Positions 1 through 64,000 of a DNA stretch of 64,000 nt are shown here, piece by piece. Numbering within the stretch: the stretch's first letter is position 1; each line of letters begins with the position of its first letter. The notes beneath the pieces were generated by a model. The model saw only the letters and a program-made list of their open reading frames with translations. It was not told the DNA's origin and made no database searches. Source of the stretch: Pseudodesulfovibrio nedwellii (GTDB lineage: Bacteria; Desulfobacterota; Desulfovibrionia; Desulfovibrionales; Desulfovibrionaceae); contig NZ_AP026709.1 in the NCBI RefSeq assembly GCF_027923765.1, forward strand, positions 739,501-803,500. The letters are read 5' to 3'. A program made the position numbers and the translations under genes.

Positions 1-443
1 AGGAAAAAATATTTCGAAATGGGAAAAGAGCCTTTAAGGGCGTTATAAACGGGACTCACAACTTGGCCCAAAAAAAGAATGCCATTTGTTATACTCCCTT
101 CACTAATAACAACGCTATACCGCAATTGGATGAACCAGCTTATATGTATAAATTAAAATTCTTACGGGCGTTACGGGAAAGGGCTTGTTGCGACATAACA
201 TTCCCCACCGAAGAATTAAAGCGTGTGCATAAAGAAGATGGAAAAATTTGGGCCTGCAAGATGTTTATTCTCATGACGATATGTCATGTTATTTTATGGT
301 TGTCCTCCCCTATTTGGTTTCCTCTTTGCGCTACACGTAAATGGTGGAAATTGACCAACGAATTGCCTAACATGGAAACGGATATGGAATGGAAAGCAGC
401 CATGATAATCCAACGTCCTGAATTATTTTCACGTATCTATTAG
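1..443 (+). CDS. Hypothetical phage protein, 5' end probably outside the window
   Basis: I do not recognise this protein. The frame is open from the window edge; the first plausible internal start is a TTG at 63, giving 126 residues, but no good ribosome site precedes it, so the real start may lie upstream. A hydrophobic stretch around residues 68-90 (rich in I, L, W and F) suggests one membrane segment. It ends at a TAG immediately before a strong hairpin with a T run, so it closes a transcription unit. It faces the leftward nuclease gene. Function unknown. Confidence 0.45.
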   Translation, partial: EKIFRNGKRAFKGVINGTHNLAQKKNAICYTPFTNNNAIPQLDEPAYMYKLKFLRALRERACCDITFPTEELKRVHKEDGKIWACKMFILMTICHVILWLSSPIWFPLCATRKWWKLTNELPNMETDMEWKAAMIIQRPELFSRIY

Positions 444-470
444 CCCCCTCGCCCCGCGGGGGTTTTCTTT
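444..470 (+). terminator. Rho-independent terminator
   Basis: Five C at 444-448 pair with five G at 458-462 and are followed by TTTTCTTT. It sits directly after the stop codon of the rightward gene and just beyond the stop of the leftward nuclease gene, so it separates convergent genes. Confidence 0.75.
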
Positions 471-474
471 TGGA

Positions 475-939
475 CTATTTTCTTCTCCACTCCCAAGGCG
501 GTGTCGGATTCACTGATCCCCACAGCCCAAGGTGCTTGGCCCTAGCGATGGCTTCGTCTTCATCCCACGCCCCGCATATTGGTAGCTTACAATATCGCGA
601 ATAAACCCAAGCCCATCCATGCTCAAGAATCATCTGATTAAGTATCCGCCCATCGCCTAGAAAAACAATGGCCACAGATCGCCCGTATCGATCTTGATCT
701 ATCTCCTTTACGTCAACCACGCGACCAATCGTTGCCTTAACGTAAGCCGTGGCACCAGCCCCACCTTCTTGCTTTCGCTCAGGACAATCGATGCCGTACA
801 ACCGCACACGCTCACGGCCCCCTTCGATCCTTTTCACATGAATGGTATCGCCATCCACTACTCGCTCAACTGTACCGCGCCAAGCATGGACTGGAAGGAC
901 TAAGAAAAACAAAAAACATATGATGTAAAATGTACGCAT
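475..939 (-). CDS. Secreted thermonuclease-like (SNase family) protein
   Basis: A 154-residue protein of the staphylococcal nuclease family, which cleaves nucleic acids with a calcium-dependent active site. Residues 1-19 form a signal peptide ending VHA before WRG. The core shows DGDTIHV (29-35), then RLYGIDCPE, which aligns with the catalytic Arg/Asp/Glu segment of SNase, and DRYGRS, which carries the second catalytic Arg. The length matches a single bare SNase domain. The product is predicted to be exported. It overlaps nothing and follows the 210-residue leftward gene by one base, so the two are probably co-transcribed. In a prophage such genes are usually lysogenic cargo; the role here is inferred. 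Confidence 0.85.
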   Translation of the reverse strand: MRTFYIICFLFFLVLPVHAWRGTVERVVDGDTIHVKRIEGGRERVRLYGIDCPERKQEGGAGATAYVKATIGRVVDVKEIDQDRYGRSVAIVFLGDGRILNQMILEHGWAWVYSRYCKLPICGAWDEDEAIARAKHLGLWGSVNPTPPWEWRRK

Positions 940-940
940 G

Positions 941-1495
941 CTAATTGGCTGGTAATCTACTTGTCACGTCACTATGCCTGTCAAACGTATAGACACTCCC
1001 ATTTATTTGATGGGTGTCGCCAGTAGACTTTGTAATAATACTGTTTGTTCCAAGAGTAAGACGGGCTTTCCCATTATAATTAAAATTCATCATTGGGATC
1101 CTGTCATACGTTGAAAAATCAATTCGATCATCGAAATCTTGATCTTTTAATAAGAGACTGGTCCCCGTGGGCTGGGAACTCATTGAAGCCATGCTTTTAA
1201 ATTCATTCTCTGATTGCACACCTAACTGCAAAGTCCCTCCGCCCCCGGCGTTGTAGAAAAGGTGTACAACTGGCTTACATTTTTCATCTACGATCTCAAC
1301 AGAAGAAGCGTAAATTTTCCTAACAAAAAACTTATTTGCTGACAGTATGTCATAATCAGCATTTATAAGTTTATTACTCTGTTTGGCCATAGCTTCTTGT
1401 GAGCCGGACTGTGACATCCATCCGCCTACAATCCCACCTAAGAAAGAACATACCGCAACAAGAATCACCAATTTAAAAGACTTCAAATTATTCAC
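941..1495 (-). CDS. Hypothetical membrane-anchored prophage protein
   Basis: Not recognised. A GTG at 1495 is preferred over the more upstream ATG at 1573 because AAAGAGG lies five bases before it and because the longer form would overlap the small gene upstream. The 184-residue product starts VNNLKSFK and continues with one N-terminal membrane segment (LVILVAVCSFLGGIVGG), so most of the chain would be outside the membrane or periplasmic. The rest is rich in Ser, Asn and Thr with no motif that I can name. It appears to be co-transcribed with the SNase gene. Confidence 0.6.
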   Translation of the reverse strand: MNNLKSFKLVILVAVCSFLGGIVGGWMSQSGSQEAMAKQSNKLINADYDILSANKFFVRKIYASSVEIVDEKCKPVVHLFYNAGGGGTLQLGVQSENEFKSMASMSSQPTGTSLLLKDQDFDDRIDFSTYDRIPMMNFNYNGKARLTLGTNSIITKSTGDTHQINGSVYTFDRHSDVTSRLPAN

Positions 1496-1532
1496 AACAA
1501 CCTCTTTTAGTTTCCCACTATCCTCTTCAGCA

Positions 1533-1688
1533 TTAACCGATCTTTCTGGCGACCCTCTCCACCTTATCGGCAAGCATCCTTAACAACATTGCCAGTCCCG
1601 GCCTGTGATCTTCATTTAGCTCGACTAATTCTTTGAGAGCTTCGCTTATCGCATATAATTCTACCTGAATATCCACATGATTCTCCAT
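1533..1688 (-). CDS. Small hypothetical protein (51 aa)
   Basis: An open frame from an ATG at 1688 to a TAA at 1533 encodes 51 charged, probably helical residues (MENHVDIQVELYAISEALKE... ending RKIG). It is the first gene of the leftward unit with the membrane protein and the SNase gene, and lies directly left of the operator region. Function unknown. Confidence 0.5.
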   Translation of the reverse strand: MENHVDIQVELYAISEALKELVELNEDHRPGLAMLLRMLADKVERVARKIG

Positions 1689-1771
1689 GTCTTTGGACAC
1701 CCTAACCATGTGAAGCTATATGCAATTTTGATTCATAATATTGTTTACATATTTATTCAGTCAAAACAAAT

Positions 1772-1820
1772 ACCATTTGGTTATTTTAATGTTGACATAA
1801 TTTTAACCAAATGGTTATTC
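1772..1820 (+). promoter_or_regulatory. Candidate phage early promoter flanked by two palindromic operators
   Basis: TTGACA at 1792-1797 is followed 17 bases later by a weak -10 (TTATTC or TATTCT near 1815-1821). Two copies of the palindrome ACCA-N2-TGGT lie at 1772-1781 and 1806-1815; the flanking bases (ATTTGGTTA and TAACCAAAT) extend the match in inverted orientation. The first is just upstream of the -35 and the second overlaps the -10. This arrangement fits repressor control of the rightward early operon. No repressor gene is visible in the window. Confidence 0.5.
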
Positions 1821-1987
1821 TTTCTTCAACACGACGCACCACCAACCCCGAACAGCCTGCGCCACGGCCAGCGAGTAAGGATGACAATGCGAAGTGGACG
1901 CCAAAAGTACCGCAACAGCAAGGCCGGGCAACGAGAGGTCACGCCACGGGAGGGAAAGGCGAGAGGTTGAGGAAAGTTCATTGATAC
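1821..1987 (+). other. Untranslated leader before the tRNA
   Basis: This stretch is rich in G and C, unlike the AT-rich promoter region to its left. It contains only a very short basic open frame (ATG at 1881 or 1887, stop at 1968-1970), which I do not consider convincing. It probably forms the transcribed leader of the early operon ahead of the tRNA. Confidence 0.3.
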
Positions 1988-2078
1988 GGAGGGTAGCACT
2001 CAATGGAGAGTAAGCGGTCTTGAAAACCGTGCCATCGGTGAAGAGCCGATGGGGGTTCAATTCCTCTACCCTCCTCCA
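1988..2078 (+). tRNA. tRNA-Ser (anticodon UGA), prophage-encoded
   Basis: The acceptor stem GGAGGGT pairs perfectly with ACCCTCC and is followed by T and an encoded CCA. The anticodon arm is GCGGT-CTTGAAA-ACCGT with anticodon TGA, so it reads UCA codons. A long variable arm (ATCGG/CCGAT) marks it as class II, as expected for serine. The D and T stems contain wobble pairs, and the discriminator base is T rather than the usual G, so the tRNA is divergent. It sits in the leader of the early operon. Confidence 0.8.
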
Positions 2079-2121
2079 TCAAAACATCGAACGACAAAAC
2101 AGCAGGGAAATGAGGACCATC

Positions 2122-2385
2122 ATGGAAAAGACATGCGGCCTTTGCGAACAATTCGAAGGATTACCCGGCACTACCGGCCTCGGCAAGTGTGACGCACTGG
2201 AAGACGAAATCGAACTGAAGCACAGCGTCAAGGTGACGGTCTTTGTCCATGAAACAACCAAGTGCGCCAAGTGCGAACACTTCGACGGCAACGACGAATA
2301 CCGCGACATGCTCAATGCAGAGCTTGCACACGACGAAACAATGGGCCGCACCGCGACCGGACACCCGCACAAAAGCGCAGCGTAA
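2122..2385 (+). CDS. Small Cys-rich phage protein (probable zinc-binding)
   Basis: Start chosen at the ATG at 2122, which has GAGG six bases upstream; a longer reading would run into the tRNA. The 87 residues contain CGLC, a Cys at position 23 and CAKC, consistent with a small metal-binding fold. First protein gene after the tRNA in the rightward early operon. No function assigned. Confidence 0.6.
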   Translation: MEKTCGLCEQFEGLPGTTGLGKCDALEDEIELKHSVKVTVFVHETTKCAKCEHFDGNDEYRDMLNAELAHDETMGRTATGHPHKSAA

Positions 2386-2418
2386 ATTTTGAAGCGAGAG
2401 ACACTAAGGATAAGCAAC

Positions 2419-2913
2419 ATGAAAACCATCGAATTGACAAAAGGGCATGTCGCCGTGGTTGACGACGAAGACTACGACAAGCTCGCTGAACACAAGTGGT
2501 GTTCACGCGAAGATAAGCGCAAAGATGGAAGTATTCGTACTGTTTATGCCGGGCGTAGCAAATGGGAAAAAGGCAAATGTCTTTCAATCATGATGCATCG
2601 AGAAGTAGTTGGTGCTGGACCAGGACAACAGGTCGATCACATCAACGGGAATGGACTCGATAACACTCGCAAAAACCTGCGGTTGTGTACCTGCGAGCAA
2701 AATATGCACAACAGTCGCCGACGTTTATCCAACAGCAGTGGGTTCAAAGGTGTTTCTCGCGATAATAGCGGGAAGAAATGGCAGTCACGCATAGAGGTGT
2801 GCGGAAGGAAAATATACCTTGGAATGTTTGACTCCGCTAAAGAAGCGGCCCGTGCATACGACAAGGCGGCTATGAAGCATCATGGCGAATTCGCTCGCTT
2901 AAACGGTGTGTAA
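2419..2913 (+). CDS. HNH endonuclease with AP2 DNA-binding domain
   Basis: A 164-residue protein with two parts. Residues around 70-95 hold the HNH core (QQVDHINGNGLDNTRKNLRL, then N-HN), and residues 105-164 form an AP2-like domain (SGFKGVSRDNSGKKWQSRI, GMFDSAKEAARAYDKAA). Such HNH-AP2 proteins are free-standing homing-type endonucleases of phages that nick or cut DNA at specific sites. The start at 2419 was chosen because the more upstream in-frame ATG at 2389 adds residues unrelated to the family. It lies between two small Cys-rich genes in the early operon. Confidence 0.85.
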   Translation: MKTIELTKGHVAVVDDEDYDKLAEHKWCSREDKRKDGSIRTVYAGRSKWEKGKCLSIMMHREVVGAGPGQQVDHINGNGLDNTRKNLRLCTCEQNMHNSRRRLSNSSGFKGVSRDNSGKKWQSRIEVCGRKIYLGMFDSAKEAARAYDKAAMKHHGEFARLNGV

Positions 2914-2989
2914 TAAATTTCTGCTTATCCCCACCCCGCCGGTGGTGGCCCCGGAAACCGGCAAGCTTTTAAACAAAGGAGAGAGAACC

Positions 2990-3253
2990 ATGCAAGAGAC
3001 TATGCTTCAAACCATTGATCGAAGAGCCAGAACCAGCGATGGCGACACCGTTTGCGCCCTGTGCGGCAACACTCTCCCCAAAGGAGAGGTCTACACTCAG
3101 GAAACAAATGTCTCTACTGGCACGATGATTGAGCGCGACATATGCGCCAACTGCCAAGGCTCGGATCCACACAACGAATTCGTGAACATAGTGATTGTGA
3201 TCGGCGTGAGCCTCGCTTTCGTCGGGATTCTGGCCTTGGCTTTAGTTGGGTAA
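2990..3253 (+). CDS. Small phage protein with Cys motif and C-terminal membrane segment
   Basis: An 87-residue product starting at the ATG at 2990, eight bases after AAAGGAGAGAG. CALC at residues 22-25 and CANC at residues 52-55 form a treble-clef or zinc-ribbon-like pair, and residues 64-86 are a hydrophobic tail (IVIVIGVSLAFVGILALAL). It is therefore probably a tail-anchored metal-binding protein. Function unknown. Confidence 0.65.
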   Translation: MQETMLQTIDRRARTSDGDTVCALCGNTLPKGEVYTQETNVSTGTMIERDICANCQGSDPHNEFVNIVIVIGVSLAFVGILALALVG

Positions 3254-3270
3254 TTTAAAGGAGAACCCTC

Positions 3271-4191
3271 ATGACTGATATAAAATTAGAAACAACACTC
3301 CCGGCCCTCAAATTTGATTTTGATGGGCTCATGGCAATGGCTAATGGAATAAAAGAAAAATATGAAAAATTGGTTGTCCGTGAAGAAGATGTCAAAGACA
3401 TCAAAAAGGTCATGGCCGACTTGAACAAGACCAAAGACGCCGTAAACGCAGCGCGCAAAGAAGCCGTTAAAAAGGTGTCTGAACCAATCAAGGATTTCGA
3501 GGACAAGATCAAGCAGGTGGTCAAGGTTATCGCTGATACCCGTGAGGTTCTGGCAAGTCAGGTCAAGAAGCATGAGGAGCAGGAACGCCAGGACAAGAAG
3601 CGTGACGTTCAGTTCTTGATCGACGACCTTAAATCCGAACACAATCTCCCTGACCTGATTGTCAAAATTGAACCGTCCTGGCTGAACAAGACCAAGACGT
3701 TAAAATCAATCAAGGCAGAAGTTGAAGCAGTCATCCTTGCACATATGAAGGCCGAACGCGAAGCCGCGCAATTAGAACAGGCCAAACAGGATCGTGCTGT
3801 TGTAATCGAACAACGTTGCGAAATCTGTGAAAAGCAATATGGCGTCGCTATTTCACCCTCTACCTTTGTCAGGTTGAACGATCTTGATATCCCGCTCATC
3901 GAGGTCAATGCGCAGATTGACAACGCTTTCCAAATGAAGGCCGCAACTCAACCCGCCCGGCCACAAGTCCAAGAACCTATGCCAACGCAGGTGGCTACGC
4001 CTGTACAACAAGAATCACCGGCTATTCCCACTTCCCCTATGCCTCCGGTTCCTCCGATGGCTCAGAAATGCATCTGCGTCGAAATCCATTACGCCCCAAA
4101 CAAAGAACAGGCCGTGGAAACCGCGTTGCGTGACCTCCAAAAGATTTGCACCTCAGTCCGCCTTGTAAACGACGTCCGTACAGCGGCGTAA
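3271..4191 (+). CDS. DUF1351-like phage protein
   Basis: A 306-residue protein with a strong ribosome site (AAAGGAG). The N-terminal two thirds are highly charged and helical (EKYEKLVVREEDVKDIKKVMADLNKTKDAVNAAR...), typical of the DUF1351 family found in phage recombination modules next to single-strand annealing proteins. A Pro/Gln-rich linker (about residues 230-262) leads to a short C-terminal domain beginning KCICVEIHYAP. Its position directly before the 346-residue gene supports a role in phage DNA recombination or replication, but no activity has been shown for the family as far as I know. Confidence 0.7.
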   Translation: MTDIKLETTLPALKFDFDGLMAMANGIKEKYEKLVVREEDVKDIKKVMADLNKTKDAVNAARKEAVKKVSEPIKDFEDKIKQVVKVIADTREVLASQVKKHEEQERQDKKRDVQFLIDDLKSEHNLPDLIVKIEPSWLNKTKTLKSIKAEVEAVILAHMKAEREAAQLEQAKQDRAVVIEQRCEICEKQYGVAISPSTFVRLNDLDIPLIEVNAQIDNAFQMKAATQPARPQVQEPMPTQVATPVQQESPAIPTSPMPPVPPMAQKCICVEIHYAPNKEQAVETALRDLQKICTSVRLVNDVRTAA

Positions 4192-4204
4192 GGAGATAAG
4201 GAAA

Positions 4205-5245
4205 ATGCACGGCAACAATCAAGAAATTTGTCTGAGTAATGGGGCTCCTGCCACACAGCAAGGTAATCATGTCTCCACTCTGGAAGACTTCGCCCTTGCC
4301 CCGGAAAGGATCGTCGCTCGCAAACGTATGCTCCATCAAGTCATGGCGTCCGTAATGCAGGAAGGCGAACATTATGGCGTAATTCCCGGCTGCGGCAAGA
4401 AGCCTTCCCTTCTCAAACCCGGCGCGGAAGCCATTTCTTCCACATTCCAGCTTTGTCCCAAGTACGACATTAACAAGGTCGAAATGGGCGATGGACACCG
4501 CGAGTATGAAATCATTTGCAATCTGTACACCCCCGGTGGTGGATTTGTAGGCTCCGGCGTTGGTTCCTGTTCCACAATGGAAGGCAAGTACCGTTTCCGC
4601 ACTGGCGACGGTGAAGTAACAGAAGTCCCTGTCCCAAAGGAATATTGGGATAAACGCGACCTCAAAATCCTCAAACAGACAGCAAATGCAGCCGGACACG
4701 AAGGCGACAAGTTCAACGTAAAAAAGAACGAATCCGGCAAGTGGATGATTTCCACCCATGGAGAGCGCGTTGAACACGACAACCCCGCCGACTATTACAA
4801 CACCGTCCTGAAAATGGGTAAGAAGCGTGCATTCGTGGATGCAGTCCTGACTGCAACTGGCGCGTCAGACATCTTTACTCAAGACATTGAAGAAATGCCC
4901 GAAGTTATCCCCGGTGCTCGCCAAGCGCAGACACGCCCCCAAACACAACAAGGCCAGCAGCAAGGCAACGCCATGGATCAAATGGGTGACATGCCGAACT
5001 GGAGCCAGTCGCAAGGGCAAAACCAAGGCCCAGCACCATTGACCGATGGGCAGAAGCGCAAAATATTCGGCGTATGCAAAGGGAAGAACATCGACCTTGA
5101 CGCTCTCTGCCTCTCTCTGACCGACAATAACAGCTTTGGCAGAAAGATTATGCGCATCACCGACCTGAGCACTCAGGAAGCATCAACAATTATTGATTGG
5201 CTTGACGGTGGAAGTCTCGATTTCCTGTCTCAGCAAGCAGCATAA
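4205..5245 (+). CDS. Phage early protein of a probable recombination/replication module
   Basis: A 346-residue protein whose core reads HYGVIPGCGKKPSLLKPGAEAI, later MGKKRAFVDAVLTATGASDIFTQD. I know this 'PSLLKPGAEKL' type from phage and integrative-element gene sets but not a proven function. A Gln-rich low-complexity linker (about residues 240-275) joins a smaller C-terminal helical domain (PLTDGQKRKIFGVCKGKNID...) that resembles the tail of some phage RecT/Erf-neighbour proteins. It is preceded by AAGGAGATAAGG and sits between DUF1351-like and replication-terminator-like genes. Confidence 0.55.
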   Translation: MHGNNQEICLSNGAPATQQGNHVSTLEDFALAPERIVARKRMLHQVMASVMQEGEHYGVIPGCGKKPSLLKPGAEAISSTFQLCPKYDINKVEMGDGHREYEIICNLYTPGGGFVGSGVGSCSTMEGKYRFRTGDGEVTEVPVPKEYWDKRDLKILKQTANAAGHEGDKFNVKKNESGKWMISTHGERVEHDNPADYYNTVLKMGKKRAFVDAVLTATGASDIFTQDIEEMPEVIPGARQAQTRPQTQQGQQQGNAMDQMGDMPNWSQSQGQNQGPAPLTDGQKRKIFGVCKGKNIDLDALCLSLTDNNSFGRKIMRITDLSTQEASTIIDWLDGGSLDFLSQQAA

Positions 5246-5267
5246 CCACACCCTCAACCCTGTTGAA

Positions 5268-5306
5268 GCGGGCAGGTGGGCTTCCTCTCTCCTGCCCCCT
5301 GCCCGC
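5268..5306 (+). other. Intergenic hairpin without T run
   Basis: GCGGGCAG at 5268-5275 pairs with CTGCCCGC at 5299-5306. It lies between two early genes and ends a few bases before the next ribosome site. The lack of a T run argues against a standard terminator; RNA processing or stability is possible. Confidence 0.5.
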
Positions 5307-5323
5307 ACCCAAGGAGATAATCA

Positions 5324-5737
5324 ATGGCAAAGGACAAGCTTTCACTCGCAACGCTCGGACAGGGAGCAGCCGTCGAACAGTTCGACATAGCCCTGGGCCG
5401 CGCTCTCGAAAATATCTTGGATGTGAACACGGACGGAAAAGCCAAGCGCAAGGTCACGCTTGAAGTGACCCTCAAGCCCAACGCTGACCGAAATATGGCG
5501 AACGTCTCGTACCAGGTGAAATCCAAACTCGCCAACGATGAAGCCATCGACACCACTTTTATGTTTGGCAAAGACGGCAAAGGAAAAGTCAACGCAATGG
5601 AACTCTTTTCCGGCCAGATGCCCGGTCAGGGTCTTTTACCCGGCGTTGATCCCGTAACAGGCGAAGTCCTCGGCGAACAAGAAGAAGACGGCACCGTAAT
5701 TAACTTCAACCGCAAAGAAGGCACCAACAATGATTAA
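5324..5737 (+). CDS. Phage 'replication terminator protein'-like protein
   Basis: A 137-residue protein preceded by AAGGAGATAATCA. The segment VNTDGKAKRKVTLEVTLKPNADR and the following SYQVKSKLAN match the pattern of small phage proteins labelled 'replication terminator protein' in databases; that label has little experimental support. The last eight bases overlap the start of the next gene (ATGATTAAGG junction), indicating translational coupling. Confidence 0.6.
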   Translation: MAKDKLSLATLGQGAAVEQFDIALGRALENILDVNTDGKAKRKVTLEVTLKPNADRNMANVSYQVKSKLANDEAIDTTFMFGKDGKGKVNAMELFSGQMPGQGLLPGVDPVTGEVLGEQEEDGTVINFNRKEGTNND

Positions 5738-6449
5738 GGAAGCAATCGACCGCATACTTGGACTCGCTCGACCGGAAACCGTGAAGGTGGAAGAACGGGA
5801 ATATTCCACTCACTCGTTGACCCCTCTGGAAACTCCTACTCCTGAAACTCTCCACGTCATGTCCCTGACCGGACTTGTCGACTACATCGAAAAGAACGTG
5901 GACGGCTTGGACCATGACAATCTCATGGTCGTGGTTGATGATCCGAACACGGTCAGACTCATTGGCAACACACTTGCCCCGTTTGAAAACCGTGCTTTCC
6001 ACTTAACCTCAAAGTTCACATTTGAGGAATTCCCCTACGAGCGTTTCATGTCTTCCGAAGACTTCAACATCAAAATTCAATCTCTTTTCGTTGACACTCA
6101 TGATCGAGCAGCAGTCCTCAAGCAATCCGCCAGCGTTACCGACGAGGCCGTAGCGACTCTGGCAGACGACGGCGTAACACAGAGCACCCAAGCCAGAACC
6201 GGCATTGCCCGCAAAGAAGAAGTTGCGCTCAAAAACCCGGTGACTCTGGCCCCCTATCGTACTTTCCCCGAAATCGACCAACCGGCATCACCGTTTGTTT
6301 TCCGTATGCGCGGTGCGGCTCGTACCGGATCGGAACCCGGCTTTGCCCTTTTTGAAGCTGACGGCGGGAAATGGCGCAATGATGCCCGAATCACCATCAA
6401 GAAATGGCTGACTAAACATTTACCGGAAGGCGTTGTCGTCCTGGCGTAG
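5730..6449 (+). CDS. DUF2303-like phage protein
   Basis: A 239-residue protein. The C-terminal half contains DDGVTQSTQARTGIARKEEVALKNPV and APYRTFPEIDQPASPFVFRMR, the pattern of the DUF2303 family common in early regions of temperate phages. The start overlaps the upstream stop by eight bases. Molecular function is not known; association with recombination genes here is by position only. Confidence 0.7.
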   Translation: MIKEAIDRILGLARPETVKVEEREYSTHSLTPLETPTPETLHVMSLTGLVDYIEKNVDGLDHDNLMVVVDDPNTVRLIGNTLAPFENRAFHLTSKFTFEEFPYERFMSSEDFNIKIQSLFVDTHDRAAVLKQSASVTDEAVATLADDGVTQSTQARTGIARKEEVALKNPVTLAPYRTFPEIDQPASPFVFRMRGAARTGSEPGFALFEADGGKWRNDARITIKKWLTKHLPEGVVVLA

Positions 6450-6460
6450 CCATCCGCATA

Positions 6461-6483
6461 GGGCGCAAGTCTCGCTTGTGCCC
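6461..6483 (+). other. Intergenic hairpin without T run
   Basis: GGGCGCAAG (6461-6469) pairs with CTTGTGCCC (6475-6483), one G-U pair, loop of five. It follows the stop of the DUF2303-like gene and precedes the next ribosome site. Confidence 0.45.
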
Positions 6484-6514
6484 TTCGGGATGATTGCGAA
6501 CCAGAGGAGACACC

Positions 6515-6721
6515 ATGAACGGACTTCCAAGGACATCGTACAAAGCCAAATCCGAGAAGCTGGAGATTGCCCTTAATCACGCAAGACGACGCGCAGATTG
6601 GGCAGAGAGAGACGCCAAGGTCGCCAAGTATGACCTGGCCGAAGCAAAGAAAAAAATAGCCAGCCTTGAACAGCAATTAAGGCAACAGCAAGACCAATTT
6701 TCATTTGATGGAGTGGCATAA
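6515..6721 (+). CDS. Small coiled-coil phage protein
   Basis: 68 residues from an ATG at 6515 behind AGAGGAGA. It is almost wholly charged and helical, with a heptad-like segment (LAEAKKKIASLEQQLRQQQ), so a short coiled coil is likely. Function unknown. Confidence 0.55.
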   Translation: MNGLPRTSYKAKSEKLEIALNHARRRADWAERDAKVAKYDLAEAKKKIASLEQQLRQQQDQFSFDGVA

Positions 6722-6786
6722 GACATCGCGGACATACAACAATTTTCCCCGGCCTTTGTGATTGGTCGAGGATTCGTAAAATGGTC

Positions 6787-6813
6787 AGGAGGGGCGGATT
6801 GGCTGCCCCTCCT
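6787..6813 (+). other. Intergenic hairpin without T run
   Basis: AGGAGGGGC (6787-6795) pairs perfectly with GCCCCTCCT (6805-6813). As at 5268 and 6461, it lies between early genes just upstream of a ribosome site and has no T run. Confidence 0.5.
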
Positions 6814-6838
6814 ACAACCAAAGAAGAGGGATATTAAA

Positions 6839-7039
6839 ATGAAGATTACCAAAACAGAGAATGGCTACATTCTGGAAGACCCGCAGACCTCAAACGAAGA
6901 ACAGGCCCTCGAACGGTTTGTCGAGAGCCTGCGTGAGGGGAACGAGATTGTGGAAACTAGCAGCCCGTCAAGTGGTTGTTCAGCCACTCGTTCACCCTCT
7001 TCGGCCCAATCCCAGCCCAAGGGAGATGAAGAGCGATAA
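6839..7039 (+). CDS. Small hypothetical phage protein
   Basis: 66 residues from an ATG at 6839 behind AAGAAGAGGG. The first 45 residues (MKITKTENGYILEDPQTSNE...) look like a small acidic protein; the Ser-rich tail overlaps the 3' end of the convergent gene on the other strand by 83 bases. The reading could be real with a dispensable tail. Function unknown. Confidence 0.4.
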   Translation: MKITKTENGYILEDPQTSNEEQALERFVESLREGNEIVETSSPSSGCSATRSPSSAQSQPKGDEER

Positions 7040-7232
7040 TATAGAGGGTGTCGTTTTTGTCCATGCCGCCACTCACATAGTCTCGCACTTCCTCAGCGGT
7101 GGAATTGGTCGAAACCGCATGAGTAGACTCAGTAATTTCGGCATAGCCATCGTAGCTCCGAATGCGTTTAAGAACTTCATTGTAGTCGCGACCAGGGGCT
7201 GAGAGATCGTAGGTAACAAGATAAACGGACAA
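6957..7232 (-). CDS. SinR/Cas2-like small protein, antisense within the early operon
   Basis: A 91-residue protein starting MSVYLVTYDLSAPGRDYNEVLKRIRSY, with ITESTHAVSTNSTAEEVRDYV further on. This resembles the database 'SinR family' of small ferredoxin-like-fold proteins that look distantly like Cas2/VapD RNases; it is not the Bacillus sporulation repressor SinR. No cas1 or CRISPR repeats are near. It runs against the early operon and its 3' end overlaps the rightward 66-residue gene. It may be a small toxin-like RNase or a regulator; this is inference. Confidence 0.65.
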   Translation of the reverse strand: MSVYLVTYDLSAPGRDYNEVLKRIRSYDGYAEITESTHAVSTNSTAEEVRDYVSGGMDKNDTLYIIALHLPWAGIGPKRVNEWLNNHLTGC

Positions 7233-7341
7233 AGGGATACTCCTTCTGATTAAAGGTTAACTAAATGTATTTCGTTTTCCCGATATCAGAAGGAATCCCA
7301 AAAGGAAATCCGATAACAATATTTGATGGAGTCAGTGAGTC

Positions 7342-7530
7342 ATGATTTTTTTGAAGAGCTTACTTCTGTTCATAGCTGCCCTTCACTGCATTGCCTCTTT
7401 TCTGGCTGGATGGGGTGTTGGTGTTGAACACGGATTCTCTAAAGAGATTTATGCCCTTCTCATTTTCGTAGCCACCGCATTTGTCGGGACGGTCTGGGCG
7501 TTTATCTCGAACGAACGCAACAACTTTTGA
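7342..7530 (+). CDS. Small membrane protein
   Basis: 62 residues with two hydrophobic segments (residues 4-26 and 38-57). The gene ends four bases into the region of the next gene's ribosome site. Possibly a phage inner-membrane protein; no holin-specific features are visible. Confidence 0.5.
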   Translation: MIFLKSLLLFIAALHCIASFLAGWGVGVEHGFSKEIYALLIFVATAFVGTVWAFISNERNNF

Positions 7531-7541
7531 GAGGTAGTACG

Positions 7542-7799
7542 ATGAAATGGGAAGTCAGACCGCACAACATGTTCCCAAACATGGCAATCATTTTTGACGA
7601 AAACGGCTCACAAGTTGGAGTCGTCGAGAAAGAGGATGCCAACTTGATAGCAGCAGCCCCAGAGATGTTGGCCGTGATCAAGCACCTCTGTGCATCCTTG
7701 GAGTTTCAGAAACTCTCCAGGCGGCAGATAATTACGATTTTGACGGAAGAAATCACTCGGGCCGAAGGCCAAACCGTTGGAGGGAACTCTGATGATTAA
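7542..7799 (+). CDS. Small hypothetical phage protein
   Basis: 85 residues from an ATG at 7542 after GAGAGGTAG. It contains ANLIAAAPEMLAVIKHL, a segment common in short accessory proteins of temperate phages. It overlaps the start of the ASCH-like gene by eight bases with the same ATGATTAAGG junction as at 5730. Function unknown. Confidence 0.6.
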   Translation: MKWEVRPHNMFPNMAIIFDENGSQVGVVEKEDANLIAAAPEMLAVIKHLCASLEFQKLSRRQIITILTEEITRAEGQTVGGNSDD

Positions 7800-8484
7800 G
7801 GCTATACCCTTCAATGTAGCCATGACCTGCGCCATACTGAATGGCGAGAAAACGCAGACACGCCGGGTTATCAAATGGCCTGCCGAATATTACCCGGTTG
7901 AATACCTCGGCGAGTATCCCATGGATGAAGACGGTATTGATCGTCATTGGTGGGTCATGAACTTGTCAGCCGAGACAGGATTTATACCGCCTCACCTTCC
8001 TGGCGATATCCTTTGGGTTCGCGAACCGGGTCGCGTCGTAGCCTACGAAGAGTCCGCAGATTGTCAGTATGAATGGATGCGAATCAAATACATGGCGGAT
8101 GGGCACGATGTGGAAATAAACACCCCATGGCGCATGTCTGATGTTTGGGACGGCAACGGACAGAAGTACCCATATGGTGCGCCGGATTGGGTCTGGAAAA
8201 AGCAAGGTATTCCAAACGGTATTTTCAAAGAAGCCGCCCGTACTTTTCTCAAAGTCAACAAGGTGCGCATTGAGCGGGTCACAGACATTTCTTGGCAAGA
8301 CGCTTGCGCCGAAGGCTTTGCGGACTACGGAGATAATCCGAACCAAGGCCATCGGCATGACCCCGTGGGCTGGTTCCATAACCTTTGGGAGTCTATCTAT
8401 CCCGGCACATGGAAACGCAATCATTGGGTGTGGGTCTACGAATTTGAACTCACCGACAAACCCGCCGATTGGCCGGAAAATTGA
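7792..8484 (+). CDS. ASCH-like phage protein
   Basis: A 230-residue protein. The N-terminus MIKAIPFNVAMTCAILNGEKTQTRRVIKW is the hallmark of a phage family with an ASCH/PUA-like RNA- or nucleotide-binding fold, and PGDILWVREP plus the aromatic C-terminal region fit. The start at 7792 was preferred over an in-frame upstream ATG because it begins exactly at this conserved N-terminus. It lies immediately before the cytosine methyltransferase. The substrate is unknown. Confidence 0.7.
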   Translation: MIKAIPFNVAMTCAILNGEKTQTRRVIKWPAEYYPVEYLGEYPMDEDGIDRHWWVMNLSAETGFIPPHLPGDILWVREPGRVVAYEESADCQYEWMRIKYMADGHDVEINTPWRMSDVWDGNGQKYPYGAPDWVWKKQGIPNGIFKEAARTFLKVNKVRIERVTDISWQDACAEGFADYGDNPNQGHRHDPVGWFHNLWESIYPGTWKRNHWVWVYEFELTDKPADWPEN

Positions 8485-8500
8485 TAGTAGGTAGCGCATT

Positions 8501-9646
8501 ATGAATTTACGCTATGGCTCCATCTGTTCCGGTATCGAGGCCGCTTCCGTGGCCTGGGAACCGCTCGGCTGGAAGCCTGTCTTTTTCTCTGAAATCGAAA
8601 AGCACCCCTCGAACGTGCTTCGCTATCACTGGCCCGATATCCCGAACCTCGGAGACTTCACCGCCATTGCTGGCAAAGATCACGACATTGACGTGCTTGT
8701 CGGCGGAACTCCTTGCCAAGCATTCAGCGTGGCCGGTCGCCGACAGTCTCTTGAAGACGATCGAGGGAACCTCACACTCAAATTTGTGGAGCTTGTACAT
8801 GAATCAGATGTCCCTATTGCCATTTGGGAAAACGTCCCCGGAGTCCTCAACACAGAAGATAACGCTTTCGGCTGCCTCCTCTCTGGACTTGTTGGATCAG
8901 ACACCACCCTCGTACCGCTTAAAGACGGGGGCTGGCCTTGTTTCGGCATGGTTGCCGGACCACAAAGGGTCGTGGCGTGGCGGGTTTTTGATGCGCAATA
9001 CCAGCGAGTGGCCCAGCGTAGGCGGAGGTTGTTCCTCGTTAGCTTCCGAACTGGTGACGGGAGAAATCCCGGAGCGGTACTTTTTGAGCCCGAAAGCCTG
9101 CCGAGGGATACTGCACCGCGCCGAAAAAAGGGCGAAAGAATTGCCCCGACAATTACAGGAGGCCCTCCTTTCAGTCGCACAGGAAATAGCCGCGTAGAAA
9201 GTGAGGCGATGGTTACCGGTACATTCCGAATGACCGCCTTCGGAGAGTATGTGGCTGATGATTCAGCTTCTACAGTTAAGGCCAGAGACTATAAAGACGC
9301 AACGGATTTGATTGCCTTCAATTGGCAGAATGCCGGGAATGATGGGCTTGCCATTGTTGAAGATGGCACCGGGCCCCTTGATTGTTCTCAAACAAAAGCA
9401 ATCTGTTTTTTCGATGATGAAAAACGAAGGATGCGTGTTCGAAGGCTCATGCCGATCGAGGGGGAGCGGCTCCAAGGTTTTCCAGACAACCACACAAAAT
9501 ATGGTCGTACAAAAGACGGGAATGAATATGAGCTGGCAGATGGGCCTCGCTACATGGTTATTGGCAACTCCATGGCTGTGCCGTGCATGGCTTGGATAGG
9601 CCGTCGAATTGAGAAGGTCTTGGAAGCAACACAGTATTCAAAATAG
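8501..9646 (+). CDS. C5-cytosine DNA methyltransferase
   Basis: A 381-residue enzyme that transfers a methyl group from S-adenosylmethionine to C5 of cytosine in DNA. All main motifs are visible: I (CSGIEAAS, residues 9-16), IV with the catalytic cysteine (GGTPCQAFSVAGRR), VI (ENVPG), VIII (QRVAQRRRRLFLV), IX (RRLMPIEGERLQGFPDNHT) and X (GNSMAVPCMA). The target-recognition region lies between VIII and IX. No restriction enzyme gene is adjacent, so this is an orphan phage methyltransferase, probably protecting phage DNA against host restriction. Confidence 0.93.
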   Translation: MNLRYGSICSGIEAASVAWEPLGWKPVFFSEIEKHPSNVLRYHWPDIPNLGDFTAIAGKDHDIDVLVGGTPCQAFSVAGRRQSLEDDRGNLTLKFVELVHESDVPIAIWENVPGVLNTEDNAFGCLLSGLVGSDTTLVPLKDGGWPCFGMVAGPQRVVAWRVFDAQYQRVAQRRRRLFLVSFRTGDGRNPGAVLFEPESLPRDTAPRRKKGERIAPTITGGPPFSRTGNSRVESEAMVTGTFRMTAFGEYVADDSASTVKARDYKDATDLIAFNWQNAGNDGLAIVEDGTGPLDCSQTKAICFFDDEKRRMRVRRLMPIEGERLQGFPDNHTKYGRTKDGNEYELADGPRYMVIGNSMAVPCMAWIGRRIEKVLEATQYSK

Positions 9647-9655
9647 GCAGACAAG

Positions 9656-10651
9656 ATGAACACACAAGACATCATACGCTTATCAAACATCACGCCCCTG
9701 GAACACCAGATGCATGATAGCGGAATAGTCCATGTCGTTTCCTGTTCAGGGGGCAAGGACTCCACCGCTTCCATCCTGCGCTCAAGGGAATTGGGCATCC
9801 AAGCGCGTTACGTGTTCGCCGATGTCGGGAATGAGCACCAACTTACCTACGAATATCTCGACTACCTTGAAGATCGGCTTTGCATCACTATTGAGCGAAT
9901 CAAGCCTGATTTTTCCGAATGGATGGCAAAAAGACGGGCGTGGGTTCGTGAAGTCGGTCCCCGTCGCGGCTATACACCCGCCATGGTTGAGCGCATTGTC
10001 AGCCATTTGAAGCCAACCGGTATCCCATTTCTCGACTTGTGCCTTATCAAGGGCTTTTTCCCTTCTACTAAGCGGAAGTTCTGCACACAGTTTTTGAAGC
10101 AAGTCCCGATTAACACGCTTGTTACGGAACCGCTTCTTGAAGCTGATCGAGAGGTTTGGTCATGGCAGGGAGTTCGTCGCGAAGAGTCAGCCGCCCGTGC
10201 CACTGCAAGCCATTTTGAGGCAAGCCGAGACGGATGGGAAGGATTCTTTATTTATCGCCCCATCGTGGAATGGACTACTGACGAAGTTTTTGCCATGCAC
10301 CGTCGCCACGCCGTGAAGCCGAACCCCCTTTATTCTCTTGGGATGACCCGCGTGGGCTGCATGCCCTGCGTCAACACAAGAAAGGAAGAACTCTACCAGA
10401 TTCAAAAGCAATTCCCAGAAGTTATTGACCGGATCGCCAAATGGGAACGGCTTGTAATGCTGTGTAGCAAGAAAGGTGTAACGACATTCTTTCATGCCAG
10501 AACCATTCCCAATAGAGGCGGAGGCGACACGCGATCACATATCAGGAACGCCGCCAAGTGGTCTAAGACTGACCGCTATGGGCAATATGACATGCTCAAG
10601 GCAATGGAAGCCCCAGCAGAATGCGCCAGCCAGTACGGGCTTTGTGAATAA
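9656..10651 (+). CDS. PAPS-reductase-like PP-loop protein
   Basis: A 331-residue protein of the adenine-nucleotide alpha-hydrolase family. The PP-loop SCSGGKDSTA (about residues 24-33) binds ATP or a sulfonucleotide, followed by FADVGNEHQLTYEYLDYLE. A later CMPCVNTRKEEL segment supplies two cysteines. It lacks the usual C-terminal catalytic Cys motif of genuine PAPS reductases, so sulfur assimilation is unlikely; family members in phages and phosphorothioate systems use this fold for nucleic-acid chemistry. It follows the methyltransferase by nine bases, which suggests a joint role in DNA modification (inference). Confidence 0.8.
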   Translation: MNTQDIIRLSNITPLEHQMHDSGIVHVVSCSGGKDSTASILRSRELGIQARYVFADVGNEHQLTYEYLDYLEDRLCITIERIKPDFSEWMAKRRAWVREVGPRRGYTPAMVERIVSHLKPTGIPFLDLCLIKGFFPSTKRKFCTQFLKQVPINTLVTEPLLEADREVWSWQGVRREESAARATASHFEASRDGWEGFFIYRPIVEWTTDEVFAMHRRHAVKPNPLYSLGMTRVGCMPCVNTRKEELYQIQKQFPEVIDRIAKWERLVMLCSKKGVTTFFHARTIPNRGGGDTRSHIRNAAKWSKTDRYGQYDMLKAMEAPAECASQYGLCE

Positions 10652-10680
10652 ATATTACTATCAGCAGGAAGTGGAGTGCA

Positions 10681-11049
10681 TCAAATGAATGTAGCTATAA
10701 GCTGGAAAATGAAGCCCACGAGTATGGCAAGAAAACCAACTCTTCGAGGATTTTCAAGGTGTTCCGTGAAACTCCAGTATTTTGCGTGCGCTTTTATGAT
10801 TAAGAACTTCAATTTTGTTTTTGATTTAAACATTGCCTTTTCAAGCCGTGACCTTGTCTCGCCCAATTCTTTTAACCTCTTTTCCTCTTTTTCACAGTTG
10901 GTCATGTCTGCGAGCCTGTTCCCAAAACGAATAGCGTTGTTTTTACAATGCTCATGGTGTGCTTTGGTAAAGAGGTCTAGCGCAATTAAGGACGCCCCAA
11001 CGATGTCAATAACGAGGCCGATCCGCGTGAAGTCTATTGATTCGATCAT
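10681..11049 (-). CDS. Hypothetical membrane protein, antisense to the operon
   Basis: 122 residues from the ATG at 11049. There is a hydrophobic segment near each end (residues 9-26 and about 103-120) around a charged helical middle (CEKEEKRLKELGETRSRLEKAM). The opposite strand has no convincing gene here. The ribosome site is weak. Possibly lysogeny-expressed cargo; function unknown. Confidence 0.5.
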   Translation of the reverse strand: MIESIDFTRIGLVIDIVGASLIALDLFTKAHHEHCKNNAIRFGNRLADMTNCEKEEKRLKELGETRSRLEKAMFKSKTKLKFLIIKAHAKYWSFTEHLENPRRVGFLAILVGFIFQLIATFI

Positions 11050-11108
11050 GCGCGTAGCATCGGCAGAACAATGAAAGAAGTCAACCAATCCGCAATCAGG
11101 AGAAATCA

Positions 11109-11357
11109 ATGAACGCAATCGAAGCATATCAGGCCAGCAGCACATGCGTGTGTGGCGGCATACCTACTCTGGTTGAGGTAAACGGCAAACAGCAGATTAA
11201 GTGCGCCTCTTGTGGATGCTCTGGACCACTTGAACCTCAAGCTGAAGGTGCTGTCCGTGGCTGGAATATAAACATTGAGGCTCTGACCTCTAACATGACT
11301 GTCATTGACATCATGTCGCGAGACAATCCCAAACTGGCTGAGTTGTTTGGCAAGTAA
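11109..11357 (+). CDS. Lar-like zinc-ribbon protein
   Basis: 82 residues with CVCGG (14-18), then IKCASCGCSG and AVRGWN, the layout of the Lar (restriction alleviation) family of small phage proteins. Lar of the Rac prophage modulates type I restriction; whether this distant member does so is inference. It is preceded by AGGAGAAATCA. Confidence 0.65.
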   Translation: MNAIEAYQASSTCVCGGIPTLVEVNGKQQIKCASCGCSGPLEPQAEGAVRGWNINIEALTSNMTVIDIMSRDNPKLAELFGK

Positions 11358-11383
11358 CCACGTATCTGTAATGAGGTGATGAA

Positions 11384-11704
11384 ATGAAAGAACTGAATGA
11401 ACCAATCGTCCTCTGCTCATCATGCAGGAAGGTGTTTCTCGGCAGAGATTTCAAATTAAATGACGGCTGCCCTGGATGCAAAAGCATGAAGGTCGTAGTC
11501 GTGTTCTCGGCTGAAAGCCTTGTCACCGACATTGAGAACTCCAACGCCTTCCAGGCTCTTATTCAGGTAGGCGCGGACGGAGAGCAACTTGATGAGGTTG
11601 CCGACCTCATGGGCGTCCAGGGAGGCTCGTCCGATGTCAGGACTGATTCCACGCAGATTGATGCGCTGTCTGAATGGAAGTGTGAAAACGGCTGTTACTT
11701 TTAA
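11384..11704 (+). CDS. Small phage protein with zinc-ribbon motif
   Basis: 106 residues with CSSC (11-14) and CPGC (29-32) near the N-terminus, a zinc-ribbon pattern, then an acidic middle and a C-terminal WKCENGCYF. The ribosome site is GAGGTG. No family is recognised. Confidence 0.6.
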   Translation: MKELNEPIVLCSSCRKVFLGRDFKLNDGCPGCKSMKVVVVFSAESLVTDIENSNAFQALIQVGADGEQLDEVADLMGVQGGSSDVRTDSTQIDALSEWKCENGCYF

Positions 11705-11731
11705 CCTGCTTTCTCAGCATAAGGAGGCACG

Positions 11732-11920
11732 ATGACCAAAGGCAAAGAAATGAAGTGGGCGGAAAAGATGCTTTACCCGTCAACAATGAAGGTGACTGTT
11801 TATGATGACGGAGAAGTCGTCATAGATATTAAGAGTGAAGGCAGGACCGGCCATACCATGTCGCTTAACAAGAGCCAGTCCGCAGAGCTTCTCGCCCACC
11901 TTAAAAATATTACTACATGA
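11732..11920 (+). CDS. Small hypothetical phage protein
   Basis: 62 residues after AAGGAGGCACG. The middle alternates hydrophobic and charged residues (MKVTVYDDGEVVIDIKSEG), suggesting beta strands. Translation might start at the internal ATG at 11750. Function unknown. Confidence 0.55.
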   Translation: MTKGKEMKWAEKMLYPSTMKVTVYDDGEVVIDIKSEGRTGHTMSLNKSQSAELLAHLKNITT

Positions 11921-11929
11921 GAAACCACT

Positions 11930-12067
11930 ATGCTTGACCACCTAAATACACTGGAAGGCTTCCTAATCGGGGTTGGTGCCACCACCTCCATTATGTGTGG
12001 CTGGAAAGTCCTTTGCGGATTTTGCAAAGGTCTGTGGGCAAAAATCCAAGAGAATACAACCAAATGA
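11930..12067 (+). CDS. Very small hydrophobic protein (45 aa)
   Basis: An open frame from an ATG at 11930 to a TGA at 12065-12067, fitting exactly between its neighbours. Residues 8-30 (LEGFLIGVGATTSIMCGWKV) are hydrophobic, followed by a basic tail, so it may be a small membrane peptide. No strong ribosome site is seen. Confidence 0.4.
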   Translation: MLDHLNTLEGFLIGVGATTSIMCGWKVLCGFCKGLWAKIQENTTK

Positions 12068-12074
12068 GAGTAAG

Positions 12075-12440
12075 ATGAGTGAATACAAAGAACGTGACCA
12101 TAGGCACCTCGACCAAGAGGGTAATTACTATTGCAAGCATGTACTCGCCATGACTCAGGAAGGACTTCACGACAAATCAGACATTGCGGCAGAATTGGCG
12201 CACCGCGACTTTGAGATTGACTGTCTTAAAGATGACAAGGGCAGGATTGAAAAACAGATGTGCCACCTAGCCGCTGTCCATCATCTTAACGCTGTAAAAA
12301 TATTTGAAGCGAGTCCTCTTGAGGCGGCACTATCCCGTATTGAAGAACTTGAAGCTGAGCTTTCTGATTGGCAGCGATACTGTGGAATCATCCTGCGTGA
12401 GCAGAGATCAACTGATATGAACAAATCTGAGGAGAACTAA
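12075..12440 (+). CDS. Hypothetical phage protein with helical C-terminus
   Basis: 121 residues from an ATG at 12075 with GAGAGTAAG before it. It contains scattered His and Cys at the N-terminus and a helical, probably coiled-coil stretch (LEAALSRIEELEAELSDWQRY) near the C-terminus. It ends one base before the start of the next gene. Function unknown. Confidence 0.55.
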   Translation: MSEYKERDHRHLDQEGNYYCKHVLAMTQEGLHDKSDIAAELAHRDFEIDCLKDDKGRIEKQMCHLAAVHHLNAVKIFEASPLEAALSRIEELEAELSDWQRYCGIILREQRSTDMNKSEEN

Positions 12441-12441
12441 T

Positions 12442-13008
12442 ATGGGTGGCCCCTACTGCGAGACATGTAAATATTTTTATCAAGGCCCAACGAGTGGTGA
12501 TGGCGGCGAGTGTGAAGACCCCGCCAAGATCATCTACAGCAAGGGAGGGCAGTCCTCAGAAAAGCCTTGGGTCTACAAAAAGTGTGAGTGCTGCAACTGG
12601 ACTGAAATAGAAGGCGAGGAGCGGCCTCATTACGGCAAGGATTGTCCCGAAGGAATGGTGCAAGTCGAGTTTGTCATGTGCGACCCCAAAGACAAAAAGG
12701 GCGAATATGGTTGGAAGCCTGTAGAAAAGACGTCGGTAGATATCTACGTCGACGGTGAACGGTACCTCGTAAAAGTGGGCGACTATCACGACGGGGTTGC
12801 AGAGCGGCGCGGGTTGTATGTCGGAGGCCCTATCGACATGGTGTGTGAGAAGACAAACATCAACACATGCAGCCTGTTCAGAAAATCCACTGATGAAGAC
12901 AAACACGACGAGTCATTCACATGCTCCGACTGCGGCGATAGATTCATGGGCAGTCCGTGTAACGATGATGGGCAATGTACGCTCTGCGCGACAAATGACA
13001 CACTGTAA
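12442..13008 (+). CDS. Cysteine-rich phage protein
   Basis: 188 residues with about 17 cysteines in clusters: CETC near the N-terminus, CECC in the first third, and CSDCGDRF with CTLC at the C-terminus. Several small zinc-binding modules are likely. It follows the previous gene by one base. I do not recognise a family. Confidence 0.6.
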   Translation: MGGPYCETCKYFYQGPTSGDGGECEDPAKIIYSKGGQSSEKPWVYKKCECCNWTEIEGEERPHYGKDCPEGMVQVEFVMCDPKDKKGEYGWKPVEKTSVDIYVDGERYLVKVGDYHDGVAERRGLYVGGPIDMVCEKTNINTCSLFRKSTDEDKHDESFTCSDCGDRFMGSPCNDDGQCTLCATNDTL

Positions 13009-13027
13009 CTTTCTCCCCTCCCCAACG

Positions 13028-13066
13028 AACATCGCGCCGAGGAGTAACGGACCTGGGCGCGGTGTT
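13028..13066 (+). other. Strong intergenic hairpin without T run
   Basis: AACATCGCGCC (13028-13038) pairs with GGCGCGGTGTT (13056-13066), 11 pairs with one G-U. It lies in the 138-base gap before the 123-residue gene and is followed by A-rich sequence, not a T run. It is the largest of several such intergenic hairpins in this operon. Confidence 0.5.
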
Positions 13067-13146
13067 CACAAAAGGGAGAAGCCGCACCACACGGCACGGC
13101 CTCACCTTTCGCGTTCTGCCGGGACAACCCCGACGAGGTAAATAAT

Positions 13147-13518
13147 ATGACTGATAAAACTGAATTGCTCAAGCCTACGATTGAAGAACTGGAAGAACGG
13201 GCCGGGACAGGAGACTGCGACTATGCGGTGTTGGAAGCAGCAGCCGAGTGGGTCGTCGAACTTAAAGGCAAAATTGCCATGAGTTCCACCGCAACTGGCA
13301 TGATGATGGTCCATGGCGAGATCGACCGTTTAAGCGGAGTTATCTATCGCATTGCCGACGATGTTGCTTGGTACATTCAGTGCCGCGAGTTTGAAGGATA
13401 TTTGTACGATATGAATTTTATAGACTTCATCAGTCCGGATGCCCTGGCAGAGATCAGCGCGTCAACTGGATCAGCCATGGGCGTGATGAAAAAGGCTATC
13501 GCGCCGAAGGGGATGTAG
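13147..13518 (+). CDS. Hypothetical phage protein
   Basis: 123 residues, start after CGAGGTAAATAAT. It is predominantly helical, with no recognisable motif. It is spaced two bases from the next gene. Function unknown. Confidence 0.55.
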   Translation: MTDKTELLKPTIEELEERAGTGDCDYAVLEAAAEWVVELKGKIAMSSTATGMMMVHGEIDRLSGVIYRIADDVAWYIQCREFEGYLYDMNFIDFISPDALAEISASTGSAMGVMKKAIAPKGM

Positions 13519-13520
13519 GC

Positions 13521-14099
13521 ATGGAACAAGAAAGCAAAACATACCTGTGCCTTGCCCCCAGGAGGCGGATATACAAGGGGAGGCTTTTCGACATTAGGCC
13601 CTACAAGCCAAACCCCTTTAAGCGTTTTTTTAGTGACTGCTTTCACGGACGAGACTTCTATGGGAATCAAATCGTACATGAATTTATCAAGCACTACGCG
13701 ACCGTGTATGTACGCCCTTATGATTTTTTCCCATGGTCGGAAACTTCACCACTGGTAGACATTGGAGAATACAACGAACACATGGCTTGCCTTGAAGAAG
13801 CGATTGCCAAAGCGACAGAGCTTTCCCGGCGTATTCCCGAAGATTCAATTTGTACTGTGGATGTCGTCCTTGAGACATTCAAAGTGGTCAAGAGGATTAT
13901 TACCAAGACCGAAGATGGCGACTTTATATACGACAGCGGAGAATACTTAAAAATAAGCGAAGACAAAGTGTGGTCGAACACAAAAGAAAAGGTTTCCTCG
14001 CGTATTTTCTGGAAAATGGTTCATTACTTCGGATGGGGCTACGCTTCCTCAATGTTTCAAAGGTTAGTGGACCGATGCCTGATCTCTACAAAATCGTAA
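13521..14099 (+). CDS. Hypothetical phage protein
   Basis: 192 residues beginning MEQESKTYLCLAPRRRIYKGRLFDIRPYKPNPFKRFF, rich in aromatic and basic residues at the N-terminus, with no domain I can name. It overlaps the next gene's start by 25 bases in another frame. Confidence 0.5.
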   Translation: MEQESKTYLCLAPRRRIYKGRLFDIRPYKPNPFKRFFSDCFHGRDFYGNQIVHEFIKHYATVYVRPYDFFPWSETSPLVDIGEYNEHMACLEEAIAKATELSRRIPEDSICTVDVVLETFKVVKRIITKTEDGDFIYDSGEYLKISEDKVWSNTKEKVSSRIFWKMVHYFGWGYASSMFQRLVDRCLISTKS

Positions 14100-14311
14100 C
14101 CGATCGAATCCACCGTGACCTTGAAACGGCCATGGACAAAGAAGCCGAAGAGCTTTCCGAAGGTGAGAAGTTTGCTCTTTGTTATGCTGCCGGAGTCCAG
14201 TTCCATAGCGTTGTTGACGACGATTATATTTTCACATTCAAAACCGTTAATCCCTGTGCTGTCGTCAAGATAGACGGCAAGTTTCAGGTTTACGAAAGAC
14301 AAGACTCATAG
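14075..14311 (+). CDS. Small hypothetical phage protein
   Basis: 78 residues from an ATG at 14075, chosen over an upstream in-frame start that would lie deep inside the previous gene. It reads MPDLYKIVTDRIHRDLETAMDKEAEELSEGE and then a strand-rich C-terminus. Function unknown. Confidence 0.5.
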   Translation: MPDLYKIVTDRIHRDLETAMDKEAEELSEGEKFALCYAAGVQFHSVVDDDYIFTFKTVNPCAVVKIDGKFQVYERQDS

Positions 14312-14325
14312 AGGGATGAAGAACA

Positions 14326-14715
14326 ATGACACCTGTTCTTGTTGACTTAGACGGCCTTGCTAATGCTATAAGCATCAGCAAAAGCACATTGCAAAGATTC
14401 TGGACAACGCTACCACATGTCCGTATCCCCTCTTCGGAGGGGGCGGACGGAAGAGGGGCATTGTTTTCCGTTGAAGATGTTAAACAGTTCCTCGTCATGA
14501 ACCACGGAATCAATTATGGCAGTCAACAAATACAAGACGAAGAAAGGGCCACGGTATCAAGCGGTCCTCTGTCTGCACGGCCAAAGAGTCGCAACGAAGT
14601 CAGGGTTCAAGACAAAGAAGGACGCAAGAAAGTGGCTGCACCAAGAGGAAAAGCGATGGGAATTGTTCGGAGAAAAGACGAAGACCAGCATGGACTTCGA
14701 AGAGTTGGCCGGTGA
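14326..14715 (+). CDS. Excisionase-like/AlpA-like DNA-binding protein with long overlap into the integrase
   Basis: The first 65 residues (LVDLDGLANAISISKSTLQRFWTTLPHVRIPS, then a GRGALFSVEDVKQFL segment) look like a MerR/AlpA-type winged helix used as excisionase or integrase regulator. The remaining 64 residues are the out-of-frame reading of the integrase 5' end and are basic and low in structure. The 200-base overlap with the integrase is unusual; translational coupling is likely. The position, directly before the integrase at the element end, supports the excisionase call. Confidence 0.6.
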   Translation: MTPVLVDLDGLANAISISKSTLQRFWTTLPHVRIPSSEGADGRGALFSVEDVKQFLVMNHGINYGSQQIQDEERATVSSGPLSARPKSRNEVRVQDKEGRKKVAAPRGKAMGIVRRKDEDQHGLRRVGR

Positions 14716-15580
14716 TTACCTAACATGGGTTGAAGACCGCCGGAGCAGAAACACATATATTTACAAACGAAGCACATTCCGCAGATTCCTTGACTTTTAC
14801 CCGCGCAGACTACCTTTAAACGAACTCAGCCGTGAACTCCTTGAAGAGTTCCACCGCGTACAGAACCAAGAGCGCGGCCCGAAGGCAGCCAATAGCGACT
14901 TACGCGAGATAGGGACCATGTTCAATTGGGCCATCAAGCGCGACTACATGGCCAAGAACGTCGCCCGCCAGGTTGAACCATACCCCGTCGAAGCCACTGT
15001 CCGATACGTCCCGCCATCCGAGGATATAGCAGCCGTCAGAATGGCAGCCACTCCAGAAGAACGTCTCATATTCGACACCCTCTACTATTCTGCAGGAAGA
15101 CTCACCGAGATACTTGAGCTCACCTGGGAAGACATTAACTTCGAAGCCAACGCCCTCCGTCTATGGACTTCAAAGCGCAGGGGCGGCAACAAAGAGCCTC
15201 GCGTAATTGCCATGCACAGAGAACTGGAAAAGGTGCTTGAAGAGGCGTGGAAGAGAAGAGACACAGCGAGTCCATACGTCTTCACCAACCCACATACCGG
15301 ATCTCACTACACGCGACACAGCGATCCTATCCGTCTACTCTTCTCTCGTCTCTGCAAGAAGGCCGGACTCAAGAAGCCTTTTACGGCTCATGCTATCCGA
15401 CATCATGTAGCCTCCCGCTTCGCAGATTCGCGCAAAGCGACACACCGCCAGATTCAACAATTCTTGGGCCACATGAATATCAAGACGACAGAAACATATC
15501 TCCATGAGCTCCAAGTCGATCACGACATCCTGGATGCCTTTGACTCTAAGACAGACACCACCAAAGAAGCCGAAAAATAA
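14516..15580 (+). CDS. int: Tyrosine recombinase (phage integrase)
   Basis: A 354-residue site-specific recombinase that joins phage and host attachment sites. Catalytic residues are visible: R195 (AGRLTE), K220 (WTSKRR), H292 and R295 (HAIRHH), H319 (LGHMN) and the nucleophile Y328 (TETYLH). Residues 1-50 form an arm-binding, AP2-like N-terminus (KYKTKKGPRYQAVLCLHGQR) and residues 60-150 a core-binding SAM-like domain. It points at the tRNA-Ser fragment 120 bases downstream, with repeat-rich putative arm sites between, so tRNA-Ser (CGA) is its integration target. Confidence 0.95.
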   Translation: MAVNKYKTKKGPRYQAVLCLHGQRVATKSGFKTKKDARKWLHQEEKRWELFGEKTKTSMDFEELAGDYLTWVEDRRSRNTYIYKRSTFRRFLDFYPRRLPLNELSRELLEEFHRVQNQERGPKAANSDLREIGTMFNWAIKRDYMAKNVARQVEPYPVEATVRYVPPSEDIAAVRMAATPEERLIFDTLYYSAGRLTEILELTWEDINFEANALRLWTSKRRGGNKEPRVIAMHRELEKVLEEAWKRRDTASPYVFTNPHTGSHYTRHSDPIRLLFSRLCKKAGLKKPFTAHAIRHHVASRFADSRKATHRQIQQFLGHMNIKTTETYLHELQVDHDILDAFDSKTDTTKEAEK

Positions 15581-15650
15581 TATGCAAAAAAATATGCAAA
15601 CGCTCTGCATATTCATGCACGATGTAGCATTTCCTTGCATATTATGCACA
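15580..15650 (+). repeat. TGCATAT/ATATGCA repeat cluster, putative integrase arm sites
   Basis: Six ATGCA-containing repeats occur within 70 bases: TATGCA at 15581 and ATATGCA at 15592, then two similar units (TGCATATTCATGCAC from 15606 and TGCATATTATGCAC from 15636). They are in both orientations and lie between the integrase stop and the attachment site, where arm-type binding sites are expected. Confidence 0.55.
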
Positions 15651-15699
15651 GTAACGCCAACGAAAACCTTTTAATACCAACGCTTTTAAGCCCCACAAA

Positions 15700-15762
15700 C
15701 TAGACTCGAAATCGAGTTATGGGTCAAACCATACGTGGGTTCGAATCCCACCCTCTCCGCCA
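15700..15762 (+). other. attR-like site: 3' fragment of tRNA-Ser (CGA)
   Basis: The sequence from the anticodon arm (CTAGA-CTCGAAA-TCGAG, anticodon CGA) through a long variable arm, T arm (GTGGG-TTCGAAT-CCCAC) and acceptor strand CCTCTCCG plus CCA is present. No matching 5' half (expected GGAGAGG-like acceptor strand) is found upstream, so this is a displaced 3' end rather than a working tRNA. This is the usual scar left when an element integrates in a tRNA gene. The restored gene should lie left of the window. Confidence 0.8.
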
Positions 15763-15770
15763 TGAAAGTA

Positions 15771-15806
15771 AAAAGCCTTTGGGTCTATGACCCAAAGGCT
15801 TTTTTG
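15771..15806 (+). terminator. Rho-independent terminator after the tRNA fragment
   Basis: AAAGCCTTTGGGTC pairs with GACCCAAAGGCTTT around a TAT loop, followed by a T run. It is the terminator that follows the tRNA 3' end copy at 15762. Confidence 0.85.
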
Positions 15807-15996
15807 TAATTAATTTCTGTATAATTCATTAATTTAAGAATTGGAAAGCCCCTCCTAATTCTGTGGTGTTCTGTGATCATTCCACCTGACAACACTTCTG
15901 GGTGGGCTTTGTCTTTGCGTGTTTTTGTCTTGGGGTGTATCTGTTTTTTTGGAGATCGCACTAAACTTATAACAGCAACCAGAGAGACATGGAGAA

Positions 15997-17001
15997 ATGG
16001 ACCTAAAAAAAAATTCTACACCTTATGTTTTGCCTCCGTCCGTTATCGACCTGTGCAATACGTTTTCGCGAATCACTCTCCCATCTCAACCGCTGCTTGA
16101 CTCTATGGCAGTATTCAATCGCTCACTTCAGCCTGTGATGGAATCTGTGGCCATGATGAACCGCTCACTTACACCACTCGGACAGGTTGCCGCTAAAATG
16201 AGCCGTTCAGTCCATAAAGCGACTTTTCCGGCTACTCAGGCATTAGGGGCTGCCCTTCGGTCAAGCGCATTCGTTGGTGCTGTTGAGGCAATGCGTTCTC
16301 CTACGATGCTTCAGTTCGGCGAGACTATACGAGAAATGGCTGCTGTCGGGACTGCGTTTAATGGTGTTATTGATGATTCTGTCGGGAAGGAGTTCCTCGC
16401 TGTCGTTGAAACCCTACGGAAGGTGGATTGGACGGCGGCCATTGAGGAGTCGCTAGAAGAAACCGAAGATCATCAAGACGACGAACTCAAGAACGAAGCA
16501 GAGGCGGCTGGCAGCTTCATCAACACGGAGTTTCAAAGCATACTGGATGAAGTGGAACAAACGCCGCAGGGGATGATAGCTGCGCTAACCGTGCTTCGTG
16601 AGAGAGTCATAGAGTCTCCGCTGGGCAAGGCTACAAAAAGTATCGTCCTGTGGATGTTAAGCGTCATACTTGGCAACCTCTTTTGGGCTTATATTTGCGT
16701 TCCTGTTGGGAAGAATATCAACCAACACTTCACCCACAGAGAAGCATTAAAAGCCACCAAGCAACACATTTTGAAAGAGGTCGGACACCACCCGCAGCTA
16801 CGCATCGTGTCGGTAGAAAGCCGCTTGAATATTCGCATAAAGACGAACAGGAAATCGCATGTCGTCGGAAAGTTGTACCCGTATACAGTCGTTACCGTGA
16901 TAGGCCATGCAGGAAAGTGGGCAAAAGTGGGCTTTGCCAACGGGCAGGCTGAGAGCGTTGAGGGGTGGGTGTTCAACAAGTACCTATCGAGACTAAAATA
17001 G
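15997..17001 (+). CDS. Membrane protein with C-terminal SH3b domain, between att copies
   Basis: A 334-residue protein, start after ATGGAGAA. Residues 30-80 carry an internal near-repeat built around NRSL-P (FNRSLQPVMESVAMM, NRSLTPLGQVAAKM). Residues 150-170 are strongly acidic. One membrane segment lies near residues 210-232 (IVLWMLSVILGNLFWAYICV). The C-terminal 65 residues (RIVSVESRLNIRIKTN, VVGKLYPYTVVTVI, GKWAKVGF, GWVFNKYL) form a bacterial SH3 domain. As the sole cargo of the att-bounded segment it may be a defence or fitness gene, but no known family is recognised. Confidence 0.7.
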   Translation: MDLKKNSTPYVLPPSVIDLCNTFSRITLPSQPLLDSMAVFNRSLQPVMESVAMMNRSLTPLGQVAAKMSRSVHKATFPATQALGAALRSSAFVGAVEAMRSPTMLQFGETIREMAAVGTAFNGVIDDSVGKEFLAVVETLRKVDWTAAIEESLEETEDHQDDELKNEAEAAGSFINTEFQSILDEVEQTPQGMIAALTVLRERVIESPLGKATKSIVLWMLSVILGNLFWAYICVPVGKNINQHFTHREALKATKQHILKEVGHHPQLRIVSVESRLNIRIKTNRKSHVVGKLYPYTVVTVIGHAGKWAKVGFANGQAESVEGWVFNKYLSRLK

Positions 17002-17094
17002 GTGTCCTAGTAGCTCTTGAAACTGCTACATTAGCTATTAATGAATGTTGACAATATTCAATGATTACGGGATTTGATAGGATACCTGATGGTT

Positions 17095-17111
17095 TCCCAC
17101 CCTCTCCGCCA
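17095..17111 (+). repeat. Second copy of the tRNA-Ser 3' end (distal attachment site)
   Basis: TCCCACCCTCTCCGCCA is identical to the last 17 bases of the tRNA fragment at 15746-15762. Only the T-stem 3' strand and acceptor 3' strand are present, so it is a bare attachment core. It probably marks the original chromosomal junction, because the chromosomal helicase gene follows. Confidence 0.75.
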
Positions 17112-17120
17112 CGAAAGTAA

Positions 17121-17154
17121 AAAGCTCTGAACATCGATTCAGAGCTCTTTTTTA
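17121..17154 (+). terminator. Rho-independent terminator
   Basis: AGCTCTGA pairs with TCAGAGCT around ACATCGAT, followed by CTTTTTT. This is likely the ancestral terminator of the host tRNA-Ser gene. Confidence 0.85.
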
Positions 17155-17554
17155 TTTAAAACGGGTTTTATTCTTTGAATTTTTCGCCTCATTTTTTTTA
17201 TTTCCTGAAAGATTGCATCTAAAAAAGGACACTTTACTTTACAGGGGCTTTAATCTGACCTTAATTTTAAACAAAACTTCAACTAAAAAACCACCCCAAC
17301 ATACCAATTAGTCAAGACAAAACCACCATTTTTAATATTCCTTTACTTTCGTCACTTAATAGGACAAGTAGTACCTGCTCAGCGTAACTGGACGCACGAT
17401 TACTTCTTTGTCCCATTTGGACAGCATGCGTTTCGGTTTATCGAAACAAGATTTATTCCACGTACCAGAGCCATCCCTTAATATATATCCGGTAATCCGG
17501 ACACGACCGCTGTTGCGCGCCGTCGTCATTAATACCTTTTCACACAAGGATCGT
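17155..17554. other. Long leader region upstream of the DEAD-box helicase
   Basis: The first 190 bases are AT-rich with no gene. From 17356 the composition changes. A possible leftward 57-residue gene (ATG at 17529 behind AAAAGG, stop at 17356) reads MTTARNSGRVRITGYILRDG and is basic; I give it low weight. Otherwise this is probably the long untranslated leader typical of cold-responsive RNA helicase genes. Confidence 0.3.
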
Positions 17555-18790
17555 ATGGCTTTTTCCTCTTTTTCTTTTGATAACCGTCTTAATGCGGGCA
17601 TCAAATCATGCGGCTATGAAACCCCGACCCCTATCCAGACTCAGGCAATCCCTCACGTACTCAAAGGGTACGATGTCATGGGATTGGCCCAAACTGGCAC
17701 AGGTAAGACCGCTGCGTTTGCCCTGCCTACTCTGCAACGTTTGCTGGACGAAAGGCTGCCCGCCAAAGGTGCACCCAAAATTCTGGTTCTCGCTCCGACT
17801 CGTGAGCTGGCATTGCAGATTCACGAAAGCTTCATCGCTCTGGGTAAACAAACCGGTATTCGCAGTGCTGCCGTCATAGGCGGCGTGGGCATGAGTCCTC
17901 AGGTCAAGGCCTTCGCCCATTCACGGATCATCGTGGCTTGTCCGGGTCGATTGGTACGTCTCATGAAAATGAACGCTATCAGCCTTAATCAAATCAACAC
18001 ATTGGTTCTCGACGAAGCAGACCGGATGCTCGATATGGGGTTCATGCCCGACATCAAACGCATCTTGGCCAAACTGCCTGTCAAACGGCAGAATCTGCTC
18101 TTTTCCGCCACGATGCCCGCCGATATCAGAAAGCTCGCAGAGAAAATTCTCAACCAGCCCAAAACCGTTCAGGTCGCCAACACGGTCTCGGTAAAAAGCG
18201 TTGGACATATTCAGTACAAGGCGCCCAACCATCTCAAACTTTCCCTGTTGGGAAAAGTTCTCGCTGCAACTGACCATAAAAGCGTACTCATCTTTACCCG
18301 CACAAAGCACAAGGCAAAGAATCTGGCGCGCAAGCTCAGTAACGGTGGAGAAAACTGCACTTTCCTTCAAGGCAATATGAGCCAGGGACAACGCCAAAGA
18401 GCTTTGGACGGATTTCGCAACGGGCAGTTCAACATTATGGTAGCCACCGACATCGCCGCGCGCGGTATCGATTGCGACCGCATTTCCCATGTCATCAATT
18501 TTGACATGCCGGACACCGTTGAAAACTATACTCACCGTATTGGACGGACCGGTCGAGCCGGTCGATCCGGCACTGCCGTCAGTTTTGTAACCCCGGAAGA
18601 ACGCTCTCAGATCAAAGACATTGAGCGGGTCATGCGTATCAAAATCGAACAAGATACCATTGACGGATTCGATCACAACGCCGTCAGTACCAAAATAGAC
18701 ACTCGCAAACCCAGCCGCCGTCCTCCCAAGAATCGCTTTTCCAATTCAAGAAAGCGTAGTTCCAACCGAGGTCGTCGCTCCGCAGCGTAG
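17555..18790 (+). CDS. DEAD-box ATP-dependent RNA helicase (RhlE-like)
   Basis: A 411-residue helicase that unwinds RNA duplexes with ATP, in ribosome assembly or RNA turnover. The Q motif (GYETPTPIQTQAI), motif I (AQTGTGKT), Ia (PTRELALQI), II (DEAD), III (SAT) and VI (HRIGRTGRAGR) are all visible, followed by a basic Arg/Ser tail (RKPSRRPPKNRFSNSRKRSSNRGRR) that binds RNA. An upstream extension of the frame exists, but the ATG at 17555 has AAGGA before it and starts at the expected family N-terminus. It faces the hdr operon across a shared terminator. Confidence 0.93.
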   Translation: MAFSSFSFDNRLNAGIKSCGYETPTPIQTQAIPHVLKGYDVMGLAQTGTGKTAAFALPTLQRLLDERLPAKGAPKILVLAPTRELALQIHESFIALGKQTGIRSAAVIGGVGMSPQVKAFAHSRIIVACPGRLVRLMKMNAISLNQINTLVLDEADRMLDMGFMPDIKRILAKLPVKRQNLLFSATMPADIRKLAEKILNQPKTVQVANTVSVKSVGHIQYKAPNHLKLSLLGKVLAATDHKSVLIFTRTKHKAKNLARKLSNGGENCTFLQGNMSQGQRQRALDGFRNGQFNIMVATDIAARGIDCDRISHVINFDMPDTVENYTHRIGRTGRAGRSGTAVSFVTPEERSQIKDIERVMRIKIEQDTIDGFDHNAVSTKIDTRKPSRRPPKNRFSNSRKRSSNRGRRSAA

Positions 18791-18811
18791 TCTTCCTTTC
18801 GTTACGAGAAC

Positions 18812-18853
18812 AAAGCCCTGTCCTTCGGCAATTAAACCGAAGCACAGGGCTTT
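18812..18853. terminator. Bidirectional terminator between helicase gene and hdr operon
   Basis: AAAGCCCTG-TC-CTTCGG pairs with CCGAAG-C-ACAGGGCTTT around an AT-rich loop. A-rich and T-containing flanks on both sides suit convergent genes. Confidence 0.8.
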
Positions 18854-18875
18854 CCCTTGTCTATCCCTTTCCTGT

Positions 18876-20171
18876 CTACAACCCTACATTCTTCAAATCA
18901 TCTCCGAGATATTCACGTTCGTTTTCGCCAAGCATACCGAGCGAAAGACAAATGAGTGTCCAGAGGTGAACCACCGGGAAGTGTGCGCCGGAGTATTCAC
19001 TGAGATCATGAATCTGTGAATGGCAGTTATGACATGGCGCGATGCAATAGTCCGCCTTGGTGCGAAGAATCTGATCGAGTTTGATCTGACCATACTTGCG
19101 CCGTTCGTCTGCAAAACCTGACTGGAGAAATCCGCCGCCGCCACCGCAACAGTAGTTGTTGGATTTATTCGGCCACATATCGATGAAATTTTCTTCACCG
19201 ACTACGGATTTGACCACAAAACGAAGGTCCTCGGCCACCGGATCACCCAGTGACTTCCGTACAAGCTGACACGGGTCCTGAACCGTGAAGGTCACGCCCA
19301 AGTCCTTGTTCCAATCGGAGTTGACTGGCAGCTTGCCCTCACGAATCCACTGGGCATACAGCCGAATAATGCTTTCCATCTCGAAGTCGTGTTCAACATT
19401 AAACTTTTGCAGTCCGGCCCGGACTGCATAAAATTCGTGTCCTCACTCCGTGTTGAGCCAAACCTTGCACCCCAGCTCTTCTACGGCTCCGGCCTTGTTG
19501 CGCACCACATTTTCCCATGCGTCATCATCGGCCAGAAACATGCAGTAATTTTCTGCAGCCCATCCTTTGGTGCTATATGTCCAGTCCGCGCCGACCAGAT
19601 TAAGTATCTTCCAGAGCGGAACCATTTCGTCCGGCTCGGTCACTGGTTCGCGTGAATTCTGATTCAGGAAATAATACGCGCCCTTTCTGTCGACAGAGAC
19701 TTGAATATTCTCCTGACCAGGCTGCATTTCACGCACTTCCTCGGCCACATCCTCAACCACGAATTTGAAGTCTTCGCTGGATGCACCCATTGCGCTGTTG
19801 CCGGGGGTGTTCAAGGCCTGTTCGCAGGAACCAAGTATTCCTTTGGGACGATCTTCCCTCGGCCACGATTGACGGCATTGATAAATTAGTTGTGGGATAT
19901 CCACTTCCATGGGACATGCATGAACACACCGTCGACACATGGTGCACAACCACACCCAGGATGTGGACCGGATAGTTTCTTCCTGTCCCATAAGCGCCAA
20001 ACGCACGAATTTGCGAGGGTCCATGTCTTCCATACCCGTGGCAGGGCATCCTGCAGAACAGGCTCCACACGTGAGACACATGTTCAGATTACCGCCCTCG
20101 GGCAGCAGTTCCCGGACCTTGTCCACCAGTTCCGATTGCTTCGGCTCAAGAAGAAGCGCTGCTTCACCCAT
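18876..20171 (-). CDS. HdrD/GlpC-like Fe-S oxidoreductase, probable selenoprotein (UGA at residue 243)
   Basis: Read through the in-frame TGA at 19445-19443, this is one 431-residue protein. The N-terminus binds two [4Fe-4S] clusters (Cys 32/35/38/42, CLTCGACSAGCP; Cys 76/79/82/86, CTMCRRCVHACP). The C-terminal half is a CCG domain like those of HdrB/HdrD, DsrK and GlpC (C301, CCG at 341-343, C380 and C383 in CHNC). The TGA falls in LNTE-U-GHEFY, where relatives have ECGH, so selenocysteine replaces a conserved cysteine. A perfect hairpin 14 bases after the TGA fits a bacterial SECIS. It is last in the hdr operon, 108 bases after the usp gene. A frame broken by mutation is the alternative, but no other damage is seen. 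Confidence 0.85.
19408..19428 (-). promoter_or_regulatory. SECIS-like hairpin for selenocysteine insertion
   Basis: On the minus strand TGCAGTCC pairs with GGACTGCA across a GGGCC loop. The stem begins 14 bases after the UGA, inside the coding region, which is where SelB-binding elements sit in bacteria, and the loop begins with G. Confidence 0.75.
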
Positions 20172-20208
20172 GGCTAACTCCTTTCGCGGACTTATGCCGC
20201 CGGATTCC

Positions 20209-20230
20209 CGGGAGCGGTCGCCCGCTCCCG
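20209..20230 (-). other. Intergenic hairpin in the hdr operon
   Basis: CGGGAGCGG pairs perfectly with CCGCTCCCG around a four-base loop in the gap between the usp gene and the selenoprotein gene. No T run follows in the transcribed direction, so it may be an RNA-processing or stability element that sets a different dose for the last gene. Confidence 0.55.
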
Positions 20231-20279
20231 AAAACCGTTTATCGTGAGGTTCAACTTTTATTCACACTGAATTTTCTAT

Positions 20280-21182
20280 CTAGGCCAAGGCCTCCGTCTG
20301 AACAGCCGCGCCTGTCTGGTCGTACATAAGGCCGCAACGCAAATCGAAGTGACGGTTGACGCTCATGGTCGGACACGGTGCATTCAATGCCACCTGAGTG
20401 ACCGTCGAACCAAGGAAAGCCTTTTCCGGATCACGTTCCTTGGAATGGTGAGCCATGATGATCAGGTCTGCATCGGCCTGATTCCCCATGCGCAGAATTT
20501 CCATGGAAGGCTTGCCGCGACAGGCCTCGAAACCGCATTCACCGATACCATCAAGACGAGGACCATATTCATCTTCCAGTCGTCCGATGACATCAGAGCG
20601 ACTGTTTCCATTTTCCACGACATGCATGATCTTGAGATTGGCCTTGTACTGACGGGCCATCTGGCCGCCGTAACTTACGGCGCATTCAGCTTGATCAGAG
20701 AAATCGGTTGCCACAAGGATATTACTATACAGCGGTTCCTTACAAACAACGTCCTTGTGAACAATCATGACCGGACAGCGGGCCTTCTGACTCACGCGTT
20801 CAAGCGTACTGCCTGTCATGCCCCACATCTTGGAACGGGTTTCCTCGTATTCCTTGGTGTGCGGTCCCATGACGATAAGGTCGGTGTTCTTCTTTCGTGC
20901 CAGACGCAGAATCTCGTTGTGCGGGATACCCGGTACGACAATAATCTGTGATTCCTGGATTCCCTCAAGCATTTCCGCATACGTTTCAGAGATCTGTTCC
21001 TTGAGCCGTGAAGTTTCACCCGAAGGTTCCAGAGTTTCGATAGAACCCCAGCCCTGAGCCATGCCCGCTACATGAACGAGGTAAAGCTTTGACTCGAACT
21101 TACGAGCGAATTCCATTGCTGCCTGAACCGCGCAGTTGTCGATTCCGGTAGGAGTGACTCCTACGATGATGTCCTTAAACAT
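20280..21182 (-). CDS. Universal stress protein, two UspA domains
   Basis: A 300-residue cytoplasmic protein with two UspA folds: residues 1-145 (MFKDIIVGVTPTGIDNCAVQAAMEFA..., then DLIVMGPHTKE and GSTLERVSQKARCPVMIVHK) and residues 150-300 (NILVATDFSDQAECAVSYGGQMA..., DLIIMAHHSK, GSTVTQVALNAPCPTMSV). Both have the G-rich segment that binds ATP in some family members. Its start overlaps the hdrB stop by eight bases, so it is translationally coupled to the redox genes and probably tunes or protects the complex; that role is inferred. Confidence 0.85.
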   Translation of the reverse strand: MFKDIIVGVTPTGIDNCAVQAAMEFARKFESKLYLVHVAGMAQGWGSIETLEPSGETSRLKEQISETYAEMLEGIQESQIIVVPGIPHNEILRLARKKNTDLIVMGPHTKEYEETRSKMWGMTGSTLERVSQKARCPVMIVHKDVVCKEPLYSNILVATDFSDQAECAVSYGGQMARQYKANLKIMHVVENGNSRSDVIGRLEDEYGPRLDGIGECGFEACRGKPSMEILRMGNQADADLIIMAHHSKERDPEKAFLGSTVTQVALNAPCPTMSVNRHFDLRCGLMYDQTGAAVQTEALA

Positions 21183-22128
21183 GATTTGCCCCCTTGCTGA
21201 GGTTATCCGCCTTTGCTTCCGCCATATCGTCGCCGCTTTCGACCTGGTTCGGCTGGCTCCAGACCTTGTTGGCGATATCCCTCCTGACCCCAGCCGATAT
21301 GGTCAGGTTTTTCTCGAATTGAATGGCCCCATCCTCCAGCCCGAAGGCTTCGCCCATCAATTGTGTCAGATAGAGAATGGGGATAGGTTTGGCTCCAAGT
21401 TTCTGCGCCTGCGACTGATATGCCTCAAGATTCATCTGACATAATGGACAGACCGTGGCGATGGCATCCGCGCCCTCTGCATCAGCGAGTATTGCCGCCA
21501 CCGATTGAAGTGCCACATCTCTATGCCCCACCATGAGCGAAGCACCACAACATTTGTTTCCGTGATTCCACTCATGCATTTCTGCACCCAATGCCGTAAG
21601 AACACGATGCATGGATGTAGGGTTCTTGGGATCATCAAACACCGGGTATGGTCGTAAGATCTGACACCCGTAATATGGGGCGATCTTCATGCCCTCAAGG
21701 TTGTTTGTCACCTTCTGTTCAATAATTTTTGCCCCGACATCATTGATGAGAACATCGAGAATATGTCGCACCTCCACCTTGCCGGAATAGGTCAAACCGG
21801 ACGCAGCCAGCACTTCATTCACCTTGCCATGCAGACTCCTGTCTCCAATTACTTCCTTGTTCACCTTGAGCAGGTTGAGATAGCAGGCGGAACACGGCGC
21901 GATCACATCAATGCCGTCGAGTTCTTTTTCAGTGAGGGCAAGATTACGTGCCGGAAGCGCATAGTTCATAAGCTTGCTCACCGGCTCAGCCGCACTCGCG
22001 CCGCAACAGGTCCAGTCTGGAATTTCAATCAATTCGGCACCAAGATACTCCATGACTGCACGCGTAGAGATATCAAACTCCGTCGCACTTTCAGTCAAAG
22101 AACAACCTGGGTAGTATGCGTATTTCAT
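21175..22128 (-). CDS. hdrB: Heterodisulfide reductase subunit B-like protein
   Basis: A 317-residue cytoplasmic subunit. Two CCG domains are visible (CCGAS near residue 42 with CSAC near 80, and CCGAS near 194 with CPLC near 225), the ligands of two non-cubane [4Fe-4S] clusters where disulfides are reduced in methanogen HdrB. In a sulfate reducer the physiological disulfide or acceptor is unknown. The start overlaps the hdrC stop by four bases (ATGA). The C-terminal 60 residues extend beyond a bare HdrB and lack motifs. Confidence 0.9.
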   Translation of the reverse strand: MKYAYYPGCSLTESATEFDISTRAVMEYLGAELIEIPDWTCCGASAAEPVSKLMNYALPARNLALTEKELDGIDVIAPCSACYLNLLKVNKEVIGDRSLHGKVNEVLAASGLTYSGKVEVRHILDVLINDVGAKIIEQKVTNNLEGMKIAPYYGCQILRPYPVFDDPKNPTSMHRVLTALGAEMHEWNHGNKCCGASLMVGHRDVALQSVAAILADAEGADAIATVCPLCQMNLEAYQSQAQKLGAKPIPILYLTQLMGEAFGLEDGAIQFEKNLTISAGVRRDIANKVWSQPNQVESGDDMAEAKADNLSKGANHV

Positions 22129-22691
22129 GACAATCCCTCCATCTCTCGCGCCTTGGCGAACATAGGCTTCAGCACTCCGCCCTGACCGCCACCCGGCATA
22201 TGTACCTTGCCCTTGGCCATCATCTTCATACCCAGCGGTACAAACTTGAGCGGTAGCGTCGGGTTATCCATGCGTTTGAAGAAATAATTGCTCATCATGC
22301 CCATTTCCTGCACTCGACCATGTGACTCGACATTTTCCATGAACGCTCTATAGAACGCACTGTTCTTACGTCCTTTGCCACTGAGCATGGCCAGTCTCTT
22401 CAGAGAAGCCATGACCGAAGTGAGTTTGAGACCTCGTGGACATCGCAGTGTGCAGGTGTAACAAGATGAACACATCCAGAAGGTCTGGCTTTCAAGGATC
22501 TCGTCGAGCATGCCGAACTGGATCATCCGCCACATGGCCCGTGGAGTGATATCCATGGCGAACCCGTTGGGACAGGATGCCGTACAAGTACCGCACTGCA
22601 TACAGGCCCCGACTTCTTCCTTTAATTGGGCGAGCACGAACTCGATTTCATCTCCGGCCGGGCTCCATGTTTTTCTTACTGCTTCGCTCAT
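22125..22691 (-). CDS. hdrC: Heterodisulfide reductase subunit C-like protein
   Basis: 188 residues. Two ferredoxin-type [4Fe-4S] motifs (CMQCGTCTASCP and CSSCYTCTLRCP) carry electrons between HdrA and HdrB. The ATG at 22691 was preferred over one at 22745, which would run back into the previous gene. There are 25 bases between it and the double-HdrA gene, and it overlaps hdrB by four bases. Confidence 0.9.
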   Translation of the reverse strand: MSEAVRKTWSPAGDEIEFVLAQLKEEVGACMQCGTCTASCPNGFAMDITPRAMWRMIQFGMLDEILESQTFWMCSSCYTCTLRCPRGLKLTSVMASLKRLAMLSGKGRKNSAFYRAFMENVESHGRVQEMGMMSNYFFKRMDNPTLPLKFVPLGMKMMAKGKVHMPGGGQGGVLKPMFAKAREMEGLS

Positions 22692-22716
22692 GGCGTTATT
22701 CCTCCATATTTCCGAA

Positions 22717-25700
22717 TTACGCCGGTTCTTCGAGTGCCGCGTCAATGACAGACATCATCGGCCCATCGTGGAATCCCTTGAGGACCGTGGCACTGTTAGG
22801 ACAAACTGCCGCACAGGAGCCACACCCCTGACACAGGATTTCGTCCACCTGAATCTGACCGAGTTCCATATCCAATACACGAGCACCATACGGGCAGGCC
22901 GCGATACACGCCTGACACAATGAACACAATGAGTGTCGGACAGAGGCCACCACAGTTTCACGGGCAATAGTTTCTGCATTGAGAATTCGTAATGCGCGTT
23001 GAGCAGCAGCCTTTGCAGAAGCAACAGATTCTCCCATTCGACGAGGAGCCAAACCGGTTCCGCACGCGTAAACACCCTGCTTGAGGAAATCTACGGGCCG
23101 CCACTTGAAATCCGCTTCTTGATAAAAGCCGTCTTCGTTAATCTCCACGCCAAAGACTTCCTGGATATCATCCATGTCATTGGGTTCCATGCCACTCGAA
23201 AGTGACAGAATATCTGGCCTGAGGATTATGTTTTCCCTAAGAATGGGGTCGTAGGCCGTAATGACCGGCTTACCTTCCTCAAACTTCACCTGAGGGGGGG
23301 CGTCCTGTTCATATCGAATGAAGATGGCTCCGGCCTTCCGTGCCTGCGTGTAGTAGGTCTCAAGGAAACCAGGCATCATAATATCACGATAGAACACGTA
23401 TATCGACAGATCAGGATTGCGCTCCTTGAGAGCGAGCACGTTCTTGACCATTTCCGGACAACACACCTTGCTGCAATAGGTACGGTCCTCACCGGGCTTG
23501 CGCCAACACTGAATCATGGCAACCGAAGAAAGTATGCCTGCGTCAAGCTGACCTGTGGCAAGCTGTTCTTCCAATGCGAAATGAGTCATCACCGACTTAT
23601 GCACACACAGGCCGCTTTCATAGACCTTGGCCTCGTGTGCACCGGTAGCAAGAATGGAGACACCATGCTCAAGAGGGAATACTCCTTCCGGACTGGCAAT
23701 GGCGGAACGGAACCGTCCTGCACTGCCTCGAGACAGCACGACACGTGAATCCTTGAGCACCCTGATATTCGGATGCTTTTCCACCTGTGCGATGAGTTCT
23801 TCCATGTACTTGTGTGGATCGGAACCATCGAGTTGTGTATGCAACCGCATAGCCATGCCGCCAAGTTCTTCTTCGGATTCCACCAAACAGACTCCATAGC
23901 CTTGATCCGCAATAGCCATAGCCGCTGTCATACCCGCCAATCCACCACCGACAACCAAGGCCGACCGTTCTACGTCAACCATATTAGGTGGCGGTGTTGG
24001 GTCGACTCCTTGCAACCGTGCTACAGCCGTGGACAAAGATGCGTAAATCTCCTTCTCCGCTGTTCGTGCATCTGTTTCCGGGCCAAAGGTCGGTGTATAG
24101 ATATCCACCACATCCATAAGTGCGGGATTCAGACCAATGGTCTTACCCAATTCCTTGAGACGGGGAATGTAGGCGTAAGGCATACACGCACCGATGATAA
24201 TACGGTTCGGCTTGAACTCTATGGCCGCCTGTTCAATATCGCCCCACCCTTCTACCGTGCAGGCACTTCCTACACTTACAACCTTGCAAACCGAGTGAAC
24301 ATTGGCCATACGCAGACTCAACGCTTCGATATCAACGGATTGCTCCAAAGTAGGACAGGATGCACAGACTGCCACCAATGTACGAGGTGGTTCACGCGAA
24401 ACGTCTGGGAAATCGGGTTCAGGTTCGTCCTCAATACCCGCCAGCACGTCATATGCCTTGATGATACGGGACGCGGCTTGCGCTGCTGCGCCTGCATGAA
24501 TCACGGATTCGGAGATGTCCTTGGGTTCACCAAACGCCCCGGCTGCGAATATACCGACAGCGCTTGTGCGTTCCGGTGAATACGGCTGCGTATCTGCGAA
24601 ACCCCACTGATTGAGATCAATACCGATTGTCTGCGCAAATGTGTCCGAATTCTTTGGCGGACGTGCTCCCACGGCCAGAACAACCATGTCATAGATTTCG
24701 GTGACCATTGTTCCGTCTTCGGCAAAGTATTCGAGTTTGATGTCTTGCCCGTCATCCGTCGGCAGGAGCGAATGAGGACGGCTGCGCACAAAACGAACGC
24801 CCTGTTCTTTTTCAGCATTGATACGATATCGTTGATATCCCTTCCCCGCCGTACGCATATCCATGTAAAAAATGGAAGTCTCCACTTCACCATTGGTCAC
24901 CTTTTTAGCGAGCAACGATTCCTTGATGGAAAACATGCAGCATATCCCAGAACAGAAATCCGCATTCCTTTGCACATCGCGCGAGCCAACGCACTGAATC
25001 CATGCAATCTTTTTGATCGGCTTGTCATCACCGGGACGCAACAGCTTGCCGCCTGTGGGACCAGTCCCGCTCAAAAGGCGTTCGAATTCGACCGCTGTAA
25101 GTACGCCGGGGTGTTCATAATTCCAGATTTCCGATGAAACCTCAGGATCTGTTTTTGGATCGTAGCACTCAAATCCACCGGCCAAAACGATGGCTCCGAC
25201 TTCCAGTTCCTCGACAGTGTCTGAAAGAATACGCACGAACAACTTATCGAGCCACGGCACAAACTTCTTTGCCGTCAACGGCTTGGTCAGATATTCGCGT
25301 GCACCTTGCAAAACAAGTTCGGTAGCGGTTTCATCCTGACTTTCATCTGCCAGAATAACCACCGGCATATCCGGGTGAAGTTCCTGACAACGTGTCAAGA
25401 CACGTTCGGCATCCATGTCATTAATATTTAATCCAAGTAGGACAAGCCTGAATTGATCGGTTTCGGCGAGCTGATCCACTGCCTCACGCCCACTTGCGGT
25501 AAAATGAAGTGGGAAATTCTGTTCATCAAGACTTCCTTGCATCATTTCCTGTACCGTTTCATCTCGATCTACCACGAGGATATGAAAATCCTTGCGCTCT
25601 TCGAACTTGAAATCAATGGCCCCGGTAGGACATACTTCATGACATTTCCAACAACGCAAACAGTTGTCCAAATCCAGTACATACTGATTGGGAATGGCAT

Positions 25701-26151
25701 GCGGAACCGGCAGATAAATAGCTGCCCGTTGCGTCAATCCAGCGTTGAATTCACTGTCCACTCGAACCGGGCACACCTCGGAACACTTGCCGCAACTAAC
25801 ACATTTGGTCGGGTCCACCAAAGGCGATGTTCGGTTTAACGAGACAAAGAACTTGCCCGGTTCACCTTCTACTTCCGCCACTTCGGTAGAGAGCATAATA
25901 TCAATATTATCGTGAAACAGCCCCTTGCGCAGGCAATACTGGCTGGATGAATCCCGTGACATAAGCGGCAGCATCTTACACATGCCGCAATGATCGGACG
26001 GAAATTGGTGGTCAAGTTGACTCAAAATTCCACCGTGGTTCGGACGGCGGTCGATAAGAGCGACCTTGTGACCAGTAACGGCCAGGTCGAGAGCGGCGCG
26101 TATACCACCGATTCCTGCGCCTACCACCATTGCTCCGTATTGCTTCCTCAT
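22717..26151 (-). CDS. Giant double HdrA with embedded pseudo-receiver domain
   Basis: A 1144-residue flavoprotein made of two HdrA-like modules. Module 1: FAD-binding VVGAGIGGIRAA (9-20), a Cys pair CGMC (55-58), two [4Fe-4S] motifs (CVSCGKCSEVCP 117-128; CLRCWKCHEVCP 164-175). A CheY-like receiver (about 188-308) follows; at the phospho-acceptor position it has Gly (LVLLGLNI, G240) though K290 is kept. The HdrA FAD domain then resumes (to about 570). Module 2: N-terminal HdrA domain (590-715), second FAD fold VVGGGLAGMTAA (733-744) and two C-terminal [4Fe-4S] motifs (1076-1087, 1107-1118). Start at 26151, with GAGGA upstream, not the longer frame overlapping the previous gene. Probable flavin-based bifurcation centre. 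Confidence 0.85.
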   Translation of the reverse strand: MRKQYGAMVVGAGIGGIRAALDLAVTGHKVALIDRRPNHGGILSQLDHQFPSDHCGMCKMLPLMSRDSSSQYCLRKGLFHDNIDIMLSTEVAEVEGEPGKFFVSLNRTSPLVDPTKCVSCGKCSEVCPVRVDSEFNAGLTQRAAIYLPVPHAIPNQYVLDLDNCLRCWKCHEVCPTGAIDFKFEERKDFHILVVDRDETVQEMMQGSLDEQNFPLHFTASGREAVDQLAETDQFRLVLLGLNINDMDAERVLTRCQELHPDMPVVILADESQDETATELVLQGAREYLTKPLTAKKFVPWLDKLFVRILSDTVEELEVGAIVLAGGFECYDPKTDPEVSSEIWNYEHPGVLTAVEFERLLSGTGPTGGKLLRPGDDKPIKKIAWIQCVGSRDVQRNADFCSGICCMFSIKESLLAKKVTNGEVETSIFYMDMRTAGKGYQRYRINAEKEQGVRFVRSRPHSLLPTDDGQDIKLEYFAEDGTMVTEIYDMVVLAVGARPPKNSDTFAQTIGIDLNQWGFADTQPYSPERTSAVGIFAAGAFGEPKDISESVIHAGAAAQAASRIIKAYDVLAGIEDEPEPDFPDVSREPPRTLVAVCASCPTLEQSVDIEALSLRMANVHSVCKVVSVGSACTVEGWGDIEQAAIEFKPNRIIIGACMPYAYIPRLKELGKTIGLNPALMDVVDIYTPTFGPETDARTAEKEIYASLSTAVARLQGVDPTPPPNMVDVERSALVVGGGLAGMTAAMAIADQGYGVCLVESEEELGGMAMRLHTQLDGSDPHKYMEELIAQVEKHPNIRVLKDSRVVLSRGSAGRFRSAIASPEGVFPLEHGVSILATGAHEAKVYESGLCVHKSVMTHFALEEQLATGQLDAGILSSVAMIQCWRKPGEDRTYCSKVCCPEMVKNVLALKERNPDLSIYVFYRDIMMPGFLETYYTQARKAGAIFIRYEQDAPPQVKFEEGKPVITAYDPILRENIILRPDILSLSSGMEPNDMDDIQEVFGVEINEDGFYQEADFKWRPVDFLKQGVYACGTGLAPRRMGESVASAKAAAQRALRILNAETIARETVVASVRHSLCSLCQACIAACPYGARVLDMELGQIQVDEILCQGCGSCAAVCPNSATVLKGFHDGPMMSVIDAALEEPA

Positions 26152-26179
26152 AACGTCCTCCCGAAACTGGGACCTGTCA

Positions 26180-27325
26180 TTAGGCCATGTGCGACACTGT
26201 GTCCTGGAACTCGTCTTCCTTGAAAACCGAAAGCGGCGGCGACTCTTCCAGACTTCTGCCCGGCTCGTAGTCAAAGCTCTTCTGTGTCCGAGCTGCGACT
26301 GTACGGAACAACTCCATTACGGGGATGCCGTTAGGACAAGCATTAGAACACTGTCCACATCCCACACAGGCCATGGACATATGCGCCATACGGGTCAGAT
26401 GATAGAAGATAGTATCCGTGGGCAGCTTGAGACTTCCCTTACGCTTGGCCCAGCCCATGTACTGCCACGGCTTATGTTCGAACACGTCAGTATTAAAAAC
26501 GCATTCCTTGCAGTAACAAACCGGACAAGCCACTCGGCAATTATAACAATTCACGCAACTCGACAGATATTCTGACAAATCGGTCAATGTACCAGTGGCG
26601 GCCTTGGTCGCCTCAATCATGGCATCACGATTTTTAGTGCGCACCTTAATAAGCGATTCAAGCACTGCGTCTCGTCCAGTGGTTTCCATATTGGGCAACC
26701 CAAGGCTATTGAGCAGAGCCTCGCCTCGAGCACTATCTGCCATGACCGGAATAGCATCGTGCAGATCTGCACCGGCGATCCCAATAACAATATCCGCATT
26801 GGTCGGAGCCGGGAATTCACAGGACTTGCAGGCCGGAGCTATATCCACACCGTTCACAGCTGTCTCATTTGCTCCACCGTGCTGTCCTTGAAATGCAAGT
26901 GTTGCCTCAAATGACTCCCGGTCACCGACGAACGTCGTATAGCCAGTGTTGTCATAGGCCCCCATACAATCCATCCCCACGATAATTACATCATCAAGGC
27001 TGCCCTGATTGAGCTTCACTAATTCCACGAATGCCCTAATTTCACAGGGGCGCATAACAACAGCTATACGTTCGCCGGACTGACCACGCGTCAATCGCGA
27101 CAGAAGTTTTGCACTGTTCAGGGGAAATGCCGGAGCCAAAGGGTCCGCACCTGAAAGCTGATCAGGGTCAGTCACCAACGTCGGCATGGGGAGTCCCTTG
27201 TCAAACAGATGAACCGGCACCACGACTCCGCCTAATGACTCGTCTTCCAACAAGCCACGCAAAAAGCCTTGTATCGCCACAACCGGGTTGTTATTTTCAA
27301 CCTGTATTTTCACAGTGGTCGCCAT
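26180..27325 (-). CDS. FrhB/FdhB-like Fe-S flavoprotein
   Basis: A 381-residue protein. The first 200 residues resemble the FrhB/FdhB family (MRPCEIRAFVELVKLNQGSLDDVIIVGMDCMGAYDN). Then come a Cys-rich block CVNCYNCRVACPVCYCKEC (about residues 248-266) and a C-terminal ferredoxin-type motif CVGCGQCSNACPNG. Family members link F420, NAD(P)H or formate dehydrogenase modules to Hdr complexes. No hydrogenase or formate dehydrogenase gene is adjacent, so its partner is unknown. It lies 17 bases after mvhD. Confidence 0.8.
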   Translation of the reverse strand: MATTVKIQVENNNPVVAIQGFLRGLLEDESLGGVVVPVHLFDKGLPMPTLVTDPDQLSGADPLAPAFPLNSAKLLSRLTRGQSGERIAVVMRPCEIRAFVELVKLNQGSLDDVIIVGMDCMGAYDNTGYTTFVGDRESFEATLAFQGQHGGANETAVNGVDIAPACKSCEFPAPTNADIVIGIAGADLHDAIPVMADSARGEALLNSLGLPNMETTGRDAVLESLIKVRTKNRDAMIEATKAATGTLTDLSEYLSSCVNCYNCRVACPVCYCKECVFNTDVFEHKPWQYMGWAKRKGSLKLPTDTIFYHLTRMAHMSMACVGCGQCSNACPNGIPVMELFRTVAARTQKSFDYEPGRSLEESPPLSVFKEDEFQDTVSHMA

Positions 27326-27343
27326 GTCGCCACCTCCCAGTGT

Positions 27344-27772
27344 CTAAACCACGGCCATGGAACGCGCTTCCATGGGACCGAGTTCTCTGATTTCGTTAAT
27401 GAAAGAATTTACCGTTTCCGCAAATTCATTCCCTTCACTCGCTCCTACCCAAGTCAGCTTGACGCGCTCCCTTTCAACTCCAAACTGAGGCAGGATTTCG
27501 TTGAGGAGCTTAACCCGACGTCGGGCCTTGTAATTGCCATTGATATAATGGCAATCACCGGGATGACACCCACTGACAAGCACTCCGTCAGCTCCGGAAA
27601 GGAGCGACTTTACGATGTACTTGGGGTCCACCATGCCGGTACACATAACGCGTACCAATCGAAGATTCGGCTGTTGCACCATTCTCGACGTTCCAGCGAG
27701 ATCTGCTGCGGTGTAGGTGCACCAGTTGCAGACAAAAGCTAAAATGGTCGGTTCGAATTCACTACTCATCAC
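27344..27772 (-). CDS. mvhD: MvhD/FlpD-like electron-transfer subunit
   Basis: 142 residues of the methyl-viologen-reducing hydrogenase delta family, which binds a [2Fe-2S] cluster and passes electrons to HdrA. The cysteines are in NWCTY (about residue 17), MCTGM and SGCHPGDCHY. It lies six bases after hdrA, as in other Hdr clusters that dock hydrogenase or formate dehydrogenase modules. Confidence 0.9.
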   Translation of the reverse strand: MMSSEFEPTILAFVCNWCTYTAADLAGTSRMVQQPNLRLVRVMCTGMVDPKYIVKSLLSGADGVLVSGCHPGDCHYINGNYKARRRVKLLNEILPQFGVERERVKLTWVGASEGNEFAETVNSFINEIRELGPMEARSMAVV

Positions 27773-27778
27773 TGCCTC

Positions 27779-29803
27779 CTAGGCTTCGCCTGGTTGATTG
27801 TCGCTGACGGCCTCAGCTATTTGTCCCTCGCCCTCAGGAGGCACAAGGTCAAACATCATGCCAAGCATTCCATCGATTTCATTGAATATCTGTGTCTGAT
27901 TAAAGTGCTTGATCTGTGCGGCTCCACTCGGACAATAACCGGCACAGCTGCCACACCCCTTACACATGGCTTCATTGATGACCGAAATTTGTCGTCGTTC
28001 ATCAAATTCAATGGCCGAGTATGGGCACAAGTCGATACACACCTTGCATCCGATGCACACGTCCGGGTCGATCCACGAGGTTGTAGGAGAGATGGAGACC
28101 GTTCCCTTAGCCGCAAGCGCAAGGGCCTGCGCTGCACCACCTGAAGCATGGGCAACGGCATCAGGGATATCCTTTGGTCCCTGACAGGCTCCAGCAAGGA
28201 ACACACCATCTGTTGCGGTAGAAACCGGACCAAGCTTGGGATGCTCTTCGAGGAAGAAACCATCCTGCCCTTGGGCCACACCGAAGATACGTGCCACTTC
28301 ATTTGTATCACTCCGTGCTTCCATGGCGGTACAAAGAATGACCATGTCCACAGGCACCCGCACGTTCATTCCGAGCAAGGTATCCTCGCCGACGATGACC
28401 AGCGAATCGTCTTCCTGCACAACTTCAGCCGGACGGCCTCGAATAAAGGTCACGCCTTCTTCCTGCACACGCTTGAAGAATTCTTCGTACCCTTTACCGA
28501 AACACCGCATATCAATATAAAAATTATACACTTTGGTGTCATGTCCGACCTTGTCTTTGATAAGATGATCAAACTTGAGGGCGTACATGCAACAGGTGCG
28601 CGAACAGTATTCGTGATAATTCTTATCGCGGCTGCCCACACAATGAATTATACCGACACTCTTGGGCGCCTCGCCATTCTTCAAGACGATCTTTCCCTCG
28701 GTGGGACCAACTGCATTGTTAAGCCGTTCGAATTGTAGCGCGGTGTACACATTGTCAAAACGACCAAAACCGTATTCGTACAACGGTGTCGGGTCCATGG
28801 CATCGTATCCGGTAGCCAGTACGATGGAACCAACATTAAAGACTTCATGAGTCTCCTTCATTGTATAATCAATGGCCCCGGTAGGACATATAGTCTGACA
28901 AATTCCGCACTTGTCCTTGGTGATCTTTTTGCAAATTGAACCATCAATGACCGGCGTACTCGGCACAGCCTGTGGCGAATTCCGATAAATGGCCTTTCGC
29001 ATGGAAAGCCCTTCGTTAAACTCATTCAAGGCCTTGGTTGGACACTTTTCAAGACAGGCACCGCATCCAGTACAAATAGCTTCGTTGACGTAGCGAGGCT
29101 TGTGCTTCACGGTCACGGTATAATTCCCGACAAAACCGGAAACGTCCTCGACTTCACTCCACGTCATAAGATTGATATTCGGTTCCTGCGACACTGCCAC
29201 CATCTTGGGGGTAGAGATGCAGGCCGCACAATCCAACGTCGGAAACGTCTTGTCGAACTGGGCCATATGTCCACCAATTGATGGACTTTTTTCAACCAGA
29301 TGAACCTTGTGTCCCGATTTTGCGATATCAAGAGAGGCCTGAATACCGGCGATGCCAGCACCAACGACCATGACATCCGGCAGGACATCCACTTCGCGAG
29401 AAAAGAGCTTCTCATGATCACCCACTCTATCAACAGCCGCTTCGACAATGTGCTTGGCCTTGGCTGTCGCTTCATCCGGGTCAGCGGTTGTCCATGAACA
29501 ATGTTCACGAATACATGCGTGTTGCATGAGATAAGGATTCAGCCCAGCTCTTGCACAAGCCTTCTGAAACGTCTTTTCATGCAGACGCGGCGAACAGGAT
29601 GCCACGACGACCCGATTGAGGCCGTATTCGCGGATATCCTTGATAACCATTTCTTGTCCCGGGTCCGAACACATGAATTGGTAGTCTCGAGAGACCGCCA
29701 CGTCCTTGAGTTTTCCGGCATACCTGGCCACGTCTTCGCAATCGACCTTTCCCGCGATGTTCGAACCGCAGTGACAGATGTATACTCCGATTTTGTTGCC
29801 CAT
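27779..29803 (-). CDS. hdrA: Heterodisulfide reductase subunit A-like flavoprotein
   Basis: A complete 674-residue HdrA. It has the N-terminal domain (MGNKIGVYICHCGSNIAG..., SCSPRLHEKTF, HACIREHCSW), the FAD fold VVGAGIAGIQAS, the conserved LDCAACISTPKM segment and four [4Fe-4S] motifs (CTGCGACLEKCP, CGICQTICP, CIGCKVCIDLCP, CKGCGSCAGYCP). HdrA is the flavin site where electrons bifurcate between ferredoxin and a disulfide. GGAGGAACC precedes the start, 22 bases after the OrfA-like gene. Having two HdrA genes in one operon is noteworthy. Confidence 0.93.
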   Translation of the reverse strand: MGNKIGVYICHCGSNIAGKVDCEDVARYAGKLKDVAVSRDYQFMCSDPGQEMVIKDIREYGLNRVVVASCSPRLHEKTFQKACARAGLNPYLMQHACIREHCSWTTADPDEATAKAKHIVEAAVDRVGDHEKLFSREVDVLPDVMVVGAGIAGIQASLDIAKSGHKVHLVEKSPSIGGHMAQFDKTFPTLDCAACISTPKMVAVSQEPNINLMTWSEVEDVSGFVGNYTVTVKHKPRYVNEAICTGCGACLEKCPTKALNEFNEGLSMRKAIYRNSPQAVPSTPVIDGSICKKITKDKCGICQTICPTGAIDYTMKETHEVFNVGSIVLATGYDAMDPTPLYEYGFGRFDNVYTALQFERLNNAVGPTEGKIVLKNGEAPKSVGIIHCVGSRDKNYHEYCSRTCCMYALKFDHLIKDKVGHDTKVYNFYIDMRCFGKGYEEFFKRVQEEGVTFIRGRPAEVVQEDDSLVIVGEDTLLGMNVRVPVDMVILCTAMEARSDTNEVARIFGVAQGQDGFFLEEHPKLGPVSTATDGVFLAGACQGPKDIPDAVAHASGGAAQALALAAKGTVSISPTTSWIDPDVCIGCKVCIDLCPYSAIEFDERRQISVINEAMCKGCGSCAGYCPSGAAQIKHFNQTQIFNEIDGMLGMMFDLVPPEGEGQIAEAVSDNQPGEA

Positions 29804-29825
29804 GGTTCCTCCATTCCTCGACGTG

Positions 29826-30095
29826 TCAACGACTGCTCTTGCCGCTGGTCAGTTCCAAAGTCAGTTCGCCCACCAGTTTTTTGAGTTCTTCATTTTCAGC
29901 GATCAACTCAGATTCACTCGAAAGATTTGGTCGCTTTTCAAAAATCTGATGGCATTGCTCCAGGAATTGCCCTCGCCACTTGTAATACTGTCCGGGTCGC
30001 AGGTCGTGGGAGCGACACAAGTCATTGACGCACCCTCCCATAAGGCCTTCCAAGACGATCTTTGCTTTTTTCCGTGCATCCCATTTGCGCCGCAT
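29826..30095 (-). CDS. Orphan IS3/IS911 OrfA-like DNA-binding protein, first gene of the hdr operon
   Basis: 89 residues from an ATG at 30095 with a perfect GGAGGT seven bases upstream. The N-terminus (MRRKWDARKKAKIVLEGLMGGCVNDLCRSHDL) is the helix-turn-helix of IS3-type OrfA, and the end is a leucine-zipper-like helix (ELIAENEELKKLVGELTLEL). No OrfB, terminal repeats or target duplications are near. It is only 22 bases before hdrA, so it may be a domesticated regulator of the operon rather than part of a mobile element. Confidence 0.7.
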   Translation of the reverse strand: MRRKWDARKKAKIVLEGLMGGCVNDLCRSHDLRPGQYYKWRGQFLEQCHQIFEKRPNLSSESELIAENEELKKLVGELTLELTSGKSSR

Positions 30096-30612
30096 TCGTG
30101 ATACCTCCTTGCCGTATTCCCTTGTCTTCTCTTTTCCGGGGCGTTCACATGGAGAGTATGAGAGTGTCGCGCTACGCGAACCGCTTGAATATTGTTGCCC
30201 TTGAATCAGCAACCCCGCTTGAACCAAAAGGAAATTCATTTTCCCGGATATCCGCGTTACTCCCGGACGATTCTCACTTGCTCTCTAAGAACAAGATGCG
30301 TACCGCTTTCGAGTTGTATAGATATTCTCGATTGATGGAGAGAGAGTCTATTGGCAGACGCGCTGTTTTTCCTTGAAAATCAGGCTTAAAACGTCTTCTC
30401 GTACAAGATGAGTCTTGCAAAACAAGACACATCCTCGCCCTGAAGAGAGTCACCTGCCATTCATAGGATGAAATTATTTGCAAAAGATTGTGCGAGGACT
30501 CTCAAGAGTCTCTCATCCTTTAAAGAGCGTTGAGTGTCTTGTTAGACGAGACTTTTTAATTCCCTCAAAACGATATGTTTTTTTCTTCAACAATTTCAAG
30601 ATGTAGACAGAT
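30096..30612. other. Long intergenic control region of the hdr operon
   Basis: Some 500 bases without a convincing gene. It contains three CTTGAA repeats (30184, 30200, 30218; TTCAAG on the operon strand), the palindromes listed separately at 30412, 30497 and 30536, and GACTC/GAGAG-rich sequence. I could not find a -24/-12 (GG-N10-GC) promoter for the leftward operon by eye. Confidence 0.4.
30412..30552. promoter_or_regulatory. Candidate operator palindromes between hdr operon and its divergent activator
   Basis: GTCTTG-N5-CAAGAC lies at 30412-30428 and a near copy GTCTTG-N5-CGAGAC at 30536-30552, with GACTCT-CA-AGAGTC at 30497-30510 between them. The shared half-site suggests a dimeric regulator binding at two places about 124 bases apart. 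The divergent activator or the OrfA-like protein is a candidate; this is inference. Confidence 0.4.
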
Positions 30613-30643
30613 TTGACAATTCCCGCACAATTCATGGTATAAT
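30613..30643 (+). promoter_or_regulatory. Sigma-70-type promoter for the activator gene
   Basis: A perfect TTGACA (30613-30618) and a perfect TATAAT (30638-30643) are separated by 19 bases, two more than ideal. The activator start codon is 41 bases further on. Confidence 0.6.
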
Positions 30644-30683
30644 TATGTGAGGACTTCTTTGTGGGAAGAGGGAGAATTACGTC

Positions 30684-32090
30684 ATGGCCGAAATTCTCAT
30701 TATTGATGGAGACAGGAGTTTTACTCAAGCCTTGGGGAAAGCTCTTGCAACACACGGCCTGCCGACGGCAGACTGTGATACATTGTCACGTGCGATGGGC
30801 CTGCTTCACACCGGTGACTACAAGGCTGTACTGCTTGGAGATGATCTTGCGGACGGAGACAGTCTTGCTTACCTCGCAACGATCAGAGAAATTCCGTCCT
30901 TTCCTGAAGTCATTGTCATTTCCCGTAGCCGAAATCCTGACATGGCGGAATTGGCCATTCAGAACGGTGCATGGAATTACATCACCAAACCGCTGAACAT
31001 GCAGCGACTTCTCGTCCTTATCAGGCGTGTCATAGAGTACCATGAAGAACGATACAGCGGAGGTATCCGGTGTTCCCTGCGTCGTTCCGGTATCATTGGC
31101 AACAGCCGCCTGCTTCAATCCTGCCTAGATACACTGGCTCATGCTGCCAGCTCAGATGCAAATGTTCTTATCACCGGAGAAACTGGGACAGGTAAGGAAC
31201 TCTTCGCACGAGCCATTCACAAAAACAGTGAACGTGCCGCAAATTCTTTTGTTGTCGTGGACTGTGCCGCTCTTCCAGACACTTTGGCAGAGAACCTGCT
31301 GTTTGGTCATGAACGTGGAGCATACACAAGTGCAGACAGGAATTCTGTTGGTCTTGTTAAACAAGCTGACGGCGGTATTCTCTTTCTCGATGAAGTAGGA
31401 GAACTTCCTCTATCCATGCAAAAAGTTTTCTTACGAGTACTGGAAGGACGCAGTTTTCGCCCCGTTGGAGGAATGAAAGAAATCCAGAGTGATTTTCGCC
31501 TTGTAGCTGCAACCAATCGAAATCTTGAGGCCATGGTTGAAAAAGACGACTTCCGGCGAGATCTTTTCTATCGGCTGCGCGGTATCCGCATGCAGCTTCC
31601 ACCGCTTCGGGCAATGACAGAAGACATTAACGAATTGACATGTAAATTTATTCAGCATCATTCCAAACGACTTAAAATGGCGAGCAAAGGATTTTCGCCT
31701 GATTTCTTGGATGCACTGATGAACTATGAATGGCCAGGCAACATCCGAGAACTCCAAAACACCATTGAACAAGCCCTTTCACGAGCTGGCAAAGAATCGA
31801 TCCTCTACCCTCGTCATCTGCCGCGTGCCATCCGTGCTGAAATTGCTCGACGTGACATGGAAAAAGGAACCAGTAAAGAAGAACATCAGGACCACTTACG
31901 TATTGATCCACAAGATTTCCCGACTCTCAAGGAGTATCGAAATCTCCAGTATGAAGAAATGGAAAAAAGGTATCTTCTTAATCTTTTTGATATAACCGGG
32001 GGGGATGTCAAAAAGTCATGCGAAGTCGCAGGGATTTCTCGCGCTCGATTTTATGTCCTCATCAAACAGCACGGAATATCAAGGGATTGA
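30684..32090 (+). CDS. Sigma-54-type activator with pseudo-receiver domain
   Basis: A 468-residue NtrC-family regulator. The receiver (1-120) keeps D8 and K102, but the phospho-acceptor position is Gly (AVLLGDDLADGD, G52). The AAA+ domain has Walker A GETGTGKE (165-172), Walker B GILFLDEVGE and the sigma-54 contact loop GAYTSA (212-217) in place of GAFTGA. The C-terminus is a Fis-like helix-turn-helix (GDVKKSCEVAGISRARFYVLIKQHG). It is divergent from the hdr operon and no sensor kinase is adjacent, so phosphorylation-independent control is likely. The altered loop leaves it open whether it still works with sigma-54. Confidence 0.85.
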   Translation: MAEILIIDGDRSFTQALGKALATHGLPTADCDTLSRAMGLLHTGDYKAVLLGDDLADGDSLAYLATIREIPSFPEVIVISRSRNPDMAELAIQNGAWNYITKPLNMQRLLVLIRRVIEYHEERYSGGIRCSLRRSGIIGNSRLLQSCLDTLAHAASSDANVLITGETGTGKELFARAIHKNSERAANSFVVVDCAALPDTLAENLLFGHERGAYTSADRNSVGLVKQADGGILFLDEVGELPLSMQKVFLRVLEGRSFRPVGGMKEIQSDFRLVAATNRNLEAMVEKDDFRRDLFYRLRGIRMQLPPLRAMTEDINELTCKFIQHHSKRLKMASKGFSPDFLDALMNYEWPGNIRELQNTIEQALSRAGKESILYPRHLPRAIRAEIARRDMEKGTSKEEHQDHLRIDPQDFPTLKEYRNLQYEEMEKRYLLNLFDITGGDVKKSCEVAGISRARFYVLIKQHGISRD

Positions 32091-32115
32091 AAACGATTAA
32101 CCACAACGCAAAACT

Positions 32116-32156
32116 CCCTGAGTCCACTTATTGTGATTTCAGGGAGTTGTTTTTTT
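32116..32156. terminator. Terminator between the activator and the GltD-like gene
   Basis: AACTCCCTGA pairs with TCAGGGAGTT around a 15-base loop, followed by GTTTTTTT. It serves the activator gene and may also serve the convergent gene. Confidence 0.8.
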
Positions 32157-32173
32157 GAGACAATAATTTTGAA

Positions 32174-33406
32174 TTATTCTTTCAAAGTTGCGACATAATC
32201 CATAATGGCTTGTGCAGAACGTTTGGAAAGATTCACCGCTTCAGCCACAGTCTTGGCGCCTGTGACAACATCACCTGAAGCAAAAACCCCTTCTCGAGTG
32301 GTTCGACCATCTTCATTGGTTATGATGAGACCGGTTTTGCCGACCTCAATACCGGACAGATTATCTCTTGGAGTCTGACTGGCCGCAATGAAAACTGTAT
32401 CGGCCTCAAGAAAATGTTCGCTACCGTCTTCAGTAACAAGGCGCATGGAACCATCCTGTTCCTCAAGATGAGTCCTGACGCAGCGAATACCATCATCGAG
32501 AATTTCAAGAGGTGCCGTGTAGAACTGAAATAAAACACCATCAAGTTTGGCGTATTCATATTCATACTTGGTGGCGGACATGTTCTCCTCACCACGACGA
32601 TATAGAACTGTTACCTCTTCCGCGCCCTTGCGTCGGGCCGTTCTGGCGACATCCATAGCCACATTTCCCGCACCGATAACAAATACTCGCTTGCCTAGAG
32701 AATATACATTGGGATTTTTGAGATAATTAATCGCGTAGTGGACCGTTCCCAAGGTTTCACCTTTGATACGTAACGGTTTAGGACTCCAGACGCCTGTACC
32801 GATGAAGATTGCTTTGTATCCATCGCGCAAAAGGTCTTCAAGTGTAATAATCGGACCGATGACCATATTGGGACGTATTTTAACACCCAGTCGTTCCAAC
32901 ATCTTCTTGAGCTTGACCAAAAGGCTTTTAGGCAAACGAAAATCGGGAATACCATATTGAAGGACTCCACCGATCTTGTCTTCGGATTCAAAAATAGTCA
33001 CATCAAAACCTTTGGAGGCAAGGATAAAGGCAACAGTAAGACCGGCAGGTCCGGACCCGACTATGGCAATTTTCTTCCCATTGTTCTCATGTTCAGGCTT
33101 TCTTTGCTGAATCTGCTCCAAATAATACCCGGATATATAATTCTCAATGTCACTGATTTGAATGGGAGAACTTTTCTTTCCAAGGATGCAATGTCCCTCA
33201 CAAAAATTTTCATGCGGACAAATGAGAGAACAAACGACCGAAAGCGGATTATTGTTGAACAGAAGTTCGCCCGCTTCATAGGTTTTCCCGTCAAGCAGGA
33301 GTTTGATGACTTCATTAATAGGGGTACTGATCGGACACCCTTTGCTGCACAACGGCTTCTTGCATTGCAAGCAGCGACTCGCCTCTTCAATGATATGCTT
33401 TCCCAT
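32174..33406 (-). CDS. GltD/NfnB-like NAD(P)H-FAD Fe-S oxidoreductase
   Basis: A 410-residue protein of the glutamate-synthase small-subunit family. The N-terminal Fe-S domain shows CLQCKKPLCSKGCP (about 12-25) and CSLICPHENFCEGHC. FAD-binding IVGSGPAGLT (about 113) and NAD(P)-binding VIGAGNVAMDVARTA (about 243) follow. Relatives are subunits of glutamate synthase, NfnAB or sulfide dehydrogenase. No large GltB or NfnA partner is adjacent, so the electron partner is unknown. Confidence 0.88.
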   Translation of the reverse strand: MGKHIIEEASRCLQCKKPLCSKGCPISTPINEVIKLLLDGKTYEAGELLFNNNPLSVVCSLICPHENFCEGHCILGKKSSPIQISDIENYISGYYLEQIQQRKPEHENNGKKIAIVGSGPAGLTVAFILASKGFDVTIFESEDKIGGVLQYGIPDFRLPKSLLVKLKKMLERLGVKIRPNMVIGPIITLEDLLRDGYKAIFIGTGVWSPKPLRIKGETLGTVHYAINYLKNPNVYSLGKRVFVIGAGNVAMDVARTARRKGAEEVTVLYRRGEENMSATKYEYEYAKLDGVLFQFYTAPLEILDDGIRCVRTHLEEQDGSMRLVTEDGSEHFLEADTVFIAASQTPRDNLSGIEVGKTGLIITNEDGRTTREGVFASGDVVTGAKTVAEAVNLSKRSAQAIMDYVATLKE

Positions 33407-33745
33407 AAGACTCGAATACTTGTTTGGAAATGTTAACCCAATGGAAGACTCAAAGACATCATGATATCTTTATCGCCCTTACTTTTGACAATAAGCAGTG
33501 ATTGATGAAGACATTTTGATGGCATTGTCAAGGGCATTTCAGACCTTGGAAATCTGTTTTTTTCAACAAGAGATGATCAACAAGATTATATACGTCCAGC
33601 GAGGATTGATTAAAATTCATCAAGAATATTGTCTATAATTGCAATAATCATGTATTTAAAGAAGAAACATAAAATTCTTGTATAAATAATTAACCACATA
33701 CAATTCTTTTTTCATGAATAACGTACAAAAATAACGGGGTAAATC
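33407..33745. other. AT-rich divergent intergenic region
   Basis: This stretch lies between divergent genes and holds no gene. It contains a TTGACA near 33487 and a TATAAT near 33634, without a matched partner at proper spacing, so I cannot fix a promoter. Confidence 0.3.
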
Positions 33746-34201
33746 ATGCGTGTCGTAATAAACTCACAAGCCCCTGACTTTACTTTGGAAGATATAAGAG
33801 GCCGTACGGTTTCACTATCCGACTATACTCAAAAAAAACATGTGCTCCTCATTTTTAACAGAAGTTTCTCGTGACCATTCTGCCGAAAGCACATGGCGCA
33901 GTTGCGTCAAGAATACGAACTACTTAAAACCTTAAACATTGAAGTATTCGTAATCGGACCAGAGAAACCACAATCGTTCATAAAATATTGGGAAAAAGAG
34001 AAACTGCTATTTGTAGGACTTCCCGACCCAAAACACTCCGTGCTGAATCTTTATGATCAAGAAGTAAGCCTTTTAAAATTAGGCAGAATGCCTGCACAAA
34101 TGTTGATAGATACACACGGAATTTTAAAATTCGTTTATTATGGTCATTCCATGGCGGACATACCAAATATCAAACAAATCAAAAGCGTGTTGTCAGCCTA
34201 A
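33746..34201 (+). CDS. Peroxiredoxin-like selenoprotein (U-x-x-C, UGA at residue 43)
   Basis: Read through the in-frame TGA at 33872-33874, this is a complete 151-residue AhpC/TSA-like thioredoxin-fold protein. The start MRVVINSQAPDFTLEDIRGR is the typical peroxiredoxin N-terminus, and the active site reads FNRSFS-U-PFC-RKHMAQLRQEY, where relatives have CPFC. The later LLKLGRMPAQMLID (cis-Pro) and YYGHSMADIP segments fit the family. Selenocysteine at the attacking position would make it a peroxide- or thiol-reducing enzyme of the cytoplasm. A 6-bp hairpin with an AGTT loop lies 19 bases after the TGA. Automated calling would likely lose the first 49 codons. Confidence 0.85.
33894..33909 (+). 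promoter_or_regulatory. SECIS-like hairpin
   Basis: TGGCGC pairs with GCGTCA (one G-U) around AGTT, starting 19 bases after the in-frame UGA. The small loop containing G and U fits the bacterial SelB-binding pattern, although the stem is short. Confidence 0.55.
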
Positions 34202-34203
34202 TA

Positions 34204-34236
34204 AAAAAGCCCGGTTTCATAACCGGGCTTTTTTAT
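34204..34236. terminator. Terminator between convergent genes
   Basis: AAGCCCGGTT pairs with AACCGGGCTT around TCAT, with A run before and T run after. It serves both the selenoprotein gene and the convergent cytochrome gene. Confidence 0.88.
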
Positions 34237-34251
34237 TACTCAATGAAATTG

Positions 34252-34731
34252 CTACTTAAATTCATGTACCAAAATAAAATCGTTGGCAGCACGCGTCCCA
34301 TGGCAACCAATACAACCAGCAGGTTTTCCGGCCTTATCCGCCGTGCCATCTGGCGAATATTTCACCCAGAACCAATCTCCATCGCTCGGATTGTACCCAC
34401 TCACCTTATACATAACTGTAATCGCCATAAGCTTTTCATCCGAGCTGTAATTCTCTTTAACCTCAATTGTACCACACGCCACCGGCGGCATTTTCGAATT
34501 CAACCCTGCCGAATTCACATAAACCTTATGTTTTGGACCATGCGGAGCACGCCCTGGTTGCATTCCTTCATGATCCGGCCAGAAACCCCATTCAGTATAT
34601 GGATCAACATTGGTTATATAATTCCACAACTCTTTTGCATCGGGACCAGGTTTCCCTTCCGCCAGAGCAGAACCAGCGAGGAAGGTGAAAACAAACGCCA
34701 TACAGAGAGCAATCAAACAAGACTTTTTCAT
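34252..34731 (-). CDS. Periplasmic cytochrome P460-like c-type cytochrome
   Basis: A 159-residue protein with a signal peptide (residues 1-24, ending ALA) and one c-type heme motif CIGCH (140-144) at the C-terminus. The body (ELWNYITNVDPYTEWGFWPDHEG, KVYVNSAGL, YSSDEKLMAITVMYKVSGYNP, DWFWVKYSPDG) fits the cytochrome P460 family, members of which oxidise hydroxylamine or bind NO and peroxide. The function here is not established. It lies downstream of the membrane heme gene on the same strand. Confidence 0.8.
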   Translation of the reverse strand: MKKSCLIALCMAFVFTFLAGSALAEGKPGPDAKELWNYITNVDPYTEWGFWPDHEGMQPGRAPHGPKHKVYVNSAGLNSKMPPVACGTIEVKENYSSDEKLMAITVMYKVSGYNPSDGDWFWVKYSPDGTADKAGKPAGCIGCHGTRAANDFILVHEFK

Positions 34732-34760
34732 GAACGACTCCTTGGTTTCGCAATTATGGG

Positions 34761-35525
34761 CTAAAACAATCCTCTCACAAGATTAAAACCGGTATAAAGC
34801 TGCATGAAAGCCAATAAAACCAACACAAGATTGTTTACCCCATGGAATATGGGCAGAATCTTTCTCGGGGCTTTTTTAAATTTCATATACAAACCAGAGC
34901 CTTCACCGAAAAGAATCAATGGCAACATAATCATTGCGATTGTTCGATGGTCACCGGTCATACCTGTCGCGCCATAGATGAGTTTAGCCATGATGCCACC
35001 GGCAATCATACCGAAAAACCATGTACTCATGACAATTATTCCATAGCGTACATGCCCTTTCCAATTAAACTGAACCTTATGCTTAAAAAGAGATATTCTG
35101 ACACGATTGATCCCCTGCCATGCCACCCAAAAAGACAGGAAAAGCGCAAGCGTCATGAAAATAGGATGTCCAAGGGACACAAAAATCGGCATCTTTTGCG
35201 ATGAAAAAACAACCGTGTCAGCTTTTTGAGTAGAGACACAGTTCAAAATTTGAGTAACAGTCTGAATCTGCCCACTCAACAATATGGAGAATGCCGCGAT
35301 TTCATCATCTGAAACTTTTGCACCATTGGAAGCCATACGTTTAACCGTCGGCCCCCAAAAATTCTCTCCCTTACCAAGATTGACGCAAATACGATCAGCC
35401 GTATGACATACAACGCATCGCTCCTGAAGTGTGGACGGTTCAATCTGTAAAGCGAAAGCATTCGCAACCGGAAAGGAAAACATAACCATTACCAAAACGA
35501 TGAGAATACGATAAGAAATTTTCAT
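34761..35525 (-). CDS. Membrane protein with periplasmic c-type heme domain
   Basis: A 254-residue protein from the ATG at 35525. A signal sequence or first membrane helix (5-25) is followed by a heme motif CVVCH (37-41) and a short periplasmic domain, then four hydrophobic helices from about residue 115 to the end with scattered His, resembling DUF4079 or b561-like membrane proteins. It probably passes electrons between the quinone pool or membrane hemes and periplasmic cytochromes such as its neighbour. The longer start at 35606 would precede the signal sequence and was rejected. Confidence 0.7.
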   Translation of the reverse strand: MKISYRILIVLVMVMFSFPVANAFALQIEPSTLQERCVVCHTADRICVNLGKGENFWGPTVKRMASNGAKVSDDEIAAFSILLSGQIQTVTQILNCVSTQKADTVVFSSQKMPIFVSLGHPIFMTLALFLSFWVAWQGINRVRISLFKHKVQFNWKGHVRYGIIVMSTWFFGMIAGGIMAKLIYGATGMTGDHRTIAMIMLPLILFGEGSGLYMKFKKAPRKILPIFHGVNNLVLVLLAFMQLYTGFNLVRGLF

Positions 35526-35628
35526 ACTTATCGGTATCTGATAATCATCACTACAAGTCAACATGTCTCCCATATTAATAATACGAGAGAGACTTGCTCT
35601 CTGCACATAACCATCATATTAATATGAA

Positions 35629-35949
35629 ATGTCATCTTCACCATTCACATTGAAAGTCGTAGAGATTATCCGTTCAATTCCTTTCGGAAAAGTTATTACA
35701 TATGGAGGTATTGCAACAATGGCGGGCAATCGACGAGCAGCTCGGCAAATTGCTCGCATTCTCCATTCATGTTCTCGAAAAGAAAAACTTCCCTGGCACA
35801 GAGTTATTAACAGGGAAGGCCGTATATCCCTTGCCCGTCAACAAGGTTATGATGATCAAAAAGAATTACTTATCAATGAAGGTATCATCTTCGACCCATC
35901 GGACAAAATAAATCTGGACCATTTTCTATGGCATGGACATAAAGTCTGA
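35629..35949 (+). CDS. Alkyltransferase-like protein (ATL)
   Basis: A 106-residue DNA-binding protein of the O6-alkylguanine transferase family. The Ada/MGMT helix-turn-helix (IPFGKVITYGGIATMAGNRRAARQIARIL) is present, but the PCHR active site reads PWHRV, with Trp for the catalytic Cys. Such ATL proteins bind alkylated guanine and hand it to nucleotide-excision repair rather than removing the alkyl group. The gene is on its own, divergent from the heme genes. Confidence 0.88.
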   Translation: MSSSPFTLKVVEIIRSIPFGKVITYGGIATMAGNRRAARQIARILHSCSRKEKLPWHRVINREGRISLARQQGYDDQKELLINEGIIFDPSDKINLDHFLWHGHKV

Positions 35950-36013
35950 TCGACTTGCCTTTTATTACTGAAATTAGTTGCATTTCAAGCCTCTTTTGCA
36001 ATAGATTGCTCCC

Positions 36014-36463
36014 ATGAAACAGATACATATTCGCTCCATTTTTTGTGTTTTGGTTTTAATCTCATTGAGTGCTTGCGCTAGTAAAGCCCCTGAAATGGGC
36101 ATGCACGAGGGCGTATTCGCCACCTGTGGTGAATCCGACGACTGCGTCTCTTCCCAAGCAAACGACGCCAAACACAAAATTGCCCCTATCAAAGCCAATG
36201 GAGATCCTGAAATCGTCATGGTTGATCTTGGCAATGCCATCGATTCTATCTTCGGCGGCAAGGTGTTGTTGGTTCAAGACAACTACCTTCGTGCCGAATT
36301 CAAGAGTACTGTCATGCGCACCATGGACGACGCTGAGTTTTTTTATGATCAGCATGCAGGAGTCATCCACGTCCACGCCATCTCTCGTGGAGACTTCTTT
36401 GATTTCGACGGCAATCGGGACCGTATTGAGGAATTACGACAAACTTTTGAAGAATCACAATAA
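36014..36463 (+). CDS. DUF1499-family lipoprotein
   Basis: A 149-residue protein with a lipobox (ISLSAC, Cys at 21), so it is predicted to be lipid-anchored. The following GVFATCGESDDCVSSQA, NYLRAEFKSTVMRTMDDAEFFYD and ISRGDFFDFDGNRDRIEELR segments are the DUF1499 pattern. Function unknown. It faces the ferredoxin gene across a terminator. Confidence 0.85.
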   Translation: MKQIHIRSIFCVLVLISLSACASKAPEMGMHEGVFATCGESDDCVSSQANDAKHKIAPIKANGDPEIVMVDLGNAIDSIFGGKVLLVQDNYLRAEFKSTVMRTMDDAEFFYDQHAGVIHVHAISRGDFFDFDGNRDRIEELRQTFEESQ

Positions 36464-36483
36464 ATGAAAAAATGAGACAATAA

Positions 36484-36518
36484 AAAAAAGACCGCACAGA
36501 ATGCGGTCTTTTTTTTAT
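36484..36518. terminator. Terminator between convergent genes
   Basis: AAGACCGCA pairs with TGCGGTCTT around CAGAA, with A and T runs on either side. It serves the lipoprotein gene and the convergent ferredoxin gene. Confidence 0.88.
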
Positions 36519-36533
36519 CACAGATGTGATTTT

Positions 36534-37039
<506 letters not shown>

Positions 37040-39265
37040 ATGCCATCATTTCTTAAAAATGCATTTAAAAAAGACCAGCTCATTCTCCTCGGTGCAGGCA
37101 TGAGCATAACCGTTGTCATGGTCTTTCTCTTTTTAAGCCAGCCACAGTTCCTCTATTTGCTTGAATTAAAGGTATATGACCATTATATTAAAGAATATCA
37201 CGGACCTGTTTCTACCAATATCCCTGTTATCATCGACCTTGATGAAAAAAGTTTGGCTGAAAAGGGCCAATGGCCCTGGCCAAGATATCGTGTAGCTATG
37301 CTTATGAAATATCTTCAGGCATACGGTGCAGTAGCCATTGCTTCAGATATAATCTTCGTTGAACCGGACCGTACGTCTCCCATAAATATCAGAAAAGATG
37401 TAAAAAGAGATTTAGATCTTAATATAGGCTTCAAAGGACTACCCGCCGATTTCGACGACTATGATGCATTATTGGCAGCCAATCTCAAAACCGGTCCCTT
37501 CATTCTCGGCATTGATTTTATAGCAGGGGGAAAAAAACAAACAGAAAGGTCTCCAGAGAGACAAGAATGTTCAGTCAAACCTGCCAAGGTCGCAATTCTT
37601 GCCCCTCCCGGCTCCATGTCACCACTTGACGCACTTCCCAAAGCAAAGGACATGATCTGCCCCATTCCTATTCTGGCAAAAGCTGCCGCTCGATGCGGAT
37701 TCATCACCATTTCTCCTGATGCGGATTCCGTTTACAGACGAGTACCACTCCTCTTCAGTTGCAAAGGGAAACTCTATCCGAGTTTGGCGCTGGCGTCGCT
37801 CATGCAAGCGACTGGCATAGACAGCATGATTTTGAAAATGTCCTCATTGGGCGTGGAATCCATCAAACTTAAAGGAATGGTCATCCCCACAGACTACCAT
37901 GGACGAATGCTGATTAACTATCGCGGTACAATGAAAACATTTGAATACATAAGTGCCGCTGACGTGCTCGACAGAAAACTTCCTAACGGAGCCCTCCAGG
38001 GTCGAATTGCGCTAATAGGCACTTCAGCTTCAGGACTGAAAGATTTACGCCCTACTCCACTTGATCCCGGTGCACCCGGGGTGGAAACACATGCAACTAT
38101 CATCGATAATATTTTGTCAAAACAATTCATTTCCATCCCGGATTGGACAAAAGGGGTTGAATTTTCCGGTATGATTCTCGCTGGGCTTGTCACCACATTC
38201 CTCCTCATGTGGGCCCGCGCCTCCTGGATTGTACTGCCGTTAATAGGCCTAAGCTATGCCATGTGGTATGGATCTATTATCCTTTACAAAGAACAAAGCT
38301 ATTTCATATCTCCTATGTATTCTTACCTTACCTTGGCTGTAACATTTGCTTCTTTGACCATTCTTAAATTCTGGCGAGAAGAACATGCCAAGAAATTCAT
38401 CCACGGCGCGTTCGCCCACTATCTAGCGCCATCCGTTATTTCTCAAATCATGGATGATCCGGACGCCTTGTCTCTGGAAGGTCAGGAAAAAGATATGACC
38501 ATTCAATTTTCAGACGTTCGTAATTTCACATCACTTTCGGAAAAGCTTTCTCCGACACAAGTGACAGATCTTTTACACGACTACCTGACACCCATGACTC
38601 GAATCATCACAGAAAATGAGGGAACACTGGACAAGTTCATCGGCGACGCTGTTATGGCATTTTGGAACGCACCGCTGGATGTGAAAAATCATCAGGATAA
38701 AGCATTAATTGCCGCACTGAATCAACTGGATCGATTGGACAAACTGAATGAAGAATTCATTGAAAAATATGGATTTACCATCGCTGTGGGCATTGGTATT
38801 CACTCCGGCCCTGTACGCGTCGGAAACATGGGGTCCGCAGATTTGTTCGATTACACACTCATCGGTGACAATGTAAATCTGGCTTCACGACTTGAAGGTC
38901 TCACCAAATATTACGGCCAAAAACTCGTGGTTAGTCAAACTGTAATCAACGCCTGTAGAGAAGGATATTACTGTCGCATACTCGATAAGGTTCGGGTCAA
39001 AGGCAAAAAAGAACCCGTCACTATTTATACGATATACAGGCAAAAAGAAGCTCAAGAGCGTAAGGAAGAACTTGCTCTTTATGAAAAAGCCCATGAGGCT
39101 TATACGGATATGGATTTTGAAAAAGCAAAAGACATGTTTCTGAAACTCAAGGAAACGGACAAAGAACCATTACTATATGATCTTTACATTAACCGATGTA
39201 ACCATTTGATTGAGACACCACCAGATTCAAATTGGGACGTTGTATTCAATCACAAGACCAAATAG
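37040..39265 (+). CDS. CHASE2-domain adenylate/guanylate cyclase
   Basis: A 741-residue membrane signalling enzyme making cyclic nucleotide from ATP or GTP. One N-terminal membrane helix (about 17-36) precedes a CHASE2 sensor domain (about 40-360, VIIDLDEKSLAEKGQWPWPRY and DVLDRKLPNGALQGRIALIGTSASG are typical), then three membrane helices (about 370-450) and a class III cyclase domain (about 475-660; IQFSDVRNFTSLSEKL, DKFIGDAVMAFWNAP, GIHSGPVRVGNMGS, GDNVNLASRLEGLTK). The C-terminus has TPR-like helices. CHASE2 would sense an extracytoplasmic signal. Confidence 0.92.
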   Translation: MPSFLKNAFKKDQLILLGAGMSITVVMVFLFLSQPQFLYLLELKVYDHYIKEYHGPVSTNIPVIIDLDEKSLAEKGQWPWPRYRVAMLMKYLQAYGAVAIASDIIFVEPDRTSPINIRKDVKRDLDLNIGFKGLPADFDDYDALLAANLKTGPFILGIDFIAGGKKQTERSPERQECSVKPAKVAILAPPGSMSPLDALPKAKDMICPIPILAKAAARCGFITISPDADSVYRRVPLLFSCKGKLYPSLALASLMQATGIDSMILKMSSLGVESIKLKGMVIPTDYHGRMLINYRGTMKTFEYISAADVLDRKLPNGALQGRIALIGTSASGLKDLRPTPLDPGAPGVETHATIIDNILSKQFISIPDWTKGVEFSGMILAGLVTTFLLMWARASWIVLPLIGLSYAMWYGSIILYKEQSYFISPMYSYLTLAVTFASLTILKFWREEHAKKFIHGAFAHYLAPSVISQIMDDPDALSLEGQEKDMTIQFSDVRNFTSLSEKLSPTQVTDLLHDYLTPMTRIITENEGTLDKFIGDAVMAFWNAPLDVKNHQDKALIAALNQLDRLDKLNEEFIEKYGFTIAVGIGIHSGPVRVGNMGSADLFDYTLIGDNVNLASRLEGLTKYYGQKLVVSQTVINACREGYYCRILDKVRVKGKKEPVTIYTIYRQKEAQERKEELALYEKAHEAYTDMDFEKAKDMFLKLKETDKEPLLYDLYINRCNHLIETPPDSNWDVVFNHKTK

Positions 39266-39268
39266 AAA

Positions 39269-39298
39269 AGGGCCGCATAAAGCGGCCCTTTTCTTATT
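39269..39298. terminator. Terminator between convergent genes
   Basis: AAAGGGCCGC pairs with GCGGCCCTTTT around ATAAA, followed by T-rich sequence. It serves the cyclase gene and the convergent oxidoreductase gene. Confidence 0.85.
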
Positions 39299-39314
39299 TA
39301 TATCATTTTTAAAT

Positions 39315-40577
39315 TTAGGGATTGTTCATCATGGCTTCAATAAAACTATCGGGCCACAAAGCAGGAGACGGATCACCTTCCATGAGTCTCTCTTTGCCGG
39401 TTTCATCCAACTCAAAACCATTTTTAATGAAACTGGTATAAAAACCGGCAGCATCAATATCACCAATTAAAATACAACCAGCCAGCACATTACCTTTAAA
39501 AATAAGCTTCCGGTAAATGGAATCTTTCCGATCCAAATGAATAGTTGTCTCAAACCCATCTTCGTCAGCGAGGTTCGTCTCTCCAACGGAAATAGTTGGC
39601 AAACCATAATATGTGATGGAGTTCATTGACATGCCTCCAGTGTATGGAGAATTCGTCCCGGCCATGTTCAAACCGGCATATCGCCCCTGCGTGTATGCGT
39701 TGGGCCAAATGGGACGTACTGTATATTCACCGGTCAGCAAATCTTTTGCCTCGGCCACATCACCTGCAGCGAACACGTCAGGATCACTGGTCGCGAGATA
39801 ATCATTCACCCGAATACCCTGATTTGTAGTCAATCCAGCCTGTGCAGCCAGTCCCATATTCGGACGAACACCGGCAGCCACAATAACCACATCGGCGTCA
39901 ACAAGACCTTTGTCTGTTTCCACACCCTTGATGGTACCATCACTGTAGCGAACAATTCCCTTGGTGTCTGTACCCTGCATAAATCTGATGCCATTCTTTT
40001 CAAGATGATCGACGATCAACTCCCCGGCAGTCTCATCAAAATAGGTACGCATGATGCGGGAACGGACAACAATAGTTACTTCAACACCCTTCTCGGCAAA
40101 ACCTTCGGCCGCTTTCAAGGCGATCAGACCAGCGCCAATGACAACTACTTTCTTGACCTTGTCCACCAACTCCTTGAGTGTTTCCGCGTGTGCTACGGTT
40201 GTAAAATTGTGCACACCTGGTCCATCAATTCCGGGCAAATTCAGCTTGACCGGGGTTCCACCGGTTGCAATCAGTAGCTTGCCATAAGGAACGGTGTCAC
40301 CACTGTCCAAAGTCAAGACTTTTCCCTTGGTATCAATGGACAGAACCCTTGACCCAAGTCGCATTTCAATCCCGTTATTTTTATAAAATTCTTCTGGACG
40401 GAATGGCAGTGTTTCGAATTTGATCTTATCTGAAAGGTAATAGGAAATCAGCGGACGTCCATATGTCGGCACAGCTTCATCACTAATTACGATGATGGCC
40501 CCTGTAGTATCATGTTGACGAATACCTTCAATGGCACCGATGGCGGAAACGCCGTTTCCTACAATAACGTAATTCAT
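39315..40577 (-). CDS. NAD(P)/FAD-dependent pyridine nucleotide-disulfide oxidoreductase
   Basis: A 420-residue flavoprotein. FAD-binding VGNGVSAIGAIEGI at the N-terminus, NAD(P)-binding VVIGAGLIALKAAEGFAEKGVEVTIV near residue 145 and the second FAD motif DVFAAGDVAEAKDL near residue 270 are visible. The family includes NADH-rubredoxin reductase and the NirB N-terminal domain, and the C-terminal region fits a rubredoxin-reductase type. The exact acceptor is unknown. Confidence 0.88.
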   Translation of the reverse strand: MNYVIVGNGVSAIGAIEGIRQHDTTGAIIVISDEAVPTYGRPLISYYLSDKIKFETLPFRPEEFYKNNGIEMRLGSRVLSIDTKGKVLTLDSGDTVPYGKLLIATGGTPVKLNLPGIDGPGVHNFTTVAHAETLKELVDKVKKVVVIGAGLIALKAAEGFAEKGVEVTIVVRSRIMRTYFDETAGELIVDHLEKNGIRFMQGTDTKGIVRYSDGTIKGVETDKGLVDADVVIVAAGVRPNMGLAAQAGLTTNQGIRVNDYLATSDPDVFAAGDVAEAKDLLTGEYTVRPIWPNAYTQGRYAGLNMAGTNSPYTGGMSMNSITYYGLPTISVGETNLADEDGFETTIHLDRKDSIYRKLIFKGNVLAGCILIGDIDAAGFYTSFIKNGFELDETGKERLMEGDPSPALWPDSFIEAMMNNP

Positions 40578-40823
40578 GCTTGACTCCTCTGCGCCCAGAA
40601 TTCATAACATTAACAATTATGACAATAAAACGCCTCTTTTGGGGGTTGATCAGACTTTCTACACATTTTTTAGTAAAAAATCCACTTCAACAATTAAAAC
40701 AACTGTTTCATAATAACATCTTGTAATAATACATTTAAAATGAAAGTGAAAAATTTGCCAGAACCGTAAAGAACCGTTAACTAAAGCACCTCCCATTTAC
40801 TCTAAACAAGAGATAAGCAAACC

Positions 40824-42242
40824 GTGAGCATTCAGGGAAATAAAGTACTCATTGCCAACAGGGGCGAAATAGCTGTTCGAATCATGGAAGCATGTTCCGA
40901 ACTAGGCGTTCCGTTTGTCGCCCTATATACGGAAGAAGACTCCCAGTCCGGCCACATTGACGTCGCCAAAAGGCTGGGCGGTGAGAAATCACTTTACCGC
41001 ATCCACAATTACTTGGATGCAGGAGACATTCTTTCCGTAGCCGACGAATCCGGCGCGACCGCCGTCCATCCAGGATACGGATTCTTTTCGGAAAACTACC
41101 GTTTTGCCAGACGCGTAGTGGAACGTGACCGCCCCATGACCTTCATTGGTCCCTCATGGGAAGTTATCCGCGACCTGGGCGACAAGATTAACACCAAACG
41201 ACTGGCACGCACAATCGGCGTTCCCACTGTACCTGGTTCCGACCGGGCTATATATGATGAAATGGAAGCGGAAGCCATTGCTGAAAGCCTCTTTGAATTC
41301 CAAACGAAAATGGGCATTTCCCGTCCAGTTGTTCTGGTCAAGGCATCTGCTGGTGGCGGAGGTATGGGCATCGACGAAGTCGAAGACATGGCTCGTTTCA
41401 GACAAACCTACCGTCGAATTCGCAACTATTCACTCCGTACCTTCAATGATGAAGGTGTACTCATTGAGCAGCGCGTGTTCAACTTCAACCACCTTGAAGT
41501 ACAGATCGCTTCAGATCGTACCGGCATCAATCCGGTTCACTTCGGGACCCGGAATTGCTCAGTTCAGAGCCCCGGGCTGCAAAAACGCATTGAAGTCGCC
41601 CCTGGATTCAGACCTGAAGACCTACAATATAGTTTTGATGCCCAAAAATTGATGGATGACATTACTGAATATTCTCTCTCCATCGCTCGTGAAATCAAAT
41701 ACGACAACGTCGGTACATGGGAATGGATCGTGACTCCCAACGGTGAACCGTTCCTCATGGAAGTGAATACTCGTATTCAAGTAGAAAATGGCGTTTCAGC
41801 TTGCATCTCTTCAACGCAGGGCAACAAGGACGTCAATCTCGTTCGTGAACAAATCCGAATCGGTCTTGGTGAAGACCTCGGTTATACGCAGGATGATGTC
41901 TCCTTTGACGGTGTCAGCATTGAATACCGCCTCATCGCCGAAGACACGACCCAAGGTTTTACTCCCTGGGTTGGTAAGATCGAAGAACTGAAATGGACCG
42001 ATTGTGACTGGTTGAGCATGCACACGCATGTTCCACTTGATCGAACATACCAAATTCCAACCGAATATGACCCAAACCTGGCTCTGGCCATCATTTGGGG
42101 TAAGGATTTGGAAGAGGCAAAGAAACGCGGTCTAGAATTCCTGAACGACCTGAAACTCAACGGCGGGGACTCAAGCGGTGCTGGCATGAAGTCCAACATT
42201 CCCTTCCTCATTGAGAAAACAGAAAATTTGCTTGAATTCTAA
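40824..42242 (+). CDS. Biotin carboxylase subunit
   Basis: A 472-residue ATP-grasp enzyme that carboxylates biotin with bicarbonate and ATP. GTG start. VLIANRGEIAVRIMEAC at the N-terminus, HPGYGFFSEN, the ATP-binding loop KASAGGGGMGI, FMEVNTRIQVE and the C-terminal RISAED-like YRLIAEDTT are visible. There is no biotinyl-Lys (AMKM) domain, so a separate BCCP must exist elsewhere. It is followed four bases later by the fused carboxyltransferase, so the two form a two-gene acyl-CoA carboxylase operon. Confidence 0.93.
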   Translation: MSIQGNKVLIANRGEIAVRIMEACSELGVPFVALYTEEDSQSGHIDVAKRLGGEKSLYRIHNYLDAGDILSVADESGATAVHPGYGFFSENYRFARRVVERDRPMTFIGPSWEVIRDLGDKINTKRLARTIGVPTVPGSDRAIYDEMEAEAIAESLFEFQTKMGISRPVVLVKASAGGGGMGIDEVEDMARFRQTYRRIRNYSLRTFNDEGVLIEQRVFNFNHLEVQIASDRTGINPVHFGTRNCSVQSPGLQKRIEVAPGFRPEDLQYSFDAQKLMDDITEYSLSIAREIKYDNVGTWEWIVTPNGEPFLMEVNTRIQVENGVSACISSTQGNKDVNLVREQIRIGLGEDLGYTQDDVSFDGVSIEYRLIAEDTTQGFTPWVGKIEELKWTDCDWLSMHTHVPLDRTYQIPTEYDPNLALAIIWGKDLEEAKKRGLEFLNDLKLNGGDSSGAGMKSNIPFLIEKTENLLEF

Positions 42243-42246
42243 TACT

Positions 42247-44493
42247 ATGAATATAGAAAAGAAATTAAAGGGACTTCTGGAACGGGTCAGCTATGCCCGC
42301 GATATCCTTGGTGGCGCCCCCCGACCCGAATTGGATGCCTTTACCACGGAAATCAGCGAGTTCTCCAAAAAAAACAGCGACCTGTCCGAAGAATTGAAAA
42401 ACCGGGCACTGGATTCACTGGATGCTCGATTGATTGCCATGGAATCCGCCATCGACACGCAACTTACGGCCATGGATAAAGTGCGTATCGTTCGCCATCC
42501 TCAACGAGCCTGTCTCAAAGACATCCTTGAAAACGTCTATGACAACTACACCGAAATTGGTGGTCAGGACGAGCACTCCATTGATCCCGGCATGCTCATC
42601 GCCAGAGCGTACATCACTCGGCGTCGTGGCAAAAAAATCATCAATCAGCCGGTTATGGTCGTGGGGCAGGAAAAAGGCCACGGCGAGGAATTCCGCAACG
42701 GCGGATCAATCAAGCCCTGGGGCAACAGCAAGGCTTTAAAGTACATGAAGGTTGCTGCACGGGAACAAATTCCCATCCACGCCTATGTGAACACACCCGG
42801 CTCCTACCCTGTTGAGGATTTCCCCGGTGCCGCCCAGCAAATTGCTGAGAATATTTATGAGATGGCCGGACTTCCTGTCCCCATTATCGCCATCTTCTCC
42901 GAAGGCGGTTCCGGTGGAGCTGAAGCCATCGGTATGGCAGACAAACGCCTGATGCTTTCTCATGGATATTACTCAGTCATTTCTCCCGAAGGGGCTGCAG
43001 CCATTGAAGGCCGCATCCGAGGCTCTCAACGAGCCCCGGTCGAGCTTATAGAATCTTGTGCTCTGGCACAACGCATCACGGCTCAGGACAACCTGAAAAA
43101 CGGTTATATCGATGAAATAATTGAAGAACCACCGCTTGGTGTTCGCGCCGATCATTTCGACTTCTACAAGCAGGTCCGGGAACAAATAGTCCGTGCAACC
43201 GACGAAGTCTCTCTCGGAGTGCGTGGCGTCCGTTTGTTTCGAGCCATGGCTATGCGCCATTTCAAAAGACATACAGACATCATTGTTCGCTGGTCCCTTA
43301 ATGAAACTGCACGTGAACGCCTGATCGCCAAGCGCTTCAAAAAATATCGCAAACTTGCTCAGCATGCTTACAAAGATAATCGATCCTTGATGGACAAGCT
43401 CACCGCGACCAGTTCCGGTATCGTGTCCAACACCTCAAGCCTTCTCATGTACGGATTGGTCAAACCCTTTCGCCAGCGTATCGGTCGCATCGTGGAAGAA
43501 GCGACTGACGAAATTCATGTCGTCACCGGCAAGGTCGATTCCATCGTAAAGACAGCACTCAAGAAAGTGGGCATTAAAGCTGAAGGCGATAAGCAAAAGG
43601 AAATGGAACTGACCGGCCTGTCCACGACACAAGCGACTGAACCGGCAGTGACCAGTGACAACGGCTACATCAGCCCTCAAGCAAATATAGACCGAGAAGT
43701 CACATGCCCGCATGCCTCGAAGCGTGGCTGCCTTGATATCTGGGCCAAAGATCTGTTTACAGACTTTGCCGGTGTCTGCCCTCACTGTGGTTACAACTTC
43801 CCGATGGAATACCAGTGGTATCTCCATAATCTCTTTGACAAAGGCTCCCTACGTGAATTCAATCGCGACATAGCAGCAGGCAACCCTACAAAGTTCCCTA
43901 ACTTCGAGGCACGCTTGGACGCAGCTAAAGAAAAGACTGGCCTGCAATCAAGCTGCATGACCTTCAATGCCAGCCTTGAAGGGATTAACGTCACTTGTGC
44001 CACACTGATCGCCAACTTCCGAGGTGGTTCCGTCGGAGCCGCCGAGGGTGAGAAATTCATTCGCGCTCTGGAACTGGCACAGACAAAACATCAGCCGTTC
44101 CTCGCCTATGTGCACGGCACCGCTGGTATCCGCATTCAGGAAGGCGTTAATGGCCTTATTCAGATGCCCCGCTGTACCATGGCAGTACGCAAATATATCG
44201 AAGAAGGAGGCCTATACATCGTACTGTACGATACCAATTCGTATGCCGGTCCAGTGGCATCCTTCCTTGGATGTTCTCCGTACCAGTACGCAGTCCGTTC
44301 TTCCCGTTTGGGCTTTGCAGGCCCCGGCGTAATCAAGGAAACCACAGGCATCGAAATACCGCCCGACTATCACAACTGCTACAAAGGCCTTTCCCGAGGT
44401 CATATTCAAGGCGTGTGGAGCCGTAAAGACATTCGTAAAAACTTGCATCAGGCCTTCCTGACAATTGGTGGACGCAACCTCTATTACAGGTAA
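42247..44493 (+). CDS. Fused acetyl-CoA carboxylase carboxyltransferase (AccA-AccD order)
   Basis: A 748-residue fusion. The N-terminal part (about 1-400) is AccA-like (RRGKKIINQPVMVVGQEKGHG, IAIFSEGGSGGAEAIGMADKRLMLSHGYYSVISPEGAAAI). After a linker the C-terminal part is AccD-like, with a zinc ribbon (CPHASKRGC and CPHCGY, about 487-517) and PFLAYVHGTAGIRIQEGVN. It moves the carboxyl group from biotin to acetyl-CoA to give malonyl-CoA for fatty acids. The start at 42247 was preferred over one inside the biotin carboxylase gene. Confidence 0.9.
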   Translation: MNIEKKLKGLLERVSYARDILGGAPRPELDAFTTEISEFSKKNSDLSEELKNRALDSLDARLIAMESAIDTQLTAMDKVRIVRHPQRACLKDILENVYDNYTEIGGQDEHSIDPGMLIARAYITRRRGKKIINQPVMVVGQEKGHGEEFRNGGSIKPWGNSKALKYMKVAAREQIPIHAYVNTPGSYPVEDFPGAAQQIAENIYEMAGLPVPIIAIFSEGGSGGAEAIGMADKRLMLSHGYYSVISPEGAAAIEGRIRGSQRAPVELIESCALAQRITAQDNLKNGYIDEIIEEPPLGVRADHFDFYKQVREQIVRATDEVSLGVRGVRLFRAMAMRHFKRHTDIIVRWSLNETARERLIAKRFKKYRKLAQHAYKDNRSLMDKLTATSSGIVSNTSSLLMYGLVKPFRQRIGRIVEEATDEIHVVTGKVDSIVKTALKKVGIKAEGDKQKEMELTGLSTTQATEPAVTSDNGYISPQANIDREVTCPHASKRGCLDIWAKDLFTDFAGVCPHCGYNFPMEYQWYLHNLFDKGSLREFNRDIAAGNPTKFPNFEARLDAAKEKTGLQSSCMTFNASLEGINVTCATLIANFRGGSVGAAEGEKFIRALELAQTKHQPFLAYVHGTAGIRIQEGVNGLIQMPRCTMAVRKYIEEGGLYIVLYDTNSYAGPVASFLGCSPYQYAVRSSRLGFAGPGVIKETTGIEIPPDYHNCYKGLSRGHIQGVWSRKDIRKNLHQAFLTIGGRNLYYR

Positions 44494-44516
44494 CTTTCAC
44501 CCACATATGTTCTGCA

Positions 44517-44551
44517 TAAGGCAGTCTCCTCGGAGGCTGCCTTTTTTATTT
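44517..44551 (+). terminator. Rho-independent terminator
   Basis: AAGGCAGTCTCC pairs with GGAGGCTGCCTT around TC, followed by TTTTTATTT, 25 bases after the carboxyltransferase stop. Confidence 0.85.
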
Positions 44552-44692
44552 CAAATCTAAAATATAACAACACTGTAACGTGGAGGTAACACCCATTTTG
44601 CCGGAGGGTGTATTTAAAACACTGGCCGTACTCGTTTACTAGTTATAATTCCTGCATATTTATCTACACAGGCTCAACATGCGAGAAACGCC

Positions 44693-46978
44693 ATGCTTCC
44701 AGAAAAGATCAAAGCCTTATTTACAGATAAAACAGAGGATGCAATGCACCAGGAACTCCCTGAGTATGTACTGACAGATTTTAACTTAGACACAATTCAT
44801 ACTCAAACGCTGGTTCTCATTACAATCAGAGAGTATTTTACACTCCGAGAAATGTACGGCCAAGGTTTTGTCGATCGTTTGGAAAAAGAACTCAGGACAT
44901 CCCTGTATCAAACAGCAAAAAACAACAAAACTACCACGATCCAGACTCATAAAGTTGGTCCTGGTGTTACCGCCTTCCTCGTCCTGCAAGACAGCAATCC
45001 TGCCGATATTGCTTACGGATACAAAGTTCAGGCTCGTATTGCTCTTGAAGGTATAATGCTCCGTCATACGGGCATTGGCATTGATCTTGGAATGGGATTC
45101 GCCTCGGTACCATGTCACCAAAAGGATAGTTGCACTACGATTATCGCACAAGCTCTCAAAGACGCTCGACGCATGGAAAGCCGACCGTTAGACATGAATG
45201 CTCTCTCCATCAGCTCTCGTTTCAATACGATTCTCACGCAAAAATTGATATCAGCTCATTATCAACCGATTTATGATTTTCGCACCAGCACGACCTTGGG
45301 CTGGGAAGCTCTTGCTCGTGGACCAGAAGGATCTTCGTTCCGTTCCCCCTTTATGCTTTTTGAAACGGCTGAAGAACTTGGTCGCCTTTTTGCCTTGGAA
45401 AAACTCTGTCGAGAAGCCGCTGTCAAAAATATAGGTACATTGTCAGATAATCAAAAACTTTTCTTAAACATCCACCCGAAGACCATGGCCGACCCTCTTT
45501 TCTCTCCCGGTCATACGCTCGAACTTTTAGAAAAGGCCAACCTGACCGCGGATAATATCGTTTTCGAGATTACCGAACGCCATAGCGTTCAAGACTTTGA
45601 TCTTTTTTACCGAGCATTGGACCATTACCGCAATCAGGGCTTTCAAATCGCCGTGGACGATGCCGGAGCAGGTTATGCAGGATTATCACTCATTGCTGAA
45701 CTTCAGCCGGATTACATCAAACTTGATAAATCACTCATCGACGACATCCATAAAGATCCGGTAAAACGCGCACTGGTAGAAACCACTGTCACTTTTGCCG
45801 ACAAGATCGGTTCTCGTATTATTGCTGAGGGGATTGAATACAAAGCACAGGCAATTTGTCTCAAAGATATTGGTATTCACTGCGGCCAAGGGTACTTTCT
45901 TGCAAAACCCACGTATCCCAAACCACAGGTCAGCGACGAATGCAAAAACCTAAAAGCCGTCCGTGACATTTCATCCAACATCACTTGTTCTCGACCAATC
46001 GGTGATTTGGCACAGGCCCCGCATGCCGAGAAGCTGGACTGCAAAGTTTCACAGGTGGATGAATTTTTCAGAAAAAACAATCAGTTCAGCAATATCGTCG
46101 TGGTTGAAGATGACATCCCCAAAGGTATTCTCATGGAATATCACCTTAACCGTCAGCTTTCATCCCAGTATGGAATTGCCCTGTACCACAAACGGTCCAT
46201 TGTTTCGATTATGGACGACAAACCACTTGTGGTTGATATGGAGACCCCCGTTGAGCAAGCCGCACGCTCTGCAATGCAACGAGAACACTTCAAGACCTAC
46301 GATGATCTTATCGTCACCAAAAAAGGAAGACTCTACGGAGTCGTCACGGTTCAGGCTCTCCTAAACGCACTGGCTGAGATACAGGTTGAAATGGCCAAGG
46401 GGACCAACCCTCTAACCGGCCTGCCAGGAAATGTCGCAATTGAACAGGAAGTAGAACGACGTATTAAGCAAAATGAAAGCTTCAGCATCATATACGGCGA
46501 TCTTGATCATTTCAAAGTGTACAATGACACCTACGGATTCAAGAACGGTGACAGAATCATCAAGTTGGCGGCGGACATCATGTCATGGGCCATGCAAAAA
46601 CACGCCCCACAGGATGCCCAACTCTGTCACATAGGCGGCGATGACTTTGTACTCATCACTACACCGGAATCTGTCAGTAGAATATGCACATCCATTACCC
46701 GCTGTTTCGCACGGTTGGTTAACCAATGCTATTGCGCAGAAGATCGGGCACGAGGCTGGATCAAAGCCAAAGGAAGAGATGGTAAAGAACGGGAATACCC
46801 ATTGGTTACCATCTCTCTCGGTGTCATTGAAGTTTTTGGCAAATGCTCGCTCATGGAGATTGGGGAACGGGCCGCGCACATAAAAAAATACGCGAAGACC
46901 ATTCCCGGAAACTCCGTGGCCATTGATCGACGCTCCGCTATCGGAAACGAGTCAACAGTTCTTATCGAGCAGGAATAA
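44693..46978 (+). CDS. EAL-CBS-GGDEF cyclic-di-GMP signalling protein
   Basis: A 761-residue protein without membrane segments. An N-terminal region (1-170) of unknown type precedes an EAL phosphodiesterase domain (about 180-420; WEALARG at 204, EITERHS, DDAGAGYAG where active enzymes have DDFGTG, then KLDKSLID). Tandem CBS domains (about 425-570) follow, then a GGDEF domain (about 580-755) with the signature GGDDF. Hydrolysis of c-di-GMP may be weakened by the DDAGAG change. CBS domains often sense adenine nucleotides. Confidence 0.88.
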   Translation: MLPEKIKALFTDKTEDAMHQELPEYVLTDFNLDTIHTQTLVLITIREYFTLREMYGQGFVDRLEKELRTSLYQTAKNNKTTTIQTHKVGPGVTAFLVLQDSNPADIAYGYKVQARIALEGIMLRHTGIGIDLGMGFASVPCHQKDSCTTIIAQALKDARRMESRPLDMNALSISSRFNTILTQKLISAHYQPIYDFRTSTTLGWEALARGPEGSSFRSPFMLFETAEELGRLFALEKLCREAAVKNIGTLSDNQKLFLNIHPKTMADPLFSPGHTLELLEKANLTADNIVFEITERHSVQDFDLFYRALDHYRNQGFQIAVDDAGAGYAGLSLIAELQPDYIKLDKSLIDDIHKDPVKRALVETTVTFADKIGSRIIAEGIEYKAQAICLKDIGIHCGQGYFLAKPTYPKPQVSDECKNLKAVRDISSNITCSRPIGDLAQAPHAEKLDCKVSQVDEFFRKNNQFSNIVVVEDDIPKGILMEYHLNRQLSSQYGIALYHKRSIVSIMDDKPLVVDMETPVEQAARSAMQREHFKTYDDLIVTKKGRLYGVVTVQALLNALAEIQVEMAKGTNPLTGLPGNVAIEQEVERRIKQNESFSIIYGDLDHFKVYNDTYGFKNGDRIIKLAADIMSWAMQKHAPQDAQLCHIGGDDFVLITTPESVSRICTSITRCFARLVNQCYCAEDRARGWIKAKGRDGKEREYPLVTISLGVIEVFGKCSLMEIGERAAHIKKYAKTIPGNSVAIDRRSAIGNESTVLIEQE

Positions 46979-46988
46979 GAGCTTAGTC

Positions 46989-48671
46989 TTACCGTGTCAG
47001 TTTACGAAACTTAAGACGATGAGGTTGGCTGGCATCCGCGCCGAGACGCTTTTTCCTGTCAGCGTCATAGTCGCTGTAGTTCCCTTCCACCATGACCACT
47101 TTGGAATCCCCCTCAAAGGCAAGAATATGCGTGGCTACACGGTCCATGAACCAACGATCATGGCTGATAACCAACACACAACCGGCGAAGTTCTCCAGAC
47201 CATCTTCCAAAGCACGCATGGTATTTACGTCCAGATCATTGGTTGGTTCATCAAGAATCAGAACGTTCGCACCGGATTTCAACATCTGGGCCATATGGAC
47301 TCTATTCCGCTCACCACCCGACAGGATATCAACAGATTTCTGCTGATCCTGACCAGCAAAATTGAAACGGGAGCAATAGGCTCGAGCATTCATTTCACGG
47401 TCTCCAAGTTTGATAAACTCGGCCCCACCGCTGATGATCTCGTATACGCTTTTACCCGGTGTCAAAGAGTTACGATTCTGGTCGGCATAAGCCAACTCAA
47501 CTGTAGCTCCGATAGTCATAGTGCCTGAGTCAGGTTGCTCATCGCCTACAATCATCTTGCACAACGTGGATTTACCCGCGCCATTAGGACCGATAATACC
47601 GACAATGGCATTGGGAGGCAGTATGAAGTTCACATCTTCCATAAGCAACTTGTCGCCCATGGATTTGGAAACATTCTCAGCCACGATGACCTGTTTACCA
47701 AGATGCGGTCCCGGTGGAATGTAAATTTGCAGATCATCTGCCAGACGTTCACTTTCATGGCTGATCATGGATTCATACGCGTTAATACGCGCCTTGGACT
47801 TGGCCCGACGTCCCTTTGGAGACATGCGAATCCATTCCAATTCTCGTTGTAAAGTCTTTTGACGATCCTCTTCCTGCTTGCCTTCCTGAGAAAGTCGATT
47901 CTGTTTCTGATCCAGCCAAGAAGAATAGTTGCCCTTCCAAGGAATACCACGACCACGATCAAGTTCCAAAATCCAACCAGCCACATTGTCGAGAAAATAC
48001 CTATCATGAGTTACGGCAATGACGGTGCCTGGGAAGCTGGACAGAAATTGTTCCAACCAGGCAACTGAATCTGCATCAAGATGGTTGGTAGGTTCGTCCA
48101 ACAGCAAAATATCCGGCGACTGAAGCAACAGACGACACAAGGCCACACGACGTTTTTCACCACCAGAAATCACGGATACAGATGTGTCGCCCGGAGGGCA
48201 CCGCAAGGAATCCATGGCCATTTCGAGCTTGGAATCAATATCCCACGCGCCCTTGGCATCCATGAGTTCCTGCACTTTGCCCTGCTTCTCGATGAGAGCA
48301 TCCATCTCGTCGGCTTCCATGGGTTCTGCAAACTTTTCGTTGATCTCGTTATATTCACGGATAATATCCATGATTTCGCCAACACCTTCTTCAACCACTT
48401 CACGAACTGTGCGCTCTTCGTGCTGAAGCGGTTCCTGTTCAAGATAGCCAACAGTAAATCCGTCCTTGACCTGTACTTCACCTTCAAAAGCGGTGTCCAC
48501 ACCGGCCAAAATCTTCAGCAAGGAAGACTTACCAGAACCGTTCAAACCAAGCACGCCGATCTTGGCGCCATAGAAATAGGAAAGAGAAACATTTTTCAAT
48601 ACTTCCCTTTGCCCGTGACGCTTGGTCACTTGGTACATGGAATAAATTATCTTATCGGGTTCGTTGCTCAT
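46989..48671 (-). CDS. ettA: ABC-F translation factor, EttA-like
   Basis: A 560-residue cytoplasmic ATPase with two ABC domains (Walker A GLNGSGKS near 40 and GPNGAGKS near 360; signatures VISGGEKRRVALCRLL and ILSGGERNRVHMAQML) joined by a linker with the basic P-site tRNA-interaction motif region. EttA gates the ribosome according to ATP/ADP levels. The size and linker fit EttA rather than Uup. It lies 38 bases after the korB-like gene on the same strand. Confidence 0.92.
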   Translation of the reverse strand: MSNEPDKIIYSMYQVTKRHGQREVLKNVSLSYFYGAKIGVLGLNGSGKSSLLKILAGVDTAFEGEVQVKDGFTVGYLEQEPLQHEERTVREVVEEGVGEIMDIIREYNEINEKFAEPMEADEMDALIEKQGKVQELMDAKGAWDIDSKLEMAMDSLRCPPGDTSVSVISGGEKRRVALCRLLLQSPDILLLDEPTNHLDADSVAWLEQFLSSFPGTVIAVTHDRYFLDNVAGWILELDRGRGIPWKGNYSSWLDQKQNRLSQEGKQEEDRQKTLQRELEWIRMSPKGRRAKSKARINAYESMISHESERLADDLQIYIPPGPHLGKQVIVAENVSKSMGDKLLMEDVNFILPPNAIVGIIGPNGAGKSTLCKMIVGDEQPDSGTMTIGATVELAYADQNRNSLTPGKSVYEIISGGAEFIKLGDREMNARAYCSRFNFAGQDQQKSVDILSGGERNRVHMAQMLKSGANVLILDEPTNDLDVNTMRALEDGLENFAGCVLVISHDRWFMDRVATHILAFEGDSKVVMVEGNYSDYDADRKKRLGADASQPHRLKFRKLTR

Positions 48672-48709
48672 TGATACCTCGTTAAAAATGAAAATATGCG
48701 GAACGGTGA

Positions 48710-49540
48710 TTAGGTATACGACTGTACCACCGCTTTCAAGTCGTTTTTGTCGTATTCATGGGCAGCAAGCCTGCCCTGAACGGAAAATACCGGCCGATCA
48801 TTTCGATACAGCACTCCCAACGGGATACGCTCGCCAAATTCGTCGCTCTTTTCCATGGCCACTCCCCAATTGGCCGGATCATGGTCTTCCATGAAATACG
48901 TCCGCTCTTTATACCAAGCAAACGTATTGATCTTATTAAAAGAAACACATGGCTGCAAAATATCCACCAAAGAAAAGCCGGTATGATTGACGGCTTCGGT
49001 GATGACGGCAGCCAGATGATCCGGCTCACCAGAAAATGCTCGCGCTACAAAGCTTGCCTTCATGGACACGGCAGTACTGACTGGGTTGAAGGCTTCTGAC
49101 TGCGCGCCGTTAGGTTGAGCCTTGGTTACATGACCACGCCCAGTTGTCGGACTGGCTTGTCCTTTAGTCAAACCGTAAATCTGATTATTATGCACCAGCA
49201 TGGTTATATCCAGATTGCGCCGGATAGCCGCGAGGAAATGGTTACCCCCTTCACCGTAGGTACAACCATCGCCGGATACACAAATGACCTTCATATCGGG
49301 ATTCGCCATCTTCATGCCCTGCGCCACTGGCAGAGATCGGCCATGTAGGCCGTTAAACATGTGGCAATTAAGATAATGCGGCATCTTGGCAGCCTGTCCA
49401 ATACCAGAAGAAATCATCACCTCGTAAGGCGCAATGTCCATATCCGCTAATGCTTTTTTCAAACTCGAAAGGATGGAAAAATTACCGCATCCGGGACACC
49501 ATGTCGTTTCGAATTGACCGTAATCTTCGATGGTAACCAT
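48710..49540 (-). CDS. korB: 2-oxoacid:ferredoxin oxidoreductase beta subunit
   Basis: A 276-residue subunit carrying thiamine diphosphate. WCPGCGNFSI near the N-terminus and GDGCTYGEGGNHFLAAIRRN with NNQIYGLTKGQASPT mark the TPP fold. With the upstream gene it oxidises a 2-oxoacid (2-oxoglutarate or a branched-chain or aryl relative) to the acyl-CoA and reduces ferredoxin. The start at 49540 overlaps the alpha gene's end by four bases (ATG-TGA type), so translation is coupled. Confidence 0.9.
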   Translation of the reverse strand: MVTIEDYGQFETTWCPGCGNFSILSSLKKALADMDIAPYEVMISSGIGQAAKMPHYLNCHMFNGLHGRSLPVAQGMKMANPDMKVICVSGDGCTYGEGGNHFLAAIRRNLDITMLVHNNQIYGLTKGQASPTTGRGHVTKAQPNGAQSEAFNPVSTAVSMKASFVARAFSGEPDHLAAVITEAVNHTGFSLVDILQPCVSFNKINTFAWYKERTYFMEDHDPANWGVAMEKSDEFGERIPLGVLYRNDRPVFSVQGRLAAHEYDKNDLKAVVQSYT

Positions 49541-49544
49541 ATCT

Positions 49545-51242
49545 CTACTCCATGGTCTTGATGATGTTGTCCAAACCGGCAAGCACATATTCAGGAGTCA
49601 TGGGCCGTCCGTCAAAACGAAGAATATACTCCCGAATCATAAATCCGGTTTCCTGAGCAAGAAGTTTGGCAAACTGACCGGTGGCATTGCCCTCCACGGT
49701 GACGACCATGCCAGATTCCTCCAGATAATCGATAAACGTGTCTTCCAAAAGCGGCCAAACCTGTTTAAAATGCAACACACCAATGTTCTTGCTAAAACCG
49801 GCTGTATCCATGGCGTCCAGGCACGCGCCGAGCGTGGAACCCCATGAAACAAGCAAAATGTCCGGCTTATCATCACCATAATAATCGGGTTCAATCACTT
49901 CATCCCAAAGGCCGTATTCCTTGTTCAACCGCTTGGTGTTTTGCATCATTCGGTTGAAGCCATCCTCGGTGATTTTCGTATTCTCATCGTGCTCATGAGA
50001 ATCTGCCCGTACCAATGCCTTGGTTGAACCCGGCACCAATCGGGGGGACACACCATCTTCTGTCAACTGATAGCGCTTGTAGTCATCCACATCGGTATCA
50101 AGCATTGGGCGAGCTGTTTGTGGTAAATTATCAATGTCAAACGGCTCCAAAGAACGATAGGAATCTGCCAAATATTGATCGGATAAAATAAAAACCGGGG
50201 TTTGAAACTTCTCGGCCAGATCAAAGGCCCTGTGTGTCAGATAAAAACATTCTTCTGGGTCTGCCGGAGCAAATACGGCTCGTGGGAATTCACCGTGCCC
50301 TGCATAGAGGACCAGATTGAGATCACCTTGCTCGGTTCGAGTCGCCATGCCTGTCGCTGGTCCGGGTCGTTGAACCACGACACAAACCAATGGCATTTCA
50401 GAAACACCGGCCAAACTCACGCCTTCAACCATGAGCGCAAAACCGCCGCCCGATGTGGTAACGATGGCCCTTGCACCGGCAAAGGATGCACCGACAGCCA
50501 TGTTCACGGCCGCGATCTCATCTTCAACCTGCTCATACACCAAACCAAGCGGCCCGCCTTTCTCGATGAGTGACATGGCAACCGTCGTAGCAGGTGTCAT
50601 GGGGTAAAATGACAAAAAGTTACACCCTGCAGCCACGGCTCCGAGCGCGATGGCCTCATTACCGTTAACCATAATCTGTTTGCCATTTTCTTCAGGGGGC
50701 GCAAGACAAGGAAAATCATACTTTTGCGAGGCCACCCAAGCGTATGCCGCTTGCAACACCTCAATATTGGCCTGCACCACTTCATCGCCCTTCTTGGCAA
50801 ATATCTCGGCCAAAAGTTGTTCCAAAATCTTCACATCATGACAGACAACCGCACCAAGAACACCAAGAGCTACTGTATTATAAAATAAAGATTTGGACGC
50901 CAATTCCTTAAAAGGAATACGTAAGGCGTTGAAACTCTCCGTGTCGATATCATCACCAGCGACCACTATTGCATCAGGATTAAGCCTTGCCTGATGCAAC
51001 TCCAAAGTCTCGGCATTCAGGGCCACCAATATGTCTATGGCCTCAGTAGGACCGACAATAGGATCTGGACCAAGTCTGATGGCGAAGGTGTTATGACCGC
51101 CACGAACCCGTGACATGTATTTCTGATTGACCAACAAATGGTAGCCGGACCGCGTGACGCCCTTGGACAAAAGACGACCTATGGTGGCCAATCCCTGTCC
51201 TGCAGCGCCGCCGATGACGATATTGATGCTTGTGTCTGCCAT
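49545..51242 (-). CDS. korA: 2-oxoacid:ferredoxin oxidoreductase, fused gamma-alpha subunit
   Basis: A 565-residue protein with a gamma-type domain (1-190; GGAAGQGLATIGRLLSKGVTRSGYHL) fused to an alpha-type domain (about 205-565; NGNEAIALGAVAAGCNFLSFYPMTPAT, EDEIAAVNMAVGASFAGARAIVTTSGGGFALM). The fused gamma-alpha layout is typical of KorA in many bacteria. The ATG at 51242 has GAGGAAATT upstream; longer readings run back into the ferritin gene. The exact 2-oxoacid is not readable from the sequence. Confidence 0.9.
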   Translation of the reverse strand: MADTSINIVIGGAAGQGLATIGRLLSKGVTRSGYHLLVNQKYMSRVRGGHNTFAIRLGPDPIVGPTEAIDILVALNAETLELHQARLNPDAIVVAGDDIDTESFNALRIPFKELASKSLFYNTVALGVLGAVVCHDVKILEQLLAEIFAKKGDEVVQANIEVLQAAYAWVASQKYDFPCLAPPEENGKQIMVNGNEAIALGAVAAGCNFLSFYPMTPATTVAMSLIEKGGPLGLVYEQVEDEIAAVNMAVGASFAGARAIVTTSGGGFALMVEGVSLAGVSEMPLVCVVVQRPGPATGMATRTEQGDLNLVLYAGHGEFPRAVFAPADPEECFYLTHRAFDLAEKFQTPVFILSDQYLADSYRSLEPFDIDNLPQTARPMLDTDVDDYKRYQLTEDGVSPRLVPGSTKALVRADSHEHDENTKITEDGFNRMMQNTKRLNKEYGLWDEVIEPDYYGDDKPDILLVSWGSTLGACLDAMDTAGFSKNIGVLHFKQVWPLLEDTFIDYLEESGMVVTVEGNATGQFAKLLAQETGFMIREYILRFDGRPMTPEYVLAGLDNIIKTME

Positions 51243-51263
51243 AATTTCCTCGTGGCTGTGACC

Positions 51264-51296
51264 GAAAAAAACCGGAAGGAATAAGTTCCCTTCCGG
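51264..51296 (-). terminator. Terminator of the ferritin gene
   Basis: On the minus strand CCGGAAGGGAA pairs with TT-CCTTCCGG and is followed by TTTTTTTCGG. It lies between ferritin and the korA start. Confidence 0.8.
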
Positions 51297-51313
51297 CACG
51301 TTGCTCTTAAGTC

Positions 51314-51820
51314 TTACGCGTTTGCCGGAGGTGTAAAGACCCGAGTGGCCAGATCTCGATCCAGCATGAACAGCCCACCGCCGTCGCCGACCATTTTCAT
51401 CTTGCCGACGATGTCGCCCACGGTGTCTTCTTCTTCCACCTGCTCGGCGATGAACCATTGTAGGAAGATGCCTACGGCATGATTTTTTTCTTCAACAGCC
51501 AGATTGGCCAAATCATTAATCCGAGCGGTAACACCCTGCTCGTGGCTCAAAGCTTCCTCAAAAGCAGCCAACGGAGATTCCCACGAATACTCAGGTGCTT
51601 CGATGGTGCCAAGTTTTGCATGCCCGCCAGCTTCGTTGATGTAATCAAAGAACTTCATGGCGTGGAACATTTCTTCCTGATACTGCGCGTACATCCATTT
51701 GGAAATACCGGACATTCCCACCTGAGAAAAATGGGAAGACATGGAAAGATAGATATGAGCGGAGTAAATTTCCCAATTCATCTGCGCATTGAGCGCATCT
51801 TCCATTTTTTCACTGAGCAT
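51314..51820 (-). CDS. ftnA: Non-heme ferritin
   Basis: 168 residues of the classical ferritin fold that oxidises and stores iron in a 24-mer. The di-iron ligands are in helices LNAQMNWEIYSAHIYLSMSSHF, QEEMFHAMKFFDYINEAGG and AEQVEEEDTVGDIVGKM. No heme-binding Met of bacterioferritin is obvious. A Fur box lies 77 bases upstream of the start, so expression responds to iron. It is a single-gene unit with its own terminator. Confidence 0.92.
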   Translation of the reverse strand: MLSEKMEDALNAQMNWEIYSAHIYLSMSSHFSQVGMSGISKWMYAQYQEEMFHAMKFFDYINEAGGHAKLGTIEAPEYSWESPLAAFEEALSHEQGVTARINDLANLAVEEKNHAVGIFLQWFIAEQVEEEDTVGDIVGKMKMVGDGGGLFMLDRDLATRVFTPPANA

Positions 51821-51896
51821 AACTTACGTCTCCTTGGCTTTGTTATCGTCTTGACTCCGAGCGTATGATCATTCGTCGCTCGTCACGTACACAAGA

Positions 51897-51915
51897 CACA
51901 ATGATAATCATTGTG
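51897..51915. promoter_or_regulatory. Fur box upstream of ferritin
   Basis: CACAATGATAATCATTGTG is a perfect palindrome (9-1-9) that matches the 19-base Fur consensus at 15 positions, with the central AATGATAATCATT identical. It lies 77 bases before the ferritin start and beyond the 3' end of recD2, so ferritin is the target. Confidence 0.85.
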
Positions 51916-51987
51916 AATGAAAAAACCAGTGTATAATCCACTATTTTTTCAATTGTTTTGCAACTGAGAAAAACACCGAAACAGAGG

Positions 51988-54201
51988 CTAATACAATCTA
52001 TTTTCTGAAAAAATAGATCGAATACGATAATCCAAATGAGTATGCCTCTTCCCTGCCGTAGCATTGTTCAATCCGATCTGGAAGGCTCGATCCGAGCCAA
52101 TGAGCACAGCCAGTTCCCGAGCTCGTGTCAATCCAGTATACAGCAGGTTGCGTTGTAACAACATATAGTGCTGAGTCACGATAGGCATAACAACGGCGGG
52201 ATATTCACTTCCCTGCGATTTATGCACACTCACAGCATACGCCAATCCAAGCTCATCCAATTCACTGGACTCGATGTGCACAAAATTGCCGTCGAACTCA
52301 ATAAGCAATTCATGAGCATCTTCATCCACCTCAATAATCCATCCAAGGTCGCCATTAAAAACTTCCTTGTCATAATTATTTTTAAGCTGGATGACGCGAT
52401 CCCCTTCACGATACGTTACATACTTTCGCTCAAGTTCCCGCTTTCCTCCGGGAGGGTTCAGACGTTTTTGCAAGGCAATATTCAATGCTTGCGTACCAAC
52501 GTCTCCCTTGTGCATGGGAGTAAGCACCTGGATATCCCGAAGCGGGTCCAAACCGTACCGTTTGGGAATACGATCACACACGCTGTCGAGTATCAGCTTT
52601 TGCACCTTAAGTGTATTTTCCTGTGGTATCCAATAAAAATCTGCTTCCGGGGCCTGACTCGGATGCTGACGCGGAAATTGCCCATTGTTGATACGATGAG
52701 CGTTTACAACAATGAAACTTTCCTGCGCCTGCCTAAAAATATGGGTCAAAACAGCACACGGTATTTTGTGCGAATTAATCAAATCACCAAGAACATTTCC
52801 CGGCCCGACACTTGGCAACTGATTGACGTCACCGACAAGAATCAAACGGCAAGTATGCGGCAGTGCGCGCAGGATTGCCACAAACAACTGAGCGTCCACC
52901 ATACTCGCTTCATCAACGACCAGTACGTCAGCCTTGAGTTTTTGATCTTCACAATAATGAAAACCGCCGTCCGGTTGATATTGTAAAAGTCGGTGTAACG
53001 TCTTGGATGGATGTCCCGTTGCCTCGGCCATACGCTTGGCTGCTCTTCCTGTAGGCGCGGCCTGTTTAACCTTGAGACCCAGTTCTTTCAAAGTCAGCAT
53101 GATAGCCTTGGTAATAGTCGTCTTACCTGTACCGGGACCGCCAGTGATAATGAAAACCTTATTACTACATGCTTCAAACACGGCTTCCCGCTGTTCATCG
53201 GACAACGTAAAACCGAGCGTTTCCTCAACTCGTGGCAAAGTCTTGTCGATCTTTTTTCGGCTGACGGGCGTGGGATGACTAACGAGCTGATAGAGTCGCT
53301 GTGTGGATTCATTTTCATAATGATAGAAGTACATCAGATACACGGCTTCAGAAATGTTCTGCTCTGACAAATCCTCAATGCGTATCCGCTTTTTCTCTTC
53401 CAACGAATAAAGAGCCAACTCTAACTTCTCAATATCAGAGGTGTCGAGCATCCGGGCCACGTCTTCCAGCAACTTGGGCTTAGGCAAAAACAAATGCCCA
53501 CTCCGCTCGCAACTGGTGAGTATGGTATAGGCGAGAGCCGCTTCTAACCGTTGCGCACAATCATGATCGAAACCGAGCTTCATGGCCATCTGGTCCGCTG
53601 TTCGGAATCCGATCCCTCGAATTTCATAGGCCAGATCATACGGATTTTCCCGCAGCTTACGCTCCGCCTGTGCACCATAAAGATGAAATATTTTCCCTGC
53701 AAATGTGGTGGGAACATTGTGTGTCTGTAAGAAAACCAGAAGGTTCTTGATCTCCCGCTGCTTCCCCCATGACTCAATAATATCAACGAGTTTTTTCTTT
53801 GATATACCGCGCACTTTAAGAAGTTTTTCCGGGTCGTCATCTAAAATATCCAGCACCTCAATGCCGAACTCTTCCACCAATCTTGTGGCGGTTTTTTCCC
53901 CCACACCCTTGATGGAAGATTGCAGGAAACGGATAACTCCGTTCTCTGTCGCCGGACGGGTCTGTTCAAATGTAGAGACCTCAAACTGACGACCAAATTT
54001 CGGATGCATAAGCCATTTGCCGTGTAAGTCCAAAGACGCACCAGCAGCCAGTTCACCCAAGGTACCGACGATAGTCGTCTGGCCGGGTTCATTCTTCACA
54101 CTCACACGGGCAATCGTGTACCCGTTTTCTTTGTTATGATAGATGACTGTCTGCACTTCCGCGCCAGACAAGTAGGAAAGTTGATCGTCGCTCATGGACA
54201 C
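51988..54201 (-). CDS. recD2: RecD2-like DNA helicase
   Basis: A 737-residue 5'-3' helicase of the RecD2/TraA type. N-terminal HhH-like helices, then Walker A (ITGGPGTGKTTITKA), DEAS (VVDEASMVDAQL) and the C-terminal UvrD-like domain with VSVHKSQGSEYPAV and LLYTGLTRARELAVL. RecD2 lacks RecBC partners and acts in DNA repair and fork restart. It is the last gene of the dnaX-ybaB-recR-recD2 block, nine bases after recR. Confidence 0.93.
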   Translation of the reverse strand: MSMSDDQLSYLSGAEVQTVIYHNKENGYTIARVSVKNEPGQTTIVGTLGELAAGASLDLHGKWLMHPKFGRQFEVSTFEQTRPATENGVIRFLQSSIKGVGEKTATRLVEEFGIEVLDILDDDPEKLLKVRGISKKKLVDIIESWGKQREIKNLLVFLQTHNVPTTFAGKIFHLYGAQAERKLRENPYDLAYEIRGIGFRTADQMAMKLGFDHDCAQRLEAALAYTILTSCERSGHLFLPKPKLLEDVARMLDTSDIEKLELALYSLEEKKRIRIEDLSEQNISEAVYLMYFYHYENESTQRLYQLVSHPTPVSRKKIDKTLPRVEETLGFTLSDEQREAVFEACSNKVFIITGGPGTGKTTITKAIMLTLKELGLKVKQAAPTGRAAKRMAEATGHPSKTLHRLLQYQPDGGFHYCEDQKLKADVLVVDEASMVDAQLFVAILRALPHTCRLILVGDVNQLPSVGPGNVLGDLINSHKIPCAVLTHIFRQAQESFIVVNAHRINNGQFPRQHPSQAPEADFYWIPQENTLKVQKLILDSVCDRIPKRYGLDPLRDIQVLTPMHKGDVGTQALNIALQKRLNPPGGKRELERKYVTYREGDRVIQLKNNYDKEVFNGDLGWIIEVDEDAHELLIEFDGNFVHIESSELDELGLAYAVSVHKSQGSEYPAVVMPIVTQHYMLLQRNLLYTGLTRARELAVLIGSDRAFQIGLNNATAGKRHTHLDYRIRSIFSENRLY

Positions 54202-54210
54202 TCTTTTCGG

Positions 54211-54816
54211 CTACACTTTTTGCCGGTGAACGAGAGACTGCTTAAGCGTCTCCTTGTCCATAAATTTGACTTCCGCGCCAATGGGTATGCCTTGCGCCAA
54301 ACGGCTCACAGACACTTCAGGAAATTCGGACTCCACCAGATTTTTTACATAGGAAGCGGTTGCCTCAGCATCCAAGGTGGCACCAAGGGCCAGAATCAAT
54401 TCGGATATTTCACCTGTAGACAACCGACGACGGAGTCGGTCCACTTCCAGATGCCCCGGTTCAACCCCGTCCAGCGGCGACAACAAGCCGCCGAGGACAA
54501 GATATTTCCCACGATAAATGCCCATCTCTTCCATGGCGAGAAGCGCATCCCATTCTGGCACGAGACACAGTTGAACTGATTCTCGAGATGGATCGGCACA
54601 GATGGAACAGGGGCTGGATTCCGCCAGACAGGCACAGTCGTCGCACAGACAAAGTCGTTCACGAAGATCGACAATAGACTGCCCTACTCCCCGCGCCTTT
54701 TCCCCTGGCATCTTGAGTAATGTCAAAGCAATACGTAAGGCCGACTTAGGCCCGATACCGGGCAGGCTGGAAAGCTGGTCGACCACATCCTTGAGTGGTC
54801 CAGGAAGATTCTGCAA
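54211..54816 (-). CDS. recR: Recombination mediator RecR
   Basis: A 201-residue protein that loads RecA with RecF/RecO at gaps. The helix-hairpin-helix (LSSLPGIGPKSALRIALTLL), the zinc finger CLCDDCACLAESSPCSIC and the Toprim domain (CLVPEWDALLAMEEMGIYRGKYLVLGG, LALGATLDAEATASYV) are all present. It is in the usual operon with dnaX and ybaB, eight bases after ybaB. Confidence 0.96.
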   Translation of the reverse strand: MQNLPGPLKDVVDQLSSLPGIGPKSALRIALTLLKMPGEKARGVGQSIVDLRERLCLCDDCACLAESSPCSICADPSRESVQLCLVPEWDALLAMEEMGIYRGKYLVLGGLLSPLDGVEPGHLEVDRLRRRLSTGEISELILALGATLDAEATASYVKNLVESEFPEVSVSRLAQGIPIGAEVKFMDKETLKQSLVHRQKV

Positions 54817-54824
54817 ATCAGCTC

Positions 54825-55136
54825 CTAAAACATGCCGGGGATATTCATACCGCCGGTAATGCCCTTCATTTCTTCTTCCATCATTTCCTTGGACTTCTTG
54901 ATAGCCTCATTGACGGCGGTCATAACGAGATCCTGAAGCATTTCCACATCACCAGCTTCCATGACGGAATCTTCGATAAGTACTTCGACGACTTCCTGTG
55001 CACCAGAAACCTTAACCTTGACCATGCCTCCACCGCTGGATGCATCGACAATCTTCGCTTTCAGGCCTTCCTGAGTCTCAGACATCTTGCGCTGCATGAT
55101 CTGAGCCTGACGAATCATTTCATTCATACCTTTCAT
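54825..55136 (-). CDS. YbaB/EbfC family nucleoid-associated protein
   Basis: A 103-residue dimeric DNA-binding protein. MKGMNEMIRQAQIMQRKMSETQEGLKAKIVDASSGGGMVKVKVSGAQEVVEVLIED is the family core. It sits between dnaX and recR as in most bacteria, with a ribosome site GAGGAGAA. Confidence 0.95.
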   Translation of the reverse strand: MKGMNEMIRQAQIMQRKMSETQEGLKAKIVDASSGGGMVKVKVSGAQEVVEVLIEDSVMEAGDVEMLQDLVMTAVNEAIKKSKEMMEEEMKGITGGMNIPGMF

Positions 55137-55160
55137 TATATTCTCCTCAATATTATTCGT

Positions 55161-57002
55161 TTATTGTTTTCGAGCACTTACCGAAATAATCTGAGCACCA
55201 AACGTTTCAATAATTTTATTGACGGCCGGATTATTTTCGGCATCTTCCATGAGTTGTTTATCCGATTTAGGCACGATAATATTGCCTGTTTCAACCCGAA
55301 CCTCAACCCCTGGATCAAAATATTCTTTCGTGAGTGATTCAAGCGCGTTAAACGTATTCTTTTCCGTCAATTGACCACATAACGTCTTAGAACGACACGT
55401 CACGACCAACTCATTATTCGCAAGTTCACCCTTTGTCAGGTGCAACATGCTCACCTTAACACCAGCCTGCCCATTTCGCTCTTCCACAAAGGAAAGAAAT
55501 CCTTTCCAACTTTTGGGACCTGATGACGTGACTGAAACCGACACCGATGGAGTCACTGTTTCAGCCATGGGCGCAGCATCAGACGGCATCACCGCCGCTG
55601 GCTCAGGCTCCTTTGGCGCTGCCGGAGAAGCCGGTGGTTCGGCTACCCGAGCAGTTGCTGCCTGCGGAGTCGTTTGGCGAGATGGCATTTGAGGCCTTTG
55701 TTGTGCCTGTTGTGGAGCCTGCAGCCGGGATTGTTGCATGGACTGCGACGCCTGAGGCTGAGAAAAACGCTGACCATTACCAGAAGCGCCTCCCTGTCCC
55801 TGCCGATATCCTGTGCCGGGACCACCTTGCATTCCACCAGAACCGCCAGTGGGACGCTGAGGCGTATTGGAAGCCGGAGCCTGTGCAGACACGGATTCAA
55901 GACGAATCAATTCGGGAAGACTGGTCAAATTCAACAACAACAATTCCAACGCCAAAGCCGGTTCCAGACTGGTCATAACCTTGCGTTGACCGTCCAATGT
56001 CATCTGCCAGCACGCATGAATATGCGCGGGTTCGAATTTTCCAGCCCAGTCCATCCAACTAGTAGCTTCTTCGCCGGACAAACCGAGAAGCGGCAAAGCC
56101 TCTTCTCCCGCCTGTCTGAGTAAAAACATGTTACGCCAGCAGTTAGTCAACTCACGCAAGAAGAATCCGAGATCAAGTCCCTGATCAAGCACCTGACGAA
56201 GTACGTATCCGACAGAAACAAGATTGCGAGAGTGCATAGCCTCCATCAGGCCGAAGAAAACATCCTGACCGGCCAGACCAAGAAAGCCGCGCACATCCTC
56301 TTCCTTGAGCACATCTTCACCCATAGCGAGAGCCTGCCCCAACAAAGACATGGAGTCGCGTACACTTCCAGCTCCACGCTTGGCGATGATCTGTAATGCG
56401 CCGGGTTCAAACTGCAACCCTTCCAGATTCATTATTTTTTCTAGATGATTCACCAGTTCGGACTGAGTCAGCATCTTAAAGGTATAATGCTGGCAACGGC
56501 TAATAATTGTTGCCGGGAATTTATGATGCTCAGTTGTCGCCAAAATAAATGTGGCTCGCGGCGGCGGCTCTTCCAACGTCTTGAGAAGCGCGTTAAACGC
56601 CTCTTTGGTGAGCATGTGCGCCTCATCGATGATGAAAACCTTGTAACGGCATTCTATCGGTGCATAGCCTATATCTTCTTTCAACCGACGAGCATCATCA
56701 ATACCACGATTGGATGCGCCATCGATTTCAATAACATCCACAGCCACACCAGCAGTGATCTGTTTGCAATTCGAACACTCATTGCACGGCTCCCCGGTGG
56801 GAGCATTCACACAGTTCAATGCCTTGGCAAAAATACGGGCAATCGTCGTCTTACCCACCCCACGCGTGCCCGAAAAGAGATAGGCAGGCGCAATCTTGTC
56901 CTGAGCGGCTGCCCGGGAAAGAATGGATTTAATCGCTTTTTGTCCGGCAACGTCTTCAAATGTCTGGGGACGATACTTTGCTGTGAGGTTCGATGTACTC
57001 AT
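55161..57002 (-). CDS. dnaX: DNA polymerase III subunits gamma/tau
   Basis: A 613-residue clamp-loader ATPase. Walker A (FSGTRGVGKTTIARIFAK), zinc Cys (NCVNAPTGEPCNECSNC), Walker B (VFIIDEAHML) and the sensor 2 region are present. A Gln/Pro/Gly-rich linker (about residues 370-470) leads to the tau C-terminal domain. I did not see a clear A-rich slippery stretch in the linker, so a gamma form by frameshift is not supported. First gene of the replication/recombination block. Confidence 0.95.
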   Translation of the reverse strand: MSTSNLTAKYRPQTFEDVAGQKAIKSILSRAAAQDKIAPAYLFSGTRGVGKTTIARIFAKALNCVNAPTGEPCNECSNCKQITAGVAVDVIEIDGASNRGIDDARRLKEDIGYAPIECRYKVFIIDEAHMLTKEAFNALLKTLEEPPPRATFILATTEHHKFPATIISRCQHYTFKMLTQSELVNHLEKIMNLEGLQFEPGALQIIAKRGAGSVRDSMSLLGQALAMGEDVLKEEDVRGFLGLAGQDVFFGLMEAMHSRNLVSVGYVLRQVLDQGLDLGFFLRELTNCWRNMFLLRQAGEEALPLLGLSGEEATSWMDWAGKFEPAHIHACWQMTLDGQRKVMTSLEPALALELLLLNLTSLPELIRLESVSAQAPASNTPQRPTGGSGGMQGGPGTGYRQGQGGASGNGQRFSQPQASQSMQQSRLQAPQQAQQRPQMPSRQTTPQAATARVAEPPASPAAPKEPEPAAVMPSDAAPMAETVTPSVSVSVTSSGPKSWKGFLSFVEERNGQAGVKVSMLHLTKGELANNELVVTCRSKTLCGQLTEKNTFNALESLTKEYFDPGVEVRVETGNIIVPKSDKQLMEDAENNPAVNKIIETFGAQIISVSARKQ

Positions 57003-57190
57003 TGGTATGCCTGATGCTTGAACGCGAAATTTATACTCGCCTGATAAAACAGAAGAAAAACGGTGAAGCCCGATATTCCGCGTCGAATTTCACCATTAAT
57101 ATCAGATGATGGTCCGACTTTCTAGACTTTCTATCAACCCAGTTTTCAATCACACCGCGTCAATGTGTTTTCTTTCATGGATATGGACAT

Positions 57191-57235
57191 AAAAAATCAA
57201 CCCTTTGCGTACACGATTGAACACAAGGGGTTGAT
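57191..57235 (-). terminator. Terminator of the ilvE gene
   Basis: On the minus strand ATCAACCCCTTGTG pairs with CGCAAAGGGTTGAT (one G-U or mismatch) and is followed by TTTTTTATG. It lies 40 bases after the ilvE stop. Confidence 0.75.
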
Positions 57236-57276
57236 TGATATTTCAAGACAACACGTTTTTCACGCGTTTCTCTTCA

Positions 57277-58200
57277 TTAAATTGAATAACGATGAAGCCA
57301 ATGTTCGTAATCCGGATTCTCACCTTTGACTATCTTGAAGTATTCAGTCTGTAGCATCATAGCCACAGGCCCGGCCTTGCCTTCGCCAATCTGACGATGG
57401 TCAATGGAACTGATGGGAGTCAACTCAGCCGCAGTGCCAGTGAAGAAAACTTCGTCGGCCACGTACAACATATCACGGGTCATCGGCTCTTCGCGAACCT
57501 CGTAACCAAGATCATTTGCCAGGGCGATGATGGAATTACGAGTCAATCCACCCAGAACGCCATCAGAATGCGGGGTATAGATAACGTCATCTACTACCAT
57601 GAAAATATTCTCGCCGGAACCTTCAGACACATGGCCTGTTGTATCAAGCAGAATAGCTTCATCGTATCCGTCAGCCACGGCTTCGGTCTTCGCAAGCACA
57701 GAGTTCACATAGTTGCCGCATGCTTTGGACTTGGTCATCATGACATTAACGTGATGGCGATTGAAAGAACTACATTTGACCGCAATACCTTTTTCCAATG
57801 CATCATCACCAAGATACGCGCCCCATGGCCAAGTAGCTATGATGGTACGAATCGGATTATCACCGGGATGCACACCCATGGCACCGTCACCGATAAAAAC
57901 CAGAGGACGGACATAGGCTCCGGCCAACTTGTTTCGCTTCAGGGTATCAATGGCAGCATCGGTCAATTCTTCTGCAGTATACGGAACCTTGATGCCCAAT
58001 ATCTTGGCAGAATTAATCAGACGAACCATATGTTCATCAAGTCGGAAGACTTCAGAAGAACCGTCCGCGCACTCATACGCACGAATGCCTTCAAAAACGC
58101 CCGCACCGTAATGAAGGGTGTGAGTCAGGACATGAACATTTGCCTCGTCCCAGGGGACCTGTTTGCCGTCAAACCAGATGGTTTCGGATTTCTGGACCAT
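57277..58200 (-). CDS. ilvE: Branched-chain amino acid aminotransferase
   Basis: A 307-residue PLP enzyme that interconverts Val, Leu and Ile with their 2-oxoacids. IWFDGKQVPWDEANVHVLTHTLHYGAGVFEGIRAYE, the PLP-Lys region MTKSKACGNYVNSVLAK, LLDTTGHVSEGSGENIFMV and the C-terminal SIDHRQIGEGKAGPVAMMLQ are typical of IlvE class IV. The ATG at 58200 follows GGAGAT; a longer frame from 58230 has no ribosome site. Confidence 0.94.
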   Translation of the reverse strand: MVQKSETIWFDGKQVPWDEANVHVLTHTLHYGAGVFEGIRAYECADGSSEVFRLDEHMVRLINSAKILGIKVPYTAEELTDAAIDTLKRNKLAGAYVRPLVFIGDGAMGVHPGDNPIRTIIATWPWGAYLGDDALEKGIAVKCSSFNRHHVNVMMTKSKACGNYVNSVLAKTEAVADGYDEAILLDTTGHVSEGSGENIFMVVDDVIYTPHSDGVLGGLTRNSIIALANDLGYEVREEPMTRDMLYVADEVFFTGTAAELTPISSIDHRQIGEGKAGPVAMMLQTEYFKIVKGENPDYEHWLHRYSI

Positions 58201-58419
58201 TGATGATCTCCTTATTGTATTGCGGCACACTCGCCGATCTATTCTTGAGTTGAATATGGACGCTAAAAAAAACTCCTACATAGGTCAAGATACTAAAGCG
58301 AACCATTTGAGCATGGAACATTGATTGCCAGACAATTACAGCCATTTTCATTTTGACAGTGCAGTAAGTGGAGAGTAAGAAATCTGGATTGAACTATTAT
58401 ATTTTAGGAGTTTTACGTC

Positions 58420-59631
58420 ATGTCCAAGTTCGCTAGAGTCGATAGACTGCCCCCGTATGTTTTTGCTCAGGTCAACGAATTGAAAATGAAGATGCGCCAC
58501 GCGGGCGCGGATATCATTGACCTCGGCATGGGCAACCCTGATGTGCCCACCCCCAAGCCCATCCTCGACAAACTGACTGACGCGGCGCACAAGGCCGGTA
58601 ACTCCAAGTATTCAGCGTCGAAAGGCATCAAGGGTTTGCGCCACGGAATCCGTGATTGGTACTACCGTCGCTATAATGTTTCTCTGGACGCCGACCGCGA
58701 AGTCTGTGTCACCATGGGAGCCAAGGAAGGCTTGGCCCACCTTGCGCTGGCCATGCTTTCCCCCGGTGATGTCGTCCTGGCACCAGACCCAGCCTACCCG
58801 ATTCACCCGTATGCCTCCATCATTGCAGGTGCAGATGTCCGCCGTGTTCCCATCGGTCCTGGTCAGGATTTCTTCGAGAATCTGGAAACTGCGGTTTCAC
58901 ACACATGGCCCAAGCCCAAGTTGTTGATCATCAATTTCCCGCACAACCCGACCACTCAATGCGTGGACTTGAGCTTTTTCCAACGTATCGTTGATTTCGC
59001 CAAAGAACATGCCCTCTACGTCATTCATGACTTCGCCTATGCGGATTTCGTATTCGACGGTTACGAAGCCCCCAGCTTCATGCAGGCCGAAGGCGCTCGT
59101 GACGTAGGTGTCGAATTCTTCTCCATGACCAAAAGTTATTCCATGGCTGGCATGCGTGTTGGTTACTGCGTCGGCAACCCGGAAATGGTCAATGCACTGA
59201 CCCGCATCAAGAGTTACCTCGACTACGGTATTTATCAGCCCATTCAGATCGCTGCCGCTTGTGCCCTCAACGGCGACCTCGAAGATGATCCCAAATTCAC
59301 ACAGGACGATATGGACGCATCGGTCAAAGAAATCATGGCCGTATATGAAGATCGCCGTAACGCCCTTTGCGAAGGCCTCAATCGCATCGGCTGGGACGTG
59401 ACACCACCTAAGGCAACCATGTTCTTATGGGCTGCCATCCCGGATGAATTCAAAAAAATGGGATCAGTTGAATTTTCCAAAATGCTCTTGCAAGAAGCAG
59501 AAGTCGCAGTCTCTCCCGGTCTTGGTTTCGGCCAATACGGTGACGACCATGTCCGCTTCAGCTTTGTCGAAAATCGACACCGCACGAACCAGGCAGTCCG
59601 CAACCTGCGCAAATTCTTCGCAAAGGGGTAA
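58420..59631 (+). CDS. Class I/II aminotransferase (aspartate/alanine type)
   Basis: A 403-residue PLP enzyme. The N-terminus [41 protein letters not shown] and the PLP lysine in [20 protein letters not shown] fit the AlaC/AspC-like branch often found with hom. It may make aspartate or alanine; the exact substrate is not readable. TTTTAGGAG precedes the start. It starts an operon running to the ApgM-like gene and the thioesterase. Confidence 0.9.
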
Positions 59632-59633
59632 GT

Positions 59634-60932
59634 ATGGACGTTATAAAACTCGGCCTTGGCGGTTTCGGCACTGTCGGCTCTGGTCTAGCAAAAATTCTGG
59701 ACAGCAATGCTCAACGCATTGAAAAAAGAATCGGCAAACGCATTGAAATTAGATCCGTACTCGTACGTGATCTAACCAAGAAACGTGCTTTTGATCCGGG
59801 TCCGAACGTCACTTTTACCGATGACCTTAATGTATTGGTCAACGATCCTGATATTGACATCATCGTTGAACTCATGGGTGGTCTCGACACAGCGAAAGAC
59901 TTGGTACTCAAGGCTTTTGCCGCAGGCAAACATGTCGTCACAGCCAACAAACATCTTCTGGCCGAACACGGGCTGGAGCTTTTCGATGCAGCCCGGGATC
60001 ACTCCACGGGCCTCATGTTCGAAGCCAGTTGTGCCGGTGGGATTCCTATTGTCCAGACTTTGAAAGAAAGTCTGGCTGGTGATGAAATCACACAAATGCT
60101 CGGTATCATGAACGGCACAGCCAACTACATCCTGTCCGAAATGACCACCAAGGGGCTGGATTTTGAAACAGCTCTGGCTGATGCTCAGGATCTTGGATAT
60201 GCCGAGGCTGATCCGACGTTCGACATTGAAGGTTTCGACACTGCTCACAAACTTTGCGTACTTATTCGCATGGCCTATGGCGTAGACTATCCATTGAATG
60301 AAATCCCCATTCAGGGAATTACCGGGGTTACCCCCATGGACATTCAATTCGCTCGCGAATTCGGTTACCGCATCAAGTTGCTGGCCCATGTCATGGATGT
60401 GGACGGCAAGCTGGAAGCGGGTGTCCATCCAGCTCTGGTACCATATACCTATTTGTTGGCTCGTGTTGGCGGCAACTATAACGCCGTTCGACTGAAAGGC
60501 AACGCAGTGGGGCCAATCATGCTGCACGGCCAAGGGGCTGGAGATCTGCCCACAGGCAGTGCTGTGCTGGCAGACATCATGAACGTCGTCCGTAATGTTG
60601 GTGAGGGATGCCCTGCTCCAGACAATACCGGCTTTAGAAATCAGCCCCTTACAAAGGCGAACATTCTCCCTCCAGAAGACTCCGAGTCCAAGTATTACTT
60701 CCGTTTCACCGTTGCTGATCGCACTGGTGTTATGGCCGCCATCACCAAATCCATGGCGACTCACGGCATTTCCATTGCGCAGGCTGTGCAAAAAGGTGAA
60801 GCCGGAGCTGAAGGTGTACCCTTGGTGATCGTGAGTCATGAGACCCCTGCCAAAGCTGTAGCCGCAATGATTGAAGAAATGGACGCCATGGATTTCACAG
60901 TCGAACCCTGCGTCAAATTCAGGATACTTTAG
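59634..60932 (+). CDS. hom: Homoserine dehydrogenase
   Basis: A 432-residue NAD(P)-dependent enzyme converting aspartate semialdehyde to homoserine. GLGGFGTVGSGLAKIL is the nucleotide fold, SCAGGIPIVQTLKESLAGDEITQMLGIMNGTANYILSEM is the catalytic signature and a C-terminal ACT domain (about 355-432; YYFRFTVADRTGVMAAITKSMATHGISIAQAVQKG) implies feedback by threonine. It starts two bases after the aminotransferase stop. Confidence 0.96.
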   Translation: MDVIKLGLGGFGTVGSGLAKILDSNAQRIEKRIGKRIEIRSVLVRDLTKKRAFDPGPNVTFTDDLNVLVNDPDIDIIVELMGGLDTAKDLVLKAFAAGKHVVTANKHLLAEHGLELFDAARDHSTGLMFEASCAGGIPIVQTLKESLAGDEITQMLGIMNGTANYILSEMTTKGLDFETALADAQDLGYAEADPTFDIEGFDTAHKLCVLIRMAYGVDYPLNEIPIQGITGVTPMDIQFAREFGYRIKLLAHVMDVDGKLEAGVHPALVPYTYLLARVGGNYNAVRLKGNAVGPIMLHGQGAGDLPTGSAVLADIMNVVRNVGEGCPAPDNTGFRNQPLTKANILPPEDSESKYYFRFTVADRTGVMAAITKSMATHGISIAQAVQKGEAGAEGVPLVIVSHETPAKAVAAMIEEMDAMDFTVEPCVKFRIL

Positions 60933-60941
60933 AGATATATA

Positions 60942-62138
60942 ATGAAAATACTGTACCTTATAGCTGACGGAATGGGTGGTTGGCCGCTGGATAAACTCGG
61001 CGGCAAAACCACCATGGAAGCAGCGCATACACCCAACATGGACGCACTGGCCAAAACCGGCATAATCGGTCGCGCCCAGACTGTGCCTGAGGGCATGCCC
61101 CCCGGCTCCGATGTAGCGAACATGTCCTTGCTCGGCTTTGATCCTGCCACCTATCACACTGGCCGCGGTCCTATCGAAGCTGCCGCTCAGGGACTTGAGC
61201 TTGGAGCGGACGATCTGGTCTGGCGATTGAATCTGGTTACTGTTTCCAAACTGACCATCGATGGGTACATGCGTGACTACTCGTCAGGCCACATCTCCAC
61301 TGATATTTCGAGACCCATAGTAGAAACGTTGCAGGAAAAACTCGGCGACGACTCCTATACTTTCTATCCCGGAATCCAATACCGCCACCTGCTGGTACAA
61401 AAAGACGGCGCTCTCACTGAAGACGCCGATCTACTCATCAGCCCTCCCCACGACATAACAGACAAATCCATCAAGCCGGATTTGCGAGTCTTTTCCCGTA
61501 GCCCATTCCTGTGGGATCTCGTATTCGAGGCCAAAGACATTCTCGAGGACCGATCAATAAACATGTCCATGGCGAATTCCATCTGGCCATGGGGTCAAGG
61601 CCGCCCGCTCAACCTACCGAATTTCAAAGAGACATCCGGCATGAAAGGTGCGGTCATTTCTGCTGTGGACCTAATTAAAGGACTAGGCAATGCTTCCGGT
61701 ATGGATGTTATTGATGTGGAGGGTGCAACTGGCCTGTTGGAGACAAATTATCAGGGCAAAGTTGATGCAGCTCTCACATTCCTCGAAGATAATGACTTCG
61801 TATTCGTTCATTTGGAAGGTCCTGATGAATGCGGTCACGGAGGCAGCGCCAAAGACAAAGTGGAGGCAATCAGCCGGTTCGATGCACGTGTAGTCGCTCC
61901 CCTACGGGAAGCACTCAAGGACCAAGAAACCGCGTGGATCATTACTTGTGATCACTTCACACCCATTGTTGAACGCACACATACTATGGATGCCGTGCCC
62001 TTCATTCTCAACGGCCCCGGATGCGATGCGTCAGGCATTGAGTCATTCAGTGAACAGTCAGCGGATTCTACTGGCCTAAAACTGGAAAAGGGCCACGAGC
62101 TTCTTTCATTCGCACTGAAAACATTCGGATTGAAATAA
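60942..62138 (+). CDS. ApgM-family protein, probable alternative homoserine kinase
   Basis: A 398-residue member of the alkaline-phosphatase superfamily annotated as cofactor-independent phosphoglycerate mutase (ADGMGGWPLDKLGGKTTMEAAHTPNMDALAKTG, GSDVANMSLLGFDP, VHLEGPDECGHGG). It sits nine bases after hom. From memory, ApgM-like genes beside hom in Desulfovibrio have been shown by genetics to supply homoserine kinase, so a ThrB2-like role is more likely than glycolysis. It overlaps the thioesterase start by one base. Confidence 0.85.
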   Translation: MKILYLIADGMGGWPLDKLGGKTTMEAAHTPNMDALAKTGIIGRAQTVPEGMPPGSDVANMSLLGFDPATYHTGRGPIEAAAQGLELGADDLVWRLNLVTVSKLTIDGYMRDYSSGHISTDISRPIVETLQEKLGDDSYTFYPGIQYRHLLVQKDGALTEDADLLISPPHDITDKSIKPDLRVFSRSPFLWDLVFEAKDILEDRSINMSMANSIWPWGQGRPLNLPNFKETSGMKGAVISAVDLIKGLGNASGMDVIDVEGATGLLETNYQGKVDAALTFLEDNDFVFVHLEGPDECGHGGSAKDKVEAISRFDARVVAPLREALKDQETAWIITCDHFTPIVERTHTMDAVPFILNGPGCDASGIESFSEQSADSTGLKLEKGHELLSFALKTFGLK

Positions 62139-62557
62139 TGGCGCGCAAATCAGATTTTCCCGCGTGTGACAGTTGGTATTCACACTTCATTTCCTATGGT
62201 GAAACTGATGCCATGGGTGTAGTATATCACGCTGAATATCTTCATCTTTTTGAACGATCTCGAAGTAAGCTCATCAGAGAATCAGGCATGAGTTACGCTG
62301 AGACAGAACGTCGAGGTATAATGTTGCCTGTCCGTGAGGCACAATGCCGATACCGCGTACCCATCAGGTATGATGAAGAAATTTATATCCATGTAGGCAT
62401 CGAAAAATGGGGCCGAGCTTCAGTCGATTTCATTTATGAAATCTGGAATCGGGAAAAGACCACACTCCATTCAACCGGCAAGACAAGTCACGCCTGCGTT
62501 AACCTGGAAGGAAAACCAGTGCGTGTCCCTGACTGGCTCAAAAACCTTTTCTTATAA
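62138..62557 (+). CDS. Acyl-CoA thioesterase, YbgC/4HBT family
   Basis: A 139-residue hotdog-fold enzyme. The catalytic region YGETDAMGVVYHAEYLHLFERSRSKLIRESG is the 4-hydroxybenzoyl-CoA/YbgC signature. It shares a base with the upstream stop, so translation is coupled. The substrate is unknown. Confidence 0.92.
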   Translation: MARKSDFPACDSWYSHFISYGETDAMGVVYHAEYLHLFERSRSKLIRESGMSYAETERRGIMLPVREAQCRYRVPIRYDEEIYIHVGIEKWGRASVDFIYEIWNREKTTLHSTGKTSHACVNLEGKPVRVPDWLKNLFL

Positions 62558-62634
62558 AATACGACGAACCAAAGACTTCATAATATTAATTGAAATAGCC
62601 GATTGCTAAACATGCTCTCCGGCAAGGATTTCCC

Positions 62635-63420
62635 ATGCGCATTGACATTCACGCCCACGCCTTTGATCCCAAAATTGCTCACAAGGTTCTTGTTCAGCTT
62701 GAAGGCCACTACGGCATCAAACCGATCGGCACGGGCAAGACTGATGATCTCATTGAACGGTTGGACGAAGCCGGTATCGACAAATCTGTAGTACTGACTG
62801 CTGCAACGACTCCAAGCCAGGTGATTCCGGCCAACAATTGGGCCATTCAACTCAAAAAAAACAATCCGCGTTTTATCCCGTTTGGCACTGTCCATCCAGG
62901 CTTCGATCGTAATGCCGAGGAATTGGACCGTCTGGAAAGAAACGGTATCCAAGGACTTAAATTCCATCCCGATTTCCAAGGATTCAGAATGGATGACGAA
63001 GACTTCTTCGAAGTCATGGAACTCGTCCAAGGACGATTTGTTTGTATGTTCCACGTCGGAGATACTTTACCGCCTAACGAAAATCCTTCGTGTCCCAAAA
63101 AGATGGCTGCACTGAGAAAACGATTCCCCAAACCAATTATGATTGCGGCGCATATGGGCGGCTACCAACACTGGGAGTATGCCATTGAGCACCTTGCAGG
63201 GACCGATGTTTACGTAGATTGTTCAAGTGTACTGGACTTTGTAGACGACACACTTCTGAATCGTTTATTCGATGCCTTTTCGCATGATCATATTCTTTTT
63301 GGCAGCGATTACCCGCTTTTTGATGCGGCAACAGAGATTAAAAAAATTGCGTGCCGACTTAATCTGAACGACAGCCAAGTGGATGATCTCCTCAGCCGAG
63401 GTGAATCTCTTTTCGTCTAA
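62635..63420 (+). CDS. Amidohydrolase-superfamily protein
   Basis: A 261-residue TIM-barrel metal hydrolase of the amidohydrolase-2 type. HxH at IDIHAHAF near the N-terminus, FIPFGTVHPGFD, GIQGLKFHPDFQGF, IAAHMGGYQ and FGSDYPLFD near the C-terminus supply the metal and active-site residues. These proteins include decarboxylases and hydrolases; the substrate is unknown. Confidence 0.88.
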   Translation: MRIDIHAHAFDPKIAHKVLVQLEGHYGIKPIGTGKTDDLIERLDEAGIDKSVVLTAATTPSQVIPANNWAIQLKKNNPRFIPFGTVHPGFDRNAEELDRLERNGIQGLKFHPDFQGFRMDDEDFFEVMELVQGRFVCMFHVGDTLPPNENPSCPKKMAALRKRFPKPIMIAAHMGGYQHWEYAIEHLAGTDVYVDCSSVLDFVDDTLLNRLFDAFSHDHILFGSDYPLFDAATEIKKIACRLNLNDSQVDDLLSRGESLFV

Positions 63421-63514
63421 AAAAAATCAACACCTTTTGAAAAATAGGAGTTGATAAAAAGTGCGAACAGATTGTAAGAAGAAATTACCATTCAATGCTT
63501 ACAAGGGGTAATCA

Positions 63515-63736
63515 ATGAAACGTTTTTTCACACTTGTCATGCTGTGTCTATTTGCTTTTTCTCTGACGGCATGCTTTTCAAAAAAGTACATGATAACGAC
63601 CAATACGGGCAAAACGTATATTGCTGACGGTTCGCCAGAGTATGATGTCCAAACCGAGACCTACAAATTTGAGGACGACAAAGGGAAAAAGGTCATCCTC
63701 AATCAGGAAGACATTGAAGTTATCAAGGAACAATAA
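63515..63736 (+). CDS. YgdI/YgdR-like small lipoprotein
   Basis: 73 residues with a signal peptide and lipobox (FSLTAC, Cys at 20), then KKYMITTNTGKTYIADGSPEYDVQTETYKFEDDKGKKVILNQEDI, the small Sm-like YgdI/YgdR fold. Function unknown; predicted membrane-anchored. A strong terminator follows. Confidence 0.88.
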   Translation: MKRFFTLVMLCLFAFSLTACFSKKYMITTNTGKTYIADGSPEYDVQTETYKFEDDKGKKVILNQEDIEVIKEQ

Positions 63737-63744
63737 TTTGCCAT

Positions 63745-63776
63745 AAAAAGCCCCGATAAAAATCGGGGCTTTTTAT
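63745..63776. terminator. Terminator between convergent genes
   Basis: AAAAGCCCCGAT pairs with ATCGGGGCTTTT around AAAA, with A and T runs. It serves the lipoprotein gene and the convergent dGTPase-like gene. Confidence 0.88.
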
Positions 63777-63797
63777 TACAAACAAATACTGATTGAA

Positions 63798-64000
63798 TCA
63801 AATCAAATCATTAATAGATCCAAAATCTGGATCAAAAAGCCGTTTATACGTCCTCACAACAAATCCGTCAGTCATCCCGGAAATGTAATCACACAACATG
63901 CGCCGCCGTTCATAGGCATCATGCTTTTGCAATGCTATATGATAATGGGCCGGTAAAAGTCGGTAACCGGGAGCGTCCTTAATCACATATTCTTCTTCCA
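63798..64000 (-). CDS. C-terminal end of a dGTPase-like (HD-domain dNTPase) gene, cut by the window
   Basis: The frame is open to the window edge. The visible 67 residues contain [29 protein letters not shown], which matches the C-terminal conserved segment of deoxyguanosinetriphosphate triphosphohydrolases. A GTG at 63986 is internal and not the true start. The enzyme hydrolyses dGTP to deoxyguanosine and triphosphate; the HD motif lies outside the window. Confidence 0.7.

Follow-up and report, generated by a model that had tools for sequence, protein, structure and literature searches.

An HdrD-like gene apparently broken by a stop codon in an hdr cluster of Pseudodesulfovibrio nedwellii is probably an intact selenoprotein gene

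An apparently stop-broken gene in an hdr cluster of Pseudodesulfovibrio nedwellii is, judging from sequence comparison, almost certainly one intact gene in which UGA codon 243 is read as selenocysteine (Sec). On this reading, the energy-metabolism cluster no longer includes a gene that looks broken. The kind of selenoprotein is already known, and the gene is a well-supported new example of it. The gene is located in a stretch of 64,000 nucleotides (contig NZ_AP026709.1, positions 739,501 to 803,500), which was analysed as a whole and is called the window here; all coordinates without a locus or genome label refer to it. The gene has the following features:

18876..20171, minus strand: putative selenoprotein gene (HdrD-like), supported by a single phase, Fer4_8 and CCG Pfam domains, relatives with UGA at the same codon, and pN/pS
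19443..19445, minus strand: UGA codon 243, predicted to encode Sec (Sec in 25 and Cys in 6 of the 31 rows of alignment A1; selA, selB, selC and selD in the genome)
19409..19427, minus strand: SECIS-type hairpin of 8 bp with loop GGC (z -3.7; pairing kept in 146 UGA segments)

The initial annotation described two frames of the same phase, 20171-19443 and 19379-18876, parted by one UGA at 19445-19443, and this arrangement was confirmed. Once the TGA is read as Sec, the gene from 20171 to 18876 on the minus strand encodes 431 residues, the TGA is the sole internal stop, and the read-through context at codon 243 is WLNTE-U-GHEFYAV (TE-U-GHEF). In general an in-frame stop marks a dead gene, and the UGA could be a real stop in a pseudogene or the product of a sequencing error. 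A dead or split gene is not expected, however, because the 21 codons from the UGA to the second ATG (19379) are conserved (all 21 are identical in L030, the nearest relative, and 19 in L059) and pN/pS between the window gene and 13 relatives is 0.02-0.20 after the UGA, compared to 0.01-0.31 before it. These 21 codons behave as coding sequence, and selection is equally strong on both sides of codon 243. The pseudogene explanation is also contradicted by loci L099-L207, where 108 of 109 rows have at least 55% identity and feature TGA at this codon in 105 cases, TGC in 2, and TGT in 1; the remaining row (54%) has TGA as well. Its probability is negligible. Both frames are listed as open reading frames, which would suit a split into an HdrC-like piece of 242 residues and a CCG protein of 167 residues that starts at ATG 19379. 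The conserved 21 codons argue against two proteins, as do the Cys relatives, which span the site in a single chain, and the lack of a Shine-Dalgarno-like stretch before ATG 19379 when inspected by eye, so that this arrangement is very improbable. Past the stop codon of the gene, a long terminator-like inverted repeat was seen by eye at 18853-18812 (minus strand), which the promoter and terminator scan did not list.

Conservation of the UGA was profiled in 98 genomes, including that of the window, and 97 of these gave some match at E <= 0.001. The close set was defined by at least 60% identity and at least 400 aligned residues and holds 61 matches, the window's own gene among them; five partial matches above 60% identity were left out, three with UGA and two that do not cover the site. 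UGA was found in 57 of these 61 matches, making Sec the usual form among near relatives. The four close matches that lack UGA, three without a stop and one with TAG, have TGC or TGT, and thus Cys, at the aligned codon. The initial annotation proposed that the UGA replaces the Cys of a conserved ECGH segment, and this is borne out by the homologues, which feature Cys or Sec and no third residue at position 243 in all 31 rows of A1, and by Cys in the genome's own HmcF, TmcB, and DsrK. In a larger set of 185 distinct sequences, which leaves out exact duplicates and rows with fewer than 330 aligned columns, Sec and Cys numbered 148 and 18 at 55% identity or more, 4 and 2 at 45-55%, 3 and 1 at 35-45%, and 3 and 6 below 35%; these numbers differ from frequencies, Cys copies having been sought out. 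The loci chosen for the absence of a listed UGA are L208-L220 (13 loci), L081, L083, L084, and L227. A search for related loci kept the best 80 of 568 confirmed relatives, which favours close copies. An even sample of the phylum (395 genomes) gave 108 genomes with a match at E <= 1e-60, and UGA copies were also present in families outside the order.

The SECIS-type hairpin (19427-19409) has the arms GCAGTCCG/CGGACTGC and the loop GGC. It begins 15 nt past the UGA, or 14 nt when a flanking T-A pair is counted, in agreement with the 8-bp hairpin reported 14 bases past the UGA by the initial annotation. The 50-nt stretch that starts at the UGA folds with -18.2 kcal/mol, compared to -8.8 +/- 2.5 kcal/mol for shuffled sequences (z -3.7; one shuffle in 200 folds as well). 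Among 146 unique UGA segments, all eight stem pairs are kept in 86 cases, seven in 58, and six in 2. The pairs formed over these segments number 1106 against a shuffle mean of 1019.9 and a maximum of 1039 (none of 1000 shuffles as good), a test that is inflated by the relatedness of the sequences. The stem shows compensatory changes: the pair adjacent to the loop is G-C in 106 segments, T-A in 28, G-T in 5, A-T in 3, and unpaired in 4, and another pair is G-C in 130, A-T in 7, T-A in 2, G-T in 1, and unpaired in 6. Fifty of the 146 segments lack the outermost of the eight pairs, and the flanking ninth T-A pair of the window is kept in just 37. Bacterial SECIS elements follow a rule that places a G at the start of the loop, and the first loop base is G in all 146 segments; the hairpin directly past the UGA is of the kind expected for a selenoprotein. 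The clearest mark of the hairpin is codon choice, which is extremely biased. The Val codon is GTC in 135 of 135 cases (35% elsewhere in the same genes), the Arg codon is CGG in 115 of 115 (24% elsewhere), and the Gly codon is GGA in 141 and GGG in 5 of 146, where GGA accounts for 19% elsewhere in the same genes. In seven unique Cys segments, the number of pairs kept out of the eight is 7, 4, 2, 5, 3, 2, and 3; the segment with seven is the Cys copy of locus L065 and may contain a remnant SECIS. That locus contains a tandem pair of one Cys copy and one Sec copy (12296-13567 and 13638-14912) inside one hdr cluster. An Rfam scan of the window found no family at gathering score, and the same scan missed a tRNA-Ser that was found by ARAGORN, which gives this negative result little weight.

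A UGA at the same place is also featured by three distant relatives with 27-34% identity (L095 4854-5999, L096 13621-14781, and L097 13315-14478). Their stems are quite unlike that of the window in sequence yet pair when inspected by eye, for example GCGCTTCG-GTA-CGAAGCGC in L097. The shared position of the UGA and the other sequence of these hairpins imply that Sec at the ECGH site extends beyond this orthologue group.

The selenocysteine machinery, on whose presence the initial annotation made its reading depend, is complete in the genome, a single contig of 3.76 Mb. The matches to selA (612.5 bits, cut-off 267.9), selB (398.6 bits, cut-off 242.25), tRNA-Sec (selC; 78.7 bits, cut-off 47), and selD (340.6 bits, cut-off 125) each exceed the curated cut-off, as is expected of a genome that encodes a selenoprotein. 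The selD gene (L026 1501-2430) itself has one in-frame UGA, at residue 10 of the matched stretch, and Sec therefore appears to be used elsewhere in the organism too.

Pfam places a 4Fe-4S dicluster domain (Fer4_8) at residues 29-90 and a CCG domain at residues 296-387, so the predicted product features an HdrC-like dicluster domain and an HdrB-like CCG domain in one chain. The residues that are invariant in A1 are C32, C35, C38, and C42, C76, C79, C82, and C86, residue 243, and C301, C341, C342, C380, and C383. The first eight cysteines are expected to form two [4Fe-4S] clusters. The second CCG half has all five of its cysteines (C301 to C383), and residue 243 is the sole conserved cluster-type residue left in the first half. 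The AlphaFold2 model has a pLDDT of 90.6 and a pTM of 0.89, and its closest matches among solved folds are EtfD of Mycobacterium smegmatis (9ojn, E 2.1e-11) and HdrB of methanogens. A profile comparison of A1 with the HdrB of the window is weak (probability 12.5) and covers residues 261-413, the second CCG half, with residue 243 outside.

The label HdrD/GlpC-like given by the initial annotation is sound as a statement of resemblance and fails as a statement of membership. GlpC is rejected by both of its models (TIGR03379, 37.1 bits with a cut-off of 279.9; NF008369, 41.2 with a cut-off of 278). The best-matching curated models are instead those of HmcF (NF045711, 152.8 bits, cut-off 750), TmcB (NF045724, 139.8, cut-off 735), and DsrK (NF045796, 114.7, cut-off 400), and membership in these was rejected as well. 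The same genome has a separate HmcF (L003, 787.1 bits against 750), TmcB (L004, 750.4 against 735), and DsrK (L005, 715.3 against 400), all three with TGT (Cys) at the codon aligned to 243. The presence of its own DsrK fits a sulfate reducer. DsrK, HmcF, and TmcB of sulfate reducers share the domain order of the window protein, and those of this genome have the Cys of a CGH motif at the aligned place, but their identity to it is 21-29% in the aligned stretches and the window protein scores far below the three cut-offs. Methanogen HdrB/HdrC (5odc, 7bkb, and 8rvu) have the HdrC-like clusters and the second CCG domain in common with the window protein, which differs in being fused in one chain and in a first CCG half without other conserved cluster cysteines. 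HdrD of the HdrDE heterodisulfide reductase agrees in domain order only, and it is this order that the term HdrD-like describes.

In the proposed mechanism, SelB and tRNA-Sec would decode UGA 243 as selenocysteine with the help of the adjoining hairpin. The product would be a fused HdrC+HdrB-like electron carrier that, as gene order suggests, often works with an HdrA-type flavoprotein module. The conserved cysteines suggest that two N-terminal [4Fe-4S] clusters would pass electrons to one non-cubane-type cluster on the five Cys of the second CCG half. Sec243 would face this C-terminal cluster and may take part in the reduction or oxidation of a thiol/disulfide partner, where both the step and the partner are conjectural. 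A comparison is offered by ferredoxin:thioredoxin reductase, which pairs a cluster with a redox-active cysteine. The case for a redox-active Sec243 is about evenly balanced. A changed redox chemistry of the terminal thiol/disulfide step, as put forward by the initial annotation, is speculative. Alternatively, for this last step only, Sec243 could serve the non-cubane-type cluster as an iron ligand or a structural tuner and would then not be a free redox-active selenolate. In favour of this alternative, residue 243 falls on the first Cys of TCPHC, the CxxC of the first half, in the profile alignment with EtfD; however, the five conserved cysteines are already in the second CCG half, and the other first-half cysteines are unconserved, leaving no complete first site. 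The ligand or tuner role is possible and somewhat improbable. A free redox Sec is preferred, given the five cysteines that the second CCG half already provides. If Sec is located beside the CCG cluster site, it would provide a 77Se handle for studying the way CCG-type enzymes process thiols and disulfides.

The gene order in the window is HdrA, MvhD, FrhB-like, HdrA with a receiver domain, HdrC, HdrB, Usp, and the selenoprotein. The seven genes upstream are as follows:

20280..21182, minus strand: universal stress protein with two Usp stretches (PF00582), 108 nt from the selenoprotein start codon
21175..22128, minus strand: HdrB-like subunit with two CCG stretches (PF02754; HdrB structures, best 6.7e-40)
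22125..22745, minus strand: HdrC-like subunit (curated models and Pfam)
22717..26274, minus strand: HdrA-like subunit with a response-regulator receiver domain (residues 232-338 of the listed ORF)
26180..27325, minus strand: FrhB-like iron-sulfur protein (PF04432)
27344..27772, minus strand: MvhD/FlpD subunit (PF02662)
27779..29803, minus strand: HdrA-like subunit (NF040770, 792.6 bits, below the cut-off of 1100)

Because it overlaps the preceding gene, the listed TTG start of the HdrA-like gene at 22717-26274 probably lies upstream of the true one. The selenoprotein gene was initially annotated as ending the hdr operon; the hdr genes are indeed upstream, although the Usp gene at 20280-21182 stands in between. 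In the 108 nt that separate the Usp gene from the start codon of the selenoprotein gene, the promoter and terminator scan listed nothing, a result that would allow, but does not prove, a single transcript. The same gap features a 9-bp GC-rich hairpin, CGGGAGCGG/CCGCTCCCG, at 20230-20209 (minus strand), without a T run when inspected by eye. Usp is also upstream of the gene in 9 other loci; in L065 the Cys copy lies in between.

Neighbourhoods were counted for 95 distinct related genes with enough flank, the window not among them. Genes with less than 4.5 kb upstream or less than 3.5 kb downstream, genes below 49% identity, and loci L001-L058 and L179-L207 (short flanks) were left out. HdrA is found on the same strand within 7 kb of 54 of the 95 genes. 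These 54 include 14 with HdrB and HdrC (10 of them with Usp) and 18 with HdrA alone or with MvhD, as well as 12 with MetV or MetF and 10 with MvhA or MvhG; in these last two groups, HdrB, HdrC, or both were not found in the vicinity. GlpA/GlpB-type neighbours occur at 3 of the 95 genes, a label that is based on general FAD-oxidoreductase domains only, and for 38 of the 95 the surrounding 7 kb showed neither HdrA, MetV/MetF, MvhA/MvhG, nor GlpA/GlpB-type neighbours on the same strand. The names MetV, MvhA, MvhG, GlpA, and GlpB were read from the Pfam domains of one representative each. HdrA is beside 43 of 79 Sec copies and 11 of 16 Cys copies, numbers that are not frequencies given that Cys copies were sought out; because Cys copies adjoin HdrA too, Sec is not needed for the association.

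The neighbourhoods name HdrA, MvhAG, MetV/MetF, and GlpA/B types as concrete partner candidates and point to an electron-transfer subunit that may be shared by several HdrA modules. A broader and doubtful proposal is that the protein could be a Desulfobacterota-wide plug-in unit, which would take the place of HdrB and HdrC in several complexes of HdrA with MvhAG-type hydrogenase or with MetV/MetF, would join them in other complexes, and would bring selenolate two-electron chemistry beside a single non-cubane-type cluster instead of the two of HdrB. Additionally, a single-domain response regulator of about 131 residues (Pfam Response_reg in one representative) is near the gene in 10 loci (L108, L113, L121, L128, L134, L139, L152, L162, L169, and L176).

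The novelty implied by the initial annotation was mistaken, as the available parts of the selenoprotein catalogues feature such a family since 2006 (PMC1794560, PMC13188914). In the part available, the catalogue by Zhang and Gladyshev lists it as "Fe-S oxidoreductase (GlpC)" with five Sec members, three from Syntrophobacter fumaroxidans, one from Desulfotalea psychrophila, and one from Desulfovibrio vulgaris, and describes a glpC-hdrA-frhD-frhG-frhA operon (PMC1794560). Passages from a 2022 review (PMC9312934) and a 2026 review (PMC13188914) name a "Fe-S oxidoreductase-like protein" with the RefSeq entry WP_174406253.1, for which the latter gives the motif UGH. The initial annotation expected automatic calling to miss the gene; the RefSeq entry, as cited in those passages, suggests that such genes are not always missed. 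The marks of the UGH family are the UGH motif, a PTHR43551 match, and similarity to WP_174406253.1, and the window protein is set beside the family by the motif, found in its TEUGHEF. The available passages place members of the family in Deltaproteobacteria, including Desulfovibrio vulgaris, and place it beside hdrA-frhD-frhG-frhA in Syntrophobacter and Desulfotalea; the counterpart here is HdrA with MvhA/MvhG-type genes at 10 of 95 genes. This likeness is one of motif, hosts, and gene order, and makes the window gene a possible orthologue. Likened by description only is HdrD4 of the sulfate reducer Desulfobacterium autotrophicum HRM2, which has HdrC- and HdrB-like domains and is listed as selenocysteine-containing in the part available of the 2009 genome paper (PMC2702500). 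A Fe-S oxidoreductase UGA cluster that includes Desulfotalea DP1009 appears in excerpts of PMC1914089. In the main text of the GOS selenoproteome paper, as far as available, the words Fe-S oxidoreductase and GlpC are absent (PMC2398784). A literature search on DsrK with noncubane found no paper, and the MetV/MetF association of this selenoprotein was not found in the literature passages available, which is not a claim that it is unpublished.

The available 2006 table lists two Cys-to-Sec events and no Sec-to-Cys event for Fe-S oxidoreductase (GlpC) (PMC1794560), whereas Cys copies are found here at several places among Sec copies. A quick tree was built from 78 rows, which were left from the 185 once every row with 80% or more identity to a retained row in the same Sec or Cys state had been removed. 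The Sec/Cys label changes 14 times on this tree, and at least 11 of the changes are forced by starred branches. Clustering of the label is moderate (14 changes compared to a shuffled mean of 17.9, with 6 of 500 shuffles as low). The tree suggests repeated Sec-to-Cys change in this gene group, and this direction is likely on a quick tree in which long branches meet and the outgroup is not on one side of a branch. Two of the 61 close matches have a stop other than UGA: a Cys-type copy (G041:C1:868924-870150) has a TAG within the match, and a Sec-type copy (G044:C35:16084-17298) has a TAA in addition to the UGA. Both may be decaying copies.
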